Shown here piece after piece: positions 1 through 35,951 of a stretch of 35,951 nucleotides of DNA. The stretch is from Mariprofundaceae bacterium. GTDB lineage: Bacteria > Pseudomonadota > Zetaproteobacteria > Mariprofundales > Mariprofundaceae. The stretch covers positions 1 through 35,951 of the forward strand of contig JAUZRG010000039.1 of NCBI GenBank assembly GCA_030950585.1, written 5' to 3'. Every line of letters begins with the position of its first letter. Positions within the stretch are counted from its first letter, which is position 1. The position numbers and the translations under genes were made by a program. The notes under the pieces were generated by a model. That model made no database searches. It saw only the letters and a list, made by a program, of their open reading frames with translations, and was not told where the DNA came from.

Positions 1-240
1 CTGCCAAACCTCATCATCATCCAACACATCTGTGATAAGCAAAGCATCATCTCCTAATTCATGGCAATGTTTTGCAGCTTTTGCCCAACCCTCTCTTGGT
101 TTTTTATGAATAGGCCTGAGTACAATTTCATTATCTTGAACGGTTAACTCTAAGACATCGCTAACTTGGCATTGATCAAGTATTTTTTTTGGAATACGAA
201 TACCTTTAGAATTACCAATCTTTACAACATTCACCTGCAT
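1..240 (-). CDS. MazE/AbrB-type antitoxin, partial (C-terminus off left edge)
   Basis: This is the first 80 codons of a small DNA-binding protein, read on the minus strand from an ATG at 238-240. The N-terminus contains VKIGNSKGIRIPKKIL, the swapped-hairpin AbrB/MazE/SpoVT fold that binds operator DNA. The acidic tail that follows (GDDALLITDVLDDDE) is the kind of disordered segment MazE-like antitoxins use to block a MazF/PemK toxin. A strong Shine-Dalgarno (AGGAGGTG) sits just before the ATG. A consensus -35 and a palindromic operator lie upstream. It starts 71 bases beyond the moaC stop and has its own promoter signals, so it is probably a separate unit. The toxin should lie to the left of the window. 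The family is seen directly; pairing with MazF is inferred. Confidence 0.8.
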   Translation of the reverse strand, partial: MQVNVVKIGNSKGIRIPKKILDQCQVSDVLELTVQDNEIVLRPIHKKPREGWAKAAKHCHELGDDALLITDVLDDDEVWQ

Positions 241-255
241 GTGGCACCTCCTAAG

Positions 256-302
256 TAGTAGCTACATATGTAATTACTATTCAATGATTCGTCTGCTGTC
301 AA
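256..302 (-). promoter_or_regulatory. Promoter and palindromic operator of the antitoxin gene
   Basis: On the minus strand a perfect -35 hexamer TTGACA (297-302) is followed after 17 bases by TAGTAA (274-279) in the -10 position. Positions 256-279 form a near-perfect 24-base palindrome with outer arms TAGTA/TACTA and centre TACATATGTA, broken only by a mismatched pair of bases in each arm. It overlaps the -10 and ends 15 bases before the start codon. This is the usual layout for autoregulation by a toxin-antitoxin complex. The regulator is inferred from position only. Confidence 0.6.
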
Positions 303-311
303 ACAAAAAAA

Positions 312-785
312 TCAACGCACCCAGTCACCCGACTTGCCCCCTTTTTTCTCATCCACAACGATATTGTGTAAACTCATGCTTTTATCCACAGCTTTGCACA
401 TATCATAAATGGTGAGCAATGCGGTACTTACTGCGGTAAGGGCTTCCATCTCTACCCCTGTTTTACCCTTACACTTCACCAACACAGAAACCTTCAGGCC
501 ACAGTCTTCTATTAACTCGCTAAACGACACATCAATGCCAGAAAGCATCAAAGGGTGACACATCGGAATCAAATCAGGTGTTTTTTTCGCACCCATAATG
601 GCGGCAATATCGGCCACAGCCAGTACATCACCTTTTTTCAATTGACCTTGACGAATGCGTTCTAAAGTCGCTTCTTCCATATGAATTTCACCGCTTGCCA
701 CTGCCACCCGTGTGCTCGGATCTTTGGCTGAAATATCAACCATACGCGCATGTCCGTTATCGTTAAAATGTGTTAAAGAACTCAT
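312..785 (-). CDS. moaC: Cyclic pyranopterin monophosphate synthase MoaC
   Basis: MoaC converts 3',8-cyclo-7,8-dihydro-GTP, the product of MoaA, into cyclic pyranopterin monophosphate, the first stable intermediate of molybdenum cofactor synthesis. The protein is 157 residues, normal for the family. It carries MCHPLMLSGIDV (75-86), KGKTGVEMEALTA (107-119) and TIYDMCKAVDKSM (125-137). Lys51 and Lys131 align with the catalytic lysines of the E. coli enzyme, and Asp128 is also present. The GGKSGDW end is typical. It is the last gene of the molybdenum block, 22 bases after modC. Its partner moaA is about 4.7 kb upstream in the same direction; moaB, moaD and moaE are not in the window. Confidence 0.96.
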   Translation of the reverse strand: MSSLTHFNDNGHARMVDISAKDPSTRVAVASGEIHMEEATLERIRQGQLKKGDVLAVADIAAIMGAKKTPDLIPMCHPLMLSGIDVSFSELIEDCGLKVSVLVKCKGKTGVEMEALTAVSTALLTIYDMCKAVDKSMSLHNIVVDEKKGGKSGDWVR

Positions 786-807
786 ATTTCACCTTGTCTG
801 TTTACTT

Positions 808-1440
808 TTATAACTGCCATAACCGTCCAGCTTGCATCTGCCAATGTTGATCTGCCAATGCATGCACATCCTCAAGATCATGGCTCACCATGATGATCGG
901 AATAGCCCATTCTTGCTGGGACTTTTTAAACCATTGTCGCAAATGTTGACGCATCGCAGGTGCTTGGGCTGAAAAGGGTTCATCCAATAAGACAAGCTTG
1001 GCTTGCCGACATAAAGCACGGGCAATGTTCACCCGTTGCGCTTCACCACTGGAAAGCACTGCTGGGTAACGTGCCAATAAATGACTGATATGCAGAGCTT
1101 CACACAGATTGGAAAAAAACAACGCATCTTGAGAGCGTATGCCTAATTCAATATTTTGCTGCACATTCAACCAAGGCAGCAAAGCAGCGTCACGCCATAC
1201 GCAAGCCACCGAACGTTCATGCACAGGCACACAAAGCGAAGATGCGCTATCCAACTGCACCACGTCATTTAAAACCCATCGTCCTTGAACCTTTTTTTCT
1301 AAGCCTGCCAAACAACGTAAGAAGGTTGTTTTCCCTGAGCCATTTTCGCCAGAAATCATGATAAATTCATGATCGAATGTCTGATTGATATCTAAGGATA
1401 AACAACCCATGTCTAGGCTAAATTCAGCATGGTGTTTCAT
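808..1440 (-). CDS. modC: Molybdate ABC transporter ATP-binding protein ModC, short form
   Basis: This is the ATPase subunit that would drive molybdate import through ModB. At 210 residues it holds only the nucleotide-binding domain. Walker A is GENGSGKT (31-38), the ABC signature is LSSGEAQ (129-135), Walker B is LVLLDEP (149-155) and the H-loop is VSHD (185-188). Two things are odd. The Q-loop glutamine expected in a 'VFQD' context is arginine (VWRDAALLPW, Arg83, codon CGT). The C-terminal Mop/TOBE molybdate-binding domain found in long ModC proteins (about 350 residues) is absent. The start overlaps the modB stop by 4 bases (ATGA), so the two are translationally coupled. Assignment to molybdate rests on modB, modA and moa neighbours. 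Confidence 0.88.
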   Translation of the reverse strand: MKHHAEFSLDMGCLSLDINQTFDHEFIMISGENGSGKTTFLRCLAGLEKKVQGRWVLNDVVQLDSASSLCVPVHERSVACVWRDAALLPWLNVQQNIELGIRSQDALFFSNLCEALHISHLLARYPAVLSSGEAQRVNIARALCRQAKLVLLDEPFSAQAPAMRQHLRQWFKKSQQEWAIPIIMVSHDLEDVHALADQHWQMQAGRLWQL

Positions 1441-2102
1441 TTAAACAAACCCACACGTTGCCGATTCACGCTATAAACCACGGACAACATCACAAAAGAA
1501 ATTGCCAATAAGATCAATGACAGCCACCAAGCTTGCGCACCTTGTTGCATCTCAACCAATTCAAACAAGGCAATACTGGCCACCTTGGTTTCACCTGGAA
1601 TCGATCCCCCAACCATCAACACCACCCCAAACTCACCCATCGTATGGGCAAAAGATAAAGCACCCGCCACCAATACCCCACCCTTGGATGCTGGCAAAAT
1701 CACCAGCCAAAGACGTTGTTTAAAATCCAAACCTTGGGTGTGTGCCATCTCTAACCATGCCTTGGGAATCGCCCGCAAAGCCTGCTGCATCGGTTGCACC
1801 GCAAAGGGCAAACTATAAAGCACCGAAGCCAAGACCATACCCGAAAAAGAAAAGGCCAACGAGGCATCAAAGACATCCTGCCAAGCACGCCCCAACAGCG
1901 TATTGGGTGCAATCATCACCAAGATAAAATAACCCAAAACGGTTGGCGGCAACACCAAAGGCAATGCCACCAAGACCTCTAAAGCGGTGCGACCTTTAAA
2001 CGAACAAAAAGCCAACACATAAGCCAAGGGCAAAGCCACCAGCAACAAAATGAATGTTGTGATCAAAGATAATTTTAAAGAGATTAGGAGAGGATCAAGC
2101 AT
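1437..2102 (-). CDS. modB: Molybdate ABC transporter permease ModB
   Basis: This is the inner-membrane channel subunit for molybdate uptake. The 221-residue protein is close to the usual 225-230 of ModB and has several hydrophobic spans, starting at SLKLSLITTFILLLVALPLA. The cytoplasmic coupling (EAA) loop that contacts ModC is recognisable around EMAHTQGLDFKQRLWLVILP, with the following glycine-rich GGVLVAGALSFAHTMGEFG typical of the CysW/ModB family. It overlaps modC by 4 bases. Its 5' neighbour is the restriction endonuclease gene, ending 12 bases upstream, instead of modA as in most genomes. ModB may therefore depend on readthrough from the restriction-modification genes or on a promoter inside them. 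Confidence 0.92.
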   Translation of the reverse strand: MLDPLLISLKLSLITTFILLLVALPLAYVLAFCSFKGRTALEVLVALPLVLPPTVLGYFILVMIAPNTLLGRAWQDVFDASLAFSFSGMVLASVLYSLPFAVQPMQQALRAIPKAWLEMAHTQGLDFKQRLWLVILPASKGGVLVAGALSFAHTMGEFGVVLMVGGSIPGETKVASIALFELVEMQQGAQAWWLSLILLAISFVMLSVVYSVNRQRVGLFK

Positions 2103-2114
2103 ATAGATCGTGCA

Positions 2115-3124
2115 TCAAGCCAAACGAAGCAGTGTTTCTCGCGTGAGATCTTTCGTACTAAAAACCCTTGGATTATTCTGAAGAAATATATTTACAGCAT
2201 AAATTTCAGGAAACACAAAAATATAACAGCCAAAATCATCACTGGTAATAATCTTGGCTTTAGCCTCATTTAAATCAAGGCCAGAAGTGATATGAATAAA
2301 CACATCCGCTTCAGCACCTTCTATTTTTTTAAATTGTTTATAACGTTCTCGCATCGTTCTTTTCGTAGAAATACCATATGTTTTACCTTTCAAACAAAAG
2401 AAGTGATCGTACTCAAGTTCGTGATAGTGATCATCGATTCTTTTTTCAATATTTTTAATGTTTTCATTCACTAAAACCCGCACAACCAACTCTTCTAAAT
2501 TCGTTCCTGATGATGATTTAATGGACTGACTAATCGACTCTTGAAACATAATCATAAACATCTGATTAGCTTCTAAACCTTGTGCCTTTAAGGCTGCATG
2601 ATAATCAAATAAACGTTGAATAAACACATCATGATAGTCAGCAGTTGGAAAATGTTTTTTTTCTCGTCTCTCCATAAAGCTAAAAAAGACCAAGCTAATC
2701 AATGCACCATTCACTCTAAACGCATAAGGCGTGTTTTTAGTGTGATCATCTCTTTTTAAAGATAACAAGTGATGATCTTCTAGCATGACATCTAATTCAA
2801 TTAATTTAGCATAATGCAAAAGCAACGGTTTAAACGTGAGCATATAAATTGAAAACACAAATACATCATATTTTAAAGCACTATCCATGCTCAATAAAAG
2901 TTCTTTCAACACCATCTTTTTTTGCTCTGAACGTATTTTTGCAATGATTGAGGTTTCAAAATTGATTAAAAAAGCCTGTTGATTGACAGCATCACATAGC
3001 AACTCAAAGGTCTTATTTAACTGAGAGTCACTAAGACCATCAAGACCATTTAACACCTTTAAACATTGGTAAAAATAAAAATTAATTTCAAACTTTTGTT
3101 TTTCAATATGAATATTATTCACAC
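2115..3124 (-). CDS. Probable type II restriction endonuclease (PD-(D/E)XK-like)
   Basis: The gene follows a C5-cytosine methyltransferase and overlaps its 3' end, the usual arrangement of a type II restriction-modification pair. I do not recognise the exact family. The C-terminal third has YGISTKRTMRERYKQF (about 250-265 of the product), resembling the lysine-bearing strand and following Arg-rich helix of EcoRII-like PD-(D/E)XK nucleases. There is no ATG near the start. Two GTG codons lie at 3131 and 3124; the GGAAGG Shine-Dalgarno is spaced correctly only for 3124, giving 336 codons including the stop. The gene is visibly more A+T-rich than modB: 2161-2220 is about 27% G+C against about 47% for 1681-1740. 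This supports acquisition by transfer. Function is inferred mainly from context. Confidence 0.7.
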
Positions 3125-4092
3125 CAATCACCTTCCAAACACTGCAAAATATTGTTTGCTAACTGTTCAATCACGGGTACTGCCACACTATTACCAAACT
3201 GTTTATAAGCTTGAGTATCACTCACAGTCAGCTTAAAATCATCTGGAAATCCTTGTAAACGTGCAGCTTCTCGTGGGCTTAACTTTCTAGGATTTTTACC
3301 TTCTTGGGCAATGAGTATTTCAGAACCATCTTTATAATACCTTGCACTCATGGTGCTTGTGTAATCCGATTCAGCATTGAACATCGAATAACCAAAACCA
3401 TTACCCTTCACTTTATGTTCCGCTTTTCTGCGTTGATGACCTGCCCATAACTTATCTGAAATTGTATATTTTTCATCGACGTTAGAATCTAAAATATGAC
3501 CTAACTTCACGCCTTCACCTTGTTTAATCGGAAATTTAAAATCCACTGAGTGGTCTAAAAAGGCAATGATATAAATACGTTCTCTATTTTGAGGAACACC
3601 AAAATCTTTGGCATTTAAGACTTGAGCATACACTTTGTAACCTAAGTCTGCCAAGGTCTCCTTGACCACTCTAAAGGTATTGCCTTTATCATGGTTTTTA
3701 AAACCCTTCACATTTTCTAAAAATAAAATTTTTGGTTTATGGTATTTTGCAATGCGGACAATTTCAAAAAACAGCGTTCCTCGCGTATCTTCAAAACCTT
3801 TCTTCAAACCCGCAACACTAAAGGCCTGACAAGGAAAACCTGCCAAAATAATATCATGGGCAGGAATATCAGCCGCATGAATCTTTGTAATATCACCATG
3901 AGGTACTTCATCATAATTCGCGGCATACGTTTTTTGAGCATACTTATCGAGTTCTGACGAAAAAACAAACTCGACCTTATCTTGAAATGCTTTTTCAAAA
4001 CCAAGCCGAATGCCGCCAATGCCAGCGAATAAATCAATGACTTTATAGCTTTCATTGAAATTAAAACTACCTTGTTTCAATGCATCTACCAT
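3115..4092 (-). CDS. DNA (cytosine-5-)-methyltransferase of a type II R-M system
   Basis: The enzyme transfers a methyl group from S-adenosylmethionine to C5 of cytosine in its target site, protecting host DNA from the partner nuclease. All main C5-methyltransferase motifs are visible: motif I DLFAGIGGIRLGF (about 20-32), motif IV GFPCQAFS with the catalytic Cys, motif VI ENVKGF, motif VIII QNRERIYIIAF, motif IX RKLSPREAARLQGFP and motif X QFGNSVAVPV. The length of 325 residues matches M.HhaI-sized enzymes. The target-recognition region contains GNGFGYSMF and SARYYKDGSEILI, which recalls Dcm/EcoRII-type enzymes that read CC(N)GG-like sites; that specificity is inference. There is no N-terminal HTH extension. 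A short inverted repeat lies 26 bases before the start. Confidence 0.95.
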   Translation of the reverse strand: MVDALKQGSFNFNESYKVIDLFAGIGGIRLGFEKAFQDKVEFVFSSELDKYAQKTYAANYDEVPHGDITKIHAADIPAHDIILAGFPCQAFSVAGLKKGFEDTRGTLFFEIVRIAKYHKPKILFLENVKGFKNHDKGNTFRVVKETLADLGYKVYAQVLNAKDFGVPQNRERIYIIAFLDHSVDFKFPIKQGEGVKLGHILDSNVDEKYTISDKLWAGHQRRKAEHKVKGNGFGYSMFNAESDYTSTMSARYYKDGSEILIAQEGKNPRKLSPREAARLQGFPDDFKLTVSDTQAYKQFGNSVAVPVIEQLANNILQCLEGDWCE

Positions 4093-4117
4093 GTCGTTTT
4101 TTCCTTATTGCTCATTT

Positions 4118-4134
4118 TTAGCCCGAAACGCTAA
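4118..4134 (-). promoter_or_regulatory. Inverted repeat upstream of the methyltransferase gene
   Basis: TTAGC and GCTAA are separated by 7 bases, centred about 34 bases before the methyltransferase ATG, in the 76-base gap after hepT. An AAGGAA Shine-Dalgarno lies between it and the start codon. It may be an operator for the R-M operon or a weak hairpin. Five-base arms could arise by chance. Confidence 0.25.
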
Positions 4135-4168
4135 TAAACAAGTTTTGTTTTGCGAAGACTACGATGGT

Positions 4169-4501
4169 TTAAAGATCTTGTAACAACGCTTTCATACAAT
4201 CTTCTAATGGCGGCAAATGCTGTTGTATGACTGTTTTAATCGTTAGAGCATCAATATCACCCAGGTAATCATGCACCAAAATATTGCGGAAACCACTAAT
4301 TTCACGCCAAGGAATATGTGGAAAAATAGCTTGCTGCTCAGTGGGTATGGACTCCGTTGCTTCTGATAACGTTTGTAAGTTTCTGATTGCAGCATCGTAG
4401 AGAATATCATCTTCCATAATATCGCCACGCTGTTCGATGCGTTTTATTTTATGGATGGCATCCAAAATATGACGTGCGTAGACCTTCCAATCTTTTTTCA
4501 T
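4169..4501 (-). CDS. hepT: HEPN-domain toxin HepT (DUF86)
   Basis: This 110-residue helical protein carries the HEPN RNase signature R-X4-H-X-Y as RNILVHDY (Arg72, His77, Tyr79). HepT-type proteins are RNases that form toxin-antitoxin systems with a small MNT nucleotidyltransferase encoded next door. In the characterised Shewanella pair, MntA adds AMP residues to a HepT tyrosine and silences it. Here the ATG overlaps the upstream mntA stop by 4 bases, the normal coupling. The pair sits between modA and the R-M genes, within the defence insertion. The intact active-site motif suggests a functional toxin. Confidence 0.92.
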   Translation of the reverse strand: MKKDWKVYARHILDAIHKIKRIEQRGDIMEDDILYDAAIRNLQTLSEATESIPTEQQAIFPHIPWREISGFRNILVHDYLGDIDALTIKTVIQQHLPPLEDCMKALLQDL

Positions 4502-4788
4502 AGCTCCACAGCTTCAGCAAGGATGGATGTGCGAAGGTGTCGATTCAACTCGTGTTCTGGTATCAAATCTACTTTACGGTTAAGCAAGTGTTGCAGCTTT
4601 TCAGTCAGCGGAAGACGCTGCTTAAACAAATCATAACCGCGTGGAAAATCCACGAGTAAATCAATATCGCTATCATCCTTTTCTTCACCACGCGCCACAG
4701 AACCAAACACCCGAATACGCAAAGCACCGTGCCTTTTCGCTAAATCTTCTACAATGCGTTTTTTCTTATGTAATTCATCCATTAACAT
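4498..4788 (-). CDS. mntA: MNT-domain nucleotidyltransferase antitoxin MntA
   Basis: The 96-residue protein is a minimal nucleotidyltransferase. GSVARGEEKDDSDIDLLVDF (29-48) is the GSX10DXD signature with Gly29-Ser30 and metal-binding Asp41 and Asp43. Proteins of this family neutralise the HEPN toxin by adenylylating it. Two ATGs are possible: position 4788 with GGAGG 4 bases upstream, or 4782 with the same GGAGG 10 bases upstream. I kept the longer form. A 62-base gap separates it from modA, enough for its own promoter, so the pair may be transcribed independently of the nap-mod operon. Confidence 0.92.
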   Translation of the reverse strand: MLMDELHKKKRIVEDLAKRHGALRIRVFGSVARGEEKDDSDIDLLVDFPRGYDLFKQRLPLTEKLQHLLNRKVDLIPEHELNRHLRTSILAEAVEL

Positions 4789-4850
4789 CTCGCCTCCAGT
4801 ACCTCAGAAATAAAAGCTTGGCGTGTTTCTGCTATAGTAAACAATATGAT

Positions 4851-5513
4851 TCACCGTCCAACTGTTTCTGAAAGGGAAAAGTGCTGCAACCATTGCCGCG
4901 CGCGCTCATCTTGGCTCAACAACACCCCAATATAAGGAATACGAGCAAGAGATACACTTTCTTGACCTGTGGCCACAAAAGCAGCATCCACCAAACCTTT
5001 GTTGAGCATCATCTGTGCTTGTAAGGCATTTTGAGCATAGACCAGTTTGGGCTTTAAGTCTTTCCATAATCCGTGCTGTTGCAACACGGCTTTAGCCGCT
5101 TGACCAAAGGGTGCGACATCAGGACTAGCAATGGCGATATGCCGAATATTTTTCTGCTTCAGTATCTTTAAATCTTGATGAAACCCGTTTGCGACTTGTA
5201 AAGCCACATAGGCTTGACCCATCACATGTTGAGAGAGGGATCGGCCTTGCTGCATGAGTAAGGCTGGGCGTTGCTTATCCGCCGCGATAAAAACATCAAA
5301 TGGCGCGCCTTGTATGATTTGATTGTACAATCGACCTGTGGAACCTGAGATCAAACGCACCTTGATCGCATATTTTTTTTCAAATGCGAGCACATCAAGC
5401 TGCATCTGTTGATACAAGCTTGATGCCACCGCCACCGTCAGCATTTCTGTAGCAGCGGCATGACTCAAGCATGCAAAAAAACAACCTAGAAAAAGAAGCC
5501 TTTTAACCACCAA
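4851..5513 (-). CDS. modA: Periplasmic molybdate-binding protein ModA
   Basis: ModA captures molybdate in the periplasm and delivers it to ModB. The N-terminus KRLLFLGCFFACLSHAAA is a cleavable Sec signal peptide. The mature part starts LTVAVASSLYQQM, continues with SGSTGRLYNQI and GAPFDVFIAADKQRP, and later has KPKLVYAQNALQAQMMLNKGLVDAAF in overlapping segments, all typical of the ModA fold. At 220 residues it is slightly short (usual about 255). The start is non-ATG: TTG at 5513 or GTG at 5510, both inside the last codons of moaA, so an 8-11 base overlap couples the two genes. The next mod gene, modB, lies 2.7 kb downstream beyond the insertion. Confidence 0.9.
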   Translation of the reverse strand: MVVKRLLFLGCFFACLSHAAATEMLTVAVASSLYQQMQLDVLAFEKKYAIKVRLISGSTGRLYNQIIQGAPFDVFIAADKQRPALLMQQGRSLSQHVMGQAYVALQVANGFHQDLKILKQKNIRHIAIASPDVAPFGQAAKAVLQQHGLWKDLKPKLVYAQNALQAQMMLNKGLVDAAFVATGQESVSLARIPYIGVLLSQDERARQWLQHFSLSETVGR

Positions 5514-6531
5514 TATGGATCATGGATCTTTTTTCATTATCACTGGAAAAATCATACACACCGATTTCAGGCTTGAGCATGGCCGAACGTAAAAACACAT
5601 CGGCAATGGCTTTATCTGTGCCACCACGACGCATTAAATCACGCAAGTTCAATTGCTCATCCGCAGGTAAACAAGAGCGCAAACCACCATCTGATGTCAG
5701 ACGCAAACGGTTGCAGCCATCACAAAAACGGCTCGACATGGGCATGATAAAACCCACACTCCCTTTGCCTTCTTTTAAGGGTAAATAACGTGCGGCGGTA
5801 TTGCTCGTGAGCAAAGGCGCATCAACTTGCACACGCTGTTGCACATCCTCACGCTGCAAAATGTCTTCAATTGAAATATAGTGCTTGTCCCAATCCATCC
5901 CCTGTTTCATTGGCATTAATTCAATAAAACGAATGGTTGCATCATGGGCAACGGCAAAATCAATCAAGCTTGCCACTTCATCATCGTTGATGCCACGCAT
6001 CAACACGGTGTTGAGCTTTATCGGTGTTAAGCCTGCCTCTTTGGCAGCTTGAATGCCTGCCAAGACAGGCGATAACTCAGCCCCAGTTAAGGTGCGAAAA
6101 TGCAGCGGATTCAAGCTATCCAAACTAATATTAACCCGATGCAAGCCAGCATCTACCAAGGCTTTGGCCTCTTTGAACAACAAGGTCGCATTGCTGGTCA
6201 TCGCGATATCGCTGATGCCCTCAATGCGTGCCAAGCTGGCAATGAGTTCACTCAAACCTTTGCGCACCAACGGCTCACCACCGGTGATGCGCAATTTATT
6301 CACACCTAAACGTGCAGCGACCCTGACAATGCGCTCAATCTCAGCAAAGCTTAGTAACTGTGAACGTGGCTCAGCCTGATAAGCATCGGCCGCAGGTCGG
6401 CAATAATCACAACGCATATTACAACGATCGGTGACCGATATGCGTAAATAATTAAGTTGCCGATCAAAGCGATCCACCAGTGATGCGGATCGCAAAGGTT
6501 CTTTAAAAAAAGTTAGAGGACTTTCATGCAT
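5503..6531 (-). CDS. moaA: GTP 3',8-cyclase MoaA (radical SAM)
   Basis: MoaA rearranges GTP into 3',8-cyclo-7,8-dihydro-GTP, the first step of molybdenum cofactor synthesis. The radical-SAM cluster motif is CNMRCDYC (Cys37, 41, 44). The second 4Fe-4S cluster uses FCDGCNRLRL and the downstream Cys (270, 273, 287). ITGGEPL (82-88) is the SAM-binding GGEP region. The C-terminus ends in Gly-Gly, the catalytic tail of genuine MoaA proteins. The 342-residue length is normal. The start shares one base with the napB stop (TGATG) and the end overlaps modA, so the enzyme is made with the molybdoenzyme that uses its product. Confidence 0.97.
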   Translation of the reverse strand: MHESPLTFFKEPLRSASLVDRFDRQLNYLRISVTDRCNMRCDYCRPAADAYQAEPRSQLLSFAEIERIVRVAARLGVNKLRITGGEPLVRKGLSELIASLARIEGISDIAMTSNATLLFKEAKALVDAGLHRVNISLDSLNPLHFRTLTGAELSPVLAGIQAAKEAGLTPIKLNTVLMRGINDDEVASLIDFAVAHDATIRFIELMPMKQGMDWDKHYISIEDILQREDVQQRVQVDAPLLTSNTAARYLPLKEGKGSVGFIMPMSSRFCDGCNRLRLTSDGGLRSCLPADEQLNLRDLMRRGGTDKAIADVFLRSAMLKPEIGVYDFSSDNEKRSMIHIGG

Positions 6532-6968
6532 CAGCGTATTTCCTCTTGGCTTAAAGGTTTAAATGCATTTTTAATCAAAGAAGGCGCGTTGCTTTGCATC
6601 ACATGACATTGGTTGCAAAAGTAACGCCGTGGTGAAATTTCTGCCAAGGATTTGCCATCACGGTTTTTAAAATGAGATATTCCGATCTTAGTTGCACCCG
6701 GCATTTCTGAGTTCCAATTGTGGCAACTCAAGCACGTATTGCCATCACGGTTAATGGTGAAGTCACTGATATCGTGCGGAACCAAGGGTGGTTGCTGCAC
6801 ATAATTCTTCATGATCTTACCTTCGCCATCTTGCCATTCCTTGGGAGATGTTGGCACAGAAGGCGCATCTAAGGCGACCGCACCGCGCAAGGAGTTTACC
6901 GTACTTTCGGATGCCCAAGCCACAGAAACCATGATCAAACATAATAATAAGCAAAGTGTTGTTTTCAT
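6531..6968 (-). CDS. napB: Periplasmic nitrate reductase small subunit NapB (dihaem c)
   Basis: NapB passes electrons to the NapA catalytic subunit in the periplasm. A signal peptide (LCLLLCLIMVSVAWA) is followed by two haem-c sites, CLSCH (79-83) and CNQCH (118-122). His65 and His99 are candidate distal ligands, as expected for bis-histidine haems in this family. The 145-residue size is normal. The ATG is preceded by GGGGAG, 9 bases after the napA stop. Its usual donor, the tetrahaem NapC, is not encoded nearby. Confidence 0.95.
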   Translation of the reverse strand: MKTTLCLLLCLIMVSVAWASESTVNSLRGAVALDAPSVPTSPKEWQDGEGKIMKNYVQQPPLVPHDISDFTINRDGNTCLSCHNWNSEMPGATKIGISHFKNRDGKSLAEISPRRYFCNQCHVMQSNAPSLIKNAFKPLSQEEIR

Positions 6969-6977
6969 GAGACTCCC

Positions 6978-9491
6978 CTAAACCTTCACAATACGTACAG
7001 GACATTTTTTATAGTCCGTTTGTTTGGATAACGGATCAGTCGCATCTAAGATCAATTTATTGACCAAACGACGCGCATCAAACCAAGGAATAAAGACCAA
7101 GCCCACAGGTGGTTTGTTGCGGCCTCTTGTTTCAATCATCGCGGTGATTTCACCACGCCGACTTTCTACCTTGGCCAATTCACCCCGTTTAAGACCACGC
7201 TTCTTGGCATCATCAGGATGCATAAAGATTTGGGCATCAGGCATGGCTTTGTACAACTCAGGCACACGTTGGGTCATAGTACCAGAATGCCAATGTTCTA
7301 AGACACGTCCTGTGCACATCCACATATCATACTCGGTATCAGGCACTTCTGGCGGCGCTTCGTAAGGTGCAAAAATAATATTGGCTCGGCCATCTTTATT
7401 GCCATAAAAAAACAAGCCTTTGCCCGCAGGTACAAAAGGGTCTGAACCTTCACGGTAACGCCACTTGGTTTCTTTACCATTCACCACAGGCCAACGCATA
7501 CCACGTTCTTTGTGCAACTGATCGTAGGCTGCCAAGTTATGACCTTTTTTAGGCCCATCTGTGCCAAACTTACGGTATTCTTCAAACAAGCCTTTTTGCA
7601 CATAAAAACCAAAATGATCCATCTCATCATTGGCATAGACATTGCCATCGTCATCCGTGACTTTCTGTGTCGGAAATTCATCAACATGACCATTGCGATA
7701 CAGTACATCATACAAGCTTTTATGGGCTAATTCAGGATCTTGGCTCCATAAATCTTTAGGCCAGATATCTTTGACTTGAAAGCGTTTGGAGAATTCCATT
7801 AACTGCCATAAGTCTGACTTGGCACCTTGTGGTGCCTCTACTTGCTGTCGCCATACTTGAGTACGGCGTTCTGCATTGCCATAAGCACCCTCTTTTTCAA
7901 CCCACATGGCAGTGGGCAGAATCAAATCTGCGGCCATCGCTGAAACCGTGGGATAAGGATCAGAGACCACAATAAAATTATCAGGATTGCGGTAACCGGG
8001 TAAGGTTTCTTCGTTGGTGTTGGCTCCCGCTTGCACATTGTTGTTGCACATCGACCAATAAACATTGATCACGCTATCTTTGAGCATGCGGTTGTGTTGC
8101 ACAGCGTGATAACCAGGTTTGGCAGGAATGGTTCCTGTGGGTAATTTCCAAACTTTTTCAGCAAAATCACGGTGTTCTTTTTTCTTCACGACCAAATCAG
8201 CAGGTAAGCGATGTGAGAACGTGCCCACTTCACGCGCAGTTCCACAAGCTGAGGGTTGGCCTGTGAGTGAAAAAGGACTGTTACCCGGTTCAGAAATTTT
8301 ACCCATCAATAAATGAATATTATAAAGCAGACCATTGGTCCAAACACCACGGGTATGCTGATTAAAGCCCATCGTCCACAAGGATGTGATTTTCTTTTTA
8401 GGATCAGCATACAACTTGGCCAAACGCAACAATTGTTCCTTGGGAACGCTCGACATCTCGGAGGCATAATCCAAGGTATAAGGTTTCACAAGCTCGGCAT
8501 ATTCATCCAATGAGCTGACTGATAATTTGCCTTTACCTGAGTTTTTAGCTTTTTGTTCTAAAGGATGCTCGGGGCGCAAACCATAACCAATATCTGTGGG
8601 TGTGGTTTTAAAGTTAACATGACCCTCTAAAAACTTGGTGTTGTAGGCTTTGGTTTCGATAATATAATTGGCAATATAATTCAAAATCACCATATCGGTT
8701 TGGGGTGTGAACACCATATTATTATCGCCAAGATCAAAACAGCGATGACGATACGTCGAAAGCACGTGAACTTCAGAGCCTGCTTTGCTCAAACGGGTAT
8801 CGGTAATGCGCGTCCATAAAATCGGATGCATCTCCGCCATATTAGAACCCCAAAGCACAAAGGCATCGGCATGTTCCAAATCATCATAACAACCCATCGG
8901 TTCATCTGAACCAAAGGCACGCATAAAAGCACCCACGGCAGAAGCCATACAATGCCTTGCATTTGGGTCGATATTGTTGGAACGAAATCCAGCTTTCATG
9001 AGTTTGGAAGCAGCATAACCTTCCATGATCGTCCACTGGCCTGAACCAAACATACCAATGGCTTCTGGCCCTTTGTCTTTTAAGGTTTTCTTCCACTTTT
9101 CAGCCATGATATCAAAGGCAATTTCCCAAGATACAGGGCTAAAATCACCTTCTTTGTGGTACTTGCCATTTTTCATGCGCAAGAGCGGTGTTGTCAAACG
9201 ATCTTCACCATACATGATCTTCGATAAAAAATAGCCTTTGATGCAGTTGATGCCTTTGTTTACTTCTGACTTGGGGTCAGCCTGTGTTGCCACAATGCGA
9301 TTGTCTTTGGTTCCAATCATCACACTGCAACCCACGCCGCAAAAACGACATGGGGCTTTGTCCCAACGAATACTATTTTTCTCACCATCCAAATCCAAAG
9401 CCTGTACGGCACTCGGTAAACTTAAATGAATGGATGCAGCGGCGGCAGATGCCGCACTTGCTTTTAAAAAGGATCTACGTGTTAACGCCAT
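6978..9491 (-). CDS. napA: Periplasmic nitrate reductase catalytic subunit NapA
   Basis: NapA reduces nitrate to nitrite with a bis-MGD molybdenum cofactor and one 4Fe-4S cluster. The N-terminus [15 protein letters not shown] is a Tat signal, exporting the folded enzyme. The cluster cysteines are Cys48, 51, 55 (CRFCGVGC) and Cys83 (INCIKGY). The molybdenum ligand is Cys181 in [18 protein letters not shown]. The C-terminal domain ends in the conserved [16 protein letters not shown]. The frame opens with TTG at 9497, but the ATG at 9491 has AGGAGG six bases upstream, so I start there (837 residues, typical size). The start overlaps napD by 10 bases. Confidence 0.98.
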
Positions 9492-9775
9492 TGCCAACCT
9501 CCTGACTGTTCTTCTTTGGGCATGTTCTCACAGTATTGATACACTGGTGTGACATACAAAACCCCTTCTATATTTTGAATATGTTCGCTTAAACACATCA
9601 CGGCGCGATTTGTCGCAGCTTCAAGCGTGATCACCAAACGTGATTGCTCATCTTGACCATGAATCTCAAGGCCTTCACACTGACTTAAGCTTTGATGAAT
9701 CTGTTCGCAATCTGCCTCACGAAGCTGTACCACAGCACCGACAATGCATCCTAAATGTTCTTCGTTATCTATCAC
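9482..9775 (-). CDS. napD: NapA signal-peptide-binding chaperone NapD
   Basis: NapD is a small cytoplasmic protein that binds the NapA twin-arginine signal and holds back export until the cofactor is loaded. The 97 residues contain the family opening [14 protein letters not shown] and the ferredoxin-like tail [12 protein letters not shown]. It starts with GTG at 9775, overlapping the napF stop by 4 bases, with GAGGTG six bases upstream. Position directly before napA fits its role. Confidence 0.93.
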
Positions 9776-10251
9776 GATTTCACCTCAATCGCTTGTGTCG
9801 GGCAGGAAGCCACGCAAGCACCACATCCCGTACATAATTCTATATTTATAATAGGTTTAGAAACTTTTTTTGCCTGATGTTGCCATGAAATAGCACTGAC
9901 TTCGCACTGTTCTGCACAACTCAAACAAACCACTTGCTGTTCTGTTAAACACCGATGATTAAGCTTGGCTTTGTATGGCCAAGGTTCAGCCTCATGACGC
10001 TGAAGAGCAGTGCTTGGGCAAGCGTCCACACAGTCTCCACAAAAAGTACATTCACCTTTTGCAAAGTCGACGCTGGGATAAGATGAAGCATTATCCTGAA
10101 TTAAAATGCCTTCAGGACAATGCCGCACACAATCACCACAACGTGTACATGCTTCTTGAAATAAGCTTTCAGCTTGCGCCCAAGGTGGACGCAGGGGTAT
10201 TTCTTGGCACAACACCCCTGCACCTAAAAACTTTCGACGTGAAAAATCCAT
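9772..10251 (-). CDS. napF: Ferredoxin-type protein NapF
   Basis: NapF is a cytoplasmic iron-sulfur protein that helps assemble or load NapA. Three 4Fe-4S binding motifs are visible: CTRCGDCVRHC (35-45), CTFCGDCVDAC (68-78) and CTGCGACVASC (140-150). An extra cysteine stretch, CLSCAEQC (109-116), matches the one in E. coli NapF. It keeps the family's SRRKFLGAG start. The frame opens at a TTG (10257), but the ATG at 10251 gives the typical N-terminus, 159 residues. It follows the porin stop by only 8 bases, which ties porin and nap genes into one transcript. Confidence 0.93.
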   Translation of the reverse strand: MDFSRRKFLGAGVLCQEIPLRPPWAQAESLFQEACTRCGDCVRHCPEGILIQDNASSYPSVDFAKGECTFCGDCVDACPSTALQRHEAEPWPYKAKLNHRCLTEQQVVCLSCAEQCEVSAISWQHQAKKVSKPIINIELCTGCGACVASCPTQAIEVKS

Positions 10252-10259
10252 GCTCAACG

Positions 10260-11546
10260 TTAGAAAGCGTAGTTTGCAACCAAGTAACCAAATTGAGCGG
10301 AATCAGCTTTACCAGCATTGCGTTCAGAAACCGCAGCACCTGGATTAAACACACCATATTGTCCGATCAACTTTAAACCTTGTACAGCGGCTACTTTATA
10401 GATGACTTTCACATCAACTTCAGTACCAGCTTTGGTTTGTGTATACGTTGGCGCACCAGCAGATAAAACACCAGCACCCACAACATTCAACCAATCACCT
10501 TGGGCTTTATCCAAAGATAATAAATGAGCATTCACCATCATGGTTAAACCTTTGGTGGGTGATGTTTTCACTGAGAAACGCAAGTCCTTCATGTTTGCCC
10601 AAGAAAAACGATCCATTTCACCATAGTGAGCATGGTTGGTATGGAAAGGAAATACGAAGTTTTTATGTGTGCCTGCGGTGGTTTTGTCATCACCAGGACT
10701 AAAGTCATATTCAATGCCCAGACGTGTATTCCATGCATCAAAGGTATAACCTGCTTTAACAGCAAAAGCTGAAGCGGATTGACGGGTATTTGTCACCCAA
10801 TCACCACTTTGCAATGCGGCTTCAGCAGTCACATCTATTGCATTCCAAACGGCAAAACCGCGCAAACCATAAGTATTGACACTACGACCCTTGCCCACAG
10901 TCGCTTGTTGGCTATGTGACCAGTTCATAAAATACGCATCAACACCTGTTTTCTTGGCAAATTTATAAGTACTATAAAAACCCATCAAAGAACGGTCTTC
11001 CCATGTGACCAAGGATTGACCTTGTGGTGCCAAAGTTGTGGGTGTCATCGCGCCGATATCAGCAGGGTGAACGGCAAAGGCATCAATAGAAAGACCATCA
11101 TTGTGATACATGGCCTTCATACCATCAAAGGTACGTGCCACATCCTTCCAACCCAAATAACCCAATAAGCGTTGATCACCATACGCAAGCTGTTGACGAC
11201 CCACGCGCACAGCTAAATCTTGCCATTGATATTCTAAATAGGCTTGCAATAAATCAGCTTGAGAAAAATCCTGTGTGCCGAAAGCTGCGGTGCTTTTGTT
11301 TTGAATCAATACCGCTTGCGGTTGGAAAAAGACCGTTAAGCCGTTGCCAAAATCACCTTTGGCTTTTAAAAACAAACGCGTATCTAACTCGGATGTGTTG
11401 GTATCTACATTAGAATTATAATCAAAATTATTAAACGACTGGTAACGCTCCCGCAATTCTGCGGAAACCGTCCAATCTGCTGCTGCCTGAGCAACACCCG
11501 AAACACATAAAGCTGCCGCTAATAGACCTAAACGCTTCAAAAACAT
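10260..11546 (-). CDS. Alginate-export-family outer-membrane beta-barrel porin
   Basis: The product is a secreted barrel protein. MFLKRLGLLAAALCVSGVAQ is a Sec signal with an AQA cleavage site, and the mature protein starts with DWTVSAELRERYQ. Alternating aromatic/polar strands follow, and the chain ends in LVANYAF, a terminal Phe as required for BAM-mediated barrel insertion. The pattern (RVGRQQLAYGDQRLLGYLGW, ARTFDGMKAMYHN) matches the alginate_exp (PF13372) group, whose members include many porins unrelated to alginate. The frame extends to 11603, but the ATG at 11546 begins the signal peptide, giving 428 residues. Lying 8 bases before napF, it may admit nitrate or release nitrite; substrate is inferred only from context. 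Confidence 0.85.
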   Translation of the reverse strand: MFLKRLGLLAAALCVSGVAQAAADWTVSAELRERYQSFNNFDYNSNVDTNTSELDTRLFLKAKGDFGNGLTVFFQPQAVLIQNKSTAAFGTQDFSQADLLQAYLEYQWQDLAVRVGRQQLAYGDQRLLGYLGWKDVARTFDGMKAMYHNDGLSIDAFAVHPADIGAMTPTTLAPQGQSLVTWEDRSLMGFYSTYKFAKKTGVDAYFMNWSHSQQATVGKGRSVNTYGLRGFAVWNAIDVTAEAALQSGDWVTNTRQSASAFAVKAGYTFDAWNTRLGIEYDFSPGDDKTTAGTHKNFVFPFHTNHAHYGEMDRFSWANMKDLRFSVKTSPTKGLTMMVNAHLLSLDKAQGDWLNVVGAGVLSAGAPTYTQTKAGTEVDVKVIYKVAAVQGLKLIGQYGVFNPGAAVSERNAGKADSAQFGYLVANYAF

Positions 11547-11573
11547 ATCACCCTCTCTCAGTTGTTTGATATA

Positions 11574-11592
11574 CACCTTTTTAAAATAGGTG
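11574..11592 (-). promoter_or_regulatory. 19-base near-palindrome upstream of the porin-nap operon
   Basis: CACCT and AGGTG flank a 9-base A/T centre, giving a palindrome with one mismatched pair. It ends 27 bases before the porin ATG, in the 99-base gap after the cyclase gene. It could be an operator controlling the whole porin-nap-moaA-modA unit. On the minus strand AAGGTGTATAT resembles one half of an NsrR site, but no second half follows, so I do not name the regulator. Confidence 0.35.
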
Positions 11593-11645
11593 CTTGAAAC
11601 CACAGCTTACGCCTCTGAGATATTACGGCTAGCTTTTAAATACGC

Positions 11646-12236
11646 TTAGTATTGTATTAAGTGGGCTTCTATCGTGATGCCTGAAATAGAGTACTGTACT
11701 TCAGCGGTTTTTATCTTCTCATCAAGCACCGTGGCCATCGCTTCTTTGCTCACAAGGATTTCACCAGCACTGCTAATATCTTCGCCCAATTTACTGGCTC
11801 GATTCACAGGATCACCAAAGAAATCCAGATCATCCACCAACAAAAACTTGCCATAATCAATGCCACAAGAAACTTTAATATCAAAGATTTTATCGGTCAT
11901 CATGTTGATACCATCTAAGGTGTGGTTAATGGTGACGGCGGCATGGATGGCATCGGAGACCGATTCAAAATGGGCAAAACAATTGTCTGCTTCAAATTTA
12001 ACCACATGGCCACGATAACGTTCAATCACAGGTTTAGTGGCAGCTTGCATGCGTTGTACCATCGATAAATAATGAATAATGCCATACTTTTGGGTCATCA
12101 AAGAAAAGCCTGACATATCTAAAATCATCACCGCTTGTTCCACACCATAGCGTTGCCACAAAGCTTGTTCTATTTCTTTTTTATCATCAGTATTCTTTTG
12201 TACATAATCTAATAACAACTGACTAAACTGACTCAC
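11646..12236 (-). CDS. Class III adenylate/guanylate cyclase domain protein
   Basis: The 196-residue protein is essentially a lone class III nucleotide cyclase catalytic domain with a short helical N-terminus. Metal-binding aspartates are Asp40 (VMILDMSGF) and Asp84 (KFEADNCF), and Lys80 fits the purine-binding lysine. The transition-state motif, usually VNxAARL, is VNRASKL, so Asn145 is kept but the arginine is Lys149. Asp142 before PVN would favour adenine. It starts with GTG, with GAGAGG upstream, inside the last codons of lipB (14-base overlap). It has no membrane span or receiver domain, so any sensing would come through partners. Whether it makes cyclic nucleotide or only binds it is open. 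Confidence 0.85.
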   Translation of the reverse strand: MSQFSQLLLDYVQKNTDDKKEIEQALWQRYGVEQAVMILDMSGFSLMTQKYGIIHYLSMVQRMQAATKPVIERYRGHVVKFEADNCFAHFESVSDAIHAAVTINHTLDGINMMTDKIFDIKVSCGIDYGKFLLVDDLDFFGDPVNRASKLGEDISSAGEILVSKEAMATVLDEKIKTAEVQYSISGITIEAHLIQY

Positions 12237-12873
12237 AAGCCTCTCCCAACAATAAACAGAATTGATGAAACCAAGCCGTACTTAATTTTTTCAACGATAA
12301 GCTTTCATCCGTGCATGCTTGTAGGTTAACCACCTTTGAGTCTAAACCACAACCTAAAATAGCATCAAAGCAAGTGACATCCACACACACATTCAAAGCC
12401 ATGCCATGATAAGCAATACCATGCCGTACCCTTAAGCCCACAGCTGCAATTTTTTGATCTCCTATCCAGACACCGGGGAAACCACTTCTTTGCCTTGCTT
12501 GCACCCCCAAAGAGGCACACAAAGCCATGCAACTTCGTTCCAATTTTGAAACATAGCATGATACCGCAAGCTTACGCTGCTTGAGGTTTATCACAGGGTA
12601 TAACATCAATTGCCCTGTGCCGTGAAACGTCGTTTCACCACCACGATCACTAAAAATTAAAGGGGCAGGAAGCTCTGCTTGTTGTCGGTTATCAATACGG
12701 CGACGACCTGTGGTGTAAATAGGTTGATGCTCACAACAAAACACATGCTCAGCCACTTGCGCCAAATGCAGCGCGTGGGCATGTTGTTTTAATTGTTCGA
12801 TCATCGGTTCATAAGCCTGTTGGCCTAACCATGAAAAAGAGGGCGAAACATCCTTAACATGGTTCGATAGCAT
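12223..12873 (-). CDS. lipB: Octanoyltransferase LipB
   Basis: LipB moves the octanoyl group from acyl carrier protein to lipoyl domains of 2-oxoacid dehydrogenases and the glycine cleavage system; LipA then adds sulfur. The signature RGGETTFHGTGQL (78-90) and HGMALNV (156-162) are clear. Catalytic Lys141 (DQKIAAVGLRV) and Cys175 (ILGCG) are both present. The frame reaches back to a TTG at 12957 inside the upstream gene, but the ATG at 12873 gives a 216-residue protein of family size, 13 bases after the neighbour's stop. It overlaps the cyclase gene by 14 bases. lipA is not in the window. Confidence 0.94.
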   Translation of the reverse strand: MLSNHVKDVSPSFSWLGQQAYEPMIEQLKQHAHALHLAQVAEHVFCCEHQPIYTTGRRRIDNRQQAELPAPLIFSDRGGETTFHGTGQLMLYPVINLKQRKLAVSCYVSKLERSCMALCASLGVQARQRSGFPGVWIGDQKIAAVGLRVRHGIAYHGMALNVCVDVTCFDAILGCGLDSKVVNLQACTDESLSLKKLSTAWFHQFCLLLGEACESV

Positions 12874-12886
12874 CGAAGTCAAGTGA

Positions 12887-13441
12887 TTAAGCGTCGTTCC
12901 ACTTAATAGAACAACCCACAGTTGGGTATTGTTTTTTAGGTGCTGGCTGGGCTGCAATTAATGCATCCATCGCAGGCTCAAGTTCTTTTTGCGTCACTTT
13001 GCTTTCATCTTTCCAGTAGTCATCAATACGACCATGATAATACAACTGACCTTCTGCATCATACAAATAAATATCAGGTGTGCATTGTGCATCCAATGCT
13101 TGCGCCACTTCTTGTGTATCATCAACCAAATAAGGGAAATCAATGCCCCATTCTTCTATTTTCTCAAGCATGGCACTGGGTGAGTCTTGCGGAAAATCAG
13201 GATGAATATTAGGATTAATGGCAATGCTATTGATGCCTTTAGCGCGAAACGCTTTTGCCAAACGCACCAAACGTGGCCAAACGGCAATCGCATAAGGACA
13301 ATGGTTACAAGTCACGATGACCAACAAACCTTTGTCACCACTTAAATCTTTGGAATCATATGTGATACCGCTGGTATCACTGAGTGTGAATATCGGTAAT
13401 GTTGATTTTAGTTCCACATGAATAGAGCCTACTAAAGCCAT
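12887..13441 (-). CDS. Thioredoxin-fold (AhpC/TSA, TlpA-like) family protein
   Basis: The 184-residue protein has a thioredoxin-like core: LVIVTCNHCPYAIAVWPRL contains the active-site pair Cys45-X-X-Cys48, followed by the peroxiredoxin-like VARALD-type segment (EVAQALDAQCTPDIYLYD) and a YHGRIDD strand. The end PTVGCSIKW is typical of a widespread, little-studied subgroup of single-domain thioredoxin-like proteins. There is no signal peptide, so it is likely cytoplasmic. It lies 31 bases after the hybrid kinase and 13 before lipB. A thiol-redox role is family knowledge; the substrate is unknown. Confidence 0.85.
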   Translation of the reverse strand: MALVGSIHVELKSTLPIFTLSDTSGITYDSKDLSGDKGLLVIVTCNHCPYAIAVWPRLVRLAKAFRAKGINSIAINPNIHPDFPQDSPSAMLEKIEEWGIDFPYLVDDTQEVAQALDAQCTPDIYLYDAEGQLYYHGRIDDYWKDESKVTQKELEPAMDALIAAQPAPKKQYPTVGCSIKWNDA

Positions 13442-13472
13442 GTGTTATTCTCCTATATACATCAATGATTTT

Positions 13473-15416
13473 TTAAACGTGTAAACTATCTTGAATCGCT
13501 ATCTGTAAACCATCAATCGCCAAAGGTTTTTTTAAGACCTTACTGAACGGGATGGATAAATCTTTTTGCAATGTGTGGTAACGGTCGTGTGCCGTGATAA
13601 AAATAACAGGTACTTTTAGGGAATGCTGACGAATAATCGCTAATGTTTCGACACCGCCCAGTTGTGACATCACGATATCAAGCATTAATAAACCAATCTT
13701 AGCTTCGTTGGCTTTAAAAATCTCAATCGCTTCAATGCCATTACTCGCTAAAAACACATCATAGCCTAATTTTTCTAAAATCTTAGAGGTAATAATGCGC
13801 ACACTTTCATCATCATCAGCCAATAAAATGCCCTGTCTTGTTTCAGCTGGTGGCAAAATATCGACGACTTTCGTTTCTTCTTCAGCCTCATGAATAGGTA
13901 AATAGACATGGAAAATCGTGCCTTTTCCGACGCGCGATTCCACTTCGATGGTACCATCATGGCTAAGTACAGCGCCATGCACCACAGCTAAACCCAAACC
14001 ACTGCCTTGACCAATATCTTTGGTCGTGAAAAAAGGTTCAAAGATATTGGCAATATGATCAGCATCCATGCCGCAACCATTATCTGCCATGGTCAAACAT
14101 ACCACGCGGTTTACTTTTAATTCAGGGTGAGCTTTGAGAAAGACCTTGCTGACACGTTTAATTTTTGCGGTGAACAAAATAACAGGGCTATGTGTTCCCA
14201 CCAAAGCATCACTGGCATTCGCCAATAAGTTGAAAAAAAGTTGCTGTAGCTGCTCACTATCGCCAAAGATATTAATATCTTTTTTAAATAAATCGAGATG
14301 CAATTCAACATGATCTGACAATGAAGCCCGTACCAAGCGCAACAGTTCTTCTAAGAACTTATTGAGGTGAATGACACGACGATTCAACAAACCTTTGCGC
14401 GCAAAGGTTAATAATAATGAAATCATTTCTGAAGCTTGAAAACTTAACTCTTCCGCTTGTTTTAATTTAACAGCTGTCTCTGGTCGATCTTCAACTTCTA
14501 TTCTGGCAAGAAATAAATTGCCTGTCACGCCTGCCAAAAGGTTGTTGAACTCGTGTGCAATACCACCAATGAGTGTGCCCAAAGACTCCAAACGCTGCAC
14601 ACTCTGCAAACGCTCTTCCACCTTCTTTTGCATGGTCATATCTTGCTGGGTGACGACAAAAAGATTAATGCTTGCATCATCTTCAATAATGGGTGCCACC
14701 GACATCAATGCATTCAACACCCGGCCCGAATGCGATTGATCACGAATCACCCCTTTCCAAAACTTTTCACTGATAATGGCTTTTTGCAAACAAGGATAGA
14801 AAGAACCCTCGCCATAACTTTGAAAAAAATCGGAAACAGCTTTGCCAATCATATCTTCAGATTGTTGATTGAGGTAACGACAAAAAGCTTTGTTGATATA
14901 TTCAATATGACCTTTGCGATCAATGATCATGATGCAATCATAAGTTGCCTCAATCGCTAAGGACAACATATTTGATCTTTTTTCGGCCAATCTTTTTTCT
15001 TCGACAACACGGATATGCGCCAAATGATTTTCTACTGTGGTCTGTAATAAATTAAGGTAATCGCCATGTACCGTTTTCACGATATAATCCACAGCGCCAG
15101 ACTTCATGGCTTCCACAGCAATTTTTAAATTATTCGCCGCAGATACCATGATGGCAGGAGGTAAACGGTCAATCTTTTTCAAGCGTTGGATCAATTCAAC
15201 ACCATCCAACACAGGAAGATGAGAATCGACTAGGATCAGGTCATAGTTTGTCGCAATAATTTTATTGTATCCCTCTTGCCCATCGCCAGCAAGATCAATA
15301 TCATAACCTTCATTGCTCAACCACAACTGCACCAACTGTGCCGATACACGATCATCTTCCACGTATAATACACGTGTTTTTTTCTGTGAAGTCTGTGCTG
15401 TCATTTTAACAACCAT
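13473..15416 (-). CDS. Hybrid sensor histidine kinase (REC-PAS-HisKA-HATPase-REC)
   Basis: The 647-residue protein joins five domains in order. An N-terminal receiver (about 14-130) has its phosphate acceptor at Asp64. A PAS domain spans about 150-265. The HisKA helix holds His288 in GGIAHEFNNLL. The HATPase domain has the N box FFNLLANASDAL, G1 box ADNGCGMD and G2 box GSGLGLAVVHGAV. A C-terminal receiver (about 528-645) has Asp580. There is no membrane span, so it is a cytoplasmic relay module that needs an upstream kinase for REC1 and an unknown output. The gene sits 6 bases after accA. Start ATG 15416 or 15404 cannot be decided; neither has a strong ribosome site. Confidence 0.93.
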   Translation of the reverse strand: MVVKMTAQTSQKKTRVLYVEDDRVSAQLVQLWLSNEGYDIDLAGDGQEGYNKIIATNYDLILVDSHLPVLDGVELIQRLKKIDRLPPAIMVSAANNLKIAVEAMKSGAVDYIVKTVHGDYLNLLQTTVENHLAHIRVVEEKRLAEKRSNMLSLAIEATYDCIMIIDRKGHIEYINKAFCRYLNQQSEDMIGKAVSDFFQSYGEGSFYPCLQKAIISEKFWKGVIRDQSHSGRVLNALMSVAPIIEDDASINLFVVTQQDMTMQKKVEERLQSVQRLESLGTLIGGIAHEFNNLLAGVTGNLFLARIEVEDRPETAVKLKQAEELSFQASEMISLLLTFARKGLLNRRVIHLNKFLEELLRLVRASLSDHVELHLDLFKKDINIFGDSEQLQQLFFNLLANASDALVGTHSPVILFTAKIKRVSKVFLKAHPELKVNRVVCLTMADNGCGMDADHIANIFEPFFTTKDIGQGSGLGLAVVHGAVLSHDGTIEVESRVGKGTIFHVYLPIHEAEEETKVVDILPPAETRQGILLADDDESVRIITSKILEKLGYDVFLASNGIEAIEIFKANEAKIGLLMLDIVMSQLGGVETLAIIRQHSLKVPVIFITAHDRYHTLQKDLSIPFSKVLKKPLAIDGLQIAIQDSLHV

Positions 15417-15422
15417 CCATCT

Positions 15423-16382
15423 TTATGACTGAAATATTCCCAACTGACGCAAGTTTTGTTGACGTTGTTCCAAGAGTTTATCTTCGGGCAAAATCATCAA
15501 ATGATTCAAGTTATCCTGCAAACGTTTATCTAATATTGCAGCGGCCTCTTTGGGATAACGATGCGCACCACCCAAAGGTTCAGGGATAATTTCATCAATC
15601 AGTTTTAACTCTAGTAGATCTTTTGCGGTTAATTTCAATGTTTGTGCAGCTTGCTCAGCAAAGGCACGGTCGCGCCACAAAATAGCCGCACAGCCTTCAG
15701 GTGAGATCACCGAATAACTGGTATATTGTTGCATCAACAAACGATCGCCAACGCCAATAGCCAAAGCACCGCCTGAACCACCTTCACCAATCACTGTGCA
15801 AATAATAGGCACACGCAATCTTGATAACTCCAGCAAGTTTGTGGCAATCGCTTCACTCTGTCCGCGCTCTTCTGCATCAATACCCGGCCAAGCACCTGCG
15901 GTATCAATGAACGTCAAAACAGGAATATCAAAACGTTCGGCTAATTTAAATAAGCGCAATGCTTTGCGATAACCTTCAGGGCGAGCCATACCAAAGTTAC
16001 GTTTTAACTTCTCTTTGGTATCACGGCCTTTTTGTTGTCCAACCAGCATCACACTGCGGCCATGAAAGCGGGCCAACCCACCCACAATGGCTTGATCATC
16101 AGCAAAAGCACGGTCACCATGTAATTCTTGAAAATCATCAAACAAGTGTTCAACATAATCAAAGAAGTAAGGCCGCTCTGGATGACGAGACAATTGGCAT
16201 ATTTGCCAAGGGCTAACTTTTTCATAAATTTGGTGTAATAATTTATCACGTTTTTGGCTTAACTTTTGCACTTCTTCGGCAATGTTGACATCGGCCGCAC
16301 GACCCATGCTGGAAAGCTCTTCTATCTTCACAGTCAGTTCAGCAATAGGTCGCTCAAACTCTAAATAACTATGTGGTATCAC
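15423..16382 (-). CDS. accA: Acetyl-CoA carboxylase carboxyltransferase subunit alpha
   Basis: AccA with AccD transfers the carboxyl group from carboxybiotin to acetyl-CoA, giving malonyl-CoA for fatty acid synthesis. The 319-residue length is standard. Family hallmarks are [10 protein letters not shown] at the N-terminus, [33 protein letters not shown] and [14 protein letters not shown]. It starts with GTG at 16382, with GAGGAG seven bases upstream inside dnaE, overlapping dnaE by 14 bases. The dnaE-accA order is conserved in many proteobacteria, which supports a normal chromosomal backbone here. Confidence 0.97.
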
Positions 16383-19300
16383 GCTTTATCTCCTCAGGCT
16401 GCCATATATGGCAAATCACACGCAGCACATCATGTCCAAATAATTCTTCAAGTGCGCGCGTCACTGTATCATTCCAAGTCAAGGTTCGCGAAGTTTGCAT
16501 TTCAACCAAGCAACCATTTCCCAGACGAACATGCAGTGCGAGCGCGCTTTCTCCCGGTGAAGAAGCCACAATATCATTGACCTTTTCCAGACGTTTATCT
16601 TCCCATGCAAACTCTGTCGTACTCAAAATAAGACGATTCACAAGTTGAGGCAAGATATCATCTAAACGCACCATATGACGTGCCAGTAATGAAGGCTCAT
16701 CACGGCTTAAATCCACTTGTGCTGAAATCAGCAATAAGTCTTCGCTATTCAATAAATCAATGTTTTTTTGATACATTTTGGAAAAACAAACAAGGTCAGC
16801 TTCACCGTGTAAATCTTCAATACGCACAAAAGCCATCGTGCCACGATTGCCATGATGCACACGCACGTTTTTCACCGTCGCAGGAAAAACAATGCTTTGA
16901 CCATCATTGCACTGGGTCAATGAGGCAAGGTCAGTATTGGCCAAACCTTCAATGTGTTGCAAGCTTGCTTCCAAGGGATGCCCTGTTAAATAAAAGCCCA
17001 ACACATCTTTTTCGTGTTGAAGCACTTCACCTGCATTCCAAGCCTCCAACTCTGGCCACTCGCGTTCCGTTTCAAAAGCTGCTGTCGAAAAAAGCTGCAT
17101 TTGATGGGATGATTCTTCACCTTGTCGTCGACGCGCATCAGAAATCAAGCTACTTAAACTCTCAATGGCCACACGCTGATGCGGAATGAGACCGTTGCAA
17201 GAGCCTGACTTAATCAATGCTTCCAAGACTCTTTTATTGAGTGTTTTTTCTGCGACCCGTTCCAACATCTCAGAAAAAGATTGAAACATCTGGCCGCGCT
17301 GTCGTGCCGCCGTTAAAGACTCAATCGCCGCTTGACCCACGCCTTTAATCGCACCAAGACCATAACGAATGGCTTTTCCTTCAGGAACAAATTCCCAATA
17401 AGATAGTTGAACTGAAGGCGGTAATATCTCAATGCCCATTTGCTGACAATCTTGAATTAACATGACTACTTTATCAGTATTCCCCATATCACATGAAATA
17501 CTGGCAGCCATCAAAGCCAAAGGATAATGGGCTTTTAGATAAGCCGTTTGATAAGCAATGAGTGCATAAGCCGCTGAATGCGATTTATTAAAACCATAAC
17601 CCGCAAATTTTTCCATTAAATCAAAGATATATTCCGCTTTATTAGCATCAATATGTTGATCAGCGGCACCTGCCATAAAGATGCTGCGTTGCTGTGCCAT
17701 TTCTTCAGGTTTCTTTTTACCCATCGCACGCCGCAACATATCGGCTTGTCCCAAGGAATAACCCGCTAAAACCTGAGCAATTTTCATCACTTGTTCTTGG
17801 TATAAAATGACACCATAGGTTTCATCTAAGATCGGTTTTAATTGCGGTAACACATAAGAAACTTCATCGCGGCCGTGTTTCCGTTCGATAAAATCATCGA
17901 CCATGCCTGACTTCAATGGGCCTGGACGATACAAAGCCACCAACGCGATCACATCTTCAAAACGGCTCGGCAACAAACGCGTCAGCAAATCACGCATACC
18001 TGAGGATTCAAGCTGAAAGACCGCACCCGTCAAACCTTTTTTCAACAAGGTATAGGTAGCCTCATCATCGAGAGGAATCTGCGTAATATTAAATGTTTTT
18101 TCTTCTTCACTCTGACCATGAAGGTGGAGCAGTTTTTCAGCTTTATGGATGACGGTTAATGTTTTTAAGCCCAAAAAGTCAAACTTCACCAAGCCAACTT
18201 TCTCAGCACTCTTCATGTCCCACTGCACCATCACACTACCTTCGCGTGGATCGCGATATAGGGGGGCAATATTGGTTAAAGGCGTGCGGCCAATGACCAC
18301 ACCTGCGGCATGTTTACCTGCATGGCGATGTAAACCTTCTAGTTTTCCTGCAATTTCAAACAAGCGCGTGATACGCGGATCTTTTTCAATAATTTTACTT
18401 AATTCAGGCTCAACATCCAAGGCTTTATCAAGGGTCATATTCATATCAGCGGGGATGAGCTTGGCAATCACATCCACATCGGCATAAGGAATATCTAAGA
18501 CACGACCCACATCGCGCACCACAGCTTTGGCTTTCATCGAGCCATAAGTAATGATTTGCGCCACATGATCCTGACCATACTTCTTGGCAACATATTGAAT
18601 CACCTCATCACGGCGATCCATGCAGAAATCAATATCAAAATCGGGCATGGATACCCGTTCTGGATTCAAAAAACGTTCAAACAGCAAATTATAATATAAA
18701 GGATCTAAGTCTGTGATGCCTAGAACAAAAGCCACCAGTGAACCCGCTCCAGAACCACGACCTGGCCCCACAGGAATATCTTGATCTCTCGCCCACTGAA
18801 TAAAATCAGCCACAATCAGGAAGTAACCAGGAAAGCCCATTTTACAAATAATATCTAATTCAAAATCCAAGCGTGCCATATAATCTTGACGCACAGCATC
18901 GGGTCTTTGCTGCATAATGCGTGGCCAATAAGCTGTCAGACGCTCATGCGACAAAATGCGCATATGTGTCTGTAGATCCGTATCACCAGGAACTTCAAAA
19001 TGAGGTAATTGGTACTGACCAAACTGCATATCCACATTACAACGACAAGCAATATGCATGCTATTTTCAATGGCTTCGGGAATGTCTGCAAAAAGAACCT
19101 GCATTTCTTCATAACTTTTGAGATAACACTCAGCGTTCACATGGCCATGAAACTCATCATTCATGGTTCTGTTTTGCTGAAGTGCCTGCATGGCTTGATA
19201 AGCTTCAAAGTCATCGCGCGCTAAAAAATGCACATCATTGCTGGCCACAAGCGGAATATGCAGTTCATGTGCGATATCAATCAGTTGTTGATTAAGTAAG

Positions 19301-19884
19301 TCTTGGCCTTGAATACCTGTGCGCTGTAATTCAATAAAAAAACAATCTTGGGCAAAGATCGACATATATTCTTGCGCGACACTATAAGCTGCTGGCTCAT
19401 TTCCCTTGCGCAATAACTGCTCAATCTCACCATTCCAACCTGAAGATAAAGCAATCAAACCTTCGCTATACTCTTTGAGCAACGCATGGTCGACACGCGG
19501 TTTATAATAGAAACCTTCCAACCATGAAATAGACACTAATTTTAATAAGTTTTCCCAACCGTGGTTGGTTCTGGCCAATAAAACCAAGCTGGGATAATTC
19601 GGTTGCCGCCTTCCACCTTCATTTTTTTTAACTTGGTAATTAGGGCATAAATTCACTTCCAAGCCCATCACAGGCTTAAGCCCTTTTTTAACGGCAGCAC
19701 TATAAAACTCAACCGCACCAAATAAATTGGCATAATCCGTCAGGGCAATCGCGGGCTGTTGTAATAAAGCGGCCTTATCAATCAAGGAACTTACGGTTGC
19801 AGCAGCTCCCAGCAGTGAAAAGTCAGAATGAACATGTAAATGAGTAAAAGAAGCAAAGCGCATGCTGCAAAGTCTATCTTGCAT
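16369..19884 (-). CDS. dnaE: DNA polymerase III alpha subunit DnaE
   Basis: DnaE is the catalytic subunit of the replicative DNA polymerase. The N-terminal PHP domain begins [13 protein letters not shown]. The catalytic aspartates are in [12 protein letters not shown] (about residue 400) and in [11 protein letters not shown] (about 560). [20 protein letters not shown], the helix-hairpin-helix region and an OB-fold segment ([18 protein letters not shown]) follow. Length is 1171 residues, typical of the DnaE1 type. The ATG at 19884 opens the frame; the ATG at 19863 ([12 protein letters not shown]) matches family starts better. Neither has a clear Shine-Dalgarno. It is divergent from rpoH, with 126 bases between them. 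Confidence 0.98.
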
Positions 19885-19945
19885 AAGTTAGAAATAAAGC
19901 AACATCACCATAAAAGCCAAAAATAATCCGCCGTAAAGCAGCATA

Positions 19946-19987
19946 TTGACTTTATTTTAGCACTCTCTAAGCTAGAGTGCTAAAATA
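19946..19987 (+). promoter_or_regulatory. CIRCE operator (HrcA site) and promoter of rpoH
   Basis: TTAGCACTC (19957-19965), 9 bases, then GAGTGCTAA (19975-19983) is an exact match to the CIRCE consensus bound by the heat-shock repressor HrcA. The symmetry extends to 13-base perfect arms (19953-19987). A -35-like TTGACT (19946-19951) precedes it; TAAGCT (19968-19973), in the spacer, is a possible -10 at 16-base spacing, so bound repressor would cover the promoter. The rpoH ATG is 23 bases downstream, after a CGGAGAG ribosome site (19998-20004). The operator also lies 69 bases before dnaE on the other strand. Confidence 0.93.
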
Positions 19988-20010
19988 CTATCACAGTCGG
20001 AGAGCTCGCT

Positions 20011-20793
20011 ATGAAAACCTTAGAATTATCAAGCCTTTCATCCTTTTACCGTGAAATAAAAAGAACACCGACCTTAGCAAGAGAAGAGGAATACCAACTC
20101 ACCAAACGTTGGCAACAACACCAAGATAGTGCAGCAGCCCATACGCTGGTTGTCTCCAATACCTATGCCGTTGCAGCCATAGCCAGAGAGTACCGACACT
20201 TTCATTTAGCTGAAATGGATTTAATTCAAGAAGGTTGCATTGGCTTGATGAAAGCCATCAAAGGCTTCGACCCCGACAAAGGTTTTCGCCTCATGAGCTA
20301 TGCCAATTGGTGGGTTCGCTCAGCTATCCAAGAATTTATTTTGCACAATTGGCGTATTGTTAAATTAGGCACCAATAAACTCCAGAAACGCATATTTGCA
20401 AGCCTAAAATGTGCAAAAGAAGCCATCACAGGATTTGATAAGCTAGAAAAAGACAGCCCTGAGTATCAACAACATGCCCAAGCATGGCTCAAACAAGATG
20501 TCTCACTCAATGCGGACCGTGAAGGCCATGAACTAAGCCAACAAATGCCTTCCGACATCGCCACACCAGAAGAAGCTTTGATTCAAAAAAACACAAAACA
20601 AGTGCAACAACAACAGCTTAAAACAGCGTTGTCATGCTTAAACACCCGTGAACGGGATATTATGATTCAACGCCATCTGCAAGAACCCCCGAGCACACTC
20701 AAAGAAATATCCCAAGACCTATCCATATCCATTGAGCGTGTGCGACAATTAGAAAAAAAGGCTGTTCAAAAATTAAGACAACAAATGTTGTAG
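20011..20793 (+). CDS. rpoH: RNA polymerase heat-shock sigma factor RpoH-type
   Basis: This is a sigma-70 family factor of 260 residues, slightly shorter than E. coli RpoH (284). Region 2 is clear (EMDLIQEGCIGLMKAIKGFD, then FRLMSYANWWVRSAIQEFI, 68-110). LQKRIFASLK (124-133) is a degenerate form of the RpoH box between regions 2 and 3. Region 4 (about 205-258) ends in a helix-turn-helix, LSISIERVRQLEKKAVQKL. The factor would direct polymerase to chaperone and protease promoters. The perfect CIRCE upstream suggests HrcA represses it, linking two heat-shock systems. Start ATG has CGGAGAG at good spacing. Another alternative group-3 sigma factor is possible but less likely. Confidence 0.88.
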   Translation: MKTLELSSLSSFYREIKRTPTLAREEEYQLTKRWQQHQDSAAAHTLVVSNTYAVAAIAREYRHFHLAEMDLIQEGCIGLMKAIKGFDPDKGFRLMSYANWWVRSAIQEFILHNWRIVKLGTNKLQKRIFASLKCAKEAITGFDKLEKDSPEYQQHAQAWLKQDVSLNADREGHELSQQMPSDIATPEEALIQKNTKQVQQQQLKTALSCLNTRERDIMIQRHLQEPPSTLKEISQDLSISIERVRQLEKKAVQKLRQQML

Positions 20794-20828
20794 GTGTTTG
20801 TCGGTATTGTGGGTGAAGGTTTTTTTGT

Positions 20829-20844
20829 ATGATAATATTATCAT
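20829..20844. repeat. 16-base perfect palindrome
   Basis: ATGATAATATTATCAT reads the same on both strands. It lies between rpoH and the DUF4238 gene, after a run of T. It could be an operator or part of a terminator stem, but all-A/T palindromes of this size occur by chance in A+T-rich spacers. Confidence 0.4.
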
Positions 20845-20868
20845 CATAGATAAACACTCTAGGTTATT

Positions 20869-20898
20869 AGACAGGTTTTCTGTCTGATCTATTTTTAT
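20869..20898 (+). terminator. Hairpin with U-rich tail after rpoH
   Basis: AGACAG and CTGTCT (20869-20874 and 20880-20885) form a 6-base stem with a GTTTT loop, followed by gatctatttttat. It could end rpoH transcription. The tail is interrupted, so strength is uncertain. Confidence 0.45.
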
Positions 20899-20914
20899 AT
20901 TTAGTGAGGGAATT

Positions 20915-21761
20915 ATGAATAACACATCACAAAAGCACCATTTTATTCCTATTTTTTATCAGAAAGGGTTTCGCTCTGATCAGGATGAGTTGTTTGCTTA
21001 TAAGAAAGATCGTGGTGGTATCAAGATTCGGTCACCATCTCAAATTATGTATGAGAAAAACTTGCACACTTTTCAGCATAAAGGTGAAGAAAGCATGATT
21101 GAAGATTTTTACTCGAAGTTAGAGGGATGGTTTAGTGAGTATTCAAAAATCATGGAGAATATAGATAATCCCAACCTTATTGGAGAATTAATGAAAGATG
21201 GTAACTTTCAGCGTCTAGCTAAACTCATGGTATCTATACAGTTTTGGAGAACTCCTTGCCGTACACAGCAAGCTATCATTTACGCAGAGAAATTGGTCAA
21301 TCTTTATGATAAAGCTGATGATGAAACAAAGACATTTCTTTACCATAATAGGGATCTTGTTGAATACCACAGTAAAAGGGCTGTTAGATATCATAAGAAA
21401 AGGGCAAAGAAAAACGACTCATTAAAACTCATTCAGTTTTTTCTTTTGCCATTACTCTCATTTGATATTTCATGTAAAGTGAAAAATTTTAAACTTTTTC
21501 AAGCAAATGAACATAAAAAGTTTATAACATCAGATAGACCAGTCATATATTGATAATATTGAAGATTTATTCAGCTTCAAACTTTTTGTTTTTCCATTCT
21601 CAAAAGACCTACTACTTGTAAGTGATGAGCGAGATATCAAGTCACTGAATATTGATAAAATTAATTTATTGATTGCTAATAGAGCAGCAAACATTGTTAT
21701 ATCAGGAGATCAGAAACAGCTTGAGGAGCTAAAAAGTTTATTAAGCGAAACACCTGTGTAA
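20915..21761 (+). pseudogene. DUF4238 family protein, broken by one frameshift
   Basis: The first 212 codons encode a DUF4238 protein: QKHHFIPIFYQKGF at the N-terminus and KKFITSDRPVIY near the stop are the two family hallmarks. The frame ends at TGA 21551-21553. In the next frame, translation from about 21549 gives IDNIEDLFSFKLFVFPFSKD and continues to a TAA at 21759-21761, supplying the missing conserved C-terminal part (about 70 residues). One base has been lost near 21540-21550, by mutation or sequencing error. A GTGAGGG ribosome site precedes the ATG. The function of DUF4238 is unknown; such genes often sit in variable regions, as this one does. Confidence 0.8.
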
Positions 21762-21762
21762 A

Positions 21763-21829
21763 GGCAGGGTAATATCTCGTTCCCATCGCTCCTGCGTGGT
21801 AATGCATATTAAAACACACATGACCTGCC
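21763..21829 (+). repeat. Intergenic palindromic repeat, copy A
   Basis: The core CGTTCCCATCGCTCCTGCG (21778-21796) then TGGTAATGC can fold as TTCCCA-CGC / GCG-TGG-AA. Outer arms GGCAGG (21763-21768) and CCTGCC (21824-21829) enclose it. It begins two bases after the DUF4238 stop. Copies B-D are at 23037, 24108 and 26423. The TTCCCACGC...GCGTGGGAA core resembles intergenic REP-like repeats common in proteobacterial genomes. Confidence 0.65.
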
Positions 21830-22047
21830 AATCACTTCAAAGGTTCCATTGTATCTGATCATGCTTTTTGTTTACGATAAATCACCATGATAAACAAAGC
21901 TCCAAAATGAATAGACAGACCTATATCTAATGTCTTGGGGCAAACACATAACAAGGACAATTAAGCTCTGGACATGCTGGATGCCGTCGTTATGTTTCAG
22001 GAAAATAAAAGCAAACTTTAAACATGAATAACAAAGAGGTATTACGA

Positions 22048-22635
22048 ATGGAAAACCGACGTTTTGACTTTAGGATTTGGCACTGGGCTCATGCATTTGT
22101 TGTGCTAGGACTGATGGCAACAGTCTTGTTGCGTAAAACATTTTTAAGCTGGAGAAGTAACTCTGAACTTATTATGCAAAAACTTGCAGAGATCAACATT
22201 GAGATCGGTGCAGAACAAGCAAAGGTCATCGCTAAAGCTATTCGGGCACCTATGTGGGAATGGCATATTCTTTTAGGCTATGCCTTAGCCGCATTACTGA
22301 TTTGGAGAATCACGCTGTTTTTCACGCAAAGCGGATCGCGTACTTATAGAGATAATAAAAATAAAAGCATGCATAAAAAAGCAGTGATGATTGGTTATAT
22401 TGGCATCTATTCACTTCTCTTGTTTATGGCTACTTCTGGTCTCGTGATGAATTTCCATGCAGCTCTTGGCCTAAGTAAAGGCATCACGCATGATATTAAA
22501 GAAGTTCATGAGTTTATTTTCTTCTATGGCGTACTTATTTTTGTACCATTGCACATTGCAGGGGCTGTCGCCGCAGAGCTAAAAGGTGAACCTGGCTTGA
22601 TTTCAAATATGATTCATGGCAAAGCTAAGCTTTAG
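22048..22635 (+). CDS. Cytochrome b561-type membrane protein
   Basis: This is an integral-membrane b-type cytochrome of 195 residues. The opening RRFDFRIWHWAHAF is the standard first helix of bacterial b561 / Ni-Fe-hydrogenase-type cytochrome b proteins. Candidate haem histidines occur in WHWAHAF, WEWHILLGY, HEFIFFYG and PLHIAGA, in four hydrophobic helices. Such proteins pass electrons between quinones and a periplasmic or membrane partner. The frame opens at ATG 22024, but ATG 22048 has AGAGGT seven bases upstream and matches the family start, so I use it. The gene stands alone; no partner c-type cytochrome or hydrogenase is adjacent. Confidence 0.88.
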   Translation: MENRRFDFRIWHWAHAFVVLGLMATVLLRKTFLSWRSNSELIMQKLAEINIEIGAEQAKVIAKAIRAPMWEWHILLGYALAALLIWRITLFFTQSGSRTYRDNKNKSMHKKAVMIGYIGIYSLLLFMATSGLVMNFHAALGLSKGITHDIKEVHEFIFFYGVLIFVPLHIAGAVAAELKGEPGLISNMIHGKAKL

Positions 22636-22754
22636 CGTCATCTGGCCAATAGCATAGACAGACTTTTGCCTTCATAGAGCTTTAACGATTAAATGCAAAA
22701 TAATTTCAAATGGACTTTTATAAAGTCACTAAACCTTAAGGGGCGCATTAATTT

Positions 22755-23000
22755 ATGAACATAATCATTCTTAACCTTGCTCGTCATACGACCAAAGAAG
22801 AATTAAAAGTCCTCTTTGAAGAACACGGCACCGTAGAATCTTGTGATTTGGTATTAGATAAATCGACGGGTAAATCCAAGGGCTTTGGTTTTGTTGAAAT
22901 GCCAGAGGCTGAAGAAGCCAAGAGTGCGATAAAACTCTTGAATAGTCAGGTTGTTGCCAACAACAGAATTCGTGTTAAAAAAGTTGAAGATAAAGCATAA
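22755..23000 (+). CDS. Small RRM-domain RNA-binding protein
   Basis: An 81-residue single RNA-recognition motif protein. RNP2 is IIILNL (3-8) and RNP1 is KGFGFVEM (42-49), with the two aromatic residues that stack on RNA bases. Bacterial one-RRM proteins of this kind bind RNA and, in some bacteria, respond to cold or act in post-transcriptional control; the target here is unknown. It follows the b561 gene by 119 bases and has its own AAGGGGC upstream, though spaced rather far (about 11 bases). A strong hairpin follows the stop. Confidence 0.92.
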   Translation: MNIIILNLARHTTKEELKVLFEEHGTVESCDLVLDKSTGKSKGFGFVEMPEAEEAKSAIKLLNSQVVANNRIRVKKVEDKA

Positions 23001-23010
23001 TTAGGCGTTT

Positions 23011-23050
23011 CACTTGACCAGCCTATGCTAACGGCTGGCAGGTGATCTTT
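23011..23050 (+). terminator. Strong hairpin after the RRM gene
   Basis: CACTTG-a-CCAGCC (23011-23023) pairs with GGCTGG-CAGGTG (23033-23044), a 12-pair stem with one bulged A and one G-T pair, loop TATGCTAAC. ATCTTT follows, a short T tract. Its 3' arm overlaps the start of repeat copy B. Confidence 0.65.
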
Positions 23051-23105
23051 ACGCGTTCCCATCGCTGCTGTGTGATCATGCCTATGGAAACAACGATGAA
23101 CTGTG
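23037..23105 (+). repeat. Intergenic palindromic repeat, copy B
   Basis: Like copy A it starts with GGCAGG (23037-23042), then has GCGTTCCCATCGCTGCTG (23053-23070) and TCATGCCTATGG. It ends with AACGATGAACTGTGAAC, the tail expected of the opposite-strand repeat form. With copy A it brackets the b561 and RRM genes in direct orientation. Confidence 0.6.
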
Positions 23106-23174
23106 AACTATTCGACGAGCTCAGACACCGCTCATCTTTTAAAGCAGCATCTCTGCTTAAGCGACTGTTCAATC

Positions 23175-23834
23175 CTAAGCTTTTCGACAGAACGTTAAAA
23201 TACTTCCATTAAATTTACTCTCAAGATAATCAGTGTGTAGCGGTTTCATATGAGAGCTGGAATAGCCATATTTATTCATTTGCAAGCTGAGTTTATTTTT
23301 TCTTCCTCGCCCAGGATCAACTAAAATGACTTCGCAGGCTGTATTGGCATGACTTTCAATAAACTTAGCTAGTTCTAGTATGTGTGTATCTTCATACAAA
23401 AGATCACTACCGATAATTAAATCAAATCGGCCAAGATCGTCCGTTTCATCAGTCCAACTCGTGCGTTCAAAGGAAATTTCTTTATCGTTATTGAGGTTTG
23501 TGTTGCGCTTTAAAAAGAGTTTAACATCTGGGTGATAATCAGTCGCGGTAATGTCAGCTTTCTTCTTATTGAGCAGCAAGCTAGATAATGCCATTCCACA
23601 CCCAACCTCTAAGATCCTTTTTCCATCAGTTTCAAAAGTTGAAATATAATGAGCAAGCACCAAACCTGAAGGCCAAACAAGGCCAAATAAAGGCCATTGA
23701 GCAGAGGATATACCTAGCTTTTCAGCTATTCCTTCTGGATCATTAAATTGTTGATTATCGCGTAGTGAGCAGAGATGAATGTCGATATTTTCAAACTCAA
23801 TCGTTTGGTAGTTAACTCTAAGAGCTGAGGTCAT
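23175..23834 (-). CDS. Class I SAM-dependent methyltransferase, family-16-like
   Basis: A 219-residue Rossmann-fold methyltransferase. Motif I is ILEVGCGMA (74-82), the acidic loop is TATDYHPD (97-104), and FDLIIGSDLLYED (137-149) is the post-II region of the METTL/methyltransferase-16 group (nicotinamide N-methyltransferase-like and protein-lysine methyltransferases). WPSG (54-57) in the N-terminal segment is also typical. Substrate cannot be deduced; eukaryotic relatives methylate protein lysines. It is transcribed alone on the minus strand, convergent with the RRM gene, with copy B lying between them. Confidence 0.85.
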   Translation of the reverse strand: MTSALRVNYQTIEFENIDIHLCSLRDNQQFNDPEGIAEKLGISSAQWPLFGLVWPSGLVLAHYISTFETDGKRILEVGCGMALSSLLLNKKKADITATDYHPDVKLFLKRNTNLNNDKEISFERTSWTDETDDLGRFDLIIGSDLLYEDTHILELAKFIESHANTACEVILVDPGRGRKNKLSLQMNKYGYSSSHMKPLHTDYLESKFNGSILTFCRKA

Positions 23835-24370
23835 TATTTATCCCGATAATCAGTGCATCTAAGTGATGTTTTAAGGTAAATAACAACACTTTAGCTAAAA
23901 ATTAGAATATCGTGACACACAGAAAGAACAAGGCCTTGAAAGATATTTTTATTGACCACGCACCCTATATAAAGATGGCTTTTAATAGACACAGGGTACT
24001 ATACCAAACAAACAATCACATCCTTCTAAACACTTAAATGGATGAGCGCATAATACGGCAAGAGTCATTTCTTATTATCTCCCTACAGTGGCTGCTGATG
24101 CGTTCAAGCATACATTCCCACACGGGATCAATAGTAGTGAGGTATATTTCAAATCCTTAGCCACTTTTGAGCCAACTCTAAGTCACATTGATACCTTGTA
24201 TATTCGCGTCATCTTGTTTAAGATGAGCGGCCATTAGAAATGTCAATTGATGCTATCACATCATAAAAACAATCAATAAAGTCTACCGACTAAAGGCGCT
24301 AATAATGCAGACCCAATGTGCTTTTAGCTGCGTAATAATGGCATTACACATAAAATAAACTGAGGTTTTT
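23835..24370. other. 536-base gene-free region upstream of nhaA
   Basis: No convincing coding frame is seen. It must hold the promoter of the methyltransferase (minus) and of nhaA (plus). A diverged repeat copy C lies at 24108-24130. Near the nhaA start, TAATAATG occurs at two places (about 24299 and 24335), inside similar GCGCTAATAATGC and GCGTAATAATGGC contexts. The distance is long enough for a structured 5' leader, but I could not identify one. Confidence 0.5.
24108..24130 (-). repeat. Intergenic palindromic repeat, copy C (degenerate)
   Basis: CATACATTCCCACACGGGATC resembles the GTATGCATTCCCAC...GGGAACGA half of copy D. It lacks a full second arm. It is read on the opposite strand from copies A and B. 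Confidence 0.4.
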
Positions 24371-25555
24371 GTGACCAAAATTGAAGAATTCATACAACAA
24401 GAGTCAGCAAGCGGTGTCTTGTTAATCATCGCAACTTTTTTAGCGCTTATCTTGAGCAATACATTTATGTCAGGGCTATATGAAGCCTTTTTGCATATAC
24501 CTGTTGAAATACGGTTTGGAGCACTGCACCTTGATAAAACACTTTACCATTGGGTGAACGATGGGCTGATGGCGGTGTTCTTCTTGCTCATTGGTCTTGA
24601 AGTAAAAAGAGAAATGTTGCAAGGCCACTTATCATCCTTAAAACAAATCACCTTACCTGGCATTGCTGCCATTGGTGGCATGGTTGTTCCAGCCATGATC
24701 TATTTAAGCTTTAACCAAAACAATCCCATTGCCCTGAATGGCTGGGCTATTCCCACCGCAACGGATATTGCTTTTGCATTAGCTATTTTATCTTTATTAG
24801 GCAATCGCGTGCCAACTTCATTAAAGATCTTTTTAATGGCACTGGCCATTATTGATGACTTGGGTGCAATCGTTATTATCGCGCTATTCTATACCACCCA
24901 ACTATCCATCTTATCCATCGTGATTGCGTGCCTTTCTTTGGCTGTATTGATCACCCTAAATCTGCTTGGTGTCACAAAGAAAGTCGCTTATATTGTGGTT
25001 GGTATCATCTTATGGGTCAGTGTTCTTAAGTCTGGTGTTCATGCCACACTCGCTGGCGTGGCATTGGCCTTTACCATTCCATTGATCGGCAAAGATGACA
25101 ATCAACAACAAGTATCACCCCTAAAAGAAATTGAGCATTCCCTACACTTTTGGGTTGCCTTTTTCATTCTTCCTCTGTTTGCTTTTGTGAATGCAGGGGT
25201 CAATGTGATGCAAATATCATTGAGTCAAATGTCTAGCTCTGTGCCCCTTGGTATCATGTTGGGCTTATTTTTGGGTAAACAGCTTGGTGTTTTTGGTTTT
25301 TGTTGGCTGGCCATTAAACTTAAAATAGCCGAATTACCCAAAAATAGTAGTTGGCTGCAATTGTATGGGGTATCCGTCTTAACAGGTATTGGCTTTACCA
25401 TGAGTTTATTTATCGTGTCATTGGCCTTTGAGGATGATCGCCTTTTTCAATACACCGATAAACTGGCCATTCTGATAGGATCATTCATGTCAGGTATTAT
25501 TGGTTATTTGATTCTTAGGTTCAGTCAAAAAAAGGATAAAGATAAGGCAAGTTAA
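24371..25555 (+). CDS. nhaA: Na+/H+ antiporter NhaA
   Basis: NhaA exchanges sodium for protons across the inner membrane, controlling sodium level and pH. The 394-residue protein has about twelve hydrophobic helices. The ion-binding pair Asp162-Asp163 (AIIDDLGAIVII) and Asp132 (PTATDIAFALAIL) correspond to E. coli Asp163, Asp164 and Asp133. PLFAFVNAGV and LTGIGFTMSLFI in the later helices are also conserved. It starts with GTG at 24371, preceded by TGAGG. The long upstream spacer suggests separate regulation. Confidence 0.97.
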   Translation: MTKIEEFIQQESASGVLLIIATFLALILSNTFMSGLYEAFLHIPVEIRFGALHLDKTLYHWVNDGLMAVFFLLIGLEVKREMLQGHLSSLKQITLPGIAAIGGMVVPAMIYLSFNQNNPIALNGWAIPTATDIAFALAILSLLGNRVPTSLKIFLMALAIIDDLGAIVIIALFYTTQLSILSIVIACLSLAVLITLNLLGVTKKVAYIVVGIILWVSVLKSGVHATLAGVALAFTIPLIGKDDNQQQVSPLKEIEHSLHFWVAFFILPLFAFVNAGVNVMQISLSQMSSSVPLGIMLGLFLGKQLGVFGFCWLAIKLKIAELPKNSSWLQLYGVSVLTGIGFTMSLFIVSLAFEDDRLFQYTDKLAILIGSFMSGIIGYLILRFSQKKDKDKAS

Positions 25556-25599
25556 AGTGACTTGTACTTAGACGCATCACCTTATCCGAAGGACAGCTC

Positions 25600-26376
25600 A
25601 TGATAGAAAACGACATCAAAGAAGAAATCTTAAAACGCCTGCGAGATACAGAAGAAAAAGAAGACGTTAAAATCCTGATGGCCATTGAATCGGGAAGCAG
25701 GGCTTGGGGTTTCCCCTCGCCAAACAGCGATTATGATGTGCGGTTTATCTATGCGAGAAAAAAGGACTGGTACCTAGCGGTCGACCTTGAAGATAAAAGA
25801 GATGTGATCGAATACCCCATCGTGGATGAAATAGATCTCAACGGCTGGGATGTCAGAAAAGCACTACAACTATTCTGGAAATCTAACCCCGCATTTGTGG
25901 AATGGATTCAATCCCCCATCACCTATATGAATCATGGCAGCTTCAGAGAAGATGCTTGCCACTTGTTGCCAAGCATCTATTCAGTCGAAAAAGGCATCCA
26001 TCACTACCTTAGCATGGCTAAAAACAACTACCGTGGCTACCTCCGAGAAGAGATGGTTCCACTAAAAAAATACTTTTACGTGCTCAGACCATTGCTTGCC
26101 ATTCAGTGGCTAGAAAAATATGGCAGCGCGGCACCAATAGAGTTTGATAAAATGCTTGAATTGCTCACAGATTGTGAACTATTAGGTTCCATTCATGATT
26201 TACTGGAAAAGAAAAAAGTCAGTGAAGAAAAAATGTTGGCTCCAACCATGCCCGTGTTAAATAAGTTCATCGAATCTGAGCTAAGTCGGCTTGAAGCCAC
26301 TCAACCCGAAAAATCAAATCGTGAAGCTGAAATGACTCAGTTGAATGCATTGTTTCATAAGGTTTTAAGTGAATAA
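25600..26376 (+). CDS. RlaP-type nucleotidyltransferase (PF10127-like)
   Basis: The 258-residue protein has an N-terminal polymerase-beta-like nucleotidyltransferase core: ESGSRAWGFPSPNSDYDVRF, with Gly32-Ser33 and acidic Asp44 and Asp46. The following RKKDWYLAV and GWDVRKALQLFWKSNPAFVEW segments match the RlaP family, sometimes found with RNA-repair genes. No ligase or RtcB-type partner is near, so the substrate is open. A GAAGGACAG ribosome site precedes the ATG. It lies 44 bases after nhaA and may be cotranscribed with it. Confidence 0.85.
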   Translation: MIENDIKEEILKRLRDTEEKEDVKILMAIESGSRAWGFPSPNSDYDVRFIYARKKDWYLAVDLEDKRDVIEYPIVDEIDLNGWDVRKALQLFWKSNPAFVEWIQSPITYMNHGSFREDACHLLPSIYSVEKGIHHYLSMAKNNYRGYLREEMVPLKKYFYVLRPLLAIQWLEKYGSAAPIEFDKMLELLTDCELLGSIHDLLEKKKVSEEKMLAPTMPVLNKFIESELSRLEATQPEKSNREAEMTQLNALFHKVLSE

Positions 26377-26422
26377 TAGAGATTGGTTTTTTCTAATGTT
26401 TCAAACACTTGATACAGTGTTC

Positions 26423-26463
26423 AGGTATGCATTCCCATACCGATCGTGAAGAACGATGAATAG
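26423..26463 (-). repeat. Intergenic palindromic repeat, copy D
   Basis: GGTATGCATTCCCAT (26424-26438), then CGATCGTGAAGAACGATGAATAG, is the reverse-strand form of copies A and B, ending in the same AACGATGAA as copy B. It lies 47 bases after the RlaP-type gene. Confidence 0.6.
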
Positions 26464-26465
26464 CA

Positions 26466-26498
26466 AAAGGGGCATCCGTTACCTTGAATAGCCCCTTT
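26466..26498. terminator. Hairpin between convergent genes
   Basis: AAAGGGGC (26466-26473) and GCCCCTTT (26491-26498) form a perfect 8-base stem with a 17-base loop. The A/T ends can serve both strands, fitting a shared terminator for the RlaP-type gene (plus) and the EF-hand gene (minus, stop at 26502). There is no long T run. Confidence 0.6.
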
Positions 26499-26501
26499 AA
26501 A

Positions 26502-26993
26502 TCAATTCGAGTGACTATCACCTTTGTTGGTACGATAAGCCTCGGCTTCTTCACTGCGTTTCGTCCAATAGGCTCTTATTTCTTCGGCACTAAGTATGCT
26601 ATTGTGATCCAAATCCATGCCATCAAATTTAAGCTGCGACCGTTCTAAATATTCTTTGCGCGTGACCACATCATCTTTATTTTTATCATGCTTTTTAAAG
26701 TGATTATTGGTTGGACCTTCCCAAGCATTCACATTGCTGGTTAAATTTTTTCTTTTATTTTTCCAATAATCATAGAGTTCTTGGCGTGCGATTCTGCTAT
26801 CTTTATTGGTATCAAAGCGATTAAAACGAATATTGGCAGGGCGCAAGTATTCTTGCTCACTCACACTCCCATTATGATTTTTATCCATTTGTTCCAAGGC
26901 CTTATGAGCACGCTTAATCGGATCATATACCGCATGTGCCATCATTGGTGCTGCACATAAACAACATACTAAAGGGAAAAACCTTAATTTCAT
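26502..26993 (-). CDS. Secreted EF-hand calcium-binding protein
   Basis: MKLRFFPLVCCLCAAPMMAH is a signal peptide, so the protein is exported. The mature chain has four 12-residue EF-hand loops starting with Asp and ending with Glu: 37-48 (DKNHNGSVSEQE), 61-72 (DTNKDSRIARQE), 103-114 (DKNKDDVVTRKE) and 127-138 (DLDHNSILSAEE). They form two pairs separated by a linker (80-95). The third and fourth loops lack the central Gly at position 6 (Asp and Asn/Ser instead). It probably buffers or senses calcium outside the cytoplasm; a partner is unknown. It is 28 bases downstream of the NfeD gene. Confidence 0.88.
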   Translation of the reverse strand: MKLRFFPLVCCLCAAPMMAHAVYDPIKRAHKALEQMDKNHNGSVSEQEYLRPANIRFNRFDTNKDSRIARQELYDYWKNKRKNLTSNVNAWEGPTNNHFKKHDKNKDDVVTRKEYLERSQLKFDGMDLDHNSILSAEEIRAYWTKRSEEAEAYRTNKGDSHSN

Positions 26994-27021
26994 TTTATCT
27001 CCAAATCATCATGAATCAGTG

Positions 27022-27510
27022 TTAACGGGTGTTGCCTGTATCTTGAATCGCCTGCACAAGCATCACATTGCCATCCACCCCCGCAATCACACACACCTCA
27101 CCTACGGCAATACCACTATTTTGGCCAGAAGGTGCAAGACGTGCATTCCACTGAATACCAGAATAACGAATATTACCACTCGTTTGCGTGATTTCTTGCG
27201 TGCAAGCTACCTGCTGACCAATCATATCACTGCTGGTATCAGGGCCGCCGCCACTATTTTGAAAGGCTTGCAACGGCTTCCAGAGTATGGCTGCAAAAAA
27301 AACCATCAATAAACCCACGCTTAAGGTTTCAGACTCCCAACTGTTCACAACACCAAAGTGACTTAAAAAGGCAGTCGTAAAACAGGCCAGCGCAAAAAAC
27401 AACAGTGGACCACTCAATCCAATGATGGTTAATTCAACCGCAAGCGAAATAGCAGCAATGACAAACAGTACAGCACTATGGTTTTCAGAAAAATATTGTG
27501 CGAAGTCCAT
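27022..27510 (-). CDS. NfeD-like membrane protein (YbbK/YbbJ-type)
   Basis: The 162-residue protein has N-terminal hydrophobic helices (AVLFVIAAISLAVELTIIGL, then a second pair ending at VGLLMVFFAAILW) and a C-terminal soluble OB-fold (about 95-155) with IGQQVACTQEI and NARLAPSGQN segments. Short NfeD proteins act with SPFH-family proteins in membrane microdomains, and the gene follows an SPFH gene by 6 bases. No protease domain is present, so it is the short NfeD1b type. Confidence 0.88.
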   Translation of the reverse strand: MDFAQYFSENHSAVLFVIAAISLAVELTIIGLSGPLLFFALACFTTAFLSHFGVVNSWESETLSVGLLMVFFAAILWKPLQAFQNSGGGPDTSSDMIGQQVACTQEITQTSGNIRYSGIQWNARLAPSGQNSGIAVGEVCVIAGVDGNVMLVQAIQDTGNTR

Positions 27511-27516
27511 ATCTAC

Positions 27517-28488
27517 TTATAACTTAATCGCACTAGAAACAGCGATGGCTTGTGCCACGGTATTTGCTACATTATCACTGGTTTTACCATCGGAAAGAAC
27601 CACGGTACTTTCTGCTGCAATGGCACGATGCGCATCAATGGCTTCCTGTGCTAATTTAAAAGTCACGGCTTCCTTACCTTCAGGGGTTATCGCAATACTA
27701 CCCACCATCCGCAAAGCTTTGGCATCGGCTTGAGACACCAACAAAATCGCTTCTGCTTTACCTGTCGCTTCTAAGATTTGTGCTTCTTTACTGGCTTCTG
27801 CGGCAAGCACTTCTTCTGCCTTAGCTGCTTCTGCATCCAAGACCCGGGCTTGCTTCAAACCTTCAGCTTCCGTAATCGCAGAAGTCTTGACCCCTTCTGC
27901 GGTTAAAATCACCGAACGCTTTTCACGTTCTGCGGTCATTTGTTTTTCCATGTCTTCACGAATCGTTTGCGGTGGTGAAATGTCTTTGATTTCATAACGG
28001 GTCACCATCACACCCCAAGGCGAAGTGGCTTCGGTCATCGCGTTTAAAATCTTCCCATTGATACCATCACGGTTTTGAAAGCACTCATCCAACTCTAAAG
28101 AACCGATGGCATTACGCATGGTGGTCATAGCCAGTTGAGTCACCGCCATTTTATAATCAGTCACATTATTGGTGGCTGAGGCAGCATCCACGACTTTCAT
28201 GAACAAGACACCATCAATCTCTAAACTAATATTGTCTTTAGTAATCGCAGATTGCGAGCTAATTTCTAAGGTCTGTTCTTTTAAATTTCGGTCGCCTTCA
28301 ATTCTTTGCAGAAAAGGTATAATAAAATTCAAACCTGCGGATAAAGTCGTTGAATACTTACCCATGGTATAAATCACATAACCTCTATTTTGAGGAACAA
28401 AGTGAATACCTTGCTTAATTGTATAAAGAACCACCAAAGTGATCCATAAAAAAGGGCTACTAATTATGTCCAGAAACGAATCCATCAT
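27517..28488 (-). CDS. SPFH/Band 7 membrane protein, QmcA-like
   Basis: The 323-residue protein has one N-terminal membrane helix (FLWITLVVLYTI), then an SPFH domain (about 25-190: VPQNRGYVIYTMGKYSTTL, DGVLFMKVVDA, MRNAIGSLELDE) and a long alanine/glutamate-rich coiled-coil region (200-265). It matches the stomatin/QmcA group that forms large cage-like oligomers and partners with NfeD and FtsH-type proteases. AAAGGA is just upstream of the start. It is divergent from pyrD with a 132-base gap. Confidence 0.93.
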   Translation of the reverse strand: MMDSFLDIISSPFLWITLVVLYTIKQGIHFVPQNRGYVIYTMGKYSTTLSAGLNFIIPFLQRIEGDRNLKEQTLEISSQSAITKDNISLEIDGVLFMKVVDAASATNNVTDYKMAVTQLAMTTMRNAIGSLELDECFQNRDGINGKILNAMTEATSPWGVMVTRYEIKDISPPQTIREDMEKQMTAEREKRSVILTAEGVKTSAITEAEGLKQARVLDAEAAKAEEVLAAEASKEAQILEATGKAEAILLVSQADAKALRMVGSIAITPEGKEAVTFKLAQEAIDAHRAIAAESTVVLSDGKTSDNVANTVAQAIAVSSAIKL

Positions 28489-28620
28489 GATTTCCTTTGT
28501 TTTTCAGAATTGATATTGCCAATATTGAATGCTACTTGCTAAATATCTTCAACCAAGAAGTAAACCCTTCAAAGCATAAACCATTTGCCGCTTCCACCTT
28601 CCCGCTGATACGCTTCGGCG

Positions 28621-29541
28621 ATGAACCTTTCCATTCCATTTGCAGGCTTAACCTTACAAACACCCCTTATCCTTCTTTCTGGCTGTGTCGGCTTTGGTGA
28701 AGAATACACCCGTATTGAAGGCTTTTCCAACCAAGATGTTGGTGCGGTGATTCTCAAAGGAACCACCCTTGAACCACGCATGGGCAACACACCCAACCGC
28801 GTCTATGAAACGCCTTCTGGCATGCTCAATGCTATTGGTTTGCAAAACCCGGGAACGCCCTATGTAATCGAACATATTTTACCACGTTTGCCCCATCATG
28901 AAACACAATTCTGGGCCAATGTGAATGGTTCTAGCATTGAAGAATATGCTGAAGTCGCACGTCGTTTTGATGACTCACCTGTCACGGCCATGGAAATCAA
29001 TATTTCTTGCCCCAACGTCAAAGAAGGCGGCGTGCATTTTGGCAATGACCCTGTGATGAGTGCCAAAGTGGTTGCGGCCATGCGTGCAGTCACCAAAAAA
29101 CCATTGATTACCAAAATATCACCCAATAACGCGCAAGTCGTTGATATTGTGCAAGCCTGCGCTGAAGCAGGTAGTGATGCCTTTTCTGTGATCAATACCT
29201 TGGTGGGTATGGCTGTCGACATTGAAAAACGTCAACCTATTCTAGGCAACATCTCTGGTGGTCTATCTGGCCCAGCCATTAAACCTGTGGCTCTTTGGAA
29301 AATTCATCAAATTCGTGAATACACAGCCAAACATCAGCTACCTATTTTGGGTCAAGGTGGTATTTGTAATGGTCATGATGCCATTGAATTTGCCATCACT
29401 GGAGCCGATGCGATTGGTTTGGGAACAGGCCTTTTTTATGACCCATTGCTATGCAAAAAAATCTTAACTGATTTAGAAGACTACATGCAAAGACATCAAT
29501 TCGATGCATACCAAAACATGGTGGGTAGCTTATCTTGCTAA
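28621..29541 (+). CDS. pyrD: Dihydroorotate dehydrogenase, class 1B catalytic subunit
   Basis: PyrD oxidises dihydroorotate to orotate in pyrimidine synthesis using FMN. The sequence shows KGTTLEPRMGNTPNR (46-60), the active-site segment NISCPNVKEGG with catalytic Cys130, and the FMN-binding LGQGGICNGHDAIEF. A Cys base and these motifs place it in class 1B. Class 1B enzymes normally need PyrK to pass electrons to NAD+, but no pyrK is nearby. The 306-residue length is normal. There is no obvious Shine-Dalgarno before the ATG. It is followed by an overlapping nuclease gene. Confidence 0.95.
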   Translation: MNLSIPFAGLTLQTPLILLSGCVGFGEEYTRIEGFSNQDVGAVILKGTTLEPRMGNTPNRVYETPSGMLNAIGLQNPGTPYVIEHILPRLPHHETQFWANVNGSSIEEYAEVARRFDDSPVTAMEINISCPNVKEGGVHFGNDPVMSAKVVAAMRAVTKKPLITKISPNNAQVVDIVQACAEAGSDAFSVINTLVGMAVDIEKRQPILGNISGGLSGPAIKPVALWKIHQIREYTAKHQLPILGQGGICNGHDAIEFAITGADAIGLGTGLFYDPLLCKKILTDLEDYMQRHQFDAYQNMVGSLSC

Positions 29542-30269
29542 TACGACTGTTTATATGCCTGTGTTTCTTACCATGCCTTGCTGAAGCGGGCACCTTATCC
29601 ATCATGGGTTCTTCAAGTCGCATGGTCAGTGTGGATAAGGTTTTTGATGGTGATACCTTCAAGACAAAGACAGGAGAACGCGTTCGATTGCTTGGCATGA
29701 ACACTCCCGAAGTGGCACATCGAGACTCCCCTGCCCAACCCTTTGGCGACATAGCCAGCCGATTACTCAAGAAGATGATCGATGGCCAAAGCGTTCGTTT
29801 AGTCACCGATAAAGAAAAAAAGGATCGTTATGGCCGTACCCTTGCCCATGTTTATCTCAAAGATAATACATGGATCAATGGTGAAATAGTCAAACAAGGT
29901 ATGGCACACGTCTATACCTTTGCCCCTAACTTTAAACATGCCAAAGAACTCAACCAACTGGAACAACAAGCACGTAAAAAAGACTTGGGTATTTGGCATC
30001 ATAAGCGTTATAAAGTACTTGATGCTGCCAAGGTTAGCAAAAAACATCTTGGTCAATTTCGGGTCGTGCGCGGCCAAGTTAGCAACATCAAAAAACACCG
30101 TTTTAAACTAGGCAAAATAAGCGTTGGTATTCCTCGAAAAGCAAGATCTTATATGCCTGAACTAGATTTACAGCAAGGGCAAACCATCGTTGTGCATGGT
30201 AAAATACGCATGTCTCGCACGAAAACATTATTCATGTCTTTATACAATCCAACTGATTTGGAGCTTTAA
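29535..30269 (+). CDS. Secreted staphylococcal-nuclease-like thermonuclease
   Basis: The 244-residue product starts at a TTG overlapping the pyrD stop by 7 bases and has a signal peptide (RLFICLCFLPCLAEA). The SNase core is well preserved: FDGDT (37-41), Arg51 in VRLLGMNTPE, Glu59, and Arg101 in DRYGRTLAHVY, matching catalytic Arg35, Glu43 and Arg87. Asp40 of SNase is Asn56, as in many homologues. About 90 C-terminal residues (from about 155) form an extra domain, possibly OB-like (FRVVRGQVSNIKKHRF). It would cut DNA or RNA in a calcium-dependent way outside the cytoplasm. Confidence 0.9.
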   Translation: MLIRLFICLCFLPCLAEAGTLSIMGSSSRMVSVDKVFDGDTFKTKTGERVRLLGMNTPEVAHRDSPAQPFGDIASRLLKKMIDGQSVRLVTDKEKKDRYGRTLAHVYLKDNTWINGEIVKQGMAHVYTFAPNFKHAKELNQLEQQARKKDLGIWHHKRYKVLDAAKVSKKHLGQFRVVRGQVSNIKKHRFKLGKISVGIPRKARSYMPELDLQQGQTIVVHGKIRMSRTKTLFMSLYNPTDLEL

Positions 30270-30272
30270 AGG

Positions 30273-31730
30273 ATGCATAGTCTTCTTTCTATCAGTAAAA
30301 AATGCATTTTATTATGTTCATTGGCTTTATTATCCGCATGTGCCACCAACCCAGTCTCTGGCTCAAAAGATTTTGTATTGATGAGCGAAAAACAAGAATT
30401 GCGCCTTGGTCAGCAATACGCAGCTCAACTTTCAAAAACCTTAAACTTATTAAAAGAATCCGATCCTTTAAGTCAATATGTTAATACGATTGGTCAAAAA
30501 ATGGCTGCTGTGGCAGATCGTTCAGACTTATATTTTCGCTTTCAAGTGGTCGATGATGCGACTCTAAATGCCTTTGCCTTACCCGGTGGCTATATCTATA
30601 TTCATCGAGGCTTATTGGTTCAGCTCAATTCAGAAGCCGAGCTGGCAGCTGTTCTTGGTCATGAAATTGGCCATGTCACCGCACGTCATGCGGTCAAGCA
30701 ATACACCAAATCAGAGGCCTATCGCCTTGGCATGGCTATCACCTCTATTTTTGTACCTGTCACCCAAACCATCGGACAATTTAGCAGCATCATTGCCACA
30801 GGGATGATTCGTGGTTATGGCCGTGATGATGAATTACAATCCGATGAGCTAGCTATCTCTTATATGCAACGCGCTGGTTACGACACCAAAGCTACCATTG
30901 CTCTCTTGCAAACCCTCAAGCGCATGGATGATTTAGATACCAAAGAACGTAAAAATGCAGGTGAAAAAGTCAAAAAGTACCACGGTGCTTTTTCAACTCA
31001 CCCTGAAACATCCAAACGCATTCGCTTGGCAGTTGAGAAACATGCAACCAGTGGTGGCTTACTCAACAAACAAGCCATGTTAAATGCGGTTAAAAACTAC
31101 CCTTATGCCGATAATAGCAACGATGGTGCGGTGATTGGCCAACGCTTTATTCATCCTGACTTGGGCATTCAACTTCATTTTCCCAAAGGCTGGTTCATCA
31201 AGAACACACCTGAAGCTTTGGTGGCACGTCTGAAAAAAGAAAAAGTATTTTTTAGAATGCAAATGGAAAATCTACAGAAACGTGAAACAGTCTCCGAAAT
31301 TCTGAAGCGAGACCTTGACCAACAACCCGCACAGATCAAAACAGCCCAACAACATGGTTATGAATCAGCCCATGCTACCGTCAATATGGCTGCACCCAAT
31401 GTGCGCCAAGCGCGTGTACATGCCAATATTTTACGCAAACAAGCACAAGCGTTTCACCTCACCATGTGGAGTGAACGTGATAACTTTATGAATGTTCAAA
31501 AAGACTTTGACAAAATTGTTAAATCCTTTCGACCTTATGATGTTCAACACGATGCTGGTATTCCGCGCATTCATTTACACCGCTGGAAGAAAAAAGATCA
31601 ATGGCTAAGCCTTGCCAAGAAATATCATGATATATTAGGTGATTTTACCGCTGAACGCCTAGCATCACTCAATGGCATGGATTTCGATCAAACACCGCCA
31701 ACAGGCACTTGGATTAAATTGGTTTATTAA
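30273..31730 (+). CDS. M48-family zinc metalloprotease lipoprotein (BepA-like)
   Basis: A 485-residue exported protease. SLALLSAC is a lipobox with Cys23. The zinc site is HEIGH (130-134), with a third ligand at Glu187 in DDELQSDELA. The protease domain spans about 45-255. The second half (about 285-430) is a mixed domain of unknown type and the last 55 residues resemble LysM (WLSLAKKYHDIL, ERLASLNGMD, WIKLVY). It is probably an outer-membrane periplasmic quality-control protease like BepA (YfgC), but without TPR repeats. It starts 3 bases after the nuclease stop, so the two are cotranscribed. Confidence 0.88.
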   Translation: MHSLLSISKKCILLCSLALLSACATNPVSGSKDFVLMSEKQELRLGQQYAAQLSKTLNLLKESDPLSQYVNTIGQKMAAVADRSDLYFRFQVVDDATLNAFALPGGYIYIHRGLLVQLNSEAELAAVLGHEIGHVTARHAVKQYTKSEAYRLGMAITSIFVPVTQTIGQFSSIIATGMIRGYGRDDELQSDELAISYMQRAGYDTKATIALLQTLKRMDDLDTKERKNAGEKVKKYHGAFSTHPETSKRIRLAVEKHATSGGLLNKQAMLNAVKNYPYADNSNDGAVIGQRFIHPDLGIQLHFPKGWFIKNTPEALVARLKKEKVFFRMQMENLQKRETVSEILKRDLDQQPAQIKTAQQHGYESAHATVNMAAPNVRQARVHANILRKQAQAFHLTMWSERDNFMNVQKDFDKIVKSFRPYDVQHDAGIPRIHLHRWKKKDQWLSLAKKYHDILGDFTAERLASLNGMDFDQTPPTGTWIKLVY

Positions 31731-31738
31731 GGATATAT

Positions 31739-32356
31739 ATGGCTCACAAAAGCACTCAATGGTTTCATAGGCACATCAACGATCCCTTTGTTAAAAAAGC
31801 AAAAGCAGAAGGCAAACGCTCTCGTGCTGCATTTAAGTTAACACAAATATTAAAAAAAAATCACGTCATCATCAAACCCAGCATGACCCTGATCGACCTC
31901 GGCTCAACACCGGGTTCATGGTCGGTTGAGCTGGCGGCCGCTTTAAAAAATCAAGGTTTGCTGATCAGTGTTGATTTATTACCGATGAAAGCTGTGCACG
32001 GTGCACACTTTATTCAGCAAGATTTCACCAAAGAAGAAGGTTTAAAAGAAATTGATGCCTGTTTAGATGGCAAGAAAGCACACATGATCTTTTCTGACAT
32101 TGCACCTGAAAAAGGCGGCAACAAATGGGTCGATCAAGTCGCCAGTATTGCCCTCAACGAAGAGGTGCTTGAATTCAGTCGGGCACGTTTAAAGTCAGGT
32201 GGTCATTTGCTCATTAAGTGCTTTATGGGTGAAGGTTTTGAGGAGTTTCGTACTCAACTGCGTCAGGCTTTTACCAAAGTAAAGGCTGTTAAGCCGACAG
32301 CAAGCCGCACAAGCTCCAGCGAAGTCTTCTTATTAGCAACGGAATTAAAACAATAA
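31739..32356 (+). CDS. rlmE: 23S rRNA 2'-O-methyltransferase RlmE (FtsJ)
   Basis: RlmE methylates U2552 in the A-loop of 23S rRNA, late in 50S assembly. Motif I is DLGSTPGSW (53-61). The K-D-K-E tetrad is Lys33 (RSRAAFKLTQ), Asp120 (FSDIAPEKGG), Lys160 (HLLIKCFMGEG) and Glu195 (SSSEVFLL), matching Lys38, Asp124, Lys164 and Glu199 of E. coli. The 205-residue length is standard. AAGGA precedes the ATG, 8 bases after the M48 gene. The usual partner ftsH is not downstream here. Confidence 0.96.
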   Translation: MAHKSTQWFHRHINDPFVKKAKAEGKRSRAAFKLTQILKKNHVIIKPSMTLIDLGSTPGSWSVELAAALKNQGLLISVDLLPMKAVHGAHFIQQDFTKEEGLKEIDACLDGKKAHMIFSDIAPEKGGNKWVDQVASIALNEEVLEFSRARLKSGGHLLIKCFMGEGFEEFRTQLRQAFTKVKAVKPTASRTSSSEVFLLATELKQ

Positions 32357-32669
32357 AAAACGATGTGTTATTAGGTGTTAAAGCTCAACTACTAAAGTAA
32401 GACTTTAAGTATTAAGAACACAATATTTAAATGCATTAAAAGTTTTAACACCTTTAATATCAATATCTTATCATGATAAACACAACTTTCAATGCAAGCC
32501 TGAGCGCCACAGTGAAGCTGAAGTGAACAAAGATAACTGAAGCCAAGGCAAGCGTGCGGGACAAGCGAATACTTAAATAAGCCTCACCTTAGTACTGGAC
32601 AGATGTTTCATCATCGGCAAAACTTTTGTCGTTTTTCACTTTTCAGTTTTTTTTGCAAGAGGTTGGCTC
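32357..32669 (+). other. 313-base leader region before the giant lipoprotein gene
   Basis: No coding frame is evident. AGGTGTTAAA (32373-32382) and TTTAACACCT (32444-32453) are exact 10-base inverted repeats 61 bases apart. Near the end CGGCAAAACTTTTGTCG (32615-32631) is nearly self-complementary and is followed by TTTTT (32632-32636), a terminator-like element 34 bases before the start codon. I compared it by eye with c-di-GMP riboswitch consensus and saw no match. Confidence 0.45.
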
Positions 32670-35600
32670 ATGTTGCGTATTCATTATGTCCTTAGTTTAT
32701 TATTTGTTCTTATTCTTTCCGCCTGTGGCAATGGTGATACAGGGAAAGTTGTGGGTAATGTCGCCGTGGTGCAAGGTGGTGGTGCTGTTAATAATGGCCC
32801 CATCTCTAATGCAACCATCACGATCAGTAACTTAACAGGTACAGTGCTCGGAACCGTACAAACAGCCACCTACAATCCGACTATTGATACCACCATGGTC
32901 AATGGCCAACGTCGTCTCAATACAGTGGGTCGATCCGTGGGTCGTTATGTGCTTCAAGCAGCAGACCTCAATAGTGCAGGCTTATTAGCAACTGATTTAC
33001 TCATCATACGTGCATCAGGTGGTATTGATATTGATCCCAATGATGATGGCATCATTGCTCCCACAGGCGAAGGCGCGCAAGGCCCCTTTGTCACAGGCAG
33101 TAACTATGCTTTTATTCAATTCTCTGATTTACAAAACAGCAATACGATCATCAATCAATTCACAACACTGGCTTATGCCGCGATCAACGATCGCTCAGCA
33201 GACCCTGTTGTCATTCGCCAACGTCTGACAAAATTCAGTCAATTTTATTTCAAAGATGTAAATGGTGATGGTAGTCAAGACTACCGTGATATTTACTTCT
33301 TTTCACCTGCACAACATAGCTTTGACATCTATGGTAACTCTAGCCGTAACCATGATCAGTTTTTGAGTTCACCCCATTTTTTACGTGACTTATTAACGGC
33401 CAAAGACCCTTATACCAACCTTACCTACATGGAAGCCTTTCGTGCCAACCCCAATTCCGTGGCTGAAATAACGAAATATACCAATGCTCAATTTGGCGAT
33501 AGCGATGGCGATGGTATTGCCGATGTTTTTGAAGATCCCGTGACCATTGACACCGATGGCGATGGCATCCCCAATGCGACCGATCCCGATGACGACAACG
33601 ATGGCATGACTGATGCGGTAGAACTTGCCAATGGCTTAAATCCTTGGAAAAAAGATGCCAATGACGATCCTGATGGTGATGGCATCACCAATATCAATGA
33701 AGTTGCCGCAGGCACCAATCCTTTTAGTATTCCATTATTGGCTGTGGGTGTTCCCAGTGCCAACACTTCAGAAGCAGCAGGCGGCACAGCCACACTCACC
33801 TTTCAGCTCACATCCCCACCAGCAGCTGGTGTGAATGTTGATATTTACTCATCCAACACCGCAGAAATTAGCCTAAGCCCTGCCACACTTGCCTTTACCG
33901 CTGGTAATTGGTCAATGCCACAAACAATCACCCTCACAGGTGTTGATGATGCCATGATTGATGGCAATCAACTGGTGAACATTGTCGGTTCTGTGCGTGG
34001 TGGCACAGTGGTAGACACGGCTTTTACCACCGTCACCAATATGGATAATGATATTGCTGGTCTAAATATTTCCGCAGCCTCAGGTCCAACCAACGAATCT
34101 GGTGGCAAAGCCACATTCACCGTTGCGCTGCAAGCACAACCCACAGCCAACCTAACGGTCGATTTATCCTCTTCTAATACTGCTGAAATCAGCGTACCTA
34201 CCAGTATTAACTTCACAACAGCCAATTGGAATATTGCACAAACCGTCACCATGACTGGTGTGGATGATACCTATACTGATGGCAATCAAGTCGTCAGCAT
34301 TACTGTTTTAAGTCGTGCGACTGGTGGCTATAATGGACAAGGTGGCCTTGTCACCGTCATCAATAATGATAACGAAAATCCATCGATCATACTTTCCCCC
34401 CCTGTAGGGGCTGCCAGTGAAAGTCAATTTGGCCAAGCAGGCTATACAACAGCCACGTTTGATGTTTTATTGCAAGCGCAACCTTCTGCCAACGTCAACA
34501 TCAGCTTTTCATCTGCCCGACCCACAGAGCTTAATACACCCGCAGCCATCACATTCACACAAAACAACTGGAACATAACGCAACCCATCACCGTGACTGG
34601 TGTAAATGATCCTACCGTTGATGGCAATCAAATGGTGGGTATTTATGCCAATGCCTTGGGTGGTGGTTACAGTGGACAAACGGCCGTTGTCAGCATTAAC
34701 AATGTGGATAACGATGTTTCTGGCTTGGTGGTGAATAGTAGTTTGACGACCGACACCACAGAAACAGGTGGTGCTTCTAACTTCACTGTGTCTTTACTCG
34801 CACGCCCTACCGCCAATGTGACTGTGGATGTTTACAGTACCGACCTTACGGAAATCAAGGTCAATTCAACCACCATGACCTTTACACCAACTAACTGGAA
34901 CGTCAGCCAAAACGCGATAGTTTCGGGTGTAGATGATCCTTATACAGATGGTAATCAACCCGTAAACATTTATGCCCAAGCATCGGCAACTGGCAACTTC
35001 AATGCAGACACCTATAGTTTAACAATCACCAACATTGATAATGAACAAACCGCCATCCTTCTCAGCCCTGTGGCGGGTTTCACCACCGAAGATCCTTATG
35101 GTCAGCCCACCTTCAGAGAAGCCTCCTTTGATTTAAGACTCAGTGCACAGCCCACAGCCAATGTCACGGTGAGCTTTGCATCAGATAAAGTCTTAGAAAT
35201 TGCTGCACCGACGCTTATCACCTTCACAGCAGCAAATTGGGACATCTATCAAAACATTAAACTACGTGGCTTAGATGATACAAAAACAGATGGCGATCAA
35301 ATCGTCACACTCACAGCAACCACGTCATCCACAGGTGGTTATAGTGCCCAAACAGCCACCGCCACCATCACCAACAAAGACAATGAAGTTGCAGGCGTTA
35401 TCGCCACAACGCCTGTAGGTAATAGCGATGAAAACGGTGTAAATGGTGCAAAATCAACCTTTAAAATAAAATTAAGTGCGCAACCAACAGCCGATGTTTA
35501 TGTCACTATTTTATCGCAAAACCCCTATGAAATTGCCGATATTGGCCCTTATGTTTTTACAACAGTCACTTGGTCAACCTATCAACAAGTCGATGTGTAT

Positions 35601-35951
35601 GGTGTCGCCGATCAAAGCTTGGATGGCGATATTCCTGTCGATCTTTATGCCACAGCCACATTGGGTGGTTATGCTGGTAAGTTTGCTGCCGTACAAGTCA
35701 CTAACAACAATACCGACATTGCAGGCATCACTGCCACATTTAGTGGTGGCCCACTATCAGAAAATCGCACGCCAGTAGGCACACTCAGCATCAAATTGAT
35801 TGCCAAGCCCACAGCTAATGTTGTGGTTGATGTCTATTCCACGAACCTTCAAGAAATTATTACTTCTCCTACACAAGCACAGCTAACATTTACTCCCATC
35901 GATTGGGATAAGCCACAAAATGTAGCGATTGCAGGAGTCGATGACCCTTAC
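32670..35951 (+). CDS. Giant Calx-beta repeat surface lipoprotein, 5' part
   Basis: An uninterrupted frame of 1094 codons runs from ATG 32670 (AAGAGG upstream) to the window end without a stop. The N-terminus LSLLFVLILSACG is a lipoprotein signal (Cys19). A region up to about residue 275 has no clear family. Thrombospondin-type-3-like calcium repeats (DSDGDGIADVFED, DTDGDGIPNATD, DDDNDGMTD, DPDGDGITN) cover about 275-355. At least seven tandem Calx-beta-like repeats of about 110 residues follow, with a recurring NW plus SQ/AQ and VDD..DGNQ pattern (for example TLTGVDDAMIDGNQ) and an N.DN(E/D) end. Such proteins are calcium-stiffened adhesins or surface fibres. The C-terminus and export partners lie beyond the window. 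Confidence 0.9.
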   Translation, partial: MLRIHYVLSLLFVLILSACGNGDTGKVVGNVAVVQGGGAVNNGPISNATITISNLTGTVLGTVQTATYNPTIDTTMVNGQRRLNTVGRSVGRYVLQAADLNSAGLLATDLLIIRASGGIDIDPNDDGIIAPTGEGAQGPFVTGSNYAFIQFSDLQNSNTIINQFTTLAYAAINDRSADPVVIRQRLTKFSQFYFKDVNGDGSQDYRDIYFFSPAQHSFDIYGNSSRNHDQFLSSPHFLRDLLTAKDPYTNLTYMEAFRANPNSVAEITKYTNAQFGDSDGDGIADVFEDPVTIDTDGDGIPNATDPDDDNDGMTDAVELANGLNPWKKDANDDPDGDGITNINEVAAGTNPFSIPLLAVGVPSANTSEAAGGTATLTFQLTSPPAAGVNVDIYSSNTAEISLSPATLAFTAGNWSMPQTITLTGVDDAMIDGNQLVNIVGSVRGGTVVDTAFTTVTNMDNDIAGLNISAASGPTNESGGKATFTVALQAQPTANLTVDLSSSNTAEISVPTSINFTTANWNIAQTVTMTGVDDTYTDGNQVVSITVLSRATGGYNGQGGLVTVINNDNENPSIILSPPVGAASESQFGQAGYTTATFDVLLQAQPSANVNISFSSARPTELNTPAAITFTQNNWNITQPITVTGVNDPTVDGNQMVGIYANALGGGYSGQTAVVSINNVDNDVSGLVVNSSLTTDTTETGGASNFTVSLLARPTANVTVDVYSTDLTEIKVNSTTMTFTPTNWNVSQNAIVSGVDDPYTDGNQPVNIYAQASATGNFNADTYSLTITNIDNEQTAILLSPVAGFTTEDPYGQPTFREASFDLRLSAQPTANVTVSFASDKVLEIAAPTLITFTAANWDIYQNIKLRGLDDTKTDGDQIVTLTATTSSTGGYSAQTATATITNKDNEVAGVIATTPVGNSDENGVNGAKSTFKIKLSAQPTADVYVTILSQNPYEIADIGPYVFTTVTWSTYQQVDVYGVADQSLDGDIPVDLYATATLGGYAGKFAAVQVTNNNTDIAGITATFSGGPLSENRTPVGTLSIKLIAKPTANVVVDVYSTNLQEIITSPTQAQLTFTPIDWDKPQNVAIAGVDDPY
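33735..35951 (+). repeat. Tandem Calx-beta-like coding repeats (7, last one partial)
   Basis: Repeat boundaries, set at the N-x-D-N-(D/E) ends, are 33735-34052, 34053-34376, 34377-34715, 34716-35045, 35046-35387, 35388-35717 and 35718 to the edge, about 318-342 bases each. Repeats 2, 4, 6 and 7 open with (I/V)(A/S)G; repeats 3 and 5 open with an (I/L)LSP form and carry a longer loop (ASESQFGQAGY or TTEDPYGQPTF). This suggests a two-repeat duplication unit. Confidence 0.8.

Follow-up and report, generated by a model that had tools for sequence, protein, structure and literature searches.

Repression by HrcA and activation by the sigma factor RpoH are generally presented as two distinct ways of responding to heat shock. 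The locus described here, in a 35,951-nucleotide stretch of DNA from a Mariprofundaceae bacterium (the window), raises the question of whether the two are joined: a CIRCE element, the predicted operator of HrcA, lies directly upstream of a gene for an RpoH-type sigma factor.

The CIRCE element and its surroundings

A consensus search identified a CIRCE core at positions 19957-19983, TTAGCACTC-N9-GAGTGCTAA, with no mismatches to the CIRCE consensus. It is the sole match across the window when up to three mismatches are allowed, and shuffled controls gave no matches in 100, with none expected. The palindrome continues beyond the consensus (TATTTTAGCACTCT / AGAGTGCTAAAATA) and has 13-bp arms at 19953-19965 and 19975-19987, or 14-bp arms around 7 bp if the T19966-A19974 pair is counted. 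The exact 9-9-9 element and the 13-base arms that a first-pass annotation of this DNA had described are thus both present. That annotation gave 24 bases to the rpoH start; the count is 23 bp from the end of the extended arm to the rpoH-type ATG at 20011, and 27 bp from the end of the 27-bp core. The features of the region are as follows.

16369..19863, minus strand: dnaE, DNA polymerase III alpha, divergent; the open frame extends to 19884
19946..19973, plus strand: promoter candidate P1, TTGACT-16-TAAGCT, -10 within the CIRCE spacer
19953..19987, no strand: extended palindrome, 13-bp arms (14 with T19966-A19974)
19954..19983, minus strand: mirrored promoter-like match, a consensus match only, the sole one found towards dnaE
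19957..19983, no strand: CIRCE core, TTAGCACTC-TCTAAGCTA-GAGTGCTAA, predicted HrcA operator, no mismatches, one of four in the genome
19957..19986, plus strand: promoter candidate P2, TTAGCA-18-TAAAAT with an extended -10 (TGC), consensus match
19999..20002, plus strand: Shine-Dalgarno GGAG, 8 bp 5' of the ATG, read from the sequence
20011..20793, plus strand: rpoH-type sigma factor gene, 260 amino acids

Directly 3' of rpoH is a gene for a DUF4238 protein (20915-21553). The window also encodes an RlaP-family protein (RNA repair pathway DNA polymerase beta family) at 25600-26376, with a score of 280 bits.

The RpoH-type sigma factor

The product of 20011-20793 is an RpoH-type but divergent sigma factor. 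Sigma-70 regions 1.2, 2 and 4 are present, the best family is RpoH, and the chain in the closest solved structure is named RpoH. Because the protein scores under the curated NCBIfam cut-offs (240 bits versus 323 for TIGR02392, and 236 versus 241 for NF005143), we use the label RpoH-type. The proteins of relatives L013 and L037 also fall below the TIGR02392 cut-off but exceed that of NF005143. In a phylogenetic tree the protein groups with the RpoH of relatives, not with RpoD; its branch is very long and belongs to one of the two groups of RpoH in zetaproteobacteria (SH-aLRT 94). Five aligned relatives show 53-58% identity, and nine residues between regions 2 and 4 that are common to these five are missing from the protein. 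No second RpoH-type sigma gene was detected in the genome, where the remaining sigma-70 relatives identified are RpoD and a split RpoS-like gene. The latter (L011:3632-4470, contig C210) is spread over two overlapping frames, and is either a frameshifted gene or an assembly error.

Candidate promoters

The CIRCE element covers every plausible sigma-70 promoter of rpoH, these candidates being consensus matches rather than mapped promoters. P2 has its -35 hexamer in one CIRCE arm and its -10 hexamer in the other. At the position of P1, relatives carry TTGACA-17-TATAAT (L013) and TTGACT-16-TATAAT (L014), and the P1 -10 is a perfect TATAAT in genomes G014 and G001. In other genera promoter-like sequence is found just before or partly after CIRCE; it shifts relative to the element between genera, yet stays adjoining or inside it.

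hrcA and other CIRCE elements in the genome

The genome is a 2.5 Mb draft that is 99% complete. A search for hrcA, which the first-pass annotation had proposed as a check, found the gene with 285 bits against a TIGR00331 cut-off of 197, at the head of the order hrcA-grpE-dnaK-dnaJ. There are four CIRCE elements, all at heat-shock genes: the one at rpoH without mismatches, two at groESL with one mismatch each, and one at hrcA with one mismatch. No further CIRCE with up to three mismatches was found in the 2.5 Mb genome. Features of an HrcA regulon are in place: the genome has hrcA, and the canonical targets, groESL and hrcA/dnaK, each carry CIRCE. No protein of the genome passed the curated cut-off for ClpB; the highest-scoring candidate, a 765-amino-acid frame at contig C178:24918-27131 (L224, L225), is well under it and is probably ClpA.

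Distribution within the order

Two RpoH groups occur in the order, and CIRCE is present at one group only. Among genomes with an rpoH orthologue of the CIRCE-bearing group, 17 have both hrcA and the element, two have hrcA without it (G142 and G226), none has the element without hrcA, and 19 have neither. This co-occurrence gives a Fisher probability of 1e-8; when corrected for kinship, with four independent pairs on well-supported branches, it is not significant. CIRCE tracks hrcA in about two of these four pairs, and the reverse is never seen. The element at rpoH is kept where hrcA is kept, while the surrounding sequence changes freely between genera. Four genomes of genus g10 carry hrcA and have no CIRCE at rpoH; their best RpoH belongs to the other group.

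Relatives also have extra RpoH proteins outside the CIRCE-bearing group (L209-L217; genomes G005, G007, G009, G010, G019, G027, G032, G034, G036 and G037). These never have a CIRCE, and some genomes carry both kinds.

Sigma-32-like sequence was found upstream of 11 of the 21 CIRCE-less rpoH genes of the same group and of one of the 17 with CIRCE (Fisher 0.004), a probability that ignores kinship, with most of the 11 coming from one genus, g9, and that counts sites up to shuffle p 0.1, a cut chosen after the values were seen. An example from g9 is CTTGAAA-N14-CCCCAC in L199. More generally, g9 relatives (L199-L203, L196-L198 and L208) carry CTTGAAA/T, 12-14 bp and CCC/CCT about 75-96 bp 5' of their CIRCE-less rpoH. 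These sequences suggest that CIRCE-less relatives may have swapped HrcA repression for RpoH autoregulation; two of the genomes in question still carry hrcA.

Wider distribution and precedent

In a sample of 399 genomes of the phylum, 223 of which have hrcA, CIRCE precedes a sigma factor gene in at least 32 (a lower bound, because the CIRCE-sigma pattern is strict), and all 32 have hrcA (hypergeometric 3e-9). Outside the order the pattern is accompanied by hrcA in 17 of 17 genomes (2e-4). A scan of named genomes gave at least 118 CIRCE-sigma loci, at least 114 of them with an RpoH-type open reading frame; four of the 118 matches listed are not RpoH. The listed taxa with CIRCE at rpoH include Nitrosomonas, Variovorax, Dyella, Alcanivorax, Pseudoalteromonas, Methylobacter, Thiobacillus and Geobacteraceae, and the loci are mostly from beta- and gammaproteobacteria among the matches listed. 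In such loci from Nitrosomonas europaea (L163), Variovorax (L080), Dyella (L098) and Pseudoalteromonas (L088), CIRCE precedes an RpoH-type gene, as here, and the -10 overlaps the right arm of CIRCE, as in P2. However, the RpoH proteins of these beta- and gammaproteobacteria are only about 32-39% identical to the product of 20011-20793.

Because CIRCE itself is symmetric, its left flank serves as a control for this overlap. A -10 hexamer lies over the right arm in 91 of the 114 rpoH loci and at the mirrored flank in one, among the matches listed; equivalently, GAGTGCnAnnAT is read rightward in 91 and leftward in one of these listed CIRCE loci. The associated probability of 5e-40 is overstated because the loci are related.

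The first-pass annotation implied that a CIRCE at rpoH was novel. A perfect CIRCE at position -51 of rpoH was, however, predicted in 2004 in Geobacter sulfurreducens, the sole such case among the genomes of that study (Rodionov et al. 2004, PMC545781, Table 8), and the arrangement is widespread. As here, further CIRCEs in G. sulfurreducens lie at groESL and at hrcA-grpE-dnaK-dnaJ, and dnaK-dnaJ is preceded by a predicted sigma-32-like promoter (PMC545781). That species belongs to another phylum, and the present analysis also covered the overlap of CIRCE with the promoter and its co-occurrence with hrcA. In the open-access literature searched, we found no description of the wide spread of CIRCE at rpoH. 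The arrangement is thus already known; what is new is that it occurs in Zetaproteobacteria and is widely spread, together with the hints of a sigma-32-type promoter in CIRCE-less relatives.

Proposed circuit and alternative explanations

We infer HrcA binding, repression, the response to heat and the use of promoters by RpoH from these arrangements. Taken as a whole, they are very probably best explained by direct repression of rpoH by HrcA, derepression on heat shock, and feed-forward by RpoH. HrcA bound to CIRCE would block access to the rpoH promoter for RNA polymerase carrying the main sigma factor. In other bacteria GroE keeps HrcA active, and in known systems HrcA is inactivated when unfolded protein titrates GroE away. 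On heat shock HrcA would lose activity and rpoH would be derepressed along with groESL and hrcA-grpE-dnaKJ, after which new RpoH would add transcription from its own promoters, one candidate being a sigma-32-like site shortly 5' of dnaK. The classical HrcA/CIRCE systems at groESL and dnaK operons share the operator, the repressor and the presumed heat signal; their targets are chaperones, whereas here the target would be a sigma factor.

Since hrcA is present, CIRCE is found at all heat-shock loci concerned, and the element at rpoH co-occurs with hrcA, repression of rpoH by HrcA, as the first-pass annotation had predicted, appears to be the best reading; the three heat-shock loci are the only places where CIRCE occurs. 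The same annotation went too far in proposing a hierarchy instead of two parallel systems, because predicted HrcA sites also lie directly at groESL and the dnaK operon. The dnaK site, GTTGAAT-N14-CCCCAT, is 71 bp 5' of the gene (shuffle p 0.003, with five heat-shock upstream regions tested), and the upstream regions of groES, hrcA, grpE and rpoH contain no sigma-32-like site that stands out. With CIRCE at groESL and dnaK and this promoter-like sequence at dnaK, a feed-forward loop is a better fit than a strictly hierarchical circuit. The site suggests a coherent loop in which CIRCE would act on both rpoH and the hrcA-dnaK operon and RpoH would act at dnaK. Across the genome the strict sigma-32 consensus has five matches compared with six in the control, and none of three matches whose surroundings were inspected is at heat-shock genes; the targets of RpoH are therefore uncertain.

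The CIRCE element might instead be a relic or of little effect, with rpoH controlled mainly after transcription as in E. coli, where RpoH is controlled through translation, binding by DnaK and GroE, and proteolysis. Such control is established in that organism, and rpoH lacks a CIRCE in many relatives. However, the site is perfect and is conserved with hrcA amid freely changing sequence, and it is missing in every one of the 19 relatives that have the same rpoH orthologue and lack hrcA, which argues against a relic. An Rfam search of the window returned no RNA element, and so no match to a known RNA thermosensor family that would favor post-transcriptional control. We consider this explanation improbable.

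Slightly less probable again is that the main role of CIRCE lies in the control of dnaE, or of the two divergent genes together, via the mirrored minus-strand promoter, with rpoH secondary. The first-pass annotation raised an effect on dnaE and put its start 69 bases away. This is correct for the opening of the reading frame at 19884, 69 bp from the extended arm; the conserved start is at 19863, which probably puts dnaE about 90 bp away. The extended palindrome does give a promoter-like match on both strands, and the minus-strand match is the sole hint of an effect on dnaE. However, among the relatives examined dnaE adjoins rpoH only in the source genome, whereas CIRCE stays with rpoH, and the mirrored -10 is missing in 113 of 114 other loci among the matches listed. 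As a conserved partner, dnaE is rejected on the basis of the relatives examined; co-control with rpoH may occur in this genome but finds no support in conservation.

Implications

Direct repression of rpoH by HrcA may be one instance of a layer of control that extends widely through zeta-, beta- and gammaproteobacteria, has the promoter inside CIRCE, and can be exchanged for sigma-32-type autoregulation where CIRCE disappears, often along with hrcA. We offer this broader proposal tentatively, as somewhat more likely to fail than to hold. Should such repression operate in many proteobacteria, HrcA and RpoH would be parts of a single circuit, with the level of the sigma factor set by GroE acting through HrcA. 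This could be tested in species that can be cultured and share the layout, for example Nitrosomonas europaea, and the Zetaproteobacteria allow comparison between close relatives that have CIRCE at rpoH and others that lack it.

Follow-up and report, generated by a model that had tools for sequence, protein, structure and literature searches.

We propose, with a probability of about two in three, that a single gene in a Mariprofundaceae bacterium encodes a long-reach surface lipoprotein, in which a lipid-tethered, calcium-stiffened stalk presents a distal lectin-fold binding head. The observed basis comprises a contig overlap with an open frame, a lipobox pattern, repeats with a beta-sandwich prediction for one modelled pair, conserved acidic residues and the kinship of the head to formylglycine-generating enzyme (FGE)-type and retroelement variable proteins; from these we infer lipidation, surface exposure, calcium binding and a role in adhesion. 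In the model, the N-terminal cysteine would be lipidated, and the protein would probably be held at the outer membrane of this relative of marine iron bacteria. The stalk, made up of TSP3 motifs and 15 Calx-beta-like beta-sandwiches, would reach some tens of nanometres and owe its straightness to calcium bound by acidic residues close to where domains meet; the distal FGE-type C-type-lectin head would bind a ligand on another cell or on a matrix.

The gene spans two contigs

The window, by which we mean the whole 35,951-nucleotide stretch analysed, is an entire contig. An open frame starts at an ATG at position 32670 on the forward strand and runs off the window's 3' end. The last 141 bases of the window are identical to the first 141 of another contig of the same genome, C16, which was the sole partner sharing the window's end among the matches listed. 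The overlap is exact and the frame stays open across the join to a stop at C16:4569, yielding a full-length protein of 2569 residues. In order, this carries a lipobox, an N-terminal module, TSP3-type motifs, 15 repeats, TSP3-type motifs again and a 404-residue C-terminal head that lies outside the window (Table 1). The initial annotation had correctly called a giant-lipoprotein gene here, although it saw only 43% of it and missed the far end: C16 adds nine repeats, counting R7 at the join, as well as the head. Upstream, a scan for promoter consensus found two candidates against 1.0 +/- 1.2 expected, which is not significant. At the 3' end, the gene is followed by a 14-pair hairpin and then Ts. 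An Rfam scan of the window gave no matches.

Table 1 Features of the gene, in window positions unless C16 is named
Feature	Position	Strand	Basis
Possible sigma-70-type promoter TTAACA-18-TATCAT, weak	32445..32474	+	Consensus scan
Ribosome-binding-site-like AGAGG, 6 bases 5' of ATG	32659..32663	+	Sequence inspection
Putative lipoprotein signal peptide, lipobox L-S-A-C, Cys19, +2 Gly (not Asp)	32670..32726	+	Pattern match
N-terminal module, residues 20-274	32727..33491	+	Sequence comparison
TSP3-type DxDxDG calcium motifs	33492..33725	+	Pfam TSP3_bac and motif scan
Calx-beta-like repeat R1	33732..34052	+	Repeat alignment and profile
Calx-beta-like repeat R2	34053..34376	+	Repeat alignment and structure model
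Calx-beta-like repeat R3, pairs with R5	34377..34715	+	Repeat alignment, tree, structure model
Calx-beta-like repeat R4	34716..35045	+	Repeat alignment
Calx-beta-like repeat R5, pairs with R3	35046..35387	+	Repeat alignment and tree
Calx-beta-like repeat R6	35388..35717	+	Repeat alignment
Repeat R7, first part, up to window's end	35718..35951	+	141-base exact overlap with C16
Gene continuation: remaining R7, R8-R15, second TSP3-type stretch, head	C16 (L007):142-4569		ORF
C-terminal head	C16 (L007):3355-4566		ORF
Terminator-like hairpin	C16 (L007):4574-4605		Hairpin search

A predicted lipid anchor precedes calcium motifs

The lipobox, LSA/C19 at residues 16-19, follows a hydrophobic stretch and fits the standard pattern; we read Cys19 and the glycine at +2 by that pattern and the +2 sorting rule. 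This pattern match backs the lipid anchoring that had been suggested earlier, with cysteine 19 as the predicted site of lipidation. Parts of the N-terminal module are 30-34% identical to two lipobox proteins from the same bacterial family, and the module has no match among plasmids. The first TSP3-type stretch matches Pfam TSP3_bac (E 1.2e-10; 41.5 bits against a cut-off of 25), confirming TSP3-like motifs that were first noticed by inspection, while the second was assigned by motif scan and is without a Pfam match. Against NCBIfam, the head had no match and the rest of the protein gave below-cut-off matches only.

The anchor had also been taken to stand in place of type I or type V secretion. 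That view keeps the support of the lipobox, and inspection by eye of the ORFs listed for both contigs, those to the right of the window included, revealed no export gene of the type I or two-partner kind. Pfam searches covered nine of these ORFs and identified FtsJ and PP2C as neighbours; the others were judged by eye. The C16 part of the protein has no RTX-type Pfam match, and type I secretion of the protein is unlikely.

The repeat array records recent duplication

Each of the 15 tandem repeats is ~112 residues long, and a 90-nt core recurs five times in the window at spacings of 318-342 nt. All six repeats that lie wholly within the window are recovered by a repeat profile with E-values no higher than 3e-36, which they reach by construction as members of the profile; the profile also detects repeats in other kin proteins at E 3e-11 to 1e-17. 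By sequence, the repetition is beyond chance. Our repeat alignment comprises 14 of the 15 repeats, R7 being left out because it spans two contigs, whereas the tree and identity table include all 15.

Two alternating forms, R2/R4/R6 and R3/R5, had been proposed. The R3/R5 pair holds up, with support of 83 in the protein tree and 89 in the DNA tree and a common insert of 5-6 residues, but R2, R4 and R6 form no group. Their mutual identities are 47% (2/4), 36% (2/6) and 32% (4/6), against 43% (2/3), 37% (3/4), 44% (4/5) and 33% (5/6) for neighbours, and on these identities and the grouping we rejected a strict alternation. Beyond the window, R8 and R10-R13 are 74-90% identical, and at the DNA level R8, R12 and R13 are 91-93% identical; duplication in R8 and R10-R13 appears clearly recent from their sequences. 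The longest exact repeat within the gene is 138 nt, and size variation through repeat exchange is plausible. In a search of 80 genomes, none of the others listed shares the genus.

The repeats resemble Calx-beta domains in predicted fold

All 15 repeats share an acidic pattern: glutamate is conserved at two positions and aspartate at another two, and the final position likewise holds an acidic residue in each repeat. Pfam Calx-beta (PF03160) gave no match at E<=1, either for the window protein or for 14 repeats scanned singly, and on the 0/14 result we rejected calling the repeats members of that Pfam family. The same profile does match a domain in a kin protein (L055; E 9e-14), and related repeats in proteins from two further genomes score 26.1 (G032) and 19.2 bits (G065) against its cut-off of 27. 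An AlphaFold2 model of one pair, R2-R3, has a mean pLDDT of 88.5 and consists of strands, with no helix of at least 4 residues. The VIA-align listing for this model opens with NCX1, in the form of its tandem calcium-binding domains (3us9; Z 10.0, rmsd 9.6, 210/221 aligned), with further NCX1 and CALX entries at Z 9.0-9.8. The fold match is not specific, because NCX1 is tied by ciliary proteins, at Z 10.0 and 9.9, and by PapD-type fimbrial chaperones, at up to 9.8 (the best of these with rmsd 2.5-3 across ~100 residues), and Foldseek places ciliary proteins and RbmA ahead of CALX. Searches of the Protein Data Bank with the repeat and head profiles returned nothing significant (best E 2 and 0.13).

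Together, predicted fold and conserved acidic pattern support a reading of the repeats as Calx-beta-like beta-sandwiches. The original description of Calx-beta-like repeats thus survives in predicted fold and acidic pattern but not in PF03160 membership. The accompanying claim of calcium-stiffened length finds backing in the TSP3 matches and in acidic residues kept throughout the array, with calcium binding itself predicted.

By sequence, the head is related to FGE-type lectin domains

Several comparisons place the C-terminal head among relatives of FGE-type C-type-lectin domains, a relationship read from sequence. Residues 262-400 align with a phage antireceptor of a diversity-generating retroelement (DGR) at E 3e-7 in a two-sequence BLASTP comparison, and at only E 1 against the whole phage collection; the alignment spans D-L-x-G-N-V-x-E-W and the RGGxWD...IGFR end. 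None of the three phage matches was better than E 1; two are annotated as antireceptor and one as CalU17 biosynthetic pathway protein. Profile comparison by hhalign against 28 FGE domains gave a probability of 85.8 (E 5.3e-6) over 40 columns; in controls the probability did not exceed 3.0 across 30 column-shuffled profiles, and both the reversed profile and the repeats scored 0.1. The FGE profile drew on 30 loci from a longer match list, two of which (L102 and L119) were dropped as wrong or cut segments, and its segments were cut by motif, not domain boundary. The head also matches phrog_2889 (E 8.9e-7) and, weakly and below the cut-off, Pfam FGE-sulfatase (E 0.096). The homologous head of L055 has no Pfam FGE match, a best PHROG E of 0.32 and a single-sequence structure prediction whose pLDDT of 34 was too low for a fold search. 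None of 18 candidate stretches in viral contigs was confirmed as matching the head, and plasmid matches were of E 1 or worse only. On this kinship, a lectin fold and ligand binding are predicted for the head.

Diversification, catalysis and location as alternatives

The last 33 residues of the head resemble DGR variable regions and align without gaps to a phage variable region that has a template repeat, Avd and RT. The head could accordingly be an orphan or remote DGR target, hypermutated at fixed positions once or still, in a long-reach hypervariable lipoprotein. On this reading, the stalk of 15 domains, lipid-anchored and calcium-stiffened, would carry a variable lectin head of retroelement type, diversified now or formerly either in trans or by a DGR that the lineage has since lost. 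We consider this unlikely. The head differs at all 10 positions where the phage template has AAY codons, whereas 14 of the other 23 positions are identical (Fisher p 0.0014); of its own codons at those 10 positions, 8 are NNY. That proportion is not clearly above the 13 of 23 elsewhere, however, and since asparagine is special to templates, an undiversified homologue would differ at those positions too. DGRs do occur in kin: copy differences fall at adenines of one copy in 9 of 9 cases in a genome of the same family (G047) and in 18 of 19 in one of the same order (G077). In Treponema denticola, target genes are described in strains without the core DGR (PMC4891356). Against these points, an RT search of the assembly (99.04% complete) returned no DGR-type RT; its matches were an intact RT of the group II intron type, a fragment of an RT and a chance match. 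Nor did the assembly yield an Avd gene or a template repeat, though RT and Avd may have been lost in binning; the best other match of the gene's 3' end, its own hairpin aside, was 35.6 bits, whereas control templates within their own loci scored 162 bits (phage) and 128 bits (G077). As positive controls, the RT and Avd searches recover kin, and the RT search also recovers the phage. Searches of a kin genome (G054) likewise gave neither an RT nor a second copy. With template repeat, DGR RT and Avd all unfound in the assembly, we rejected the gene as a DGR target on present evidence. Were diversification real, it would furnish a long-reach, evolvable receptor in a Zetaproteobacterium; a literature search joining Zetaproteobacteria with DGRs yielded one paper, on jumbo phages.

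The FGE-sulfatase and hhalign matches would also suit a head that is a working formylglycine-generating or related enzyme instead of a binding domain. The hhalign match, though, falls on a C-terminal motif common to variable binding proteins, strong FGE-domain matches occur three times elsewhere in the genome (E 9.0e-56, 7.6e-49 and 9.2e-49), and antireceptors predominate among the phage matches, making catalysis highly improbable. As to location, surface exposure does not follow from a lipobox by itself, and a surface-export gene beside the lipoprotein gene was not recognised by eye in the window or C16, as might be expected of a periplasmic-facing or matrix-structural lipoprotein whose repeats and head sit inside the envelope or act as scaffold. 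We judge that arrangement quite improbable: the head is of a type found in binding proteins, kin proteins with related repeats carry C-terminal sorting-like tails (judged by eye), and an extended 15-domain stalk would be longer than the periplasm is wide.

Relation to known adhesins and variable proteins

The DGR lipoprotein of Legionella (Arambula 2013), known here by title, is reportedly surface-displayed and massively variable; the Mariprofundaceae protein differs in being without a detected DGR. Treponema denticola TvpA and related DGR targets have predicted lipoprotein signals and an FGE-type C-type-lectin domain (PMC4891356), features that the predicted anchor and head of the Mariprofundaceae protein resemble; some of the Treponema target genes occur in strains lacking the core DGR. 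TvpA, like AvpA and TaqVP, is a single-domain variable protein (PMC6328139), whereas the Mariprofundaceae protein has a ~1700-residue repeat stalk and no DGR found in its assembly. A large adhesin that depends on calcium, BapP of Pseudoalteromonas tunicata, has beta-sandwich repeats in tandem, of which seven match PF03160; its ligand-binding domain is still to be determined (PMC12153261). A Sec/SPI signal peptide, a beta-propeller and Big_9 repeats set BapP apart from the Mariprofundaceae protein with its lipobox, its repeats missing PF03160 and its lectin-like head.

The architecture is best read as a variation on known adhesin and variable-protein designs, and the gene joins two of them, a DGR-type variable protein and a giant calcium adhesin. 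It offers a testable model of how the scaffold of a variable protein persists and is put to new use where searches find no retroelement. Literature searches found nothing joining Mariprofundaceae with lipoprotein, Calx-beta with formylglycine-generating enzyme, or at least three of Calx-beta, TSP3, surface lipoprotein and repeats; Mariprofundus did not appear among the matches listed for adhesin, biofilm and surface-protein literature.

Two further proteins share parts of this design. The 762-residue kin protein L055 (JALUXZ010000257.1, Mariprofundaceae) shares the lipobox (by eye), a Calx-beta domain and a homologous ~400-residue head, but its head is preceded by a single Bact_surface_Ig-like and a single Calx-beta domain and followed by a putative Ig domain. 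The antireceptor of Pseudoalteromonas phage proACA1-A (OR438930.1) has an FGE-sulfatase Pfam match over the cut-off and a RGGSWDNGSSAG...IGFR end; unlike the Mariprofundaceae protein, it is a tail protein, comes with an Avd, a template repeat and an RT of its own, and has no stalk or lipobox.

A putative lipoprotein gene probably split across two contigs

The genome that supplied the window contig (C146) is assembled as 2.5 Mb in 212 contigs, and the lipoprotein gene opening at 32670 (+) overruns the contig end. The final 141 bases of C146 are the initial 141 bases of contig C16, 141 being the longest exact overlap, and C16 is the sole contig with that end among the matches listed. Read through this overlap, the open frame extends over 2569 residues to a stop at C16:4569, and four bases past the stop a 14-pair hairpin begins, followed by Ts. 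Such an overlap between assembled contigs argues strongly for a real join, short of proving it.

The predicted lipoprotein combines known parts in a new way (see table) and has 268 acidic and 69 basic residues. In the most likely mode of action, a lipid anchor would hold the N-terminus at the outer membrane, and calcium at the acidic sites would stiffen the 15 sandwiches into a stalk. With each domain adding about 4.5 nm, the stalk would reach perhaps 60–70 nm, and the head would bind a partner at its tip. What surprises is that a head of retroelement type sits on a giant stalk with a predicted lipid anchor, where no retroelement was detected.

The upstream gene encodes an FtsJ-type methyltransferase and the downstream gene, on the opposite strand, a PP2C phosphatase. 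Because both look unrelated to the lipoprotein, its gene is probably stand-alone.

Features of the lipoprotein and of other loci in the window
Feature	Position	Strand	Basis or content
Signal with lipobox LSAC	residues 1–19		pattern match
N-terminal module	residues 20–274		parts recur at 30–34% identity in lipobox proteins of kin genomes G011 and G042
TSP3-type motifs	directly after N-terminal module		Pfam TSP3_bac, 41.5 bits
15 tandem repeats (R1–R15), 107–114 residues each	residues 355–2032		
Further DxDxDG motifs	residues 2079, 2103, 2136		motif scan
C-terminal head	residues 2166–2569		
DxDxDG motif within head	residue 2185		motif scan
ModCBA-like set	window 808–5513	-	ABC ATPase, permease, solute-binding protein (by eye)
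338-aa gene	window 2115–3131		no Pfam match at 1e-5
C-5 cytosine DNA methyltransferase	window 3115–4092		
DUF4238 gene	window 20915–21553		low-GC stretch, sign change in GC-skew
Small secreted-looking protein	window 26502–26993	-	several EF-hand matches

Calx-beta-like repeats as the probable stalk

The initial annotation had described a giant calcium-dependent lipoprotein with Calx-beta repeats alternating between two forms, 2/4/6 and 3/5. That observation was real; it was incompletely seen, the gene continuing in C16, and partly misread. Scanned singly, 0 of 14 repeats match Pfam Calx-beta (PF03160). Four acidic columns are invariant across all 15 repeats; of two further columns, one is acidic in 14 repeats and the other in all 15. 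An AlphaFold2 model of R2–R3, whose input alignment comprised five overlapping pairs of repeats from the window, reached a mean pLDDT of 88.5 but a pTM of 0.63, the latter leaving the inter-domain angle unsure. VIA-align placed NCX1 CBD12 in its top row (Z 10.0, rmsd 9.6, 210 aligned); level with it stand ciliary proteins, at Z 10.0 and 9.9, and fimbrial chaperones, which reach 9.8 over about 100 residues. Foldseek's own ranking put a ciliary protein and RbmA first and CALX at rank 29. Aligned with hhalign to the Calx-beta domain of locus L055, the repeats are co-linear but weakly matched (probability 8.6, E 0.004). A profile of the repeats matches repeats in genomes G032, G046, G054 and G065, at E values from 6e-12 to 1e-17, as well as a single repeat in G047 (E 3e-11), and the G032 protein falls at most 1 bit short of the Pfam Calx-beta cut-off. 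From these sequence and model comparisons, we call the repeats Calx-beta-like rather than members of the family.

Each of the kin genomes G065, G046, G054 and G032 (L088–L091) carries a protein of 1090–1189 residues, measured stop to stop. By eye, propeller-like repeats and a sorting-like tail at the C-terminus are recognisable in these proteins, which also hold four related Calx-beta-like repeats each and are reminiscent of BapP.

R1–R7 share 31–47% protein identity. The proposed paired alternation held in part: R3 and R5 group together (support 83 for protein, 89 for DNA) and are joined by R2 (70 and 80), and R2, R4 and R6 form no common group in the tree. Outside the window, R8 and R10–R13 are 74–90% identical in protein and 75–93% in DNA, the mark of a strong recent expansion, while R9, R14 and R15 constitute a second repeat type (47–65% identity; support 94 for protein, 80 for DNA). 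Because the longest exact repeat inside the gene (138 bases) lies just below the contig overlap (141), the assembled copy number is possibly too low, and the true number could exceed it.

The head resembles diversified lectin domains

The head is present in 2 of 398 genomes of the phylum sample, counting the window's own; the other is G054. The nearest identified kin of the window's genome is this same G054, a Mariprofundaceae metagenome-assembled genome with locus L055 (record JALUXZ010000257.1) and listed in the same family, which suggests that the window's organism is a Zetaproteobacterium. Pfam FGE-sulfatase matches the head weakly (E 0.096) and the kin head not at all. Against 28 formylglycine-generating enzyme (FGE) domains, hhalign gave a probability of 85.8 limited to 40 C-terminal columns; 30 column shuffles gave at most 3.0 and a reversed profile 0.1. 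The head also matches phrog_2889, of unknown function (E 8.9e-7), and the antireceptor of Pseudoalteromonas phage proACA1-A (BLASTP E 3e-7 as a single comparison, E 1 when the whole phage collection is searched). Together, these three matches point to a relationship with FGE-type lectin domains. One study assigns TaqVP, along with TvpA and Mtd, to the FGE subtype among C-type-lectin folds and locates the variable region at the extreme C-terminus (PMC6328139).

The antireceptor gene matches FGE-sulfatase over the cut-off and adjoins the accessory gene (Avd), template repeat and reverse transcriptase (RT) of a diversity-generating retroelement (DGR). Over the last 33 aligned residues, the head agrees with the phage template at none of the 10 AAY codons and at 14 of the 23 remaining positions. 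This comparison shows one and the same scaffold, altered at matching sites, but a homologue without diversification would give an equal picture. Searching the window's genome recovered one intact RT of group II type, one RT fragment and a weak match that falls within an amidotransferase-like gene (all three typed by eye), no Avd, and no second copy of the gene's 3' end (35.6 bits at best, besides itself and its own hairpin). Neither RT nor second copy was found in G054. The RT search finds the phage RT, the Avd and RT searches find G047 (same family) and G077 (same order), and the template search scores 162 bits for the phage and 128 for G077. Adenines are the site of 9 of the 11 differences between variable and template copies in the phage, of 9 of 9 in G047 and of 18 of 19 in G077. 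Mobile elements are readily lost during binning. The head is at most a possible DGR target: these searches found no DGR-type RT, Avd or template in the window's assembly. Target genes have been described in T. denticola strains lacking a core DGR (PMC4891356).

The DGR cores of G047 (L133, contig C55) and G077 (L134, contig C2) comprise Avd, RT and template-like repeats; by eye, a relaxase-like gene lies beside one and a prophage-like region surrounds the other. In the window's genome, the RT fragment (L024, contig C81) is of group II intron type and continues in frame into sequence that, by eye, is cytochrome b561-like, which would fit a truncated intron.

Other loci in the window

The ModCBA-like set is split between its permease and binding-protein genes by the methyltransferase gene and the 338-aa gene, the latter possibly encoding the methyltransferase's restriction enzyme, where GC dips to 0.366. 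The DUF4238 gene was possibly acquired, as its sequence context suggests.
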